Under the pieces are notes generated by a model. That model saw only the letters and a list, made by a program, of their open reading frames with translations, was not told where the DNA came from and ran no database searches. Source: a virus. Taken from it: a stretch of 46,499 bases of DNA. The position numbers and the translations under genes were made by a program. The stretch lies in IMG/VR virus record IMGVR_UViG_3300032236_001028, positions 1-46,499 of that record; one strand, 5' to 3'. Below are positions 1 to 46,499 of this stretch, piece after piece; the first letter of the stretch is position 1; each line of letters begins with the position of its first letter.

Positions 1-390
1 GATTTGCAAAAATTAGATTTTGAGACGAGAGATTTTGCTAAAGCAGTTGAACATTCTCTGAACGTAGACATGATTCAAAACGACAAGACTAAAGAAATTG
101 TCTCATCTACTGAGAACAATTCAAAGATCTTCCAGATCATGTTAAACTGTCTTCGTAAGAAGAGAGATCCAGAAAGAACTAATGATATTTTGACTCCTAT
201 TATCATTTCAGATTTCAATAAATTGATAGATAAGATCAAGGAGATCACCGAAAAGAAAGACTCTTCAGAGTTCAAGACTTTTGGCGATTATCTTAGCAAT
301 AAGAAGCTTATGGAAAGCATCTTCAGCGAACCTGAACAAGAGATCAAAGAATCTCTGATCAAAAAAGAAGTAAAAATAGAACTACTATAA
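1..390 (+). CDS. Hypothetical protein, 5' end cut by window edge
   Basis: The frame is open from the first base of the window with no stop before it, so the gene almost certainly starts upstream; the first internal candidate start is a weak TTG at base 4. The visible part (about 129 codons) is charged and helical, without a motif I recognise. Residues such as SEFKTFGDYLSNKKLMESIF and a Lys/Glu-rich tail suggest a soluble, mostly alpha-helical protein. The TAA stop shares one base with the ATG of the next gene (TAATG), so the two are probably translationally coupled and in one operon with the head-type protein downstream. Function unknown. Confidence 0.6.
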   Translation, partial: DLQKLDFETRDFAKAVEHSLNVDMIQNDKTKEIVSSTENNSKIFQIMLNCLRKKRDPERTNDILTPIIISDFNKLIDKIKEITEKKDSSEFKTFGDYLSNKKLMESIFSEPEQEIKESLIKKEVKIELL

Positions 391-1706
391 TGAAGCACGT
401 AAAATTATTCGAAGACTTCCTCAACGAAAAAGGTCTTTGGGACAATGTCTGGGCTAAAAGAAAGAGAGGTGAAAAGCCCGCTAAGCCAGGGCAAAAGGGC
501 TATCCAGATGAAAAGTCTTGGGATGCTGCTAAAAAGAGTGACGAGAGCGTAAATGAAGGTAGAATAGTAACTAAGCGTAAATATACTGAGAATTATCCAG
601 CTAAACATGTCTATTCAAAGGCACATGTTAGAAATAAAGTCCTTGAACTTTTAAAGGCTGGAAAGGTGACAGAAGAAGATTTCTTCTCAGCGATTTCTGG
701 CGCAGGAGCTCCTAGAAAATGGATTCAAAGAAATAGTCAATATTTCAAAGTAGAAGAAGAGGGCGGAAAAAGACTCTACTCTTTATCTGGTAAGGGACAT
801 GTAGTTGCTAATTCTCTACAAGAAATCAAAGAATCCGTAGAAGTTGATGATGATTCTTTAGATACTGATGATATTTATGACGAGCACGGAATTGAAGAAA
901 ACTTGATCATAGATCCTCTAGACATCACTAAAGATGTTTTCTACGTGAGCATCAACGGTAAGACTTATGGATATGGTCCTAAAAACGGTGGTAATACCGA
1001 AGACTTGGCTAGATCATTCAAAGGAATGCTCAAATATTCTGCGGGAAGAGCCTTAGCATGGTTGAAGAAGAATTCAGATCTAGTATCTGGCAGCACGAAA
1101 GTTTTAGCTGAAAGTTTAGCACCTGGTCAAGAGACTTTACAAATGACTATAGTTGCAGCAATTTCTGATGCGTTAGAAAGCTTAGGCGATCATATCAAAT
1201 CTATCGGTATTATCAGACCAGAATACAATTCATTTGACGTAGCAGTACACTATAAAGATGGTAATTACGACGAGTTTTCTTTCCATGTAGAAGGAGGCAA
1301 TGTCATTCTTTCTGATTTCACTTTTAGCAAGATGATCGCTAAGAAGGGAGATTCAGAAAGCGTCATCGCTAAGAATTTCAAGAGCCACTTCCAACAGCCA
1401 ATTAACAAGCTTCATGAATCAAAAGAAGAAGTTCTAACAGCTAAAGACAAAGAGTGGGTTAAATCTCTAGGTAACAACAAAGTAGAATATAACGATCAAC
1501 ACGGCAGTGGGGATCATACTCTTTCTGCTATTTTATCTCTTATGGCAGGTGGGACGCTTAAATGGGGAGGTGCTGCAGATTTCGGGTTTGACCATGTAGA
1601 CATGTATGATGAGGAATCTGGCAGAACAGTTCTTCCAGGCGCGACTGCCGGTAAGTACACTTTCAGCCAACTTCTAAATAAGGCTAAAACATTAGTTAAG
1701 AAATAA
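390..1706 (+). CDS. Putative internal head protein with capsid targeting sequence
   Basis: 438 residues. The N-terminus MKHVKLFEDFLNE closely resembles the T4 capsid targeting sequence of internal proteins (MKTYQEFIAE, known biology), including a terminal (L/I)xE site of the type cut by the gp21 prohead protease. If that holds, the protein is packed into the prohead and trimmed after residue 13. Behind it is a basic segment (GLWDNVWAKRKRGEKPAKPG), then at about residues 75-145 a winged-helix-like stretch (HVRNKVLELLKAGKVTEEDFF ... RLYSLSGKGH). An acidic linker and two alpha/beta segments of unknown fold follow. A DNA-binding protein inside the capsid is an attractive reading but is inference. 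The start overlaps the previous stop; the next gene starts 8 bases downstream. Confidence 0.6.
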   Translation: MKHVKLFEDFLNEKGLWDNVWAKRKRGEKPAKPGQKGYPDEKSWDAAKKSDESVNEGRIVTKRKYTENYPAKHVYSKAHVRNKVLELLKAGKVTEEDFFSAISGAGAPRKWIQRNSQYFKVEEEGGKRLYSLSGKGHVVANSLQEIKESVEVDDDSLDTDDIYDEHGIEENLIIDPLDITKDVFYVSINGKTYGYGPKNGGNTEDLARSFKGMLKYSAGRALAWLKKNSDLVSGSTKVLAESLAPGQETLQMTIVAAISDALESLGDHIKSIGIIRPEYNSFDVAVHYKDGNYDEFSFHVEGGNVILSDFTFSKMIAKKGDSESVIAKNFKSHFQQPINKLHESKEEVLTAKDKEWVKSLGNNKVEYNDQHGSGDHTLSAILSLMAGGTLKWGGAADFGFDHVDMYDEESGRTVLPGATAGKYTFSQLLNKAKTLVKK

Positions 1707-1713
1707 ATACATC

Positions 1714-2607
1714 ATGCCAAGTACATCAAAATCACAACAACGCCTCATGGCTCAAGCTTATGCTCTTAAAAAAGGAGACCTTGAACCATCTGACATTAAG
1801 CCTGAATATAGAAAAGAGATTGAAGACGTTGCGAAGGGAATGACCCAGCAGCAACTGAAAGACTTTGCTTCTACGAAACATAAAGGACTTCCGGAAAAAG
1901 TAAAAAAGACTAACGAAGACGCGATGGCTAGTCCGGGTAACGTAAACGGCATGGGAGCAGTTGCACTTCCAGGAAACCCTGGAACTTCTAACGCTTTCCC
2001 TGGTCAAAAGGTCGGATCTGGAGACATTCCAGCTGGTCGTAGAAAAAAGAAAAAGAGTGACAATCTGAAAAAACCGGTTCTAGTTAAAATGTTCGAAGAG
2101 TTTCTTTTCGAAGCTTTCATCGAAGATCCAGCAATCAAAGAATCAATCGGAGATTTCTATGAGCTTCAAAACGAGATTAAAGAATTAGAAGCACAATTAG
2201 AAGAGAAGAAATTACAATTCAAGCAATTCGAAGGCGACATCAAACCGATGTTAGATGGAATGAAAGAAGTCGGAGATAAACTCGCTCAGACTGAAGAATA
2301 CGTGATCAAGGTATCTCGTTTTGGTGGAGAGAGAAAAGACGCTTCTTACAAGACTGCATTCGAAAGCGCTCTTACCAAAGTAAATGCAGCGACTAGAAGA
2401 GTTTTAGAAGATGCTTTAGACGCAAGCAAGAAGATCACAAACGTAAAGCATAGCTTCAATATCGATAAAATAGTAGCTGAAGCATCTATCTTTGATAGAA
2501 TCAAAGATGCTATCAAATCTGCGATCTCCAAAGTTCTTGGAGTATTCAAGAAAGAAGGCAAGACTATTGATGATGCTAACAATGAATTAAAAAGAATCGT
2601 ACGATAA
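1714..2607 (+). CDS. Putative head-associated protein with DUF3008-like N-terminus and capsid-like motif
   Basis: 297 residues in three visible parts. Residues 1-65 (start MPSTSKSQQRLMAQAYALKK, then FASTKHKGLPEKV) look like the short phage domain I know as DUF3008. Residues 79-106 are near identical (19 of 28 positions) to residues 61-88 of the major capsid protein at 27193, including GMGAVA and GSGD. Residues 121-134 (PVLVKMFEEFLFEA) resemble the capsid targeting sequence of neighbouring proteins, but internally, with an LFE|A cleavage-type site. The C-terminal half is coiled coil (NEIKELEAQLEEKK) ending in an amphipathic helix near residue 265. Probably a head or prohead protein; exact role unknown. 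A strong terminator follows. Confidence 0.6.
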   Translation: MPSTSKSQQRLMAQAYALKKGDLEPSDIKPEYRKEIEDVAKGMTQQQLKDFASTKHKGLPEKVKKTNEDAMASPGNVNGMGAVALPGNPGTSNAFPGQKVGSGDIPAGRRKKKKSDNLKKPVLVKMFEEFLFEAFIEDPAIKESIGDFYELQNEIKELEAQLEEKKLQFKQFEGDIKPMLDGMKEVGDKLAQTEEYVIKVSRFGGERKDASYKTAFESALTKVNAATRRVLEDALDASKKITNVKHSFNIDKIVAEASIFDRIKDAIKSAISKVLGVFKKEGKTIDDANNELKRIVR

Positions 2608-2655
2608 TTCCCCGCTATGGTCTCAGTATCATAGCTCTGCTCCTACTGGGAGTCT
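2607..2655 (+). other. Two small hairpins ahead of the terminator
   Basis: Between the stop codon and the terminator lie two short inverted repeats: GCTATG/CATAGC around 2614-2635 and CTCC/GGAG around 2641-2653. With the terminator stem they make three consecutive hairpins in a 75-base 3' tail. No open frame longer than five codons is present. The hairpins could protect the transcript end; this is inference. Confidence 0.35.
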
Positions 2656-2684
2656 AAAAGAGGACCTAAAAAGTCCTCTTTTTC
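2656..2684 (+). terminator. Rho-independent terminator
   Basis: A perfect 10-bp stem (AAAAGAGGAC / GTCCTCTTTT) with a 7-base loop is followed by a T-run. It separates the head-type genes from the dUTPase/polymerase block. The GAGGAC/GTCCTC stem core recurs in the terminator at 4733. Confidence 0.88.
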
Positions 2685-2735
2685 TTTGAAACAACTTAAC
2701 ATTGTTCTCTATAAACTATGTAAAGAAAAACATAC

Positions 2736-3203
2736 ATGGCAAATATAGACAATAGCTGCGCACAATTAGAAATTGAAGATCTCTACAGTCAATCAAAAGA
2801 CACTCTCGGTGATATTCTTAATCTACAAACTGATACACAGAAAAATGTATATGGTTATGATTTTGAAAATATGAATCTTCGTGAAATTATGAATTTTTGG
2901 CATATGAACGAGCACGCACTGATCGATGAAATGCACGAAGCTGCAGACGCATTAGGCGGCATCAAAGACGGTTCAGGTAATGCAATCTGGAAGAGATGGA
3001 AGAAAGACTATTCTTCTTATGAAAATAAGAAATTTTCAGATCTTTCTGAAAATGACCAGATGGAATGTAAATTTGAGATAATCGATATGCTTCACTTCTT
3101 TATGAACTACGCTACTTCTATTGGAATGACATCTCAGGAAATGTACAACATGTATATGAGTAAGAACAAAGAAAATAGAGAAAGACAAAAAAGAGGTTAC
3201 TAA
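2736..3203 (+). CDS. dut: Dimeric all-alpha dUTPase (MazG-like)
   Basis: 155 residues, the usual size for phage dimeric dUTPases. It should hydrolyse dUTP to dUMP and pyrophosphate, keeping uracil out of DNA and feeding thymidylate synthesis. The signature is visible: an ExxE metal site in DEMHEAADAL (E65, E68), a second acidic helix ECKFEIIDMLHFF (ExxD type), and the C-terminal family motif KNKENRERQKRGY. It opens the nucleotide/replication block, 38 bases ahead of the polymerase A gene, with which it probably shares a transcript. The upstream leader is A-rich (AAAGAAAAACATACATGG) without a Shine-Dalgarno sequence. Confidence 0.85.
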   Translation: MANIDNSCAQLEIEDLYSQSKDTLGDILNLQTDTQKNVYGYDFENMNLREIMNFWHMNEHALIDEMHEAADALGGIKDGSGNAIWKRWKKDYSSYENKKFSDLSENDQMECKFEIIDMLHFFMNYATSIGMTSQEMYNMYMSKNKENRERQKRGY

Positions 3204-3240
3204 AGAGAAACATTCGGAAGAAGCTCCCTAAAATAAGAAC

Positions 3241-4653
3241 ATGCTACTTGATATACAACAGAGGGGAACAAACCTCACAATTTCATACTACGACAAAGAC
3301 GGAAACACCAATTATAAGCAATATAAAATAAGTCAGGTTGCCAATTGGGAAGTATGTGGTGATAAAGATAAGAACAAATCAGATAAATTCACAAACTGGG
3401 ATGGCAGGCCGGTCAAAAGAGTAGCAGCAAAAGGTTTAGACAAATATTCTTTAATTCAATTCATAGATGAACTTTCATTCGAAGAGACTGAAGAGATCTT
3501 TGGTTATAATTTACCAAAGACTTTTTTCGTGGATATCGAGGTTGAAGTTAAAGATGGATTTCCAGAAGCCGAAAGAGCTGATACTCCGGTAACTACAATC
3601 GCAATCGTAACTCCAAATGCTCAAGCAATAGTACTAGCAACTGGAGATCTCGCACAAGATCAGCAGAAGAAAATTCAAAAAGACGTAGATGAATACTTTA
3701 AAGATACTGGAGTAAGATTCAGTTTTGTCTATAAGAAATTCGATTCAGAATACGATCTTCTCTATACTTTCTTTAAATCTTTCGTTTCTAAATTTCCGAT
3801 GGTCACCGGTTGGAACTTCATTAATTTTGACTGGAAATATCTAGTCAATAGAGCTTCTAAACTTGCAATCGATCCAGCAATATCAAGTCCGGTCGGAGAA
3901 CTTTGGGGAAAAGAGAATCTTCCTCTCCATGTTGGAATGATGGACTACTTGGAACTTTATAGAAAATGGGATCGTTCAGATTTCATTAAAGAAAATTTCA
4001 CTCTAGATTCTACTGCCGAAGCTGTGGTAGGACTTAAGAAGATCAAGTACAACGGTACAATACAAGATCTGTACGAAAAAGAATACACTAAATATGTCTA
4101 CTATAATGTAGTCGATACTTGTCTCGTATATCTTATCCATCAAAAGTTAAGAACTATGGACATTGCATTGACTATCGCGACTATGTGTAGAATAGGAATT
4201 TACAAGGCAGCAAGCCCGGTGGCGGTGACTGAATCTATGTTATGTAGAAAGTTCTTGGAGCAGAACAAGGTCATGGCTAAAGACTTTGTCGAAGACCAGA
4301 AGAAAGATGCACAATATGCAGGAGCTTATGTTAAAGCTCCAGTCGTAGGAATCCACAGGGCAGTAGCCTGTTTTGACTTTGCTTCTCTATATCCTTCGAT
4401 TATGAGACAAATTAACATCAGTCCAGAGTCTTTCATCAAGAAGACAGATCCGGTGGCAGCACAGAAAGAAAAGGCACCAGATAAGATCGTATCGGTAACT
4501 GGGGCTATCTATAAGAAAGAAGATTCTATCCTGAAGAACATTTTGACTGAACTTTACACTAATAGAAAGGTGTACAAAGGTAAGTCGAAAGATTACCAGA
4601 TAGAAGCTGACAATCTTAAAAAGGAAATTCAAAAACTTAAAAACGAGCTGTAG
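3241..4653 (+). CDS. 43A: Family B DNA polymerase, N-terminal half (gp43A): exonuclease plus palm motif A
   Basis: 470 residues carrying the first half of a T4 gp43-type replicative polymerase. The 3'-5' proofreading motifs are complete: Exo I VDIE (D98, E100), Exo II GWNFINFDWKYL, Exo III YYNVVDTCLVYL. Palm motif A is intact (FDFASLYPSIM, catalytic D379). The protein ends about 90 residues later in a charged helix (ADNLKKEIQKLKNEL), which corresponds to one helix of the fingers. Motifs B and C are missing here and are found in the gene at 9315. The stop at 4653 is followed by a separate short region and a terminator, so this is a real gene end. The enzyme can only work as a complex with the second half. 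Confidence 0.9.
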   Translation: MLLDIQQRGTNLTISYYDKDGNTNYKQYKISQVANWEVCGDKDKNKSDKFTNWDGRPVKRVAAKGLDKYSLIQFIDELSFEETEEIFGYNLPKTFFVDIEVEVKDGFPEAERADTPVTTIAIVTPNAQAIVLATGDLAQDQQKKIQKDVDEYFKDTGVRFSFVYKKFDSEYDLLYTFFKSFVSKFPMVTGWNFINFDWKYLVNRASKLAIDPAISSPVGELWGKENLPLHVGMMDYLELYRKWDRSDFIKENFTLDSTAEAVVGLKKIKYNGTIQDLYEKEYTKYVYYNVVDTCLVYLIHQKLRTMDIALTIATMCRIGIYKAASPVAVTESMLCRKFLEQNKVMAKDFVEDQKKDAQYAGAYVKAPVVGIHRAVACFDFASLYPSIMRQINISPESFIKKTDPVAAQKEKAPDKIVSVTGAIYKKEDSILKNILTELYTNRKVYKGKSKDYQIEADNLKKEIQKLKNEL

Positions 4654-4790
4654 TTTTGATCTTTGAAAATGGCACATGAAAATATATAGACTACCTATGC
4701 AGCTATGTGTCCCACATATCAAGACTAACTCTGTCCTCTTCATAAGAAAGAGGACTTTTTTATCATATTCAAAACCAAAAAAATAAAGAA
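4654..4790 (+). other. Intergenic region with promoter-like element, hairpin and terminator; candidate small RNA
   Basis: This gap holds a TATATAGA element at 4683-4690, a palindromic hairpin (TATGTG TCC CACATA) about 18 bases downstream, and a terminator at 4733-4761. No convincing gene lies between them. If the element is a functional late promoter, the product would be an untranslated RNA of roughly 60-70 bases. Confidence 0.35.
4733..4761 (+). terminator. Rho-independent terminator after polymerase A
   Basis: GTCCTCTT pairs with AAGAGGAC (8-bp stem, loop of about 7 bases), followed by seven T. The stem core repeats that of the terminator at 2656 with the two arms exchanged. Confidence 0.85.
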
Positions 4791-5759
4791 ATGGAAAAGA
4801 TTCTTAGGGAGGAACCCAATCGATTCGTGCTTTTTCCCATAAAGCACCAAGACATCTGGCAGATGTACAAAACAGCAGAAGCTACCTTCTGGACAGCTGA
4901 AGAGATAGATTTAGCGCAAGATCTAGTAGACTGGAGAGAGAAGTTGACAGAAGACGAGAAGCATTTCATCAAACACGTTTTGGCATTCTTCGCAGCATCA
5001 GATGGCATAGTTAATGAGAATCTTGGAGTTAATTTTTTGGCTGAAGTACAATATGCAGAGGCTCGTTGTTTCTATGGCTTTCAGATCATGATAGAAAACA
5101 TTCACTCTGAAGTATATTCATTGTTGATAGACACTTACATCACTGATAGTGAAGAAAAAGATTATCTTTTCAACGCAATAGACACAGTACCTGCAGTAAG
5201 TAAAAAAGCTGCATGGGCTCTTCGCTGGATCAACAGTCCTGAATTTACCGAAAGACTTGTTGCATTCGCAGCAGTAGAAGGTATTTTCTTCTCAGGCAGT
5301 TTCTGTTCGATCTTCTGGTTGAAGAAGAGAGGATTGATGCCAGGACTTTCTTTCTCAAACGAACTTATTTCTAGAGACGAAGGAATGCATACTGATTTTG
5401 CATGTCTCCTCTATGCTAACCACGTCGAAAACAAATTAAGCCGTGAGAGAGTCTTAGAAATTTTGGATTCAGCTCTAACTATCGAAAAAGAATTTATCAC
5501 TGAAGCCCTTCCGATTAGATTGATTGGAATGAACGCAGATTTGATGAAGCAGTATCTTGAATTTGTAACTGATAGACTTTTAGTTTCTTTAGGTTATGAA
5601 AAAGAATACGGATCTAAGAATCCTTTTGACTTCATGGAGAATATCGCGCTTGAAGGCAAGACAAATTTCTTTGAGAAGAGAGTCGGTGAATACCAAAAAT
5701 CAGGAGTCCTTAACAAATCAAATGAAAACGAGACTTTCTCGTTTGACGCAGATTTTTAA
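4791..5759 (+). CDS. nrdB: Class Ia ribonucleotide reductase, small (radical) subunit
   Basis: 322 residues, R2 subunit generating the tyrosyl radical that drives reduction of ribonucleoside diphosphates. It is of the eukaryote-like type: WTAEEIDL (metal ligand D40), [21 protein letters not shown] with ligands E102 and H105 and radical tyrosine Y109, then LLIDTYI. Later metal-binding helices are present ([27 protein letters not shown]). The C-terminal tail ETFSFDADF matches the R1-docking peptide of this subclass. The leader is A-rich with no Shine-Dalgarno. nrdA follows after 15 bases, so the two subunits are co-transcribed. Confidence 0.95.
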
Positions 5760-5774
5760 AAAATTAAAAGATAA

Positions 5775-8192
5775 ATGTACGTAATTAAAAGAGACAACAG
5801 TAAAGAACTCGTGAAATATGATAAGATCACGAACAGAATTAAAAAACAGACTTATGGCTTAAATTCAGACTATGTAGACGCTTTAGAAGTAGCTAAAAAA
5901 GTTATTCAAGGTGTCCATGACGGAGTAACAACTGTAGAATTAGATAATTTAGCAGCTGAAACGGCTGCAAGTATGACTTCAATCCACCCAGACTATTCTA
6001 TTTTAGCTTCTAGGATTGCAGTTACTTCACATCATAAAGGAACTAAAAAATCTTTCTTTGATACTATCAAAGACTTATATGAATATGTAGATCCAAAGAC
6101 AGGTGAAAGCGCAGGGATGATCAGTGATGAAGTTTTTAAATTCATAGAAAAAAATAAGAGTGCAATTGAAGAAGCTATCAATTATGATAGAGATTTCAAT
6201 TATGACTATTTCGGATATAAGACTCTCGAAAGAAGTTATCTCTTGAAAATGTATGGTAAGCCAGTAGAAAGACCTCAACACATGTTGATGAGAGTTGCAT
6301 GTGGTATCTGGTACGGTAATTTAAAAGAAGTTTTAGAAACTTATGAATTGCTTTCTCAAGGTTCTTTCACTCATGCTACTCCTACTTTATTCAATGCTGG
6401 AACTAAGAGACCTCAATTGTCTTCTTGTTTCTTATTGATGATGAAAGATGACTCGTTAGAGGGAATCTATAAAACTCTAGCTGATAGCGCAATGATTTCT
6501 AAGAATGCTGGAGGAATCGGAATTCACATTCATAATGTCAGAGGTAAAGGTTCTTACATTAAAGGGACTAACGGTACTTCTAACGGTTTGATCCCAATGT
6601 TAAAAGTATTCAATGAAACTGCAAGATACGTAGATCAAGGTGGTGGAAAGAGAAAAGGTTCTATTTCTATTTACTTGGAACCTTGGCATTCAGACATCAT
6701 GGATTTCTTAGACTTAAGAAAGAATCACGGTAAAGAAGAAATGAGAGCAAGAGACTTATTCCTTGCGATGTGGATCCCAGACTTATTTATGCAGAGAGTA
6801 GAAAATGACGCAGATTGGACTCTATTTAGTCCAAGCGAAGCTCCTAATTTACATGAGACTTATGGTGATGAATTCGAAGCTCTCTATGAAAAATATGAGC
6901 AAGAAGGTAAGGGTAGAAGAACAATGAAGGCTAGAGAAGTATGGCAGAAGATCTTAGAATCTCAAGTAGAGACTGGAACTCCTTATATGCTTTACAAAGA
7001 TGCAGCTAATAAGAAGAATAACCAAAAGAATCTCGGAACTCTTCATGGAAGTAACCTATGTACAGAGATCATGGAATATACAAGCGCAGATGAAACCGCA
7101 GTATGTAACTTGGCTTCTATCGCACTTCCTAAATTTGTCGATTATCCACAAGCTAAAAAGCACGATAAGAATAAAAGAACTTTCAACCACCAGAGATTAT
7201 ATGATGTGACTTATCAAATCACTAAGAATTTGAACAGGGTCATTGACGTAAACTACTATCCAATTCCAGAAGCTAAGAACTCTAACATGAGACATAGACC
7301 AATCGGAATTGGTGTACAAGGCATGGCTGATCTTTTTGCTATTTTAGGTCTACCTTTCACTTCTGAAGAAGCTAAGAAGATGAACAGAGAAATATTCGAG
7401 ACGATCTATTTTGCTTCTCTTACTGCATCTAAAGACTTAGCTAAAAAGGAAGGCCACTATGAATCATATCCAGGAAGTCCAATCTCACAAGGCATTTTCC
7501 AATTTGATATGTGGGGAGTGACTCCAACTACACGTTGGGATTGGGACAGTCTTCGTAAAGAGATCTTAAAAAGTGGAATTAGAAATTCTCTTTTATTAGC
7601 TCCAATGCCAACTGCATCTACTGCGCAAATTCTTGGAAATAATGAAGCATTTGAAGCATTCACTTCTAACCTTTATAAGAGAAGAACTTTAGCAGGAGAA
7701 TACACGATCGCTAATAAGTATTTAGTTGAAGATCTCATCGAAAGAAATTTATGGAGCGAAGAAATGAGATTGACTCTTATCGCTAGCAAGGGATCAGTAT
7801 TGGGGATTGAAGAAATACCAAATGAACTGAAAGAAATTTACAGAACAGTTTGGGAAATGAAACAGAAGGACATAATTGATATGTCGGCTGACAGAGGTGC
7901 TTTCATTTGTCAAAGCCAGAGTCTTAATTTATTCATTGAGAATTGTAACCCTGCTAAATTGACATCTGCTCATTTTTATGCATGGAAAAAAGGACTCAAG
8001 ACTGGCATGTACTATTTAAGAACTAAAGCAGCAACTGAAGCGATCGCAGGTCTAGGTGTAGACTTCGATGCAATTAAGAAAAAACATCCGGCAGATAAAC
8101 CTCAGGTTGTAGTAGTAGAAGAAAAGACCATGCAAGAAGCGATGGCCTGTTCTTTAGACAATCCTGATGCATGTGAAATGTGCAGTGGATAA
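5775..8192 (+). CDS. nrdA: Class Ia ribonucleotide reductase, large (catalytic) subunit
   Basis: 805 residues, complete R1. An N-terminal ATP cone ([20 protein letters not shown]) gives allosteric activity control. Active-site residues are all present: C218 (SSCF), N427, C429 and E431 (NLCTEI) and C444 (AVCNLAS), the same numbers used for mammalian R1. The radical-transfer tyrosine pair is at 746-747 (GMYYLRT). The C-terminus ends in the redox CxxC (DACEMCSG), which exchanges disulfides with thioredoxin or glutaredoxin. Together with nrdB it supplies dNTPs beside the replisome genes. The sequence is of the eukaryote-like subclass also found in Bacteroidota and large DNA viruses. Confidence 0.95.
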
Positions 8193-8199
8193 ATTTTTC

Positions 8200-8225
8200 G
8201 TTTTCGTAAGGAATTACTAAATTTG
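8200..8225 (+). promoter_or_regulatory. Possible Bacteroidota-type promoter upstream of the histone-like gene
   Basis: TAAATTTG at 8218-8225 is an exact match to the TAnnTTTG -7 element known from Bacteroidota. The -33 box is poor (TTTTCG rather than TTTG). A nearly identical string (ACTAAATTT-TAA) precedes the exonuclease gene at 34284. Motif match only. Confidence 0.4.
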
Positions 8226-8250
8226 TAATACAACCAAAAAAATCATTTTT

Positions 8251-8445
8251 ATGAGCGCAACTTTTGAAAAAATCCAAGAATTGGTGAAGAACACACAAGA
8301 TGACGTGGATAAGTTCTTTGTAAAAGGTAACAAAGCAGCAGGTACCAGAATTAGAAAATCTATGCAGGAATTAAAAACTCTTGCTCAAGAATTAAGACTC
8401 GAAGTTCAGAATTCTAAGAAGGAATCTGATGCTACCGAAAAATAG
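8251..8445 (+). CDS. Bacteroidota-type histone H1-like DNA-binding protein
   Basis: 64 residues. It has the characteristic sequence of the small histone H1-like (Hc1 family) proteins of Bacteroidota: a charged helix EKIQELVKNTQDDVDKFF, the core KGNKAAGTRIRKSMQELK, then LAQELRLEVQNSKKE. Such proteins bind DNA and shape the nucleoid; here it could compact phage DNA or redirect host chromatin, which is inference. It has its own leader with a possible TAAATTTG promoter element and is closed by a strong terminator, so it may be a separate transcription unit. It is likely acquired from a host and is the best single clue to host phylum. Confidence 0.85.
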   Translation: MSATFEKIQELVKNTQDDVDKFFVKGNKAAGTRIRKSMQELKTLAQELRLEVQNSKKESDATEK

Positions 8446-8479
8446 TTTGAAAGGAGGTAGTAAACTTGCATTTACTCCG

Positions 8480-8506
8480 AACCCGGTCTTAGACCGGGTT
8501 TTTTTT
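8480..8506 (+). terminator. Rho-independent terminator after histone-like gene
   Basis: A 9-bp GC-rich stem (AACCCGGTC / GACCGGGTT) with a 3-base loop and a run of eight T. It isolates the histone-like gene from the clamp gene. Confidence 0.9.
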
Positions 8507-8563
8507 GCCTAAAGATGAAACACTGGACACTTTTCTTATAAAATATTAAATCAAATTGTAAAA

Positions 8564-9322
8564 ATGGAACTCAAAATCAAAAAAATTAATGCGATCGAAT
8601 TTCAGGCTTTCGTGAAAAAGCTTTTATCGATCGATAAGTTCATCTTCATCAAGTTGTCAGGTGACCAAGTTACATCATCAGTTTACCTTCCTCAGAAGGA
8701 CGCGGTAAAACTTACTTCTGTAAAGACATCTGAGATCTTTGAATTAGGTGATGCTCCGACATCTCCAGTCAAGATTTCTTTCTTTAACGGTAACAAAGTA
8801 ATTGATGCTCTTTCTCATTTCGGAGAAGAAATATCTGCAAAGATTTCTTATCAAAAAACAGGAGATGATTTCGTAGCTACTGACTTTACAGTGGAAGATG
8901 AAAACTTGAAGATCAATCTTTATTGTGCAGATCCAAGTCTTAATTTCATGGAAATGACAGATGATGAGATCAAAAGAGCTTTCGGAGCTCCTGGTAAAGT
9001 ATTCAGCTTTGAATTGTTAACTGTACATGTTGACAAAATGAAGTCTCTCTTTAAATTGGAAGATGACAAAGAACTCTTCAAGTTTAAGATTTCTGACAAA
9101 GGAGTACATGTGGCTGGAGATCGATATGATGCAGTTCTTACGCATCAAGTAGAGACTTTCTCAGATGAATTAACTGAAGTCAGTATCTACAAAAAGTACA
9201 TTCCGATTCTCGATAAGGAAAACTATAAAGTCATCGTATGCGAGAATAAAGTAATTTTCAAATCACTTGATACTAACACAGTTCTTACTGTGGCAGTAGC
9301 AATCACAGACGATAATGAGTAA
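8564..9322 (+). CDS. 45: DNA polymerase sliding clamp (gp45-like)
   Basis: 252 residues, slightly longer than T4 gp45 (228). There are no catalytic motifs. The sequence alternates strands and short helices as in a two-domain clamp subunit (start MELKIKKINAIEFQAFVKKL, second half FSFELLTVHVDKMKSLFKL). It ends with paired strands (YKVIVCENKVIFKSLDTN, LTVAVAI), like the C-terminal domain of gp45. Its stop overlaps the start of the polymerase C-terminal half by 8 bases, the expected context for a clamp. In T4 the clamp also activates late transcription with gp55 and gp33. Identification is by context and pattern, so moderate. Confidence 0.68.
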   Translation: MELKIKKINAIEFQAFVKKLLSIDKFIFIKLSGDQVTSSVYLPQKDAVKLTSVKTSEIFELGDAPTSPVKISFFNGNKVIDALSHFGEEISAKISYQKTGDDFVATDFTVEDENLKINLYCADPSLNFMEMTDDEIKRAFGAPGKVFSFELLTVHVDKMKSLFKLEDDKELFKFKISDKGVHVAGDRYDAVLTHQVETFSDELTEVSIYKKYIPILDKENYKVIVCENKVIFKSLDTNTVLTVAVAITDDNE

Positions 9323-10457
9323 AAGAGAACAACTAGCTGAGCTACAACAGAAACTCGCGGAAGTAGAATTTGAAGCTCAAAAATATTACAACTTTGAACA
9401 GGCTGTAAAATTGATGTTGAACTCTATTTACGGAGCCTTCGGTAACGAATGGTTCTATTTCTTCAATGTAGATATCGCAGAAACTATCACCTTACAGGGA
9501 CAGGATGCGATACTCTACACTGAAAAAATGATCAATAAGTACTTTCAGGAATTCTGGCCAAAAGATAAAGAAGTCCATGATAAGATGGGCATCACTTCTG
9601 CAAAGCCTGTTAAAAAACCGATAGTCATTTACATTGATACAGATTCTTGTTATTTAAGCTTCCAGGAAGTTTTAGAAAACTGTGATTGGAAAGGAAGCGA
9701 AAAAGACTTTGTCTTACAACTCTATGAAAATAGACTTGCAGATTTCAACAATAAGATATTAGAGAAATATGCAAAAGATCTTAATGCTGATAACTTCTTG
9801 AATTTTGAATTGGAGACAGTAGCTAAAAATGCGATCTGGTTAGCGAAGAAAAAATACATGCAGAACATCGTATGGAAAGATCCAAATATCCATTACGAAG
9901 AACTCAGCAAGATATCAGCTAAGGGATTTGAGATCATTCAATCTAGTACTCCACAGTTTGCTAGAACTAAACTTAAAGAAGTTCTGAAATTCATCTTCTC
10001 TGTAGATGAAGTTAAATTAGGAGACATCGTTAATCTATTGAAAAAAATCAAAAGAGAGTTTAAATTAGCTAATACTGAACATATAACTTTCAATGTCAGA
10101 ATTAATAACTATAAGAAATACATTATCTCTGACTACGATCATTTTGAAATAGCTTCAGGATGTCCAATTCATATCAGAGCAGCAGGTTATTATAACTATC
10201 TTTTGAACAGCAGCAAATACAAGAACAGATATAAGACTCTTACCGATGGTGAGAAAGTAAAATATTACATCAGCAAAGATAAGAGCTGCAACGTCTTTGC
10301 ATTCCCTCCAGGTGATTATCCAGTTGAATTTGCACCTAGCGTAGATCATGATCTACAGTTTGAAAGATGCATCATAGATCCTATCAATAGAGTTATTGAT
10401 GCAATGGGACTAGGAAAGCTAGACAGAAATCTAGTTTATTCTTCCTCAGTCTTCTAA
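9315..10457 (+). CDS. 43B: Family B DNA polymerase, C-terminal half (gp43B): motifs B and C, thumb
   Basis: 380 residues completing the polymerase begun at 3241. It starts with a charged helix (REQLAELQQKLAEVEFEAQ) that would pair with the last helix of the A half to form the fingers. Motif B follows directly (KLMLNSIYGAFGNEWF, K32), then motif C YIDTDSCYLS (D108, D110) and the KKKY motif (LAKKKYMQNIVWKD). The thumb and a C-terminal region then follow, ending LDRNLVYSSSVF, a plausible clamp-binding tail. The two halves total 850 residues, near T4 gp43 (898). Translation is probably coupled to the clamp gene through the 8-base overlap. Confidence 0.9.
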   Translation: MSKREQLAELQQKLAEVEFEAQKYYNFEQAVKLMLNSIYGAFGNEWFYFFNVDIAETITLQGQDAILYTEKMINKYFQEFWPKDKEVHDKMGITSAKPVKKPIVIYIDTDSCYLSFQEVLENCDWKGSEKDFVLQLYENRLADFNNKILEKYAKDLNADNFLNFELETVAKNAIWLAKKKYMQNIVWKDPNIHYEELSKISAKGFEIIQSSTPQFARTKLKEVLKFIFSVDEVKLGDIVNLLKKIKREFKLANTEHITFNVRINNYKKYIISDYDHFEIASGCPIHIRAAGYYNYLLNSSKYKNRYKTLTDGEKVKYYISKDKSCNVFAFPPGDYPVEFAPSVDHDLQFERCIIDPINRVIDAMGLGKLDRNLVYSSSVF

Positions 10458-10504
10458 ACGAAACAAAACACCCGTTCCCAATACAATAACTAAATAAAAG
10501 AATT

Positions 10505-11728
10505 ATGTCAGCTAAGACCTTTACATTTGACGATCTGAATAAAGAGCTCTCTAAAATATCCACTTATGGTGATACTTTAGATAAAAGCGAAGTAAGTCAG
10601 GTTGATCACTATATCAGCACCGGAAATTATGCATTGAATGCCGCACTTACCGGATCAGTATTCGGAGGATTTCCAAATAACAGATCAGTAGCATTAGCAG
10701 GACCTTCTGGAACTGGTAAAACCTATCTCATTTTAAACGCAGTTCGTGAAGCACAAAAGCTCGGTTACTATATTGTCTATTATGATTCTGAGAACGCAGT
10801 AGATAAAAGCTTGGTTGAAAAGTTTGGAGTAGATCCATCTAAGTTGCGTTATGAACCATGTAATACTGTTCAAGAGTTTAGATCTAGCGTTACTAACCTA
10901 ACTAAAACACTTTTGGACGCAAAGAAAAAAGGTGCTGAATTACCGAAGGTTCTAATTGTTTTAGATTCTGCTGGTAACTTAGCTACTCAAAAGGAAATTG
11001 ATGATGCTGCGTCTGGATCAGATAAATCAGATATGACTAGAGCTAGATTGTTAAAATCTACTTTCCGTATCTTGATGACTCAAATGGGACTTTGCAAGAT
11101 TCCGTTTCTTTTCACTAACCACGTGTACCAAACACAAGATCTTTTCAGCAAGACTGTAGCGGGTGGTGGTACAGGACCAGAATATTCTGCATCTATCATT
11201 CTCTTCTTACAAAAAGCTAAATTAGCAGAAGGTACTTCATCAGGAATTATCGTTACAGCAAAACCTAACAAAAATAGATTTGCTAAACCGACACCGGTAA
11301 AATTCTGGATCGATTTCAATAAAGGCATGAACCCTTATGTAGGATTGCAAGACTTCATCAGTTGGGACAATTGCGGAATACAAAGAGGAAGATTGATTGG
11401 TGAAAAAGACTACGGCAAGCTTTCTGAGAAAGATAAAGAACCTTGTAGAAAACATGTTTACAAGAATGATAAGGGAGAAGACGTTACAGTTTATTTTCAA
11501 CCTTCAGAAACTGCTCGTAAATTAGTAGTAAGACACTTAAATGATACTGTTGATTTGAACATGTTATTCAAACCAGAAGTGATCACTAAAGAAGTTCTTG
11601 AAGAATTAGATGAGAAAATAATCAAACCGACTTTCAGTTACGGAGTAGAAGAAGACTTTGGAGAGGAGCCTGAAACAATTTTAGCAACAGATCAAATAGC
11701 TGAAGAGCTTTCAGAAGAAAATGAATAA
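10505..11728 (+). CDS. uvsX: UvsX-type RecA-family recombinase
   Basis: 407 residues. It forms filaments on single-stranded DNA and carries out strand exchange for recombination-dependent replication and repair. Walker A GPSGTGKT is at 66-73, Walker B VLIVLDSAG near 157-165. A RecA-like core follows with the loop region TNHVYQTQDLFSKTVAGGGTG, and an acidic C-terminal tail (EELSEENE) is typical of UvsX. It is preceded by an A-rich leader after the polymerase B gene and overlaps the next small gene by 8 bases. Confidence 0.93.
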   Translation: MSAKTFTFDDLNKELSKISTYGDTLDKSEVSQVDHYISTGNYALNAALTGSVFGGFPNNRSVALAGPSGTGKTYLILNAVREAQKLGYYIVYYDSENAVDKSLVEKFGVDPSKLRYEPCNTVQEFRSSVTNLTKTLLDAKKKGAELPKVLIVLDSAGNLATQKEIDDAASGSDKSDMTRARLLKSTFRILMTQMGLCKIPFLFTNHVYQTQDLFSKTVAGGGTGPEYSASIILFLQKAKLAEGTSSGIIVTAKPNKNRFAKPTPVKFWIDFNKGMNPYVGLQDFISWDNCGIQRGRLIGEKDYGKLSEKDKEPCRKHVYKNDKGEDVTVYFQPSETARKLVVRHLNDTVDLNMLFKPEVITKEVLEELDEKIIKPTFSYGVEEDFGEEPETILATDQIAEELSEENE

Positions 11729-12008
11729 TATCAATTGGGACAAAGTAAAGATAAAACATGTATTGGGTATAGCTAAAGATCTACCAGGCTATCCCGATCG
11801 TGATGACGTTATGTTTCATATCGTTAAAGAAATGGGGGATAGAAAAGATCCATCTTTCACAGATGTTCAAATATCAGCTCAGCTGAAAATAGACCAAGAG
11901 GAGATCAGACGTCTCCTCTTGATTCTTTCCGAAGATGGGAACCTCAAAATTACAAAATCTACAGAAGAAAAGATGATCGTAAAGGTCGCTAAAAATCCCT
12001 ATCTGTAA
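11721..12008 (+). CDS. Small winged-helix-like protein of unknown function
   Basis: 95 residues. The start overlaps the uvsX stop, so the two are coupled. The second half looks like a winged helix (FTDVQISAQLKIDQEEIRRL, then LLILSEDGNLKI and the wing MIVKVAKN). By position it could assist UvsX or the helicase that follows, as UvsY or gp59 do in T4, but I see no sequence similarity to either. DNA binding is inference from the fold pattern only. Confidence 0.6.
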   Translation: MNNINWDKVKIKHVLGIAKDLPGYPDRDDVMFHIVKEMGDRKDPSFTDVQISAQLKIDQEEIRRLLLILSEDGNLKITKSTEEKMIVKVAKNPYL

Positions 12009-12050
12009 ACTTTTTGTACATTCCCGCATATAACTTCAAAATAAAAATAA

Positions 12051-13352
12051 ATGGACCGTTACGGCGTAGACTTTGAAAAGATCTTTTTTCTGCACTTCCT
12101 CAAGAATCCTCTCTTGCTAGAGAAGGTCTATGAGGGATTTTTCAAGAACCCAGATATTGATCTCTTAGCAAAGGTCTCGAAACAGTTCATGAGAAAGTTT
12201 TCTGAAACTCCTTCCAAAGAACAACTTAAGATTCTCATTAAAGATATAAAGACAAAGAGACAGTTAGATGATGAGATAGTAGAAGCAATCTTCCAAACTG
12301 ACATCAAAGAATACGATGAAGAATGGTTAAAAAGAACTTCAGAGGCCTGGGTTAAATGGCAATACTTCGATAAGAAACTCATATCGGTTGTAGAATATGT
12401 AAAGCTACAAGATGTAAGTCCGGACAATGTAGAAAGTGTAGTAGGCCATGCGATATCTCTTCTTAATGAAGGTTCTCTTTCCTTTGACAATAAATTTGGT
12501 TTGGATTTCTTTTCTCCAGAAGATCACTTACAATTAGAAGGGCAAAAGATACAATCAGGATTGACTTTCATAGATAGATTAACTAATGGTGGATACGATC
12601 CTAAATCTCTTATAGTTTATGCCGGTGAACAAAACGTCGGTAAATCTATTTGGATGGCAAATGATGCAGCTAATTTTGTTAGAATGGGTTACAACACAGT
12701 TTATGTAACTGCAGAGATGGCAGCTGTAAAAGTAATAAAGAGAATTGGAGCAAACCTATTAGGGATTCAGATGCATGAATATCAATCAAAGACTGCCGAT
12801 AGAGATTTCATGAAGAGAAGATTGGAGAGAATATCAAATGGACTTTTACCTCCAGGTAAATTGTTCGTGAAAGAATTTCCAACAAGCCAAGCAACAGTTT
12901 TGGAAATAGAGAATTTCTTAAAAGGACTAGAAGAAAAACAAGGGTTCAAGTTAAAAGCCATAGTAATAGATTACATCAACATCTTGGCAAATTACAGGAA
13001 TCCGAATAGTGAGAATACTTATTTGAAAATAAAACAAATTGCAGAAGACTTAAGAGCAATGGCCGTTAGAAATGATTGGCTCATTGTAACAGCAACTCAG
13101 TTAACTCGTGGAGCTTGGGATGCATCGGAAGTCACTATGCAAAACATTGCGGAGTCTGCAGGTCTCGCACATACAGCTGATATGATGTATGCAATCATTC
13201 AAGATTCAATGATGCATGCATCTAGAGAATATTGGTTGAAGGTGTTAAAGATTAGAGATGGTGAAGGCAAGGGTTCAAAATGTAGATTCACTATAGACTA
13301 CAACTACATGAAGCTCTCAGAGACTTCAGACATAATTCATAATCAATCATGA
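12051..13352 (+). CDS. 41: Replicative DNA helicase, DnaB family (gp41-like)
   Basis: 433 residues. The N-terminal helical domain (about 1-150) is followed by a RecA-type ATPase domain. Walker A is AGEQNVGKS (K198), Walker B KAIVIDYINIL near 305, and H3-type sensor VTATQLTRGAWD, with an AESAGLAHTADM segment behind. It should encircle the lagging strand and unwind 5'-3' with the split polymerase. The following acidic gene overlaps its stop by 4 bases (ATGA). Confidence 0.92.
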   Translation: MDRYGVDFEKIFFLHFLKNPLLLEKVYEGFFKNPDIDLLAKVSKQFMRKFSETPSKEQLKILIKDIKTKRQLDDEIVEAIFQTDIKEYDEEWLKRTSEAWVKWQYFDKKLISVVEYVKLQDVSPDNVESVVGHAISLLNEGSLSFDNKFGLDFFSPEDHLQLEGQKIQSGLTFIDRLTNGGYDPKSLIVYAGEQNVGKSIWMANDAANFVRMGYNTVYVTAEMAAVKVIKRIGANLLGIQMHEYQSKTADRDFMKRRLERISNGLLPPGKLFVKEFPTSQATVLEIENFLKGLEEKQGFKLKAIVIDYINILANYRNPNSENTYLKIKQIAEDLRAMAVRNDWLIVTATQLTRGAWDASEVTMQNIAESAGLAHTADMMYAIIQDSMMHASREYWLKVLKIRDGEGKGSKCRFTIDYNYMKLSETSDIIHNQS

Positions 13353-13930
13353 TAGAAAAAGAGGAAAACGTATTTAGAGACGATGAACTAGAGGAAGATG
13401 ATAACCCGGATATCTTCGCCGAAAAGGAAGAGCCTGTTTACGACGACGAGGAAGTCGAAGTAGATGGAGATGGTAAACCTCTTGCGCCGTTAAAGGTCAA
13501 GGTCGATAAGATCTTCGATAATACATTTGGTGAAATAGACAGCGAAAGCTACTCTAAAGTTAGCTTTTCGATCGATAGCAGCTTTCACTCTTATGACAAC
13601 CCAGAAGAAAAGCTTTATGATAAACTTCTCTTCCAACAGATACACGGCTTAATAGAGAGCTCTAAGTTCTCTGTGCATAATTTAATCGATGAAAATTTAA
13701 AACATCGAAAATTGAATAAATTAGAGATGAACGAAGTATTCGGATATATCTCTGTGAGCTTACTTAACATTAGAAGAATCGATATTTTCTCCCATCTAAC
13801 AGACTATTTCGATATTGCTCCAGCGAAATTCTATTCTTCCCTCTCTAACAAATATAAAAATGAACTGATCAACGAACTCGACAAGGCTACTAACATCTTG
13901 GAGAAAAAGAAGATCAGAAAATTATTTTAA
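13349..13930 (+). CDS. Acidic-N-terminus protein in helicase operon; possible late co-activator
   Basis: 193 residues. The first 50 are extremely acidic (DDELEEDDNPD, YDDEEVEVDGDG). The remainder is helical (NEVFGYISVSLLNIRRIDIF, then FDIAPAKFYSSLSNKYKNEL) and ends in a basic helix (KKKIRKLF). There is an ATGA overlap with the helicase upstream and one base to the phosphoesterase downstream. The C-terminal helical arrangement is faintly like the T4 late-transcription co-activator gp33, and a short helicase-loading partner is another option. Neither is established by sequence. Confidence 0.55.
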   Translation: MIEKEENVFRDDELEEDDNPDIFAEKEEPVYDDEEVEVDGDGKPLAPLKVKVDKIFDNTFGEIDSESYSKVSFSIDSSFHSYDNPEEKLYDKLLFQQIHGLIESSKFSVHNLIDENLKHRKLNKLEMNEVFGYISVSLLNIRRIDIFSHLTDYFDIAPAKFYSSLSNKYKNELINELDKATNILEKKKIRKLF

Positions 13931-13931
13931 G

Positions 13932-15503
13932 ATGATGAAGTTTGAAGAACTAACCGACGACGACAAAAAATATCTCGCTGAAGTCTACTGGGACAAAGAT
14001 CGTACTTACGATAGTCGCATGGCAGAATTGAGCGAGTTTTTAGGGAAGTCTGAAAGGACTGTCCAAGTGTGGCTTTCAAAATTAGGCATTACCGAAAAAC
14101 AAGAAGAGTCACCGCAATTGATTGAAGCTCGTAAGAGAGTATTCGATCCTAAGAAAAAGAGATTCATTGTAACTTGGGCTCAAAATGATACCCCGGTACA
14201 TGAAGCTTTTATCTCTAACATTGAAGCTTATGCAAAAGAAATAGATGCAAGCATTCATGTTATCGCAGGAAGATACAAAAACCCAACATCAGTTTTCACT
14301 GATAAGAATTTTGAGACTTGGTCTGAAAGAATCGAACAGTATTTAGATGCGGGTAGACATGAGATTCATAAACACATGTGGATCATGTCAGATGTAAAAA
14401 TTCAGCCTACTGCGGTAGATCCTATGACTGGTCTACAGGGCATGAGCGGAATCAATTCATGTATCTTTGGTTCTCCTAAAGTACAATTAGAAATGATTCC
14501 AGTTCTTCAGGATACGATGCCAAAGATGATGATGACAACCGGAGCTTGCACTGTAAGAAATTACACTGATTCTAAATCAGGCAAAAAAGGAGAATTCCAT
14601 CACACTTTAGGATTTGTGATTGTTGAAATAAAAGACAAAGATGTATTCTTCGCAAGACACGTGACGGCTGATATGGATGGAAATTTCTTCGATCTATTCT
14701 ACAGAACTGAATATGATGTTAATAAAGGAAAAAGCGTACTTAGCTCTGTAACTTCTGCTTCTGCTATCGTACTCGGAGACATACACTATGGTCAACACGA
14801 TCCAGTGGTTATCAAGAAGACTTTAGAACTCTTCAAGAAAATCAAACCTGACAACGTAGTATTACATGATGTTTTTGATGGAATGTCCATAAACCATCAC
14901 GAAGAAAAAGATCCTTTCATCCAATTCAAGAAAGAGATGGAGGGCACTAACTCTTTAAAGAACGAGATAGATGCAATGTTGAAAGGATTGGAAGATTTCA
15001 AAGATTATAATGTCACTATTGTTAGAAGCAATCATGATGACTTCTTAGACAGATGGCTTAAAAATACAGACTGGAGAAAAGCTAACACCATGAAGAACTC
15101 GTTAGAGTACATGGAATATAGTTATTTGCTTCTCAGAGGCGAAGCTCCTAACGGCATCATTCCACATCTCATCAACAAGAAATTTCCAAAGATGAGAACT
15201 CTCGGGAGAAATGATAGCTTTGTGGTCAATGGCTGGGAATTAGGACAACACGGTGATGTAGGATCTAATGGATCTAGAGGGTCTCTATTACAATTTAGAA
15301 AATTGAACACGAAGATGGTAGTAGGCCATTATCATTCTCCAGGTAGAAAGGACGGAGCTTTATCAGTTGGAACTTCTACTACGCTCAGAGTTAATTATAA
15401 CATGGGACCGAGCTCTTGGTTACAATCACACGTGATAGTTCACCGCGACGGTAAAGCACAACATATCAATTTCATTAACGGACAATTCACGACTTTCAAA
15501 TGA
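13932..15503 (+). CDS. Metallophosphoesterase with N-terminal helix-turn-helix
   Basis: 523 residues. Residues about 28-53 form a helix-turn-helix-like segment (AELSEFLGKSERTVQVWLSK). A middle domain of unknown fold follows. The C-terminal calcineurin-like phosphoesterase domain has its metal motifs in order: GDIHYGQHD (D283, H285), LHDVFDG in place of GDxxD, SNHDD in place of GNHD, GQHGD and GHYHSPG. A nuclease or phosphodiesterase acting on DNA is likely from the HTH and from its position directly before gp47, with which it overlaps by 4 bases. Two Mre11-like enzymes in tandem are unusual. The exact substrate is unknown. A second ATG three bases later could also be the start. Confidence 0.75.
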   Translation: MMKFEELTDDDKKYLAEVYWDKDRTYDSRMAELSEFLGKSERTVQVWLSKLGITEKQEESPQLIEARKRVFDPKKKRFIVTWAQNDTPVHEAFISNIEAYAKEIDASIHVIAGRYKNPTSVFTDKNFETWSERIEQYLDAGRHEIHKHMWIMSDVKIQPTAVDPMTGLQGMSGINSCIFGSPKVQLEMIPVLQDTMPKMMMTTGACTVRNYTDSKSGKKGEFHHTLGFVIVEIKDKDVFFARHVTADMDGNFFDLFYRTEYDVNKGKSVLSSVTSASAIVLGDIHYGQHDPVVIKKTLELFKKIKPDNVVLHDVFDGMSINHHEEKDPFIQFKKEMEGTNSLKNEIDAMLKGLEDFKDYNVTIVRSNHDDFLDRWLKNTDWRKANTMKNSLEYMEYSYLLLRGEAPNGIIPHLINKKFPKMRTLGRNDSFVVNGWELGQHGDVGSNGSRGSLLQFRKLNTKMVVGHYHSPGRKDGALSVGTSTTLRVNYNMGPSSWLQSHVIVHRDGKAQHINFINGQFTTFK

Positions 15504-16570
15504 AAATAAAAGCAAACAGGATCATCTTTACATCAGACTGGCATTTTGGCATCAGATCAAATAACCTCGAATGGTTTGAGATCGCTAAAGACTATTTTGA
15601 GAACTTCTTTTTACCCTGGTTAGAAGACAATGTAAAAGAAGGAGATGTCTTTTATTGCTTAGGCGATGTATTCGATAACAGACAAACCATGAACCTCATG
15701 GTCGCTAGTTATGCAATAGATCTATTTGAAAGAATTGGAAGAATACTTCCGGTATATGTTATAGTTGGAAACCACGACATCTATAGAAAGAACACTAACG
15801 ATATTAGTTCTGTCGATATACTAAGACACATCAATAACGTAACAGTCTACAAAGAACCCGAAGTTCATGAGTTCAATAAGGCTAAATGTCTTTTGATGCC
15901 GTGGAGGAGAGATAAGAATCACGAAAAAGAAACTCTAGATTCTTATAGGAACATAGATTATGTTTTTTGTCATTCTGAAGTAAAAGGCCTAAGAGTAAAT
16001 CCGAATCCTTATGTGGTACACGAAGGTGGAAATGATGTAGATATTTACAGGAGCTACAAAGGAATGTACTCAGGTCACATTCACTATTCTCAAAGAAATA
16101 AGAATGTCACTTTCGTAGGAAATATTTTTCAGATGACCCGTTCAGATCGAAATAACCCGAAAGGAATTTGGACATTAGAACCAGAAACTGGAGTCGAGAC
16201 TTTCTTCGAAAACGATTACTCTCCAAAATTCATCAAATATGAGATTGAAGCTCTGTTCGATAAAACTATTGAAGAACTAAGAAAAGAGTTCAATAATAAT
16301 TTCATCGACATCAAGGTAAGCAGATCTACATTCTCTAATTATAACGTGAGTCTTCTTTTAAATCTATTGGAAGGATCTGCCAGAAGTATTCAAACTGATG
16401 TCTATGAAGACGGTGAAGATGATGTTGAATTAGAAGACCAAGAAAACAGCGATTACGACATAATGAATATCTCGAGAAGATTCATCGATTCGAGTAATTA
16501 TGACGAAAAAATAAAAGAAAGACTATTGAAAACTGTAGAGGAGCTCTACGAAAAGGTAAACCAAGAATGA
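15500..16570 (+). CDS. 47: gp47-like recombination nuclease subunit (Mre11/SbcD type)
   Basis: 356 residues, similar in length to T4 gp47. Phosphoesterase motifs are SDWHFG (D13, H15), GDVFDNR (55-61), GNHDIYR (90-93), CHSEV and GHIHYS. Together with gp46 it forms the nuclease complex that resects DNA ends to start recombination and helps degrade host DNA. It overlaps the gene before it and the gp46 gene after it (ATGA), giving tight stoichiometric coupling. Confidence 0.92.
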   Translation: MKIKANRIIFTSDWHFGIRSNNLEWFEIAKDYFENFFLPWLEDNVKEGDVFYCLGDVFDNRQTMNLMVASYAIDLFERIGRILPVYVIVGNHDIYRKNTNDISSVDILRHINNVTVYKEPEVHEFNKAKCLLMPWRRDKNHEKETLDSYRNIDYVFCHSEVKGLRVNPNPYVVHEGGNDVDIYRSYKGMYSGHIHYSQRNKNVTFVGNIFQMTRSDRNNPKGIWTLEPETGVETFFENDYSPKFIKYEIEALFDKTIEELRKEFNNNFIDIKVSRSTFSNYNVSLLLNLLEGSARSIQTDVYEDGEDDVELEDQENSDYDIMNISRRFIDSSNYDEKIKERLLKTVEELYEKVNQE

Positions 16571-18234
16571 GAATTTTAAGAATTGAATTTAAGAACTTTG
16601 CATCGTACGGTAATAAGATCCAGTATATTGACATGGAATCCGAGGGTTGTTTGCACCTCATCACTGGAAATAATGGTAACGGTAAAAGCACTCTAGCTAA
16701 CATCATCAAGTTCTTATGTTACGGTAAAGTCGACGGTTTCACCAATTCAGATCTCCCAAACAGAATCAATAAGGAGATGTGGGGCAAGGTCTTTTTAGAA
16801 GCTAAAGGAAAGAAGATCGAAATAGAAAGAGGTTTAGCTCCATCAGTATTCAAAGTAAAGATTGACGGCGTAGATTTTGATCAAGCAGGAAAGAATAACG
16901 TCCAAGAATATTTAGAGGAAGAACTTTTCGGGATAAACGCCAATGTCTTTAAGAATCTCATCATATTATCTGTCAACGACTTCAAGTCTTTTTTGACAAT
17001 GTCACCAGGAGATAAGAAGGGAATCGTAGATAAAATCTTCGGCTTTTCAGTTATCAATCAAATGTTAGAATTTGCAAAGAAGCAGAGAAGAGAAGTCAAG
17101 AGCAATATTAAATCGATAGAAGACGAACTTAGTGCTATTACAGAATCTATCTCGACTACGAAGCATAAATTAGCAATTTTAGAAAAGAATGCCAAAGAAG
17201 AAAATGCTGAGAAGATAGAGACTCTAAAGAGCAAATTATTAGAACTTAGCAAAGGTAAAGAGACTCTGGATAAAGCAAAAGATAAAATCAAATCTGAACA
17301 GATCTCTAAAGAAAATAGTCTTAAAGACGATAGAAAGGTTCTCATAAACAAAGAATCTGATAAGAGAAAATTAGAGAAAGAATTAGAAGTTTTTAAGAAC
17401 GATCAATGCCCTACTTGTCACGCTGATCTAAATTCAGAATTTCACCAAGGGCTGAAAGAACAATTAGAAAAAGATAAGAGCACGATAGAAGATGAAGTAA
17501 AAGAGATCAGAGAGAAAGTATCTGCTGTAGAGAATGAGATCAAAGACATTAGAGCTAAAGAGACTAAAGTGATCCAGAAGATATCTGATCTGAACAATAG
17601 CATATCTAATTTCAAGAAAGAACTTCTTGAGATCGCAAAGAAGATCGATAAAGGTCAACATCAAGAATTTGAATCTCTCATCAAAGAATTCCAAACTAGA
17701 GAAAGAGAAAAGACTACATCTAAAACAGGATTGACTTCTGAAGATCATTTTTTAAGCATCTTAGAAAATATGCTCGGTGATGAGGGTATCAAAAATATGG
17801 CAATGAGAATGATATTACCTTCTCTGAATGCAAATATCACTCAAATGACGAGAAGATTAGGGATCCCATTCAACATATCTTTCGATAATAAGTTCGATTC
17901 TATCATTACACATCTAGGTGAAGAAGTTAGTCCAAAGACCTTAAGCACTGGAGAAAAGAAGAAAGCCGATTTTGCTATCATCATGGCTCTAATAAAAATG
18001 ATGAAAGTTAGATTCCCAACTCTCAACGTATTATTCTTAGATGAGATTTTTAGTTCTGTAGACGGTGATGGAGTCTATCACATACTTGGCATTCTCAATG
18101 ACACGATCAAAGAGGTCAAAATGAACGCTTTCGTGATTAACCATACAGTGTTACCTAGCGAATTGTTTGATAAAAAAATTGAGATAAGTAAAGTCTCAGG
18201 GTTTAGCGAGATATCCATCGAGGTCATCTCCTGA
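16567..18234 (+). CDS. 46: gp46-like recombination ATPase subunit (Rad50/SbcC type)
   Basis: 555 residues. An ABC/SMC-type ATPase with the head split around a coiled coil. Walker A is TGNNGNGKS (K40), the zinc hook CPTC is at 281-284 in the coiled-coil apex, signature LSTGEKKKADFA begins at 459, and Walker B VLFLDEIF has D492 and E493. Coiled-coil arms run about 180-400. Partner of gp47. A 7-bp hairpin (GAGGTCA/TGACCTC) spans the end of the gene at 18220-18238 but lacks a T-run, so I do not call it a terminator. Confidence 0.93.
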   Translation: MRILRIEFKNFASYGNKIQYIDMESEGCLHLITGNNGNGKSTLANIIKFLCYGKVDGFTNSDLPNRINKEMWGKVFLEAKGKKIEIERGLAPSVFKVKIDGVDFDQAGKNNVQEYLEEELFGINANVFKNLIILSVNDFKSFLTMSPGDKKGIVDKIFGFSVINQMLEFAKKQRREVKSNIKSIEDELSAITESISTTKHKLAILEKNAKEENAEKIETLKSKLLELSKGKETLDKAKDKIKSEQISKENSLKDDRKVLINKESDKRKLEKELEVFKNDQCPTCHADLNSEFHQGLKEQLEKDKSTIEDEVKEIREKVSAVENEIKDIRAKETKVIQKISDLNNSISNFKKELLEIAKKIDKGQHQEFESLIKEFQTREREKTTSKTGLTSEDHFLSILENMLGDEGIKNMAMRMILPSLNANITQMTRRLGIPFNISFDNKFDSIITHLGEEVSPKTLSTGEKKKADFAIIMALIKMMKVRFPTLNVLFLDEIFSSVDGDGVYHILGILNDTIKEVKMNAFVINHTVLPSELFDKKIEISKVSGFSEISIEVIS

Positions 18235-18298
18235 CCTCTGGCAGATAGTATGATATTACAATAATCTTAGATTCTGATGTCGCTGCAAATAACGGAGT

Positions 18299-18306
18299 GA
18301 TAAATA
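18299..18306 (+). promoter_or_regulatory. Possible late promoter element variant before gp15-like gene
   Basis: GATAAATA lies 18 bases before the GTG start, inside the 90-base gap between gp46 and the gp15-like gene. It differs at one position from the T4 late consensus TATAAATA and resembles the TATATAGA elements elsewhere. It is the only promoter-like string in this gap. Confidence 0.3.
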
Positions 18307-18324
18307 AGAAAAGAATCACATTAC

Positions 18325-19311
18325 GTGTCAGCTTACAACGCAGAATTTAACAAAGACCTCTCTTTTCTGAGACATATCGTAGCAGCTCTTTTACATGAGC
18401 TGAACGACAAGATCTATTATTACAATGTGATAGATGAGGAGACTAAGCAAAAGATAAATGTACCCTTCTACTATTCAGTAACTGGTCAAGAACGTTTTCT
18501 CTTAGATAATTTTCTCTTCGATAATCAAGCAGAAGGTAAAGCAATAGGTGACTATGAAAAAGTACCTAGAGGCATCATTCAATTAGAATCTTCTGCAATA
18601 GATTCTGCAGCACTTATTAACAAGTTTGTAAGAACTCAAATCATTAGACCTTATAAAGGTCAACTAAAGACTTTTGCCTTGATGACACAGGCAATTCCAG
18701 TCATTCTTAATTTTACCACAACGATCGTAGTCAGTAACGCTATTGAACTATTCAAAATTACTGAATCACTAATCAGCAAGTTTTATAAGAACAATCTATT
18801 CTATGTAGATTACGGTGGATTTCAAGCTCAATCTAACTTTTCATTGCCGGAAGATCTTGCAAAAGAACAACCTTTTGAATATGGATTCACTGATAGAAAA
18901 GAATACAAAGTAGACTTTACCTTAGAAGTTAAAAGCTTCTTCTATGTTTTCGAAGATGGTCTTCTTCTTCCAGAAATTCCTATGCAGGTTCGTGAAACTC
19001 CCGGAAACGCGAAACTTGCGGGAGTTGGTGTATACAATGGTAATGGAATATACTTTGGAAACGTGATGGAGAGCATTAAAGCTACGATAGATGATTATAA
19101 GAAAGCGCCTTTCTCTGGAGAGAATAGCAACCAAGGCTATAATGCATTGGCTGATCCTACTGGAGGATATTCTCCAGCAGGTCCTTCATACGGCGAGGCT
19201 ACTTCTAAACCTTCGGGACTTTCTGTTTCAGAATCGGCAGAAAGTAAACAATATAGAAGCGCTAATGCATCTAATACCGCAGGGCCTGATCTACTAAACT
19301 CTACTCAGTAA
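18325..19311 (+). CDS. 15: gp15-like tail completion / sheath terminator protein
   Basis: 328 residues with a GTG start. The pattern resembles T4 gp15: N-terminal YNAEFNKDLSFLRHIVAALLHEL with a strand leading to INVPFYYSV, then VPRGIIQLESSA, a long segment ending in a helix pair (AIELFKITESLISKFYKN), then KVDFTLEVKSFFYVFEDG. In T4 gp15 caps the tail at the sheath top and joins it to the head. The C-terminal 70 residues are low complexity (Gly, Ser, Pro). It is far from the terminase/sheath cluster, where gp15 sits in T4. Identification is by pattern only. Confidence 0.5.
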   Translation: MSAYNAEFNKDLSFLRHIVAALLHELNDKIYYYNVIDEETKQKINVPFYYSVTGQERFLLDNFLFDNQAEGKAIGDYEKVPRGIIQLESSAIDSAALINKFVRTQIIRPYKGQLKTFALMTQAIPVILNFTTTIVVSNAIELFKITESLISKFYKNNLFYVDYGGFQAQSNFSLPEDLAKEQPFEYGFTDRKEYKVDFTLEVKSFFYVFEDGLLLPEIPMQVRETPGNAKLAGVGVYNGNGIYFGNVMESIKATIDDYKKAPFSGENSNQGYNALADPTGGYSPAGPSYGEATSKPSGLSVSESAESKQYRSANASNTAGPDLLNSTQ

Positions 19312-19338
19312 AGCAAACACGTTACTCAAATCCTTAGA

Positions 19339-19346
19339 TATATAGA
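19339..19346 (+). promoter_or_regulatory. Late promoter element TATATAGA
   Basis: GATATATAGAAATAA, ending 21 bases before the ATG of the 585-residue gene. Its extended form is nearly the same as the element before the protease gene at 24651. Confidence 0.6.
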
Positions 19347-19367
19347 AATAATCGAAAAAAGACTCAA

Positions 19368-21125
19368 ATGGGATATCCAGTTTACTTAAACGGTCATTTT
19401 CCAAGTGCAGCAGAAACTGCAGCTTCGAAAGACACCTTGTCAGTATTGATCGCTGAATTCAGAAAAAGCGGTAAATCTGACGCTCAAATCTATAGCATTC
19501 TCATGGGAATGGGAATTGCTCCTGAAAAAGCCGCAAACGGCATTCAGGGGATAACAAAAGAGCCAACACCTGAAGAAGTAGCAATGCAAACAGCAGCTAG
19601 AACATTCTTACAGGTCATCAGCGTAGAAGAAAAAGATAACACACAAACAAAAAACATAAACATGAAGTTTCCAATCGAGAATCTCATCAAGAAGATTCAA
19701 GAAACAATGCAGTCAGTTACAGAACTCGACGCTGCAAATTCTGGGAAATACGGCTTCTCGGTGAAGAAGATCAAAGAGAACTTAGATGCTTCTTTGGTTG
19801 CGTTAGACGTAGATAAAGCTCAAGATTTGCTTAAATCGATCGATAACACAAACAAGTCTCTCGAGGATTTCTTAAAGAAACCTAATGCGGCTGCTGAATT
19901 AGACAAGCTTAAGAAACAAGCAATGTCTATCACAGAGAGAAAACACATTCTCGAAACAATCAGCGTCTTAAGACAAAAATTACACGAGCATGCTTGGATC
20001 GAATCAGTAAAAGACCTTTGCCTCCACATAGACGAACTCAAAGTTCAAAACAGAATGTCTATGTATTTGATGGAAGCTCTTTACAACATGAAGAACGACA
20101 AATTCAACGCTTTCAATAAGAAGTCAGTAGAAGTTGTAGAGAAGATGATCGAAGAAGGCGAAGAACACATCAAGAACAATTACAATTCTCTTAAAGAATT
20201 TGCATGGTCTGTTCCAGTTAGAAACGCAATTGGTAAAATTGCAACTACTTTGAACGAAATGAAGGACAGTCAAGCTGGAGCAACTAATAAAGTATTTAGT
20301 CCAGTACAAGTAAACGAAGACGAAAGCGTAACAGTTGCTATTTCTGGTAAGTTCTATGCTATTTCAGAAAACGGAATCGCAGAAGTTAACGAATCACAAA
20401 AACCAACTCCTAGATTCCTTAAGACTCTAGATGCACTTTCAATGTTCTCTATCGTTAGCGAAGCTACAGCACCTTTTGCTGGTACAGTTTTCAATTACTA
20501 TGGTAAGAGAAACACTTTAAGCATCAACGAAGGAAAAGCATACGTAGGATCTACAGTATTAGAAAAAGTTACTCCAGAAGCTATTATGTTTGCTCTTCAA
20601 GAAAATACATTAACTTCTAGCGACGCAGCAGTTAAAGCTGAAAAGATCGCATTCTTAATGGAGTCTTTAGATACTGTTAAAGAGATCGATATTTTCACTT
20701 CTATCACATCTAGACAAAGACAAGGAGTTGCAGTAAATATCGCAAAGATGAACGAAAACATTTTTGTTAATAGAATCAATGCGGCTATGGGTTGCAATGA
20801 AATGATCCAAGTTAAGAGCGCTAAAGTGGCACAAGAATTAGTAAACGAATTCGTTAATTTCGATATCACACCTTTAGTACAAGAAATGTTGACTTCAGAA
20901 GAAAAGCAAATGGCTGATCTTCAAGAGAAGAAAAACTCTCTTCAAGAAGGTTTGAAAATTTTTGAAACTAAGAAAAAGGAAATTTTAGCTATTCAAGCTT
21001 TAAATCCAGAAGCAATGCAAGTACAAGAAGCATTTGAAATCGTATCTTCTGAGATCGAAAAGAATGAAAAAGAGTTACAAGCGGTGTATCATCAAATTTC
21101 AGAGCTTTCAGAAAAAAAAAATTAA
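19368..21125 (+). CDS. Putative virion protein with apparent -1 frameshift extension
   Basis: 585 residues in the zero frame, mostly helical, with a coiled-coil end (IEKNEKELQAVYHQISELSE). The first 45 residues contain a small helical motif (LIAEFRKSGKSDAQIYSILM). A central beta-rich portion lies near 320-400 (VTVAISGKFYAISENGIAEV). I do not recognise the family. Its own TATATAGA element and its place between gp15-like and gp55 genes indicate late, probably structural, expression. The zero-frame stop lies directly behind a run of ten A (21112-21121). Reading -1 there continues for 65 codons to a stop that overlaps the next ATG, giving a 650-residue form. Confidence 0.75.
   Translation: MGYPVYLNGHFPSAAETAASKDTLSVLIAEFRKSGKSDAQIYSILMGMGIAPEKAANGIQGITKEPTPEEVAMQTAARTFLQVISVEEKDNTQTKNINMKFPIENLIKKIQETMQSVTELDAANSGKYGFSVKKIKENLDASLVALDVDKAQDLLKSIDNTNKSLEDFLKKPNAAAELDKLKKQAMSITERKHILETISVLRQKLHEHAWIESVKDLCLHIDELKVQNRMSMYLMEALYNMKNDKFNAFNKKSVEVVEKMIEEGEEHIKNNYNSLKEFAWSVPVRNAIGKIATTLNEMKDSQAGATNKVFSPVQVNEDESVTVAISGKFYAISENGIAEVNESQKPTPRFLKTLDALSMFSIVSEATAPFAGTVFNYYGKRNTLSINEGKAYVGSTVLEKVTPEAIMFALQENTLTSSDAAVKAEKIAFLMESLDTVKEIDIFTSITSRQRQGVAVNIAKMNENIFVNRINAAMGCNEMIQVKSAKVAQELVNEFVNFDITPLVQEMLTSEEKQMADLQEKKNSLQEGLKIFETKKKEILAIQALNPEAMQVQEAFEIVSSEIEKNEKELQAVYHQISELSEKKN
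21111..21122 (+). promoter_or_regulatory. Homopolymer A10 slippery site
   Basis: G followed by ten A and then TTA. In the zero frame the codons are GAA AAA AAA AAT TAA (stop). A one-base backward slip on AAA AAA gives AAA TTA AAC and continues in an open frame. This matches the A AAA AAA heptamer type of slippery sequence and would also suit polymerase slippage. Confidence 0.55.
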
Positions 21126-21319
21126 ACGAAGCTGAATTAAAACCTAACGAAGCTTACGCTGTAGTCACGCAGAGTGATACAAAATTGAAGGCGGGCAATA
21201 AAATAATAGTAAACGCCAGTGAATATTCTAAATCTTCTGATGAAGAAGAAATAGACTACAGAACTTCAGATGGTGAAAACGGTAAAATTTTGAGAAAATT
21301 CCTTAAAGTACAAATTTGA
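21122..21319 (+). CDS. -1 frame extension of the 585-residue protein
   Basis: 65 codons in the -1 frame ending at TGA 21317-21319, which overlaps the gp55 ATG (TGATG), the same junction style as real genes here. It has no ATG near its beginning, so it can only be made as a fusion. Composition is coding-like: starts LNEAELKPNEAYAVV, then KLKAGNKIIVNASEYSK and ends GKILRKFLKVQI. This looks like a small beta-barrel domain. It could be programmed frameshifting, transcript slippage, or a base-count error in the A-run. Confidence 0.7.
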   Translation, partial: LNEAELKPNEAYAVVTQSDTKLKAGNKIIVNASEYSKSSDEEEIDYRTSDGENGKILRKFLKVQI

Positions 21320-21696
21320 TGAAACCAAAAGTAGAGAAAGCCTTCTATGTAAAACCAAAAGAGTTTTATGAAGAGATGGTAATTTCAAAAAAAGAAAACT
21401 CTCTAACGCCAAGGGCGCAGGAGATGATGATAAAAATTGCAAACAAAGCTTCTCAGAGGCTAGTTTACAAAAATCCGGAAGACAGGAAAGATTGCATATC
21501 TGCAGCTTACCTAGATCTTTTAAAATATTGGAGAAGCTTTAACCCAGAAAAAGGAACTAACGCATTCGCATATTTTACAGAGATCGCAAAACGTGGTTTC
21601 GCCAAGGGCTGGAACCAATTGCACCCTAAAAAGTACAAAGGTACCATTAGCATTGACAGCCACGGGGATGACTCCGAAGGCATATACAGTATCTAA
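21319..21696 (+). CDS. 55: Late transcription sigma factor (gp55-like)
   Basis: 125 residues from the ATG at 21319; a TTG three bases earlier is a less likely start. The central part looks like a minimal sigma region 2 as in T4 gp55: DCISAAYLDLLKYWRSFNP, then NAFAYFTEIAKRGFAKGWNQ, followed by a short tail. T4 gp55 directs host RNA polymerase to late promoters and binds the sliding clamp through its C-terminus. The recurrent TATATAGA elements in this window would be its targets. The stop overlaps the gp4 start (TAATG). It is shorter than T4 gp55 (185). Confidence 0.65.
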   Translation: MKPKVEKAFYVKPKEFYEEMVISKKENSLTPRAQEMMIKIANKASQRLVYKNPEDRKDCISAAYLDLLKYWRSFNPEKGTNAFAYFTEIAKRGFAKGWNQLHPKKYKGTISIDSHGDDSEGIYSI

Positions 21697-22175
21697 TGAG
21701 CAGGATAAAAAGGGTAAAACCAACACACAAGTCAGGCTTTAAACAAAGTTATTTTGAACCTAAGAATCTCGGCAAATACGTAGGAGAACTTCCTATAATT
21801 TGCCGATCTTCTTGGGAGAAGAAGTTTGCTATATTCTGCGACACTAACGATGCAGTTGTTAAGTGGAGTTCTGAGCCCACTGAGATAAAATACTTCAATG
21901 TATTAGACAAGAAGTATCACAATTACTACCCTGATTATTTCATAATTGTTAAGAGAGGAGACAGAGAAGATAAATATCTCGTAGAGATCAAACCTTCAGC
22001 TCAACTCAAGAAACCAGAACCTCCGAAGAGACTGACCGAAAAAGCCGTATCTTCTTTCAAATATGCATACAACGCTTACGTTACTAATTTATGTAAGCTT
22101 GACGCATTGAAGAAATTCGCAGCTGATAGAGCGATGAAGGTGATGATTATAACAGAAAATAGTAAACTCATCTAA
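21696..22175 (+). CDS. 4: Head completion protein gp4-like, PD-(D/E)xK nuclease fold
   Basis: 159 residues, near the length of T4 gp4. Typical features are CRSSWEKKFAIFCDTND (37-52), then YYPDYFIIV (P79, D80) and YLVEIKP (E97, K99), which together make a PD-(D/E)xK nuclease signature. In T4 gp4 is needed to finish filled heads before tails attach. It overlaps its neighbours on both sides by one base, so it is translated in series with gp55 and the following gene. Confidence 0.72.
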   Translation: MSRIKRVKPTHKSGFKQSYFEPKNLGKYVGELPIICRSSWEKKFAIFCDTNDAVVKWSSEPTEIKYFNVLDKKYHNYYPDYFIIVKRGDREDKYLVEIKPSAQLKKPEPPKRLTEKAVSSFKYAYNAYVTNLCKLDALKKFAADRAMKVMIITENSKLI

Positions 22176-22921
22176 TGCCATCAACCCCGCTCCTGATACA
22201 CATATACGAGTCTCAAAAGCTAAGTAAAGTATCAGAATATTTACAGATCAAGAAGAGAAGAGCTACCTTTATTAAAGAAGCGAAGAGTTTAGACAAGGCG
22301 TCGAAAGCCGCTTTGGCGTGGGCTAGGGAAATAGAGAGCACCAAGAATTCTACTGTGAAGCCGATGAAGCCCACAGACACTTTCATCCCAGGAAAGATGT
22401 ATCTCTTCGATTATCCACATCCGGTGAATCCAGAAGATCCTTTCGATAAGAAACCAGTGATGATATGTTTAGGAGAGACTGGAAAGGACAAAAGAAGATT
22501 AGAGGCTGGGTTTCTAGGTAAATTTGATAGACCTTATATTTACGAGCCAGGACATATAATTGGTATCAACTTGAATTACATCCCAGAGCTCGTGAAGCCT
22601 AATTTTTTGCAGGGCTGGTTCAATTACTTTAAACCGCAGCTCTTACAGCAATTTCACGATCCTAGATCGCTAAATGTAAAGAAACAACAGGCTTTACAAT
22701 TTAAGTATAGGGATCTCTTTCCGCTAGAAAAAACTTTTTACTTTTCTTATGCTATAAGAATGTACGATAAGAATCTCATAAAGAAAGCATACGAATTGAC
22801 TTATGAAAATTGGCATATCGCTAGTTGCATCATTCCAAAGTATCTTACTCACACGAACTTAACTCTTGTGACTGAGGGATATCGTCAATATATAAGAAAT
22901 AAGAGGATCAAATACACCTAA
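22175..22921 (+). CDS. Unknown virion-assembly protein beside gp4; possible DNA end protector gp2
   Basis: 248 residues. An N-terminal helical basic part is followed by a compact domain beginning PGKMYLFDYPHPVNPEDPFD. It then has a conserved-looking GHIIGINLNYIP motif, and W- and Y-rich C-terminal helices (YENWHIASCIIPKYL, YRQYIRNKRIKYT). The GxNLxYIP pattern occurs in T4-like virion-assembly proteins. In T4 gene 2 adjoins gene 4, so a gp2-like role at the packaged DNA end is possible; gp53 is another neighbour to consider. I cannot decide from the sequence. Its start overlaps the gp4 stop. Confidence 0.5.
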   Translation: MPSTPLLIHIYESQKLSKVSEYLQIKKRRATFIKEAKSLDKASKAALAWAREIESTKNSTVKPMKPTDTFIPGKMYLFDYPHPVNPEDPFDKKPVMICLGETGKDKRRLEAGFLGKFDRPYIYEPGHIIGINLNYIPELVKPNFLQGWFNYFKPQLLQQFHDPRSLNVKKQQALQFKYRDLFPLEKTFYFSYAIRMYDKNLIKKAYELTYENWHIASCIIPKYLTHTNLTLVTEGYRQYIRNKRIKYT

Positions 22922-22932
22922 AAGAATAAAAC

Positions 22933-24630
22933 ATGGCCGGATTTTCAGACAGAAGAGGCTCCCTAACTAAAGGCAACCCAGTATCGGACGCTCTAAAGCG
23001 TTTGAGTCGTTTAGGGATGAACTACGATGACATGGTCTTGAAGAACTCTAGAGCTGTAGGTTACACCGAAAATCAGCTTGGATTCAATATGAATCCAATG
23101 GGATCTGACGCAGATGATATGTACTATCTTTTCGCTTCGTTGTCAATGACTGACATTTCGAACAAGAAGAACATTTCATATTTCGATAAGAGCTACGCTA
23201 AAAAGAGAGACCAGCTTAGAAACTTTGCAGTACAAGATGAAATTGAAGACATCTTAGATACGGTAACGGATGAAGCGATAGTCTTCGATGACACTAACTA
23301 TTTTGCATATCCTGCAATTAATACTTCAGTAAGCAAAGAAGTCAAAGACGAACTCATAGACAGTTATAATAAAATCTACGAGTATTTTGGATTCAGCGAC
23401 GGACAATCAGTCTGGAACTATTTCCGTAAATGGTTGGTAGACGGTTACCTTTCATTTGAGATCATTTATGATGATGAACAGAGAAACATTATCGGTTTCA
23501 AAGAACTAGATCCAGTTTCTCTGATGCCAGCAGTTGATAAAGAGACAGGTAAGAAAATTTGGCTTCAGTACAAAGGCGGTGGTCCTAAAGAGAGAACACT
23601 TTATGATTCTCAGGTGATCTACATATCATATTCATCAGTGAACTCTCCAGTGAGAGTTTCTTACGTAGAAAGATTGATCAGATCTTTCAATTTGCTCAGA
23701 ATCATGGAGCATTCAAGAATTATCTGGGCGGTGACTAACTCTAGTTTTAAAATGAAGTTCGTCATCCCAGTAGGTGGTAAATCAAAAACCAGAGCGAAGC
23801 AATCACTTGCTCAGCTTATGAATAACTATCGCGAGGTAGTAAACTTTGATAGTCAATCTGGTGAGATCCAGACTAACGGTAAACCGATGATGCAATTCCA
23901 CAAGGAATATTGGTTACCTTCAAAAGACGGTGAACAACCGGAGATTGATACTTTGGCTAACGAAGGACCAAACTTATCAGATACAGAAGCTTTACAATGG
24001 TTCTCGGATAAGCTTAAATTGGCTTCTAAGATTCCTTTCAGTAGATTCGATAAAGACTCTCCAGCTACTTATGAAATGGCAGCAGAGGGAATGAACAAAG
24101 AAGAGATCAAATTCTCTAAGTTCATCAATAGATTGAGATCAATATTCCAAGAAATCTTGGTAAAACCTCTCTATCTTCAAATGTGTTTAAACTATCCAGA
24201 ATTGGAAGATGACACAAATTTCAAGGGAAACCTAACTATCAAATATAACAAGGATAACGTCTTTGAAGAATTGAAGCAAATGGAATTGGCTTCTAAGAGA
24301 ATAGATTTCATCAGCCAAGTGAGAAGTTCATTGACAGAACAAGACAAAGACATGAACGATGTTCCTTACTTCAGCCTCAACTTCTTAATTAAGAAATATG
24401 GTGGCTTCACTGAAGAAGATTTGAAGAAGAACGCCAAGCTTAAAATGGTTGACGATCTAATAAAAGAAGGATATAGCAAAGAAGACGCTGAAAAGATAGC
24501 TGACGGCGCAGACAAGAAGAAATTCAAACACGAAAAAACTGACGATCTTGGTCTAGGCGGAGAGGAATCTGATGGTGAAGACTCCAGCGGCGAAGGCGAA
24601 AGCGGAGACATTGGAGGCCTTGATCTCTAA
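22933..24630 (+). CDS. 20: Portal vertex protein (gp20)
   Basis: 565 residues (T4 gp20: 524). Dodecameric ring through which DNA enters the head and to which the neck attaches. Typical portal segments are EDILDTVTDEAIVFDD, then NYFRKWLVDGYLSFEIIYDD and ELDPVSLMPAVDKETGK. Then come YVERLIRSFNLLRIMEHSRI and KFSKFINRLRSIFQEILVKP. The C-terminus is acidic and Gly-rich (GGEESDGEDSSGEGESGD). It is followed after 51 bases by the protease-scaffold gene, the T4 order 20-21-22-23. Confidence 0.92.
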   Translation: MAGFSDRRGSLTKGNPVSDALKRLSRLGMNYDDMVLKNSRAVGYTENQLGFNMNPMGSDADDMYYLFASLSMTDISNKKNISYFDKSYAKKRDQLRNFAVQDEIEDILDTVTDEAIVFDDTNYFAYPAINTSVSKEVKDELIDSYNKIYEYFGFSDGQSVWNYFRKWLVDGYLSFEIIYDDEQRNIIGFKELDPVSLMPAVDKETGKKIWLQYKGGGPKERTLYDSQVIYISYSSVNSPVRVSYVERLIRSFNLLRIMEHSRIIWAVTNSSFKMKFVIPVGGKSKTRAKQSLAQLMNNYREVVNFDSQSGEIQTNGKPMMQFHKEYWLPSKDGEQPEIDTLANEGPNLSDTEALQWFSDKLKLASKIPFSRFDKDSPATYEMAAEGMNKEEIKFSKFINRLRSIFQEILVKPLYLQMCLNYPELEDDTNFKGNLTIKYNKDNVFEELKQMELASKRIDFISQVRSSLTEQDKDMNDVPYFSLNFLIKKYGGFTEEDLKKNAKLKMVDDLIKEGYSKEDAEKIADGADKKKFKHEKTDDLGLGGEESDGEDSSGEGESGDIGGLDL

Positions 24631-24650
24631 TTTCTCAGCGGAGTGTATGA

Positions 24651-24658
24651 TATATAGA
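24651..24658 (+). promoter_or_regulatory. Late promoter element TATATAGA
   Basis: GATATATAGAAATAA ends 23 bases before the ATG of the protease-scaffold gene, in the 51-base gap after the portal gene. Confidence 0.62.
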
Positions 24659-24681
24659 AATAACAAATTAAGAGACTACAA

Positions 24682-26508
24682 ATGTCCAAAAAATTACTCA
24701 TTCTAGAACGTTCTGGAGAAACCCTCGTTAAAAAAGGAGATGATGATAGCATCACTCTTGAAGGTACTTTTACCCAGTTCGACGTCAAAAATAAAAATGG
24801 CAGAATCTACGAAGAAAAAGAATTCATGCCTCATCTTAAAGAACTTCAAGAAAAGGTGAAAAAAGGAAAGCTCTTAGGAGAACTCGATCACCCTACAAAA
24901 TTTGATATTTCTTTACAGAACGTATCTCACGTAATTGAAGATTTAGAATATGACGCAGCTAAGAAGCAAGTTGTAGGAAGAATCAAATTACTTAACACTG
25001 ACAAAGGCAAGCAAGCTAAAGCATTAGTTGAAGCTGGAATTCCTCTTCACATTTCTTCAAGAGCAGCAGGTAACGTTGGCAACGACGGTAAAGTAAAAAT
25101 CCAAAAACTTTTTACTTACGATTTAGTAGCTGATCCTGGTTTCGCAGCAGCAGAACTTCATAGAGTAAACGAATCTTTTGGATTCAACGAGAACGAAGAT
25201 CTTTTCATCTATGAGTTAGATGACAATTCATCAGACATTACCCCTACCAATAAATATAACAAAATAGAAGAAACGATGAGCAACTCAAATTTTGTCTCAA
25301 TCGAGGACTTTAACAGGTATTCAGAGTACGTAAAACAACAATTCGAAGCTTTGAAGAACGGTCAAGAATCTTCAGAGAAGCTTGACAAGGTCGTCGAATA
25401 TTCTAACCATCTTGCGGAGAATATGAACAAGCTATTCAGTTACACTAACTATTTAGCAGAAAACCTTGACAAGAACATATCTCATTCAGATTATGTAGTC
25501 GAGAGCTTAAATAGCATCAAAGAATATTGTAACTATTTAGCAGAAAATGTTAGCAAAGGAATCTCTTATTCAGAGTATGTTGCTGAACAAACTAACTCAT
25601 TAGTAGAATATACTAAATACGTAGCAGAGAAAGTAGATCAAGGAATTGGTTACAGTGAATATCTTGCTGAAAACCAAGATAAGATGATTCAATTCTCTAA
25701 CTACTTAGCTGAAAACCAAAACAATGCTATCGGTTACTCTAAGTACTTAGCAGAGAAAATGGAACAAGGGATTGGTTACAGTGAATATCTTGCTGAAAAC
25801 CAAAACAACATGATCAAGTACTCAGAGTACATTAAAGAGAATGTTGAAAACCTCGGCAAATACGCAAATTACTTAGCTGAAAACTTGAACGCAGTAAACG
25901 AAAAGTCTACTAAGGATGAAACTCCAACAGAAGCTCCAGTAGCAGTTGAAGAATCAGCAAAAGCTATTCCATCTACTGCATCTACAGTAGCTAAAATCGA
26001 TTCTCTTTTAGAATCAGTTAAGTCTAACAAACAAGAAGCAACTGAAGAGAAACACTTCATGAGATTCTTAGACACTGCAAAGAGAAACGAATTTGAATCT
26101 CTTAATGAAAGTGTACAAGCTCAAATCACTGAAGCTTTCGCAAGCAACAGATACATGTCAGTACAAGATGCTAACAGAATCTGGAACTCTTGCTTTACTC
26201 CAGCGGCTCCAGCAAAACCTGATTATATCAGCAACATGCCAGAGAAGTACAAAGCAATATACGAATCATTAAGTCCTGCTCAAAAGGATTCAATCCACAA
26301 GCAAGCTAAATTTCATTCTTTAGAGACTCAATATCAAATCGATAATTTCTGGCAAACTAGAGATCTTAGAGCTAAGAAAGTTGAGATTCAGAAGATTGAT
26401 GAAAGCGCAGCACCAGTAGAGACAGTTCAAACTACTCCAGCTGGCGTACCTACACAAGTTGTAGAGAATGTTAAAGCAGCTTTAATGTCAAGATTCAAAA
26501 ATATCTAA
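24682..26508 (+). CDS. 21: Prohead protease (gp21) fused to core scaffold
   Basis: 608 residues. Residues 1-170 are a gp21-type serine protease: FDVKNKNGRIY, LLGELDHP with H70, and HISSRAAG with S125/S126, matching the T4 LGELNHP and SSRG motifs, then VADPGF. Residues about 199-608 take the place of scaffold gp22. From 241 to 404 they consist of 14-residue tandem repeats of type SEYLAENQDKMIQF, followed by a linker and a helical C-terminal part. No separate gp22 gene lies between portal and capsid. The protease would cut itself out and degrade the scaffold during maturation. A possible internal start at Met199 could give free scaffold. Confidence 0.88.
   Translation: MSKKLLILERSGETLVKKGDDDSITLEGTFTQFDVKNKNGRIYEEKEFMPHLKELQEKVKKGKLLGELDHPTKFDISLQNVSHVIEDLEYDAAKKQVVGRIKLLNTDKGKQAKALVEAGIPLHISSRAAGNVGNDGKVKIQKLFTYDLVADPGFAAAELHRVNESFGFNENEDLFIYELDDNSSDITPTNKYNKIEETMSNSNFVSIEDFNRYSEYVKQQFEALKNGQESSEKLDKVVEYSNHLAENMNKLFSYTNYLAENLDKNISHSDYVVESLNSIKEYCNYLAENVSKGISYSEYVAEQTNSLVEYTKYVAEKVDQGIGYSEYLAENQDKMIQFSNYLAENQNNAIGYSKYLAEKMEQGIGYSEYLAENQNNMIKYSEYIKENVENLGKYANYLAENLNAVNEKSTKDETPTEAPVAVEESAKAIPSTASTVAKIDSLLESVKSNKQEATEEKHFMRFLDTAKRNEFESLNESVQAQITEAFASNRYMSVQDANRIWNSCFTPAAPAKPDYISNMPEKYKAIYESLSPAQKDSIHKQAKFHSLETQYQIDNFWQTRDLRAKKVEIQKIDESAAPVETVQTTPAGVPTQVVENVKAALMSRFKNI
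25276..25278 (+). promoter_or_regulatory. Possible internal start for free scaffold
   Basis: In-frame ATG (Met199) of the protease-scaffold gene. The 35 bases before it (ACCAATAAATATAACAAAAT then AGAAGAAACG) are A/T-rich and read like the intergenic leaders of this genome. The protein they encode (TPTNKYNKIEET) looks like linker. Translation from here would give a 410-residue scaffold without protease. Confidence 0.4.
25402..25893 (+). repeat. Coding tandem repeat: 14-residue (42-base) units in scaffold
   Basis: Eleven full copies and one partial of a 14-residue unit, consensus S-x-Y-L-A-E-N-x-x-x-x-I-x-Y, residues 241-404. Spacing is exactly 14 in every copy, i.e. two heptads, as expected for a helical rod or coiled coil. 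Eight of twelve units contain LAE, two VAE, one IKE and one VVE. Two units around 25640 and 25766 share a nearly identical DNA stretch (GGTTACAGTGAATATCTTGC), pointing to recent duplication. Confidence 0.9.
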
Positions 26509-26510
26509 TT

Positions 26511-26518
26511 TATATAGA
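26511..26518 (+). promoter_or_regulatory. TATATAGA element abutting a start codon
   Basis: The element lies in the 10-base gap between the protease-scaffold stop and the ATG at 26519 and directly touches that ATG. If it is a promoter, the transcript would begin inside the gene or serve the capsid gene further down. Confidence 0.35.
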
Positions 26519-27067
26519 ATGCAACATATAAAATTATTCGAAGATTTTTTGAATGAAAATCTTATTAAAGAATCTCAAAAAGCAGCAGATGCTCTGATTG
26601 ATATACTATCCAACATGGAAGCACATCACTATTCAGATGACAAAGAATTTGCTAAAGACATGATTAAAATAGCTGGCTTTAAAAATTCTGAAGCAAGCTT
26701 ATTAAAAGACATATTCAACAAGTACTGGGATTTAGATGCTAAGAAAAGAACAGACTACACTGCTAAAGATTGGGCAGAATGGTTGAAAAAATCTAGTCAT
26801 GGCTGGGTATTTGAAAATTCTAAATTGAATGAAAGCAAAATTGCATTAGGTTCTGAAGTTCTTAAAAATACTAATCTCTTTAACGAGGTTGTAAAAACAC
26901 TTTTAGATTATGCTAAGAAAAATAGCACTAAATACAATCTTAAAGTTGTAACTAAGAACAATTTAGAAAAATGGTTAAAGGAAGATGCTGACATGAACGA
27001 AGATTTCGATTATTTAGAAGATCTTGATTTCACTTTAAGTGGTTTCTTTGAATATATGGATAATTAA
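26519..27067 (+). CDS. Putative internal head protein with capsid targeting sequence
   Basis: 182 residues. The N-terminus MQHIKLFEDFLNE is the same motif as in the gene at 390 and resembles the T4 capsid targeting peptide, with an LNE cleavage-type site after residue 13. A second site, KLNE|SK, lies near residue 105. The rest is helical and charged (KTLLDYAKKNSTKYNL, then NNLEKWLKEDAD) without a known fold. Its location between protease-scaffold and capsid genes supports a prohead core role. Confidence 0.65.
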   Translation: MQHIKLFEDFLNENLIKESQKAADALIDILSNMEAHHYSDDKEFAKDMIKIAGFKNSEASLLKDIFNKYWDLDAKKRTDYTAKDWAEWLKKSSHGWVFENSKLNESKIALGSEVLKNTNLFNEVVKTLLDYAKKNSTKYNLKVVTKNNLEKWLKEDADMNEDFDYLEDLDFTLSGFFEYMDN

Positions 27068-27192
27068 GTTTGAAAAACTCAAATTGAGACATAATATATA
27101 GTAAACAATAACCCAATCACGTACTTTACTGCTGAGAAGCAAAGAGCGGAATAAGATAAAACGTGAAATTGCATAAAAACAAATAATAAAAA
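27068..27192 (+). promoter_or_regulatory. Late promoter and long leader of the capsid gene
   Basis: A TATATAGT element sits at 27095-27102. It leaves an unusually long leader of about 90 bases before the capsid ATG, compared with 13-30 for other late genes. The leader ends in an A-rich tract (AAACAAATAATAAAAA) and contains a weak fold (CTTTACTGCT / AAGCAAAG). It might support strong translation of the most abundant protein; this is inference. Confidence 0.5.
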
Positions 27193-28854
27193 ATGCACAA
27201 TCAATTAATCAACGAGTCAGAAGTTGTAAAGACCTGGGCTCCTGTGATTGAAGAGGCTACTGGCATTTCCGATAAGAGCAAACTCTCTTGGATGTCTAAA
27301 TATTGCCACTTCCACCAATTAAACGAGAACGTTTACAACCAAGTTCACCTTAACCCTAACATGAACCTTTATGGTATGGGTGCGGTTGCATTCCCTGGCG
27401 ATCCAGGAACTAACGCATCATTCCCTAGCCAAGCGGCAGGTTCTGGTGACAAGCCTTTCAGCTTACTTCCACTTGCTATGCAAGTTGCAGCTCAAACTGT
27501 AGGTTTGGATTTAGTACCAGTTGTTCCAATGAGCGGTCCATTAGGAGTTCTTACTTATTTAGACTTCATCTACCAAGGTGGTCGTCTTGATAGCAATGAA
27601 CCACCTTTAATGGTTAGAATCGACGGTGGATCTACTACTTACACTAGTAACCATGACGCAACAACTTGGGTAGCTAACACAGCTTACTACTTAAGAGATT
27701 CTGGCGGTACAACTCAATACGTATTGACTTTCATCGGTCTTTCTCGTATCGACGGATGGCCTATCTTTAAGGTGAATGCTTACAATAGTGGTATTCAACC
27801 AAACGGTACTGCAGGTGCAGTAACATTAGCAGCAGCAGTTGCTGGTGGTCACATCTACAGTGCAGCTTCAGGTGGTACTAAATGGGCAGACTTGGCAGCA
27901 GGTGCAGCTCTTTTAGTTAAAGCTCTTGAAGATCACGTAACTGGTTTCTCTGGTTCAGGTCTTGCTAACGGTGGTACAACTAACAGCAACGATCCTTATT
28001 TAAGACAATCAGGTGAAAACACAGCAGATAACCAATTAGGTTTATCTCTTTTCAACAAATCTGTTGAAGCGTTCACATACCAAGTTGCTGCAGCAGTAAC
28101 TCGTGAACAAGTTCAAGATTTGAAGCAATTCGGTATCGATGCAGTAGCTCAAGTAGAAGCTGTATTAGTTAACGAAATCACTCAATCGATCAACAAGTTG
28201 ATCCTCGAAAGATTATTCGCTTTAGGTGCTACAAACGCTAATAAGGTGTATGCTATCGACGGAACAAACCTCAACTTATATGTTGCAAGTTCTTCAACTT
28301 CTACATCTCTTTCTTTAGGTAAAGATTGGGAAGGGAATGCAGTAAGTATCAGCACTAACTCAACTGTTCCTACATCAGGTGATAACGCAGGTACTTTACA
28401 AAGAAGAATTCTTTCTAAGATTCTTGCTTCATCTAACTTAATCGCGATCAGAGGTCGTAGAGGTGCAGCTAACTTCGCTGTTACAAACGGTCAAGTTGCT
28501 TCAGCTTTACAAGACATCGCAGGATTCATCACTTATCCTTTGGCTAACACAGTTAACCAAGCAGGTGGATCTCTCTACCCAGTTGGTGCTATCGCAGGCG
28601 TAACAGTCTACGTAGATCCTAACATGAGCTGGACAGATACAAGAATCTGCGTTGGTAGAAAAGGTGACGGAAACTCTCCAGGTTTGGTATTCATGCCTTA
28701 CTTAATGGCAGAAAGCGTACAAACAATCGCAGAGCTTACAATGGCTCCTAAGATTGCAGTAAAATCAAGATTCGCTCTTGTAGACGCTGGTTTCTTCCCA
28801 TTCCTTTACTACTACACAATGCGTGTAAGATTCGACACATATCAAATCATCTAA
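27193..28854 (+). CDS. 23: Major capsid protein (gp23)
   Basis: 553 residues (T4 gp23: 521). HK97-fold capsid subunit. The start of the mature fold is visible as LLPLAMQVAAQTVGLDLVP, then PMSGPLGVLTYLDFIYQGG. The C-terminal region is typical (APKIAVKSRFALVDAGFFPF, then YYYTMRVRFDTYQII). The N-terminal pro-segment has protease-type sites INE|S (8), IEE|A (21) and LNE|N (45); the last is the best candidate for maturation. Residues 61-88 (GMGAVA...GSGDKP) recur in the protein at 1714. A Gly/Thr-rich insertion lies about 130-260. It has its own late promoter and terminator. Confidence 0.93.
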   Translation: MHNQLINESEVVKTWAPVIEEATGISDKSKLSWMSKYCHFHQLNENVYNQVHLNPNMNLYGMGAVAFPGDPGTNASFPSQAAGSGDKPFSLLPLAMQVAAQTVGLDLVPVVPMSGPLGVLTYLDFIYQGGRLDSNEPPLMVRIDGGSTTYTSNHDATTWVANTAYYLRDSGGTTQYVLTFIGLSRIDGWPIFKVNAYNSGIQPNGTAGAVTLAAAVAGGHIYSAASGGTKWADLAAGAALLVKALEDHVTGFSGSGLANGGTTNSNDPYLRQSGENTADNQLGLSLFNKSVEAFTYQVAAAVTREQVQDLKQFGIDAVAQVEAVLVNEITQSINKLILERLFALGATNANKVYAIDGTNLNLYVASSSTSTSLSLGKDWEGNAVSISTNSTVPTSGDNAGTLQRRILSKILASSNLIAIRGRRGAANFAVTNGQVASALQDIAGFITYPLANTVNQAGGSLYPVGAIAGVTVYVDPNMSWTDTRICVGRKGDGNSPGLVFMPYLMAESVQTIAELTMAPKIAVKSRFALVDAGFFPFLYYYTMRVRFDTYQII

Positions 28855-28885
28855 TTGATTTGATCAATCGAATGGAAGAATATAG

Positions 28886-28912
28886 AAAGGGACTCGAAAG
28901 AGTCCCTTTTTT
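28886..28912 (+). terminator. Rho-independent terminator after the capsid gene
   Basis: A perfect 10-bp stem (AAAGGGACTC / GAGTCCCTTT) with a GAAA tetraloop, then a T-run. Confidence 0.92.
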
Positions 28913-28923
28913 ATGTCTCAAGA

Positions 28924-28931
28924 TATATAGA
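28924..28931 (+). promoter_or_regulatory. Late promoter element TATATAGA
   Basis: AGATATATAGAATAG lies directly after the capsid terminator and ends 19 bases before the ATG at 28951. Confidence 0.6.
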
Positions 28932-28950
28932 ATAGAAAAACAAAAAATGT

Positions 28951-30072
28951 ATGAAGCATATTAAAATTTACGAAGAGTTTTTGAATACTTTTTCAGAAGA
29001 TGTGGATTCTATAGTCGAGAAAGAGGATGATAAAGTCTATGTAGTAGGCAAATTTATCTTTGATGATAAAAATAATGCTGGAAAATATCTAGATCTCTTG
29101 AAAAAATTGACATTTGAATACGCATCTGGTGATGACAGTCTCTATTCTAATGGCCCAAGCTCGAGTTTTAAAATAATTGAAGTAGATTCAAAGAAAGTAA
29201 ATGAAGCTTTCTTCTTCAACGCTGTAAACAATCAAGATATCGCAGATTTTGTAAATGATACACTTTCTGGAATTCTTAAATACTTTTCCGCTGAAGTAAA
29301 AGAAATCAAAGGGAGCGATATTATATTAAAGCTTTATTCTAATAGAATTCAAACCAGTAATTATCCTGTTCCTGGCAGATTTTTCAATGAGAAAGATGCC
29401 AAACAAGCAATAGAATTTGCCAAAAAATATGCAATAGGATATTTTGATGATAGAGATTACTTTTTAATCGATGCTTTGTCATTTTACGTAAGTGAACAGC
29501 CTTACTCTGATGTGTATATAGATAAGACGCAATTCGTAAATTTAGCAAAAACAGCTGGTGTAAAAATAGATTTTGAAGATTTAGAACAGAAACTTGCAGC
29601 TTTTAGCAATACTGAAAAGGCTAAGAGATGGGAATCCGGGGCGAACTCGCATAACATACAATATACTAATCCACCAAAAGAAGACATTGATCATGCACAT
29701 GATCTTCCTACTTATTTTGAAGGCTTAAAAAATGCGTCTAGCAGATATAAACTTACTGGAGCTGAAATTTTCAACGTTTTTATGAATAGAGCAGCTATTT
29801 CTAACCCTGAAATAGTAGGTTGGAGTTCAGACTATTCGTATGCTCCAAGAAATACCTTTTGGGTAGCAATAAGATGCAAATCAGGTATAATCTTACCAGT
29901 AATGGTAGTTCCAAATACTACAGGCAATAAAGTAGATTTCTACGTTAGCCAGAATTGGTGTATGGTCCATAACCCAAATGTTGATATAAAATCTTTAAAT
30001 CTACCGGATTCACAAAGTAGTAATATTGACATTATGATGAAAAAACTTCAGAAATTAATAAAAGCAATGTAA
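28951..30072 (+). CDS. Putative internal head protein, degenerate targeting sequence
   Basis: 373 residues. The N-terminus MKHIKIYEEFLNT is clearly related to the targeting motif of neighbouring proteins, but Thr replaces the Glu of the cleavage site. The next Glu context is FSED. The body is alpha/beta without a recognised fold, with Tyr/Phe-rich segments (VSEQPYSDVYIDKTQF). Near the C-terminus is a compact-looking beta region (FWVAIRCKSGIILPVMVVPN, GNKVDFYVSQNW). It directly adjoins the next gene with no gap, in a late operon headed by the element at 28924. Confidence 0.6.
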   Translation: MKHIKIYEEFLNTFSEDVDSIVEKEDDKVYVVGKFIFDDKNNAGKYLDLLKKLTFEYASGDDSLYSNGPSSSFKIIEVDSKKVNEAFFFNAVNNQDIADFVNDTLSGILKYFSAEVKEIKGSDIILKLYSNRIQTSNYPVPGRFFNEKDAKQAIEFAKKYAIGYFDDRDYFLIDALSFYVSEQPYSDVYIDKTQFVNLAKTAGVKIDFEDLEQKLAAFSNTEKAKRWESGANSHNIQYTNPPKEDIDHAHDLPTYFEGLKNASSRYKLTGAEIFNVFMNRAAISNPEIVGWSSDYSYAPRNTFWVAIRCKSGIILPVMVVPNTTGNKVDFYVSQNWCMVHNPNVDIKSLNLPDSQSSNIDIMMKKLQKLIKAM

Positions 30073-31845
30073 ATGAAGAAAATAAAACTATTAGAACAGT
30101 TCTTAGAAGAACAAAAAATGGACGAGGGTCTATTTGATGTAGTCACTAAGAGCAAGGCTTTCATTAGAAACCCAATTTCAGCTACAAAGATCACCAATAA
30201 TGGAAAGAAATTAGCACAGGCTCAAATTGATGATGCTGCTAATGATCTAGATTTTGAAAAGAGAAAACTTGCTGCAAGTAAAGCTGCAAAAGCTAAGATA
30301 GAAAACCTTAAGAAAAAAGGTGACAATCAAGGTGCTCAAAAAGTCAAAGACGATTTTGATGATAGCAAAGATGTATTAAGCAAAGCGCATGACTTAAAAG
30401 GCGATTCATTAGAAGATAAAGTGAAAAGCATAGAAGATAGAATAGAAGATCTTTCTAAGAAGAATTCTACTCTACAGGATCTCGCATCTCTCGTAAAAAC
30501 TGCAGCTAGAGTGAAGAAGAACGAAGTTCTTTTGAAAGGAGCTGATGAAGAAGAGAAGAAGCAGTTACAGATCCAGATGAAGAAGGACATGGAGCATATT
30601 GACAAATTAGAAAAAGGTTTCGGAGAGTATGAAGGTTCTAAAGATAACGGAGAAGAAAAGAAACCTGAAGATAAAGATAAAAAGAACGATGTTAAGGTCG
30701 ACACTGAAGTGAAAGATCAACCTCAAGAAGAGCCTAAGAAAGCAGAAGAAACACCTGCTCAGAAAAAATCAGAACCTCTTACTCAAAAATCGGCAGAAAA
30801 GCCAGCTGAAGAATCTCCAGAAGATGAGGTGGCTAGAACGAGACAAGATGTTAGAGATGTACAGAACGACATATCAAATCATAGAAATGCTATTAAAAAC
30901 TATCAAAAGAAGATAGAAGACATAAAAGCTGGGCATTATGATAAAAAAACAATAACAGATCCTCAGGCTGAAATAACTAAATATCAAGATCAGATTAAAG
31001 TTAGAACGAATAAGGCGGCAGAAGCCCAAGCTAATTTAGAAGATGCTGTGAAAGCAAGTCAAGACGCTGAAAGAAAATTACCTAAAAAGGAAGAACCTAA
31101 AGCTGAGGAAAAACCAAAGGAAGAACCTAAAAAGGAAGAACCTAAAAAGGAAGAACCTAAAAAGGAAGAACCTAAAGCTGAGGAAAAACCAAAGGAAGAA
31201 CCTAAAAAGGAAGAACCTAAAAAGGAAGAACCTAAAGCAGAGGAAAAACCGACAGAAGAGCCTAAAAAAGGAATTTCAAGATCTAAATATGATGATGCAC
31301 CTGCAGATTCAACTAAACCTTGGCAGACTAAAAAGGAAGAACCTAAAACTGAATCTCCTAAAAGAAAAGAAGTAGAAGATCAGATAGCTAAAGATAATGC
31401 TGAACCTGCAAAAGTAACTACTGATACCAAGCAATATAAGATCGATAAACTCGAAAAAGATGTAAAAGACGCTGAAGACGAAAGAAAGAAAATCTTATTA
31501 GATCCAAAGTATCAGGAAGGCGTTAAGAAAGACAAAGAGTTACAAGATAAAGCAGATGCTGTCGATAAAGAACTTTCTGCAATAGACAAAGAGAAAGATC
31601 CTGATTCTTACAATGCTAAGATGAAAGAAGTTCAAGCGGCTAATCAAGAAATAAGAGATTTCAGAAAGAAATTCTCAGAAGACAATAAAGATTTAGAAGA
31701 CAGAGCAGATGCTGCAGAAGAGAAAGTTAAAAAACTCAAAAATGAATTACAAGCAGCTAAAGAAGAGAAAGATGAACCTAAGAAAGAACAGGAATCATTT
31801 GACTTCACTTCTCTAAAAGGCTTTAAAGATTTCCTTAATGGCTAA
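30073..31845 (+). CDS. Long coiled-coil head protein with PKKEE repeats and targeting sequence
   Basis: 590 residues. The N-terminus MKKIKLLEQFLEE resembles the targeting motif with an LEE site. The body is very charged: helical and coiled-coil parts flank a Pro/Lys/Glu repeat tract at residues 337-396, and further coiled coil follows (DRADAAEEKVKKLKNELQAA). The C-terminus GFKDFLNG again echoes the targeting motif. It is likely an extended, non-globular prohead core or internal protein. The next gene overlaps its end by 8 bases. Confidence 0.6.
   Translation: MKKIKLLEQFLEEQKMDEGLFDVVTKSKAFIRNPISATKITNNGKKLAQAQIDDAANDLDFEKRKLAASKAAKAKIENLKKKGDNQGAQKVKDDFDDSKDVLSKAHDLKGDSLEDKVKSIEDRIEDLSKKNSTLQDLASLVKTAARVKKNEVLLKGADEEEKKQLQIQMKKDMEHIDKLEKGFGEYEGSKDNGEEKKPEDKDKKNDVKVDTEVKDQPQEEPKKAEETPAQKKSEPLTQKSAEKPAEESPEDEVARTRQDVRDVQNDISNHRNAIKNYQKKIEDIKAGHYDKKTITDPQAEITKYQDQIKVRTNKAAEAQANLEDAVKASQDAERKLPKKEEPKAEEKPKEEPKKEEPKKEEPKKEEPKAEEKPKEEPKKEEPKKEEPKAEEKPTEEPKKGISRSKYDDAPADSTKPWQTKKEEPKTESPKRKEVEDQIAKDNAEPAKVTTDTKQYKIDKLEKDVKDAEDERKKILLDPKYQEGVKKDKELQDKADAVDKELSAIDKEKDPDSYNAKMKEVQAANQEIRDFRKKFSEDNKDLEDRADAAEEKVKKLKNELQAAKEEKDEPKKEQESFDFTSLKGFKDFLNG
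31081..31260 (+). repeat. 15-base coding tandem repeat (PKKEE type)
   Basis: Twelve consecutive 15-base units made of three variants: CCTAAAAAGGAAGAA (PKKEE), CCTAAAGCTGAGGAA (PKAEE) and AAACCAAAGGAAGAA (KPKEE), arranged in higher-order blocks. Near-perfect DNA identity between copies points to recent slippage or recombination and probable length variation between isolates. Confidence 0.9.
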
Positions 31846-32356
31846 ATCACTTAAGAATCCAAAAATCAGTATCAGGGACTGGGGTAAAGCTCCAAGAAAA
31901 CATGGGATATTACTCAAGTTCCTGACTCCTGAACAGAAGAAATTCTTGTTCGCTAACGATCACCTCAAATTTGTATCTAGGAACAAGGACACGATGTCTG
32001 CAATATTTCACGTATTTTTCCAGGAACAGGTCAGAAAAGATGCTAGAGCAACTCTACACAATCCTTTCACTGGTACTTTCACGAATCGATATCAATTGAA
32101 CAGAGACGCCCAATTAGTAGATTGGGAATGTGCAATATGTCTAGCTGAGATTAAATCCAGCATGATAGACTATTCACCTGAGAACTTTTTATGTTCTAAA
32201 TGTAAAGAGGCTCATTCAGGAGCCAAGCAAATAGATTCCAGAATCAAACAGAATTCTATCAAATTCACAGAACACTGTAAAGAGATGCTCACTTCTGAGC
32301 AGAAAGAATTTATTAGATTTGTGAAGCTTAATCAAAAGCGAGAGCTTCTTCAATAG
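31838..32356 (+). CDS. Unknown zinc-ribbon-like protein
   Basis: 172 residues. A four-cysteine zinc site is visible, CAIC and CSKC separated by 16 residues (near 110-134). Around it are basic helices (QEQVRKDARATLHNPF; KLNQKRELLQ). The N-terminal part (SIRDWGKAPRKHGILLKFLT) is also basic, suggesting nucleic-acid contact. The start overlaps the preceding gene by 8 bases and the 3' end overlaps the minus-strand gene by 29 bases, so it closes the late operon. No family recognised. Confidence 0.65.
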   Translation: MAKSLKNPKISIRDWGKAPRKHGILLKFLTPEQKKFLFANDHLKFVSRNKDTMSAIFHVFFQEQVRKDARATLHNPFTGTFTNRYQLNRDAQLVDWECAICLAEIKSSMIDYSPENFLCSKCKEAHSGAKQIDSRIKQNSIKFTEHCKEMLTSEQKEFIRFVKLNQKRELLQ

Positions 32357-33179
32357 AAATTTTAGGGAAACATGTGATCTTACTCACCTGAGATGCATTG
32401 TAAACTTTCACCTTTCTCTTTTCTAAAGGTTCTACTATCGTTTCAAAACTAGGCAACATGATACGCTCCATGACGCTCGTATCTGCAGTAGAAACGTATC
32501 CATCATGCCAATGCGTTTGTTTGGTTGTATTCTGCATATCAAATCCTAAGAGCACTATTCTTTTTGCTCCTAGATGATAAGCAAGATTGATTGCAGCATA
32601 TCCGGAATTTCCACCATCTCTTAACCCGTATGACATTGTCTCGAGACCAGTCTTTCCAGTGTTTAGTAAGTTAATAACGTCACTTCTTTTTGGTTCCGGT
32701 CTACATGTGACTTTGATCCCGGTAAATGCGTCGATCTCTTTAGGAAACCACTCGTAGAAACGGGTATCACTCCAATATAAAACCTGAGCAAAAGGAATGC
32801 TCATGAAAGCTTTATTGACAGCAATTACAGTCTTGTCTCTTAAGAGCTCGAAATCAAAATCTTTGAGAGAAGGACCTCCTCCAACGATGAATATTGTATC
32901 ACCGAGAAAAATTGGATCGATGTAAGTGTAATTATCATACTGCCAAGTCTTGGCTATCTTTCGATGCGTTTCTTCAGGCTCGATTATCTTTCTTTTATCT
33001 TCTTGAGTCAGAAGTCCAAGATTGGCTCTATCCCTTAAAGCATTTTCTCTCGAAGATATTTCCAAGACTCTCACCGGTCTATCACTAAGGTTTCTTATTT
33101 CGTGTGGTTCAATCTTGATTGTGCTAGTTCCTCTACGAACTGTAAATGTACCTGAACCGTTAGATCTGTTAGTTGCCAT
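32328..33179 (-). CDS. DUF115/MptE-like Rossmann protein, minus strand
   Basis: 283 residues. Residues about 95-115 (IFIVGGGPSLKDFDFELLRD) and NSGYAAINLAYHLGAKRIVLLGFDM near 190-215 are the two signature segments of the DUF115 / 6-hydroxymethylpterin pyrophosphokinase-like group. That group includes enzymes linked to glycan or flagellin modification. The N-terminal 70 residues (TFTVRRGTSTIKIEPHEIRN) look like a small beta domain. It is the only minus-strand gene I support in the window and ends convergently inside the zinc-ribbon gene. Substrate unknown; a cargo gene modifying phage or host surface is possible. Confidence 0.72.
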   Translation of the reverse strand: MATNRSNGSGTFTVRRGTSTIKIEPHEIRNLSDRPVRVLEISSRENALRDRANLGLLTQEDKRKIIEPEETHRKIAKTWQYDNYTYIDPIFLGDTIFIVGGGPSLKDFDFELLRDKTVIAVNKAFMSIPFAQVLYWSDTRFYEWFPKEIDAFTGIKVTCRPEPKRSDVINLLNTGKTGLETMSYGLRDGGNSGYAAINLAYHLGAKRIVLLGFDMQNTTKQTHWHDGYVSTADTSVMERIMLPSFETIVEPLEKRKVKVYNASQVSKITCFPKISIEEALAFD

Positions 33180-33184
33180 ATAGT

Positions 33185-33192
33185 TATTTATA
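33185..33192 (-). promoter_or_regulatory. T4-type late promoter string TATAAATA on minus strand
   Basis: Read on the minus strand this is TATAAATA, the exact T4 late consensus, ending 5 bases before the ATG of the minus-strand gene. The short distance would give an almost leaderless transcript, so function is uncertain. Confidence 0.35.
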
Positions 33193-33283
33193 GACGCAGA
33201 AAGATATTAGCCAGAGGTCACAGAATGATCGAAACATAGGACATCTTTCAAATATAACTAAAACAACAAAAAATATAGCATAC

Positions 33284-34243
33284 GTGAAAGTAGAGAATGT
33301 TCTTTTTTATGAGAAGTATCGCCCGAAGGTTCTAAATGAATTGATAGTACCGGGCAGAGTAATGGAAAAATTGAAAAAAGGTGTCTATCAACATCTTTTA
33401 TTGTACGGAAGCCCAGGAACTGGAAAGACCAGTAGTGCAAAGGTTCTCGTCAAAGAATTCGGTCTACCATACTGTTACATTAACGCCAGTGTAGATACCA
33501 GTGTAGATATAGTCAGAAACAAGATCACAGATTTTTGTGGAAACCGAAGCATCATGGATGATGGCGGAAAAATGAAAGTCGTAATATTGGATGAAATTGA
33601 CGGAGTATCTGATCAATTCTTCAAGGCTTTAAGAGCTACTATGGACCAATTCACTGCTAACACAAGGTTCATCGCTACCTGTAATTACATCAACAAGATT
33701 CCAGATCCAATCCAATCGAGATTCGAAATGATCAATTTCGATTTCTCTAAGGAAGAAGAGAATGAATTGATGAAGAGTTACATTCTCAGAATCAATCAGA
33801 TCTGTAAGAATGAAGGTCTAGAAATGGACAAACATGCGATGGTAGAATTGGTGAAAAGAAAGTTTCCAGATCTTAGAAGCATTCTAACTACTATACAAGG
33901 TTATCATTCGCAAGGTATCACAAAAATCACAGTAGATGACGTAAAGAAATTTAATAGCATCTACAAAGATATTTTTGAACTCGTCTTTACTTCGGTCGAT
34001 CCAATTAAAAACTATCAACTATTAGTCTCAGAATATTCTAATAGAGTGGATGACGTTCTAGCAGCACTAGGATCTGAATTGATCGATTACATCAGAACGG
34101 AAAAACCGACTTACGATAGAGCAGTACCGCAAATTATAGTCACTGTGGCAAAATATCAATCAATGCGTGGACATGTTATCGATCCGATAATTACAATGTT
34201 GGCATGTGTATATGAGTTACAGTCTATAATAAAAGAATCCTAA
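33284..34243 (+). CDS. 44: Clamp loader large subunit (gp44-like AAA+ ATPase)
   Basis: 319 residues, same length as T4 gp44. Start is GTG. The N-terminal box is YEKYRPKVLNEL, Walker A GSPGTGKT (K48), Walker B VVILDEID (D103, E104), sensor TCNYINKI and arginine finger SRF (R146). It loads the gp45 clamp onto primer ends using ATP. The leader before it is A-rich (CAACAAAAAATATAG). Clamp and polymerase are more than 20 kb away, unlike T4 where 45-44-62-43 are contiguous. Confidence 0.93.
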   Translation: MKVENVLFYEKYRPKVLNELIVPGRVMEKLKKGVYQHLLLYGSPGTGKTSSAKVLVKEFGLPYCYINASVDTSVDIVRNKITDFCGNRSIMDDGGKMKVVILDEIDGVSDQFFKALRATMDQFTANTRFIATCNYINKIPDPIQSRFEMINFDFSKEEENELMKSYILRINQICKNEGLEMDKHAMVELVKRKFPDLRSILTTIQGYHSQGITKITVDDVKKFNSIYKDIFELVFTSVDPIKNYQLLVSEYSNRVDDVLAALGSELIDYIRTEKPTYDRAVPQIIVTVAKYQSMRGHVIDPIITMLACVYELQSIIKES

Positions 34244-34248
34244 TATTT

Positions 34249-34277
34249 TTTGTTGTCTTCGATTTTGACTAAATTTA
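34249..34277 (+). promoter_or_regulatory. Possible Bacteroidota-type promoter before exonuclease gene
   Basis: TTTG at 34249-34252, 17 bases, then TAAATTTA at 34270-34277 (TAnnTTTG with one mismatch), ending 6 bases before the ATG. It resembles the site at 8218. Confidence 0.4.
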
Positions 34278-34283
34278 TAACAC

Positions 34284-35495
34284 ATGGCAAAGATAACACT
34301 TTTAATCGATGGCAACTATTTTCTCTTCAGGAGTTTTTACGTTCTGCCAAAAACATCTGGAAAGGCTCTAGATAATAAGAAAGAGATGGATATTTTCGTC
34401 AGGAAATTAGCCATAGACTTTACATCTGAGATGAGAAAATTCCGTAACATAGTAGATCAGGTCGTATTTACCGTAGACTCTAAGTCTTGGCGAAAAGACT
34501 TTTTCCCTGAAGCAGAATATAAAGCTAACAGAGGAGAAGACGGCAGTGTCAATTGGGAAAACTTTCATAAAGTTTCAGAGGAATTTAAAGGCATTTTGAA
34601 GAAAAAGGGAGTGATACTCCATAAAGTAAATGGAGCAGAAGGAGATGATCTTATCTTCGCATGGTCAGTTAATTGCAATCTAAAGGGCAAATCTACTATC
34701 ATATTCTCAGGCGATAAAGATCTCATACAGTTAGTCAATAAAAATTCTTCGACTGATGCATTCACTTTATGGTATGCAAACGCAAATAAGAGATTGGTTA
34801 CTTATGAGGGATTCATCGATTGGTTGAATGCAGAAGATCCCAACACGATGGACATATTTAGTCTTCAGAAAAACGTGACCGGTGATTCAATGCTTAAATC
34901 TCAATTAAGATTGATAGTCAACGAATCTAAATTGAACGTTGAAGAAGTTAATGCTGGAGACTTTGGCTTTAAGAAAGTCTTAACAGGAGACGCAGGAGAC
35001 AATGTCAAGCCGGTCTACTATTATGCAGATGTCAATAAGAATGGCCAGAAAAGAAACTATGGAGTATCTGAAAAGAAAGCAGAAACAGTTCTTCTAGAAT
35101 TCCAAAAGAAATACGGAAAATTCAAAGTAGAATTCTTATATGATGAAAGCTATCAAAAGCACATCACGAATCTAGTAATTAAGCATCTTTCAGCGACTAG
35201 AATGACTTATGAGCAAATACATCGTAACTTACAAGACAATACGAGCTTAGTCATATTGCATCAAAAGTCTATACCAGAACCAATATACAACCAGCTATTC
35301 GAACATGTCGAAGGCATGGAAGAAAAAACAGTTCCAAACTTTGATGAGATTTCTACGAAAGAAGAATTCTTAAAAGATACTGCATATTTAGACGAAAATT
35401 TCAAAACGATCTCTTCTGACTTCTTTGATAAAGAAGACGTGGACAATGACATGTCTTTTATTAAATCTAAGAAACCTTCTGACAATTTATTCTAA
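34284..35495 (+). CDS. rnh: 5'-3' exonuclease / RNase H of the FEN family
   Basis: 403 residues (T4 RNase H: 305). It should remove RNA primers and 5' flaps on the lagging strand. Acidic metal-binding motifs are in order: LLIDGNYFLFRSFY (D9), VVFTVDSKSWRKDFFPEAEY, NGAEGDDLIFAW (about 117-127), FSGDKDLIQL (D144, D146) and VLTGDAGDNVKPV. About 100 extra C-terminal residues are acidic and lack known motifs. It follows gp44 and has a possible early promoter of its own. Confidence 0.87.
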   Translation: MAKITLLIDGNYFLFRSFYVLPKTSGKALDNKKEMDIFVRKLAIDFTSEMRKFRNIVDQVVFTVDSKSWRKDFFPEAEYKANRGEDGSVNWENFHKVSEEFKGILKKKGVILHKVNGAEGDDLIFAWSVNCNLKGKSTIIFSGDKDLIQLVNKNSSTDAFTLWYANANKRLVTYEGFIDWLNAEDPNTMDIFSLQKNVTGDSMLKSQLRLIVNESKLNVEEVNAGDFGFKKVLTGDAGDNVKPVYYYADVNKNGQKRNYGVSEKKAETVLLEFQKKYGKFKVEFLYDESYQKHITNLVIKHLSATRMTYEQIHRNLQDNTSLVILHQKSIPEPIYNQLFEHVEGMEEKTVPNFDEISTKEEFLKDTAYLDENFKTISSDFFDKEDVDNDMSFIKSKKPSDNLF

Positions 35496-35499
35496 AATA

Positions 35500-35592
35500 A
35501 TGGCAAGATTCATATCTCTTCTAATCTTTGCCGTATTTTGCATAGCATTGTATGTTATAGATAAGATCATCGATAAACTTTCAAATAAATAA
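35500..35592 (+). CDS. 30-residue single-pass membrane peptide
   Basis: ATG at 35500 to TAA at 35590-35592. One hydrophobic segment of about 17 residues (FISLLIFAVFCIALYVI) follows an N-terminal Arg and precedes a charged tail (DKIIDKLSNK). It lies 4 bases after the exonuclease stop and 3 bases before the next ATG, so it fills the gap exactly as a real gene would. Role unknown; membrane insertion is inference. Confidence 0.6.
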   Translation: MARFISLLIFAVFCIALYVIDKIIDKLSNK

Positions 35593-35595
35593 CAA

Positions 35596-36006
35596 ATGGA
35601 TCTCTTCGATTATATCAAAACGATATTTTCTCAGTCAAAAGACTATGAAAACACATCCGATTACGTCAAACGTAAACACGCTTTCATGACTAATCGTTTC
35701 ATGTCTATCCAATATCCTACACAAGGAAGTCTTTTCAATAAGTTGAACATCAATCCAGTCGGAGTTGCCGATTCTTGGAGAAAAGTTGGAATTAGACATA
35801 AAAGAACACCAGGCTGGATCTTTACTAAAACTAAAAAATCTACCAAGTCTGCTACTTTTTCTCCTTCTGATGAAGCTCTTTCTTTTTATCTAAAAATGAA
35901 TGAGATAGGAATGAGAGAATATAAAGATGCAATGAAGTACAATCCAGAAAAGACGATAGCAGATTTGAAAACTATCCAAAAAACAATCGATGGAAGTGGT
36001 AGATAG
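35596..36006 (+). CDS. Possible clamp loader small subunit (gp62-like)
   Basis: 136 residues. It starts MDLFDYIKTIFSQSKDYEN and contains HAFMTNRFMSIQYPTQGSLF and ADSWRKVGIRHKRTPGWIF. The NRxxSxxYP core followed by a basic W-containing segment recalls the gp62 subunits of marine T4-like phages. It lies three genes after gp44, as gp62 follows gp44 in T4, but it is short for gp62 (187 in T4). No catalytic motif is expected. It overlaps the next gene by 17 bases. Confidence 0.4.
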   Translation: MDLFDYIKTIFSQSKDYENTSDYVKRKHAFMTNRFMSIQYPTQGSLFNKLNINPVGVADSWRKVGIRHKRTPGWIFTKTKKSTKSATFSPSDEALSFYLKMNEIGMREYKDAMKYNPEKTIADLKTIQKTIDGSGR

Positions 36007-36673
36007 CAATACACGTAGATTTGATTTCCCTCTAGTTATAGAGATGCCTCTCTATACGAAAAATCACGTCGATTCGTATCTTCTTCAAGATCTAAATACC
36101 AAATGCAATGGGATCAAAGACCCATATAACAAGAACAATTTTTACGTCTCTGTTTCAGAAGTGATGACTCTCTTAAGAGAAAAGAAGTATGCAAGTCTTA
36201 TCGATTCTTTCCAGAAGAATTCAGACATGCAATTATCAGCAAACGGCAATTCTGTCTATTTCATCTACAACTTGATCAAATACTATCACAATCTAACGAT
36301 GTTGAAGATCAAACCGATGAAAACCGATTCTTCGATCATAGCAAAAGAAAACATAGACATATTCTCATATATGTTCAGAGTCTCTTACGGACTCTTGGAT
36401 TTCTCTAAGTATCTTTCTTCTAGCAGATTAAAGATGCTGAATATGCTTTTCCTTGATAAAGGCTACTTATCAAACAAGTATCTGAAACGAAAATCTTATT
36501 TTAACATACCTACTAGAGATCTAATGAATCTCTTTAGCGTCTACGAACCGAACACTCCTCAAAAAATGGACTTTTTGAACGAAGTCTCAGAAGTGATCTT
36601 TGAGATCATAGATCCTAAGATCGAGGACGACAATCCATCCGTTCTAGTAAAAACGGACTACGGCTTCCTCTAG
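35990..36673 (+). CDS. Hypothetical protein upstream of neck/tail block
   Basis: 227 residues, alpha-helical, rich in Tyr, Ser and Lys (NSVYFIYNLIKYYHNLTMLK; FRVSYGLLDFSKYLSSSRLK). The C-terminus ends VLVKTDYGFL. No known motif. The start overlaps the preceding gene by 17 bases, and the next gene follows after a short gap containing a late promoter element. It may belong to the replication or the structural group; I cannot tell. Confidence 0.6.
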   Translation: MEVVDSNTRRFDFPLVIEMPLYTKNHVDSYLLQDLNTKCNGIKDPYNKNNFYVSVSEVMTLLREKKYASLIDSFQKNSDMQLSANGNSVYFIYNLIKYYHNLTMLKIKPMKTDSSIIAKENIDIFSYMFRVSYGLLDFSKYLSSSRLKMLNMLFLDKGYLSNKYLKRKSYFNIPTRDLMNLFSVYEPNTPQKMDFLNEVSEVIFEIIDPKIEDDNPSVLVKTDYGFL

Positions 36674-36678
36674 CCAAA

Positions 36679-36686
36679 TATATAGA
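36679..36686 (+). promoter_or_regulatory. Late promoter element TATATAGA
   Basis: AAATATATAGACAAAAG ends 13 bases before the ATG of the 650-residue virion gene and opens the neck/terminase block. Confidence 0.58.
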
Positions 36687-36699
36687 CAAAAGATCTCAC

Positions 36700-38652
36700 A
36701 TGGCCGTAAATGGACGCACAGCTAACGCAATCGGCGATTCGATAATCATTTCTCTGATAGCACCTTACTCAAGGGTGAGGAGCGTGACTGGCTTCATCGA
36801 TCATGTCATTGGTGAGGACACCGTAAATTATTTCCAGAAGGAGTTTAGATGGTCAACTGACAATGTCACCTTTTCAGATTATCTAGAACTCAATTCTTCT
36901 AATCTCAGAGGATTAGTTTTGAACCCTAACAATCCTTTTTGGATCCAGTACAGATACACGGTAGAATCTTTAGAATTCGGCCACGAGCTGACTTTTGAAT
37001 CTGTTTCATTAGAAGTCTTAACAGAACAAGGAACTCTTGTAATGGTTCCTCAATACGAATGCTGCGACGGAAACGCAAATGTATGTAATAATCTAGTCAT
37101 TGAATGTTGTCCAGGGAGAACTTGGAACCCTTACGATATCGGAGCAGGAGTTAGAACTTATCAAACTCTAAGCCAAGTAGTATCAAATATCTTTGGATTC
37201 TGCGTCCAATATTATAGAACAGAACCAGACCAAAGAAGCAAAGATCTCATCTTGAAAGAATATAGTCTCTTCAATGTGATGGAGGAAGGAGACGTGAAAA
37301 TATTAGTACCTGATAATGCATTGCCGACTAGAGAGATTGCTTTCAATCCATTAGGGATGGACTATGCTTTAGACACTTTTGAGATTCATATCGTAAAGAC
37401 TGAATTCGAGAAAATATTTGGAAGAGGAAAGAGACCAGGTCAAGGTGACTATCTCTATTTCCCAATAATGAGGAAAATGTATGAAGTCAACAGTATCGCA
37501 AATCCTGACGATTTCATGTATTCTGCTAGTTACTGGAAAGTAGGATTGGTAAATTATCAAGAAAGAAGCAACTTTGCATTCGATGACGTTAATGTCGAAG
37601 AAGAAGTTCACAGTCTTATTTCAAGTATCGATACTAAATTCGGAGAAGAAGTAGCACAGGAAGAAGTCAAAGCAGCTAAACCTAATGAATATAAGAGAGT
37701 AGGAACTGGTGCCAACGATTATGTAAGAAGAGTTCTTAATAAGAGACTCGTTATCAATGAAGAGAAATTGTACAACAACTGGACGATAGTAGCTAAAAAC
37801 TATTACGATCTTTCTTCAATCGACGCAGGTTCTGAAGCATTGACTTATCAATATGAATATGGGATCAGATGTGATGAAGACCGAGCTATCAACTTTTGGT
37901 TTAGACCTAAATTCATCAAGCCTGTTCACCCTAACATGCAGATCGATAATCTCACAAAATCTACACACAATAAAGTAGTTGTTACGACAGTACAATTGCC
38001 TTCTATGATAAAAGTAGGAGATCTTGTAGTACTACAGGGAACTGTAGATTATGATGGAGTATCAGAAGTATTGGAAGTCACTTCCAACGATTTCACTATA
38101 AGCAGAGATTATATCACTAATGCTCTTAGACAACAACCAAAAGTATTCAAACAAGAAAGTTGTAAGTTCATAGCTTACGATTCTGATACTGAAAATTTAT
38201 TTCACATAACTTTTTCACAAGATTTCTTTGTGATCAAAATCTCAACTACATATTATTATTTCGATCTTCGCGGAAAAGCAATGCTTCTCAAAGACAAATA
38301 TTATGCAGCTGTGATAAACATGTCTAATACATTCGATCAATTAAGTCTCTTCATCTGGGAATCTCAATCTCAGACAGGATTGCAAGATCCGACTAAGACT
38401 GCTGAACTAGGTAATGTGTACACGCACACAGTACAACTTTCATGTAAAATAGAATTAGAAGACGATCATAATTGGAAATTGTTAGGCTGTAATTGTCATC
38501 TGACAAATCTTAGAATATTTGTAAAACCTATAGAAATAGAACAGCAATCTTTAATGCTTTCTCAATTTGTAGTAGAAGACAATCAACTAGCAGATGTAAT
38601 AGATAATGCGTCTCCTCAATTAAGATTAGCAACTGTAACAAATCCTAGATAA
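36700..38652 (+). CDS. Large virion protein with a gp14-like neck segment
   Basis: 650 residues. The N-terminal part is beta-rich (ITGF-like domain to about residue 125) with Cys pairs (CCDGN, ECCPG). Residues about 150-300 include IFGRGKRPGQGDYLYFPIMR and KMYEVNSIANPDDFMYS, then YWKVGLVNYQERSNF, resembling the GDxIYFP...LFEI pattern of T4-like neck protein gp14. From about 450 the sequence looks like a lectin/LamG-type beta sandwich (FIAYDSDTENLFHITFSQDF ... LTNLRIFVKP). It precedes gp16-gp17-gp18-gp19, where T4 has 13-14-15. The neck assignment is tentative; a virion protein is likely. Confidence 0.6.
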   Translation: MAVNGRTANAIGDSIIISLIAPYSRVRSVTGFIDHVIGEDTVNYFQKEFRWSTDNVTFSDYLELNSSNLRGLVLNPNNPFWIQYRYTVESLEFGHELTFESVSLEVLTEQGTLVMVPQYECCDGNANVCNNLVIECCPGRTWNPYDIGAGVRTYQTLSQVVSNIFGFCVQYYRTEPDQRSKDLILKEYSLFNVMEEGDVKILVPDNALPTREIAFNPLGMDYALDTFEIHIVKTEFEKIFGRGKRPGQGDYLYFPIMRKMYEVNSIANPDDFMYSASYWKVGLVNYQERSNFAFDDVNVEEEVHSLISSIDTKFGEEVAQEEVKAAKPNEYKRVGTGANDYVRRVLNKRLVINEEKLYNNWTIVAKNYYDLSSIDAGSEALTYQYEYGIRCDEDRAINFWFRPKFIKPVHPNMQIDNLTKSTHNKVVVTTVQLPSMIKVGDLVVLQGTVDYDGVSEVLEVTSNDFTISRDYITNALRQQPKVFKQESCKFIAYDSDTENLFHITFSQDFFVIKISTTYYYFDLRGKAMLLKDKYYAAVINMSNTFDQLSLFIWESQSQTGLQDPTKTAELGNVYTHTVQLSCKIELEDDHNWKLLGCNCHLTNLRIFVKPIEIEQQSLMLSQFVVEDNQLADVIDNASPQLRLATVTNPR

Positions 38653-38762
38653 TGGACGAAGCAATAGTATTAGCGAGCATAATGATGTTAGGCGGGGTAT
38701 GTTCAATAGGTTTGATAGGCATATTAAACGTATTCAGGACAAAGAAGAAAAAAGATCTATAA
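38652..38762 (+). CDS. 36-residue single-pass membrane peptide
   Basis: ATG at 38652 overlaps the preceding TAA by one base; stop at 38760-38762. A hydrophobic stretch of about 22 residues (IVLASIMMLGGVCSIGLIGI) is followed by a basic tail (FRTKKKKDL), predicting N-out, C-in orientation. It is directly upstream of the small terminase gene. Holin-like or other lysis or membrane roles are possible but unproven. Confidence 0.58.
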   Translation: MDEAIVLASIMMLGGVCSIGLIGILNVFRTKKKKDL

Positions 38763-38799
38763 CCGAGTTTCTAGAGATAGATACTCTTAATTCACATAT

Positions 38800-39555
38800 A
38801 TGTCAAAGAAAAACCTGAGAAATAGCCTTAGCGAACTTCTCGATGATGATCTACCGGATGAGGTAGACATTCCGGATGAAGACTTAGATGATTTGCCAAG
38901 CAGTAGATCAGTCACATCCTACGATACAATGAAAAATGGCGCATACGCCAAAGCTAACAAGGTAATGGATGGTCTTCTTAAACTCTATCTCTCAGAAGAG
39001 ATCATAGAGGAGCAAGAATACATTAAAGCCCGTGTAGCATTGGATAAAATGTCGCTTGGAGCTCTCATTTTCCAGATGGAAACTGCTGAAAGAGCGATCA
39101 TCACAATGTTAGACAATATTGATAGCGGAGAGATGCATCCTAGAATGTTTGAAGTTCTTGGAGGTCTGCAAAAAACGCTTTTGGATATTGTAAAGAGCCA
39201 GACGATGTATCTTATGGCTTCTGAGGAAAATATGAAAAAGCTCAGCAGAGATATTGACATTTACAAACCCCAGTTCAAAGCTATTGCAGCAGAAAAACAG
39301 GGAAACAGTGGAGGTCATATAAGCGCTAGAGGAACTAAAGAACTTATGAGAAGCATAAGATCTGAGATACAGGAAGCTGAAGCTGAAGCAGTAGAAGAAG
39401 TCAAAGAAGAAGAAAAACCTACTAGAAATTTGATGGAATATGAGCCTCCGTACGAAAGTGCTAAAATAAAGAGATACGATGAAGTATCTGGAGAAGAAAT
39501 CGAAGAAGAGGAGGATGACGAAGACTTTGATGACGATAATGAATTTGGACTATAA
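38800..39555 (+). CDS. 16: Small terminase subunit (gp16-like)
   Basis: 251 residues (T4 gp16: 164). The N-terminal 35 residues are acidic, the central part is helical (FQMETAERAIITMLDNIDSG; LGGLQKTLLDIVKSQTMYLM) and suited to ring assembly, and the C-terminal tail is strongly acidic (EEEDDEDFDDDNEFGL). It binds concatemeric DNA and stimulates gp17. The assignment rests mainly on its position: its stop shares a base with the gp17 start (TAATGG). Confidence 0.75.
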   Translation: MSKKNLRNSLSELLDDDLPDEVDIPDEDLDDLPSSRSVTSYDTMKNGAYAKANKVMDGLLKLYLSEEIIEEQEYIKARVALDKMSLGALIFQMETAERAIITMLDNIDSGEMHPRMFEVLGGLQKTLLDIVKSQTMYLMASEENMKKLSRDIDIYKPQFKAIAAEKQGNSGGHISARGTKELMRSIRSEIQEAEAEAVEEVKEEEKPTRNLMEYEPPYESAKIKRYDEVSGEEIEEEEDDEDFDDDNEFGL

Positions 39556-41375
39556 TGGCTAAAGAATATAAACCGAGCGAAGTAGAAATTACTGTACCGT
39601 CAAGTAACAACGAAGATAGAATATCTTGGAGCACCGAAAAGGTGGAACAACTGATAAAATCTATGGATGACGGTTACAAACCAAAAGGAGGAACTCCTTT
39701 CTATGAAGGGAATCCAGGTCTAAGAAAGGGTAACATTCTCTTCGATTATACTCTGCACGAAATGTCAGAGATCAAAAAATGTGCATCAGATATTTGTTAT
39801 TTTGCAAATCACTATTGCACGGTAATGACCGACGAAGGTCTACAAACTATTGAGCTTAGAGACTATCAATATGAAATGCTTGAACATTTTAAAGCAAATA
39901 GATTCAGCATTTGTCTCGCTAGTAGACAGATAGGAAAAACTATCTGCTCTTCTATTTTTATTGCATGGTACGTACTTTTCAATTTTGATAGAAACGCATT
40001 GATTCTTTCTAACAAAGGAGCTACAACGAGAGAGATCATCGATAAAGCTAAAGTCATTCTCGATAACTTGCCTTTCTTCATGAAGCCTGGAATCTTAAAG
40101 AACGACGTCTTCAATATGAAATTTGATAATGGATGTCGTATCATCGGACAAAGTACCACGAAGAAAGCAGCGATCGGTTTTACAATTCACATGTTATTCA
40201 TGGATGAGTTCGCCCATATTCACCCTAGCTTCTTAAACGTCTTCTATGAGAACGTTTATCCGACTATCTCTTCTTCAAAAGTATCTAGGGTTATTATCAC
40301 AAGCACTCCGAATGGATTCAATAAATTTTATGACATCTATAGGTCTGCTGTGCAAAACAAGAGTGAATATAGAGCGTTCAGAGTAGACTGGTGGCAAGTT
40401 CCAGGAAGAGATGAAGCTTGGATGCTTAGAGAAATAGCTAACTTAGGTTCTGAAGAAGCTTTCAACAGACAATATGGAAACCAATTTATCGCCAGTTCTA
40501 ATCTACTTTTAGGCCCTGAAGCTATCAAAAGACTTCAGAAAAAGCAAAAGGGATTTGTACATCACGAATTCTACGAACTTGAAGATTTAGAAGTAAATTA
40601 TAGAGACTTAGTATGGGATCCAGATTTTGATACCGATTCTGTCGGAGAAGATGGTAAATATTGGGTGTTCTCAGTCGATATCGCAGAAGGTAATGGCGGA
40701 GACTATTCAGTTATTAACATTTTTGAAGTAGATTGCATGGAACCTTCAGATATTAAGAGAATCAAATCACCTGGTAGCTTCATGGAATTCTTCGGACTGA
40801 GACAAGTAGGAGTATTTAGAAGTAACCAGCATGGGATAGAAGATTTCAGTAAAATCCTCTACACACTCTCAGTAGAAATATTCAACCCAGAAAACGTGAA
40901 GATGGTCATCGAATGGAACATGTTTGGTTCAGAACTTATCAGAAGAATGCAGACAATATTCCCTTCTAGAAATGAATTCGATGAAGAGATGGTGGTCAAA
41001 TTCAAGCACAGAAACGATGCCAGAGTGGCTAATTTCGGCTTGAAGCTCAAATCTGACAACAAAGCCATTTTCTGCCAGAACTTTAAGAAATACGTGACTC
41101 TTGGAAGAGTCATGATCACGAATAAAGATACAATCGAAGAATGTATCAGTTTCGGTAAAACGCCTTCTGGCAGCTACCAGGGACAACTAGGCAATGATGA
41201 CATGGTCATGTCTTCCATTAACGTTACTGAATTCTTCCACACGACAGACTTCTCAGATTTCGTAGAAGAGAAATTCGATTTGATAGATAAGAATATGCAG
41301 AAGGTGATGGACGAAGCACTCTCGAAGTCAAAAGACGAGGGGAATCTCTATTACGACATCTACGACCTCGTATAA
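39555..41375 (+). CDS. 17: Large terminase subunit (gp17), ATPase and nuclease
   Basis: 606 residues, near T4 gp17 (610). Packaging motor. ATPase motifs: ASRQIGKT (K128), Walker B MLFMDEFAH (D217, E218) and coupling motif ITSTPNG. RNase H-fold nuclease motifs: FSVDIAEGNGGDY (D375), MVIEWNMFG and LGNDDMVMS. It forms a pentamer on the portal and cuts and translocates DNA. It lies between gp16 and the sheath gene, as in T4. Confidence 0.95.
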   Translation: MAKEYKPSEVEITVPSSNNEDRISWSTEKVEQLIKSMDDGYKPKGGTPFYEGNPGLRKGNILFDYTLHEMSEIKKCASDICYFANHYCTVMTDEGLQTIELRDYQYEMLEHFKANRFSICLASRQIGKTICSSIFIAWYVLFNFDRNALILSNKGATTREIIDKAKVILDNLPFFMKPGILKNDVFNMKFDNGCRIIGQSTTKKAAIGFTIHMLFMDEFAHIHPSFLNVFYENVYPTISSSKVSRVIITSTPNGFNKFYDIYRSAVQNKSEYRAFRVDWWQVPGRDEAWMLREIANLGSEEAFNRQYGNQFIASSNLLLGPEAIKRLQKKQKGFVHHEFYELEDLEVNYRDLVWDPDFDTDSVGEDGKYWVFSVDIAEGNGGDYSVINIFEVDCMEPSDIKRIKSPGSFMEFFGLRQVGVFRSNQHGIEDFSKILYTLSVEIFNPENVKMVIEWNMFGSELIRRMQTIFPSRNEFDEEMVVKFKHRNDARVANFGLKLKSDNKAIFCQNFKKYVTLGRVMITNKDTIEECISFGKTPSGSYQGQLGNDDMVMSSINVTEFFHTTDFSDFVEEKFDLIDKNMQKVMDEALSKSKDEGNLYYDIYDLV

Positions 41376-41408
41376 AAAACAATTGGAAAGTTCTTACTGA
41401 ACTTAAGA

Positions 41409-41416
41409 TATATAGA
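41409..41416 (+). promoter_or_regulatory. Late promoter element TATATAGA
   Basis: AGATATATAGAAAAAA ends 14 bases before the sheath ATG. Just upstream is a 6-bp inverted repeat (AAGTTC TTACT GAACTT) without T-run. Confidence 0.62.
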
Positions 41417-41430
41417 AAAAAATTAAGAAA

Positions 41431-44400
41431 ATGGCATTGAGTCCTCAAATAGCAGCTTTCAGATCAGCTGGAGTATATAGACTGGAATTTGATAAAAGCC
41501 AGACTGTAGCTATTCCTGCTGAGCAACTGAGACTCGTCATTGGTTTCTCTAGAAAGGGACCTTTCAACACACCGGTATTCTGTTCTGACACTTCATTCTT
41601 CAAATCAGTATTTGGAGACGTTAACAGAATCGACGAAAGAAAGGGTAGCTTCTTCCACAGAAGCTGTCTCGCGGCACTCGAAAGAGGTCCTATCCTAGCT
41701 TTAAACCTTTGGAGATTAAATAATGACACTACTGGTAGTGGAGACTATGACGAAGCATGTCTCTTCAGTACTAGTTCTACTGAATCTAACCAAGGATTCA
41801 CGAACCAAGCACTCTACTCTGGTTACTTTAATCAAGACAAGTTTTGGTACCCTAGCCCAGATGCATTCCTAGCGAACATCGGAGCTACAGACAATACACC
41901 TTTCAATGATCTCTTTAACCTAGTTAACATTGGTAGCAAGCAAGTTACTGTATTAGTAAGAAAAGCTGCACCAGAAAATGTAAAAGGCTTCCAGATCAAA
42001 GTACAAGATTGGTACGGCGCGGCAAATGTTCCTGCTTACCTCAACGGTGAGAGTTACATCTCAGATTTCATGGTAGACGTTCTACTTTATGGTGGAAACT
42101 ACGGTGCAGATACTAACGCAGCTTATCCATACGAAAGATTCACTTCAGATCCAACTTTTGCTAAATATTTCGATAAGCAAAACGGTTTGAAGAGAAAAGT
42201 ATCAGTGACAGACACTACAGATACTTATGTTGATCAGTTCAACAACTTATCTCAAGTAAGTTTAGTTGCTACATATACTGGATCTCTTCTTCCAGGTTTC
42301 ACAGATCTTAACGGTAACAATCTCTTCATCGAAGATATGATTAACGCAGATACTCCTTCAACTGGTCTATTCTGTGCAATCAACAGAGCAATGTTCGATC
42401 TTGGAGATCTTCTTGATGGAGTTGATAAAGGCATCGACTTAATCGGTCACGAATTAGAAAGAACTAGCCCTAAGACTATCGATTTCTTATCATATAAAGC
42501 GACTATCGATTCAGATCTAAGTTATGATCAAAATTCTAGCACATACAGAAACGTAAGCTTTAGCGGAGTAACTGTAACATACAACAGTGCTGGACATTGG
42601 GACTTATTAGCTTCAGCTTCTGGAGCTTCTGCAGCTTACAATGTCTTCAAGAATTTAGTTGCAAATTCAGATGGAACGGTTGGAGATTTCTTGATCAGCC
42701 ACGATGGTACAAAGGCAATACCTGTAACTGATGTCACAGTGACAACAAGTTACGTATTAGTTACAGTATCAGGTTCTGGTATAATAAGCAATCCTTTTAC
42801 TGGAACTACTACTTTAAGTTATGTAAAATCTGCAGATCTTAATTTCGTAGCACAAAGAAACGATAATGGTAACACTGGAACTATAATCTGTGGACCTTCA
42901 TCAGACCTCTATTCTGATATTTCAAATGGAGTTTTAACTGATGGTGATAAAGCAGTATTCGGATCTACAATTTCTGCTTCTCAAATTCTTTACTTGGATT
43001 TCAATCAATTGACATATAACTACATCTATCACAATGTGGCTGGTACTCCAACTAGAGTAGCAATTTCAGATAGCACTTATGCTATCCCAACATTTGTAGT
43101 GAATGCATTTGCAGATTCAGCGTTCCAAGATCTGATCACAAATAATGCAGATTTTGGAATCAATCAAAGTGGAATGTACTTCTTCGATAGCATGGATAGT
43201 CCTTATTCACAAGGAATCTTCGGAGTACAAACTTTCAAAGGTTCATTGAATGAAACTGTAGAAGTTTTAGAATATAGTGGAACTCCAGGTACAAGTCTTT
43301 CAGCTAATGAAGTGATCGTACCTTCTACAGCTGCACCTTATGTAGCAGTAGGAAAGTACCTTATCCAAAGCGTAGGTTCAGCATCTACACCTTCTAGACT
43401 TACTTACATCAAAGAAGTGATTGGAATTTCAAACTATACACCAGGTGTTAACGCACTTAAAGTAGTTTGTGAAGGACCAATCCTCATGAGAACGATTAAC
43501 GGTTTAGATACAGTAGAAGCATACACTGCAATTATTGATTGGGTAGATTACTATAACATGTTCACACTCGAAGGATTCACTCTTGGAGCATATAACCTCC
43601 CTGATGGAACTAACGAACAACAAAATAACATCCTTTACGATACTCTTTCAGGTACTAAGTTATTTGAAGCTCTTATCGATAAAGATAATATCTCATACAG
43701 ATACATCGTTGATACTTTCGCTAACGGTATCGAAGCTAATTCTAAGGCAATCTATTTTGAACTTGCTAAAGCAAGACAAAATGCTTTCGCTATTGTAAAT
43801 GCTCCTTCTATCGATAACTTCAAGAAGAGCACAGATCCAAGCTTCTTAAATACTCTTGGTCAATTCGATACAATGATGATCCCAGACGGAGGAAACCTCA
43901 GCAAAAACCCAACAGTAAGATATACTTTACCAGGTGTCACTCAAGGTTCTAGCTACGGATCTTTCTACTCTCCTTTCTTAACAGTAAGAGAAAATGGAGC
44001 AAACATCCAAGTTCCACCAGCAGGATACGTATCTAATAACTATATCGACAAATACAGCACTGCACTCCCATGGTCAATCGTGGCTGGTAACAGAAGAGGT
44101 ATTGTCGGTGGAAGAGGAGTAATTGGAGTCGAGTATAACTACAGCAAGACTGATAGAGATTACATCGAGCCATTTGGAATTAACCCAATCATCTTCCAAA
44201 ACGGAACTGGACTTGTAATCTTTGCAAATAAGACGGCTCAACAAAATGTACAAAGTGCATTATCAGCGGCTCACGTAAGAGAAGTAATGATCTACATCCA
44301 AGACGGTTTAGCAGCGATCTTGAAGAACTACCTGTTCGAATTTAACACTGCACAAACAAGACTTGAGATCAAGACTTTGGCTGATAACTTTATGGCTACT

Positions 44401-44586
44401 GTACAATCTGAAAACGGTGTTTATAACTTTAGAAACATCATGGACGATACTAACAATACTCCAGATGTTATCGAAAAGAATATCGGTATACTTGATACGT
44501 TTGTAGAACCAGTTAAAGGTATGGAGATCTTGGTAACAAGAACAACTATCTTAAGACCTGGACAAATTGCAAGCGGTCAAATCTAA
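41431..44586 (+). CDS. 18: Contractile tail sheath protein (gp18), enlarged
   Basis: 1051 residues, about 390 more than T4 gp18 (659). The N-terminus is typical (SPQIAAFRSAGVYRLEFDKS ... LVIGFSRKGPFNTPVF), as is the C-terminal domain (DRDYIEPFGINPIIFQNGTG; VREVMIYIQDGLAAILKNYL). It ends in the segment that engages neighbouring subunits (MEILVTRTTILRPGQ). The surplus lies in the middle, roughly residues 360-700, with Thr/Ser/Gly-rich beta repeats of bacterial Ig type (FSGVTVTYNSAGHWDLLASA). These probably decorate the tail exterior. Confidence 0.92.
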   Translation: MALSPQIAAFRSAGVYRLEFDKSQTVAIPAEQLRLVIGFSRKGPFNTPVFCSDTSFFKSVFGDVNRIDERKGSFFHRSCLAALERGPILALNLWRLNNDTTGSGDYDEACLFSTSSTESNQGFTNQALYSGYFNQDKFWYPSPDAFLANIGATDNTPFNDLFNLVNIGSKQVTVLVRKAAPENVKGFQIKVQDWYGAANVPAYLNGESYISDFMVDVLLYGGNYGADTNAAYPYERFTSDPTFAKYFDKQNGLKRKVSVTDTTDTYVDQFNNLSQVSLVATYTGSLLPGFTDLNGNNLFIEDMINADTPSTGLFCAINRAMFDLGDLLDGVDKGIDLIGHELERTSPKTIDFLSYKATIDSDLSYDQNSSTYRNVSFSGVTVTYNSAGHWDLLASASGASAAYNVFKNLVANSDGTVGDFLISHDGTKAIPVTDVTVTTSYVLVTVSGSGIISNPFTGTTTLSYVKSADLNFVAQRNDNGNTGTIICGPSSDLYSDISNGVLTDGDKAVFGSTISASQILYLDFNQLTYNYIYHNVAGTPTRVAISDSTYAIPTFVVNAFADSAFQDLITNNADFGINQSGMYFFDSMDSPYSQGIFGVQTFKGSLNETVEVLEYSGTPGTSLSANEVIVPSTAAPYVAVGKYLIQSVGSASTPSRLTYIKEVIGISNYTPGVNALKVVCEGPILMRTINGLDTVEAYTAIIDWVDYYNMFTLEGFTLGAYNLPDGTNEQQNNILYDTLSGTKLFEALIDKDNISYRYIVDTFANGIEANSKAIYFELAKARQNAFAIVNAPSIDNFKKSTDPSFLNTLGQFDTMMIPDGGNLSKNPTVRYTLPGVTQGSSYGSFYSPFLTVRENGANIQVPPAGYVSNNYIDKYSTALPWSIVAGNRRGIVGGRGVIGVEYNYSKTDRDYIEPFGINPIIFQNGTGLVIFANKTAQQNVQSALSAAHVREVMIYIQDGLAAILKNYLFEFNTAQTRLEIKTLADNFMATVQSENGVYNFRNIMDDTNNTPDVIEKNIGILDTFVEPVKGMEILVTRTTILRPGQIASGQI

Positions 44587-44592
44587 TAAATC

Positions 44593-44621
44593 AAAAGACC
44601 GGTTACGGCCGGTCTTTTTTT
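44593..44621 (+). terminator. Rho-independent terminator after sheath gene
   Basis: 10-bp stem (AAAAGACCGG / CCGGTCTTTT), 6-base loop, seven or more T. Confidence 0.92.
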
Positions 44622-44632
44622 CAACATCGTAA

Positions 44633-44640
44633 TATATAGA
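44633..44640 (+). promoter_or_regulatory. Late promoter element TATATAGA
   Basis: TAATATATAGAACAAATAG ends 23 bases before the tube ATG, between the sheath terminator and the tube gene. The tube therefore has its own transcript, useful for a different copy number. Confidence 0.62.
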
Positions 44641-44663
44641 ACAAATAGAAAAAATACTTAAAG

Positions 44664-45212
44664 ATGCCTCTTCCACATTATACTCAAGCCAAAGCATCGA
44701 TTCAAAAATTTGAACCGGTCTATCAAAACCTCTTTGAGGTTACGATCTTGACCCCTTTAAATCAAGACTCCTCATTGATTCTTCAACACGTGAAGAGTAT
44801 TGGTGGCTTAAACAACCTCAATCCTACGGTAGAAGCTGTAGGTCAAAAGTACAAGTTCGCTGACAGAAGTTACGCTGGTATGCCAGGACAAACCTTTGCG
44901 GAATTAGCATTGGCATTCACAGTCAACTTAAATGATGCAAATCAAGCTTACATGTACAAATACATGAGAGATTGGTATAAGCTTACCTACGATCCTCTAA
45001 CCGGTGAAATGGGAATCAAAGCTAACTATACAGGAACGATGATCGTTGTTCAGTACAACAGACGTGGAGACGTATTTAGAAAGATCACTTTCAAAGATTG
45101 TTTCCCTACGGGACAGCCTACTTTCGTAGATTCATTAGCTTATGAAACAGCAGAACCAGCCGAAGTAGCAATGACAATCAGATCAGACTACTGGATCGAG
45201 GAGAATCTCTAA
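44664..45212 (+). CDS. 19: Tail tube protein (gp19)
   Basis: 182 residues (T4 gp19: 163). It stacks in rings to form the DNA channel within the sheath. Typical features: NLFEVTILTPL near the start, KYKFADRSYAGMPGQTFAEL, then ALAFTVNLNDANQAYMYKYM and the C-terminal RKITFKDCFPTGQPTFVDSL. It has its own promoter element and terminator. Confidence 0.92.
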   Translation: MPLPHYTQAKASIQKFEPVYQNLFEVTILTPLNQDSSLILQHVKSIGGLNNLNPTVEAVGQKYKFADRSYAGMPGQTFAELALAFTVNLNDANQAYMYKYMRDWYKLTYDPLTGEMGIKANYTGTMIVVQYNRRGDVFRKITFKDCFPTGQPTFVDSLAYETAEPAEVAMTIRSDYWIEENL

Positions 45213-45237
45213 TCGAGATTATTTAGATAAATTATGA

Positions 45238-45268
45238 GGGGGAGACGCTAAGCGACTCTCCCTTTTTT
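45238..45268 (+). terminator. Rho-independent terminator after tube gene
   Basis: A long stem (GGGGGAGACGC / GCGACTCTCCC) with one A-A mismatch, one G-T pair and a TAA loop, then six T. The next gene starts only about 10 bases later. Confidence 0.88.
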
Positions 45269-45278
45269 GTCAGAGAAT

Positions 45279-46397
45279 ATGATTAAAAGCGTTAAGACAA
45301 AAACCAGCACACCCGGTAGATCTTCGGTAAAAGAAACAAAGATCCAAAAGGAAGATGTGATGAGAATAGTAGAAGGTTCAGACCAGGATTCTACTGAAAA
45401 CTCCAAAGCGTTCGATAACCCACAGGAGGAAAGAGGATATGATTCTACTCAGAATGCTAAGACTCCCGATATGCCTCTACCTGAGCCAGGAAATCCAGGT
45501 AGCGCAGGTGCTTCTTATAGTTCACCTAATTTCAAATTGAATACAGCCGTAATGAAAGAACAGCCTAAACAGCAATTAGGCACGAACTCTCTTACGCTCA
45601 ATGACAAAGCAAATACTCCTCTTCAAGACATAGGAACTAAAGGTGGTAACATAAAACCTCTCCAAGACGCCAAAATGTCAAAACCGCTTCTAGAGACTGT
45701 ACCTAATGCTAATGACATTGCACACAAGAATGCTTCTTTTCCAGCTGACTTTAAATCTGAAGCTTCTCCGGTACAGAAAGAATTTAATGCAGATTCTTTA
45801 TCTGAAATGCAGCCTACTAAAAATTCAGTCTTTCAAAGCGTTACTAATATTCCTTTTGAGACTGCTGAACCGCCGATCAAAGAAATTAAAGATAAATCGA
45901 AAGACGATGTCAGCAATCTAGTCAATCCGACAACTCAACCTGGTGTGTTTACTGATCAGGCTAAAACTTCTATTCCTGGTGACTTTTTGACAACGAGCGA
46001 TCTTTCTTCTTCAAATGTCTATTCTCAATACAGCTCCACTACAAAAGAATATGGTGCTGGTAAATTCCCAGAATCTACAGAAGCGTCTGGTAAAATGTCT
46101 CAAAAGGCTGCAGAGAGCGCAAACGCTGCATCTCCACAAAGAGCTGCAGATTCTATCAACAATACTAAAGGCAAAGGATCGATGAAAGCATCTGAAATAC
46201 CAAGACCTGATGCTAAAGTTGATATGACACCGAGAGATCAGGCAGTCGCGGCAGCAACGTCTGTGTCATCGACACCAGTCGACGGTTCTGCTAAATCTTT
46301 CTTCGTCAGTAATTTTAAATCTGTGCCTAGCTCTATTACAAGTGGCATGGATGAATCTTCATCAAATACAGATAACGTCGCTTCCAATCTTTCATAA
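45279..46397 (+). CDS. Long disordered Ser/Thr/Asn-rich virion-region protein
   Basis: 372 residues from the ATG at 45279. A TTG at 45267 is in frame but lies within the terminator T-run, so I reject it. The protein is low complexity, rich in Ser, Thr, Asn, Lys and Pro, with no hydrophobic core or coiled coil and no recognised motif. Short repeated themes include PGNPGSAGASYSS and KASEIPRPDAKVDMTPRD. Only a short patch near SFFVSNFKSVPSS looks ordered. By position behind gp19 it may be a tail or baseplate accessory protein. It seems to lack its own promoter and may depend on read-through of the preceding terminator. Confidence 0.6.
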   Translation: MIKSVKTKTSTPGRSSVKETKIQKEDVMRIVEGSDQDSTENSKAFDNPQEERGYDSTQNAKTPDMPLPEPGNPGSAGASYSSPNFKLNTAVMKEQPKQQLGTNSLTLNDKANTPLQDIGTKGGNIKPLQDAKMSKPLLETVPNANDIAHKNASFPADFKSEASPVQKEFNADSLSEMQPTKNSVFQSVTNIPFETAEPPIKEIKDKSKDDVSNLVNPTTQPGVFTDQAKTSIPGDFLTTSDLSSSNVYSQYSSTTKEYGAGKFPESTEASGKMSQKAAESANAASPQRAADSINNTKGKGSMKASEIPRPDAKVDMTPRDQAVAAATSVSSTPVDGSAKSFFVSNFKSVPSSITSGMDESSSNTDNVASNLS

Positions 46398-46406
46398 AAT
46401 CAGTGA

Positions 46407-46413
46407 TATATAC
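46407..46413 (+). promoter_or_regulatory. Late promoter element variant (TATATAC)
   Basis: GTGATATATACTAC ends 30 bases before the ATG at 46444. It deviates from TATATAGA after the first six bases. Confidence 0.45.
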
Positions 46414-46443
46414 TACTATAATCTAATAATCTAATAGTATATT

Positions 46444-46499
46444 ATGACTGAGAAAGAAAACCTGACTGAGAAGCTTCAGGTCTTACTTTCTAAAAGTGA
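46444..46499 (+). CDS. Start of a further gene, cut by window edge
   Basis: ATG followed by 17 more sense codons (MTEKENLTEKLQVLLSKS) and two leftover bases; no stop within the window. It has a promoter-like element 30 bases upstream. Too short to identify. Confidence 0.5.
   Translation, partial: MTEKENLTEKLQVLLSKS

Follow-up and report, generated by a model that had tools for sequence, protein, structure and literature searches.

A conserved adenine run as a probable slippage site before an SH3-fold domain in a gene of T4-like phages

A gene of a large, uncultured T4-like virus, here called gene X, ends in its own frame just behind a run of ten adenines, and past that run a domain with a predicted SH3 fold is open in the -1 frame. 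The DNA analysed is a virus record of 46,499 bases, which is called the window throughout. Comparison with relatives makes it very probable that functional slippage takes place at the run, whichever machine is responsible. It is also likely that the run is a selected, programmed site giving two forms of the gene X product, chiefly through RNA polymerase. The full reading has about an even chance, in our view: in T4-like jumbo phages, probably of Bacteroidota, polymerase slippage at an ancient site of exactly nine adenines sets the ratio of SH3-bearing to SH3-less copies of a late protein, the mixture being selected and the default product flipped between lineages. If true, this would be a previously undescribed case of a conserved polymerase-slippage switch in a phage gene family. 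To our knowledge, deeply conserved slippage sites are few. A limited literature search returned no phage gene in which nine adenines are kept in so many lineages regardless of the frame of the domain.

The junction in the window

The 0-frame end of gene X reads TCA GAA AAA AAA AAT TAA. The first-pass annotation of this DNA had the gene stopping right after ten adenines; the count of ten is correct, with an AAT codon standing between the pure-A codons and the stop. The features of the junction and of the genes on its two sides are as follows.

18325 to 19311, plus strand: tail sheath stabiliser (gp15/gp3 family), directly upstream of gene X; PF16724, E 4.7e-6
19368 to 21125, plus strand: gene X, 0-frame product, predicted short form of 585 aa, with a helical N-terminal part, a beta/alpha middle and a C-terminal coiled-coil hairpin
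21112 to 21121, plus strand: A10 run, the candidate slippage site (A9 in nearly all relatives); 0-frame phase GAA AAA AAA AAT
21113 to 21119, plus strand: heptamer A_AAA_AAA, in a phase suited to a -1 ribosomal shift
21116 to 21122, plus strand: second heptamer, A_AAA_AAT
21119 to 21316, plus strand: -1-frame extension of 66 codons, predicted SH3-fold domain; stop TGA at 21317 to 21319
21123 to 21125, plus strand: 0-frame stop TAA, which ends the short form
21133 to 21135, plus strand: +1-frame stop TGA, which closes the third frame 3 codons past the run
21319 to 21696, plus strand: gp55-like late sigma factor, 125 aa from the ATG at 21319; PHROG 234, E 8.3e-14

In the -1 frame, the extension starts as AAA TTA AAC GAA and continues to a TGA that overlaps the ATG of the gp55 gene as TGATG, the coordinates agreeing with the overlap annotated earlier. 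The predicted product of a -1 shift is 650 aa long and has 584 residues in common with the 585-aa form; both lengths, obtained from the 0-frame and -1-frame readings, are those that had been proposed. The extension was also correctly said to have no start codon of its own, as it contains no ATG or GTG and its one TTG (21185) is too far inside to start the domain.

The extension and its predicted fold

Between the window and its close relatives, the extension has a dN/dS of 0.12-0.25 in the -1 frame, with an excess of differences at third positions. The part of the gene before the run gives 0.08-0.18 and the same third-position pattern in the 0 frame. The pattern of selection follows the 0 frame up to the run and the -1 frame after it, and thus the coding frame changes at the run. 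Judged by these substitutions, purifying selection acts on the -1 frame of the extension.

The extension was modelled from an alignment with 13 relatives. The predicted structure is a small barrel (pLDDT 89.5), the best solved match of which is the SH3 domain of alpha-spectrin (VIA Z 8.0, rmsd 2.1, 55 residues aligned). The plausible beta-rich domain of the first-pass annotation is thereby given a predicted fold, that of a five-stranded SH3-like barrel; this is an assignment of fold only and does not imply peptide binding. An SH3 superposition was likewise obtained for the domain of L036, a relative that has it in frame. The huge phage LR756500.1 (462 kb) and a large clade of contigs have a homologous domain that continues gene X without a change of frame.

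The architecture of gene X was read from an AlphaFold2 model of the same in-frame relative (624 residues, mean pLDDT 83.5, pTM 0.45). In this model, a helical N-terminal part is followed by a mixed middle and a coiled-coil hairpin, with the SH3 fold coming last, and the position of the A run corresponds to the linker that joins the hairpin and the SH3 domain. A structure search of the PDB found matches only for the coiled coil and the SH3 fold, and none for the N-terminal and middle parts, which it barely tested.

Conservation of the run among relatives

Relatives of gene X were found by pattern and profile searches, and then via gp55 and with broader profiles. Their sequences are metagenomic DNA, and a scan of genome contigs returned no relative. 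Five related contigs with 71-79% protein identity repeat the junction, as do more distant ones. In the close relatives, GAA AAA AAA A is followed by a 0-frame stop about one codon on and by a -1-frame extension that reaches gp55.

All loci with an HMM-recognisable SH3 domain, 64 distinct sequences, were entered in a junction table. An A run stands directly before the domain in 60 of them, with nine adenines in 59 and ten in the window, and 59 of these 60 have the form GAA AAA AAA A. The domain is in frame in 50 run-bearing loci and in the -1 frame in 10. Since the relatives do not count as independent cases, and just a few bases separate some of the 64, counts by cluster and the tree are the better guide; when clustered at 80% protein identity, 15 of 19 clusters have the run (6 frameshifted, 9 in frame). 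The run is absent from four SH3-bearing lineages (L018, L035, L094 and L130) and from L030, described below, so the two-form state is not universal.

Other runs of at least nine adenines are scarce in these phages, with only 2 in the 189 kb of the 19 representative loci. The run is retained in L090 and L091 despite AAA making up only 34% and 27% of their lysine codons, and it stays beside the SH3 domain where about 35-130 residues are inserted after the hairpin (L133-L176).

In all 60 run-bearing loci, each of the two frames other than that of the domain runs into a stop no more than five codons from the run. Given the amino acids and codon usage, such stops would be present in some 30-80% of cases, depending on the lineage. 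That both occur in all 12 of the representative in-frame loci is unlikely but not extreme, with a product of about 1e-4 if the lineages were independent, a figure which overstates the significance since they are related. By this reckoning, the closure of both other frames goes partly beyond the synonymous-codon expectation.

Some distant family members, with their run ahead of the 0-frame stop, carry other, unrelated-looking -1-frame extensions, of about 100 residues in L056/L057 (A9; L056 3536-3868) and about 165 residues in L061-L063 (A10; L061 3493-3990). Homology of the latter to the SH3 domain is unsupported (hhalign probability 1.2%). In L061 and L063, a second A9 lies inside the -1-frame extension at 3697, where a second slippage event would be possible. 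PAU gp111 looks similar by eye and was set aside as a relative, having no HMM match.

Polymerase or ribosome

In the proposed mechanism, RNA polymerase would stutter on the tract of 9-10 adenines, giving some transcripts with an extra A or with two fewer. In these, the SH3 frame would come into register and the 650-aa form would be made, while faithful transcripts would lead straight to the stop and to the 585-aa form ending in the coiled-coil hairpin, and +1 transcripts would stop within a few codons. In the in-frame relatives, the same A9 would yield the short form instead. Ribosomal -1 slippage on A_AAA_AAA may contribute to the outcome.

Among the two machines, RNA polymerase is favoured, being judged about twice as likely as the ribosome. 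Polymerase slippage calls for a homopolymer A/T run of about 8-9 or more and for near stops in the non-domain frames, and the junction has both. The length of 9-10 is held even where the codon phase of the run differs (L114, L056, L061). The phase itself was considered as a discriminator between ribosome and polymerase and is a weak one, being mostly constant.

The same two products could also come from programmed -1 ribosomal frameshifting on A_AAA_AAA, as in lambda G/GT and in E. coli dnaX, which we hold to be a possible but rather doubtful source of them. A heptamer of the X_XXY_YYZ type is in frame in the window (21113-21119), and A_AAA_AAA is always present in the run in slippery phase. 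The genes of the window also appear to shun such sequences: in slippery phase, A_AAA_AAG was seen 2 times against 11.5 expected and A_AAA_AA 8 times against 47, while AAA_AAA_G was seen 13 times against 18 expected. This phase-specific avoidance suggests that ribosome slipping is hazardous in the host, and it keeps ribosomal slippage a live alternative. A hairpin is found just past the run in L036/L037 (z about -3).

Against the ribosomal route, seven adenines suffice for a ribosome on A_AAA_AAA, yet the outermost ones, the first and the ninth, are invariant across the run-bearing loci. The +1 frame is kept closed as well, for which -1 shifting has no need. Ribosomal frameshifting is helped by an upstream Shine-Dalgarno-like element and/or a 3' structure at about 5-9 nt, neither being absolutely required. 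A Shine-Dalgarno-like motif was found upstream of 0 of the 39 predicted genes of the window, and no downstream RNA structure was detected in the window clade (z about 0); the usual stimulators are thus missing there. The earlier reading of a -1 frameshift that adds a domain at the A run is retained, while its ribosomal step was put too firmly, polymerase slippage fitting the junction at least equally well.

Two further observations belong here. Hairpins with z of about -3 to -5.5 and differing sequences occur in the part coding for the SH3 domain in L032 (3820-3869) and L033 (3852-3895). A 3' structure was considered as a general stimulator and rejected: the window clade has none, and the hairpins of L032 and L033/L065 begin some 35 nt past the run, beyond the reach of a classical stimulator. 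The avoidance of A_AAA_AAG and A_AAA_AA could, for its part, report on the lysine tRNA of the host.

Switches of the default product

In the tree of the gene X body, a single -1 clade (100/99) comprises the window, L022, L024, L025, L027, L032 and L033/L015. Its sister clade is in frame (100/100), save L114, which is in the -1 frame, and L094, from which the run is absent. The position of the -1 clade beside the in-frame clade, together with L114, means that the default product has switched at least once with the run kept. L114 is apparently a separate switch through an upstream frame change, seen in one contig, and a second switch of the default product is therefore probable.

Two loci in the tree deserve mention in their own right. 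L030 (2008-3966), inside the -1 clade, has lost both the run and the SH3 domain and is a natural case of a short form only. L114 (4650-4970), with the SH3 domain in the -1 frame inside the in-frame clade, has a lysine-rich tail after the domain.

As the domain is already in frame in 50 loci, slippage there would remove it; as it is in the -1 frame in the window clade, slippage there would add it. We infer that what is conserved is the mixture of forms and not the direction of the shift.

It may be argued that the frameshift is simply tolerated: a past indel would have broken the gene, with a run that was already there rescuing it and the short form bringing no benefit. Slippage can rescue broken frames, as with tssM1 of Citrobacter, and L114 does look as if its frame had recently changed upstream, next to the run. 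This account is nevertheless improbable, as the 50 in-frame loci need no rescue and still keep the run and both stops, and as the broken state has lasted while the lineages of the window, L032 and L033 diverged.

Because nature provides both polarities as well as lineages in which run or domain has been lost, the family can be used to test directly whether selection acts on the ratio between the two forms or on frame rescue. It also carries a warning for annotation: gene callers miss the SH3 domain in the window clade, and for the in-frame clade their predictions never include the short form.

The run as a genuine site

No run of at least eight adenines other than the A10 occurs in the 46.5-kb window; when synonymous codons are shuffled in its genes, 14.7 such runs and 5.2 of at least nine are expected. 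Runs of at least seven were seen 7 times against 34.8 expected from a shuffle within the window genes. The genes thus strongly avoid long A runs, and yet the A10 is kept.

We also weighed the possibility that the run was misread in sequencing or wrongly assembled, in which case there would be no programmed event and gene X would really be a 650-aa fusion in a single frame. Homopolymers are error-prone and a change of one base would restore a frame. Such an error is exceedingly improbable all the same. The frame break is shared by contigs of many separate metagenomes, in at least five protein clusters besides L114, and the relatives have A9 or A10 matched to the local frame. The alignment with relatives identifies the tenth A of the window as a substitution for the G that follows A9; since no indel is involved, the A10 is not a frame-breaking assembly slip. 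A search for the same junction in relatives had been proposed as a check with the first-pass annotation, and the junction recurs in independent contigs. On this comparative evidence, with the run in an unchanged position in dozens of distantly related phages, it is a genuine selected site and not an error.

Scarcely more credible is reinitiation behind the 0-frame stop, by which the extension would be made as a small protein of its own. A TTG does overlap the stop in L025/L027 (AGT TGA giving TTG ATT), but the window lacks a start codon close to the junction, L022 has only an ATA, and most relatives have the domain joined to gene X in one frame past the same A run.

Genome, host and likely role

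T4-like genes of the window were recognised by Pfam and PHROG matches, namely the gp20 portal, the gp21 protease, the gp23 capsid protein and the large terminase, along with a tail sheath C-terminal domain, a neck protein, the clamp loader gp44 and a gp4-like head closure protein. By these matches, the source of the window is a T4-like myovirus of the far-T4/jumbo type. A tRNA scan and an Rfam scan of it returned no matches. Its tail sheath protein (41431-44586) has 1051 residues, which is very long for a sheath, and the recognised part is the C-terminal domain only. At 32328-33179, on the minus strand, lies the lone minus-strand gene of this size among the late genes, with a weak MptE-like match.

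Gene X itself is located between the tail gene of the gp15/gp3 family and the gp55 gene, and this order suggests that its product is a late protein. Searches of Pfam and PHROGs gave no significant match for its family. Its structural neighbours in a viral library are uncharacterised phage proteins, including those of the Tenacibaculum phages PTm1 and pT24, and a sequence relative is present in the Prevotella Lak phages. These relatives, together with the missing Shine-Dalgarno motifs, point to hosts among the Bacteroidota.

Our best guess is that gene X encodes a late virion or assembly protein, a subset of whose copies would carry an SH3 tip. By analogy with other phage proteins in which some copies bear an additional C-terminal domain, one may further guess that the hairpin oligomerises and that the SH3 domain on this subset makes a contact.

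Comparison with known systems

The first-pass annotation had compared the junction with the tail chaperone genes of phages. The lambda-type G/GT pair is similar in being a phage gene in which a frameshift near the 3' end adds a C-terminal domain. It differs in gene, place and fold, and its slippery site is a two-codon heptamer, whereas the gene X family has a conserved A9 and no tape-measure context. A role as such a chaperone was considered for gene X and rejected, as it has no significant PHROG or Pfam match and does not lie between the major tail protein and the tape measure. The comparison is not sustained for a family that stands beside gp55 with no known chaperone role, homology or context.

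Slippage is reported in the literature to be efficient on 9 A or T, and the parallels span 9-11 A. In the bacterial secretion gene tssM (PLoS Genet 2014, PMC4256274), polymerase slippage at an A run gives long and short forms, with the default reversed between species: Citrobacter rodentium has A11 and a short default, and Yersinia pseudotuberculosis has A9 and a long default with 15-25% slippage. Gene X differs in that it belongs to phages, encodes an SH3 domain, is much more widely conserved and is known from sequence.

The tau and gamma forms of dnaX (PMC5009743, PMC3711429) are made by a -1 ribosomal shift in E. coli and by polymerase slippage on nine A/T in Thermus, and the layout is reversed in Chlorobi. 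As in the gene X family, two lengths arise at an A run, and polarity and mechanism vary by lineage while the outcome of two products is constant; Thermus dnaX also has stops in both non-zero frames. The protein is unrelated to gene X, and the window clade is without Shine-Dalgarno or stem-loop stimulators.

A last likeness is offered by the Ig-like C-terminal domains of phage capsid and tail proteins (PMC5009743), where a small beta domain is likewise borne by a subset of copies and where, as with the SH3 domain, frameshifted and in-frame arrangements occur in different phages. The fold there is Ig and not SH3, and in the gene X family the putative slippage site is itself conserved across both arrangements.

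Follow-up and report, generated by a model that had tools for sequence, protein, structure and literature searches.

Phage lambda C/Nu3 is a protease-scaffold gene with a nested in-frame scaffold. The T4 prohead protease gp21 cleaves after L/I-x-E, with LIE-9 as the site at its own N-terminus, and the T4 scaffold gp22 is cut to multiple fragments (PMC9026906; PMC9958956). T4 has ~580 copies of gp22 and 55 of gp21 (PMC9958956). In HSV-1, both protease and scaffold are encoded by UL26, and ~90% of the scaffold comes from UL26.5, which starts inside UL26 (PMC12474303). Annotations already include fused genes named 'prohead core scaffolding and protease'. A literature search found no description of a fused and nested arrangement or of a 14-aa array in T4-like or huge phages, and nothing relevant on repeat scaffolds or internal translation in prohead protease-scaffold genes.

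The DNA examined here, the window, is the whole of a 46.5-kb virus fragment (IMGVR_UViG_3300032236_001028). It was compared with 38 IMG/VR loci, 80 loci around the 642-kb phage LR756502 and 16 around the 735-kb phage LR756501. Public relatives comprise five distinct huge-phage genomes of 462-735 kb (L040-L044). The window probably encodes a one-gene T4-type core with two in-frame products, a helical rod and a protease that would clear the core at many [LI]xE motifs.

A gp21-type protease fused to a scaffold

The fused prohead protease-scaffold gene (24682..26508, + strand) encodes 608 aa. The N-terminal part of the protein belongs to Peptidase_S77 (Pfam, 6e-15, above the 27-bit cut-off), the first part of the ORF matches the phrog_207 head maturation protease (1.5e-38), and the T4 gp21 structure 5JBL (PDB) matches the protease part (5e-6). 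The S77 domain (24733..25164, +) contains H70 (24889-24891) and S125/S126 (25054-25059), all three invariant in the family-wide alignment. The profile matches and invariant catalytic residues bear out the initial annotation, which had described a gp21-type protease with H70 and S125/S126 fused to a scaffold. The motif ILE9 (24700..24708, +), whose I7 and E9 are invariant in 31 sequences, is the probable N-terminal self-cleavage site and the counterpart of LIE-9 in T4 gp21 (PMC9026906). VNE164 (25165..25173, +), with N163 and E164 invariant in 31 sequences, may be a C-terminal processing site. Since the protease part holds 8 [LI]xE motifs, cutting at every such site is impossible.

Gene order in the window is portal-protease-scaffold-capsid. 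The portal gene (PF07230, 1e-76) adjoins the fused gene, and the major capsid protein (27193..28854, +) belongs to the gp23 family (PF07068, 2e-34). A TATATA element (24651..24656, +) lies upstream of the fused gene, and TATATA is found within ~45 nt 5' of many structural genes in the window and its relatives, making it a candidate late promoter. In the window it occurs shortly 5' of 19368, 22933, 24682, 26519, 28951, 36700, 41431 and 44664. The element differs from the T4 late promoter motif TATAAATA.

Elsewhere in the window a family B DNA polymerase is split across two ORFs, 3241-4653 (profile positions 16-141) and 9315-10457 (139-360), with both ribonucleotide reductase subunit genes (4791 and 5775) between them. 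The sole minus-strand ORF of the structural region, 32328-33179, has a weak MptE-like match (PF01973, 5.7e-9). An S21 gene, sought for membership in the bS21-phage clades, was not found within the 46.5-kb fragment, which is a partial genome.

A 14-residue array in the scaffold

The scaffold part contains an array of 12 gap-free units of 14 aa (25399..25902, +; aa 240-407) with the consensus YSEYLAENxxxxIx. Initially, 11.7 units of exactly 14 residues had been placed at 25402-25893; the exact period was recovered, and that span covers the same array one codon off register and three codons short. Compared with itself, the array matches at 62 residues when shifted by 14 and at 67 when shifted by 28; 2000 shuffles gave no more than 28 at any lag from 5 to 29. 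Position 5 is L in eight units, V in three and I in one, and position 7 is Glu in 12/12. The earlier count of (L/I)xE in 9/12 units (LAE eight times, IKE once) was reproduced at the repeat position, the remaining three units having VxE. Identity between units is 0.34-0.41 at third codon positions vs 0.69-0.74 at second positions, indicating ancient units that selection maintains at the protein level. TRF did not detect the array at the DNA level.

The hydrophobic moment of the array peaks at 103 degrees per residue, the heptad or coiled-coil value, which supports the idea of a two-heptad structural module put forward with the repeats. Position 7 lies ~170 degrees from the hydrophobic face. Structure prediction had been suggested as a check, and AlphaFold drew a helix over residues 272-405, weakly supporting this geometry at low confidence (pLDDT roughly 45-50; model mean 52). 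We infer an extended rod of two-heptad helical modules, whose length would be ~25 nm were the whole array helical.

A conserved helical domain (25978..26505, +; HFMRFL ... YQIDNFW) follows at the C-terminus, with pLDDT ~75-80 over aa 456-500 and 510-560. It is probably a docking domain for shell or portal. The domain is common to the fused proteins of PTm1 and Lak phages (hhalign, ~97%). It was also considered as a homologue of T4 gp22 and rejected, because hhalign found no homology (probability near 0). The window scaffold falls outside the gp22 family by sequence homology and is gp22-like by position and composition only.

The fused protease-scaffold with its array is real and conserved, a variant of the T4-type core that recurs in phages up to 735 kb. 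Y-type relatives have the same array as the window, in degenerate form in L040 and L029, where Glu7 is present in just 7/12 units. Glu7 is nearly fixed in four clades and is the most conserved exposed position, the other exposed positions being variable. The clade L032-L038 has a W-type array that retains the 14-aa period, Ala6 and Asn10; position 7 is Lys in 26/32 of its units. Wherever both conserved end units were found, their spacing is an exact multiple of 14, and automated parsing gave 8 to 20 slots across relatives. The fused scaffold of PTm1 (L046) has repeats of its own, of 16/32 aa, several of them with LSE, possibly a convergent design with one LxE per unit.

Probable cleavage motifs in the scaffold and other presumed substrates

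Within the array [LI]xE occurs 11 times (9 at the repeat position) vs 2.9 expected, and at least 11 were reached in 0/5000 shuffles. [LI]xD, [LI]xN and [LI]xQ are absent from it and [LI]xK occurs twice. The complete window scaffold, encoded between protease and capsid, has 16 [LI]xE vs 5.1 expected, and T4 gp22, an established cleavage substrate, has 16 vs 5.8; [LI]xD and [LI]xK are not in excess in either. Enrichment of [LI]xE is about two- to three-fold in the scaffolds of T4, GAP32, PA5oct, PTm1 and the window family, generally not shared by [LI]xD or [LI]xK. The PAU and Lak scaffolds showed no significant [LI]xE enrichment. The longest stretch free of [LI]xE is 46 aa in the window scaffold, 44 in T4 gp22 and 125-144 in scaffolds of the W-type clade.

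L/I-x-E-type motifs are also present at the capsid boundary, at the ends of capsid-targeting-sequence (CTS)-like N-termini and at the protease N-terminus. The predicted propeptide cleavage site of the capsid protein is LNE45 (27319..27327, +). With very different flanks, H-x-[LIM]-x-E recurs where the propeptide should end in all the Y-type and W-type capsid proteins read. Four window proteins start like the T4 CTS: MKHVKLFEDFLNE (390), MQHIKLFEDFLNE (26519), MKHIKIYEEFLNT (28951), which is without Glu, and MKKIKLLEQFLEE (30073). The CTS-like N-termini end in FLNE/FLEE and share the pattern M-K-H-[VI]-K-L-F-E-D-F-L-N-E. The 182-aa protein whose N-terminal motif lies at 26519..26557 (+) is a probable internal head protein. 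Together the capsid protein and the CTS-like N-termini point to a putative (L/I)xE-type specificity common to the other presumed substrates.

The ORF 30073-31845, which has one of the CTS-like starts, contains an imperfect Pro/Lys/Glu-coding tandem repeat at 31080-31266 with 15- and 75-bp periods, and the 75-bp copies are 100% identical.

A self-digesting scaffold is plausible and partly supported. The initial annotation had gone further, treating each repeat as a cleavage cassette. The conserved sites and the [LI]xE excess favor a protease-sensitive rod, but a general rule of one site in every unit is not supported, given L032-L038 and the three VxE units of the window itself. Because the L032-L038 arrays would have Lys at P1 while the capsid site remains LNE, one cut per repeat is unneeded family-wide. 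Each repeat may tentatively be viewed as a disassembly cassette, in which hundreds of rods per prohead would be cut after nearly every LAE/IAE to give ~14-residue peptides of a size to exit, in phages with genomes to 735 kb.

Alternatively, the array could be a structural coiled coil only, with Glu7 serving inter-helix or shell contacts and the scaffold either cut at a few [LI]xE outside the array or leaving nearly whole. A core Leu with a charged residue two places later is natural in coiled coils, the reversed motif E-x-[LI] is likewise in excess in the arrays, and the W-type clade combines the 14-aa period and Lys7 with a capsid site that is still HALNE. However, the excess of [LI]xE is not accompanied by one of [LI]xK or [LI]xD, conservation of Glu7 in four clades far exceeds that of the remaining exposed positions, and T4-type scaffolds without arrays (T4, GAP32, PA5oct) have the same [LI]xE excess. 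A purely structural role is rather unlikely. A coiled coil may also shield its cleavage sites.

A probable nested scaffold start at Met199

Among the new proposals made here, that of a nested scaffold start is the strongest; the initial annotation did not contain it. A predicted reading frame of 410 aa (25276..26508, +) opens within the fused gene at the ATG 25276-25278 (Met199), a conserved Met in a start-like context. Met199 lies directly 5' of the conserved sequence with which the scaffold opens (FVSxEDFxxY for the window clade). Every Y-type and W-type relative read across the region retains the Met, behind a linker of variable length and sequence. When the upstream 30 nt were scored as a start, Met199 ranked first among in-frame internal ATGs at 13/23 loci and second to fifth at nine; the exception is the 735-kb phage L044, in which its context is ordinary.

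Codon-usage-corrected synonymous constraint is strongest in the gene over an A-rich block around this ATG (25249..25296, +), with the top window at aa 190-200 (z 4.6, rank 1/588). The peak lies over the internal ATG in three clades (rank 1 of 588, 615 and 770 windows). No peak was seen in the mixed group L008-L013, where the alignment near the Met is poor. An overlapping gene was rejected as the cause of the constraint, since all other frames are closed across the block, and local RNA structure at the ATG was rejected as a signal because it is mostly below the gene average and not distinctive.

In the Mahaphage clade the constraint peak is upstream of the Met, over AACTTTAGGATATA. This element is near-invariant in the fused-gene linker of loci L080-L174, ~40-50 nt 5' of the conserved internal Met, and no other part of the gene is under stronger synonymous constraint. 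Given the TATATA-type elements ahead of many structural genes, AACTTTAGGATATA may be an internal late promoter. M184/M186 was rejected as the Mahaphage internal start, being swapped for L, V or I in many loci where the downstream Met is kept.

Sequence signatures place an internal in-frame start where the scaffold begins, an arrangement of the UL26/UL26.5 and C/Nu3 type. Two products, the protease-scaffold fusion and a free scaffold, are very probably made from the gene, and for the window clade the start signatures argue strongly for both. Met199 might instead survive from an ancestor whose scaffold had a gene of its own, or be conserved for the sake of the protein, with the full-length fusion as sole product. 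PAU and HTVC008M do have protease and scaffold as separate adjacent genes, and the unremarkable context in L044 would fit. Yet the constraint peaks exactly at Met199 in three clades, the upstream DNA resembles a true start and drift would be expected at 30% protein identity, so that this reading is improbable. With a nested start at 25276, most scaffold chains would be without protease.

Repeat number and head size

The suggestion that repeat number is a ruler for core length and head size appears very improbable: array length does change by whole 14-aa steps wherever both anchors are found, automated parsing yields 8 to 20 slots and core mutants are reported to alter T4 head length, but the records of 462, 635, 642, 636 and 735 kb have 12, 12, 12, 11 and 13 units, a weak test because the expected radius change is only ~17%.

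Proposed assembly and clearance of the core

Translation from 24682 would give a minor protease-scaffold fusion, and translation from Met199 (25276), by internal initiation or from an internal transcript, the bulk of the scaffold, free of protease. In both products the array would form the rod and the C-terminal domain would dock on shell or portal. Once the shell closes, the protease would release itself near E9 and E164, remove the capsid propeptide by cutting after LNE45, and shorten the internal proteins that bear a CTS by cutting after FLNE/FLEE. It would also cut the rod at many regularly spaced [LI]xE, and the core would exit as short peptides.

Such a locus bears on how an internal core is assembled and later removed in the largest phage heads. 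One gene holds protease, rod and, very probably, a nested scaffold in excess, with probable protease sites every 14 residues. It offers exact peptides and a start codon as metaproteome targets. The W-type clade, with period kept and motif lost, is a natural control, and the CTS-like N-terminus is a tag with which unknown internal head proteins of such phages can be found.

Comparison with known systems

The window virus resembles T4 gp21/gp22 in its S77 domain, portal-protease-scaffold-capsid order, CTS-like internal proteins and [LI]xE-rich helical scaffold, and in having L/I-x-E sites at the expected places. It differs from T4 in the fusion of protease and scaffold, the probable nested start and the regular 14-aa array; the internal start of T4 is within gene 21 and yields a short protease. 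Lambda C/Nu3 differs from the window gene in its S49-type protease, unrelated scaffold and lack of such an array. Tenacibaculum phage PTm1 and Lak phage share the fused S77 protease and the homologous C-terminal domain, whereas their middle region consists of the 16/32-aa repeats (PTm1) or an acidic region (Lak). Herpesvirus UL26/UL26.5 resembles the arrangement predicted here in combining a protease-scaffold fusion with an in-frame nested scaffold-only product, in excess in the herpesvirus (PMC12474303). Herpesvirus self-cleavage parts protease from scaffold, and the scaffold is thought to be largely coiled coil (PMC12474303), both comparable to what is predicted for the window gene. Unlike the window gene, UL26 encodes a protease of a family unrelated by motif, with a few defined R and M sites and no repeat array. 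A fused gene with an internal start would answer the same need for excess scaffold as HSV-1 and T4.
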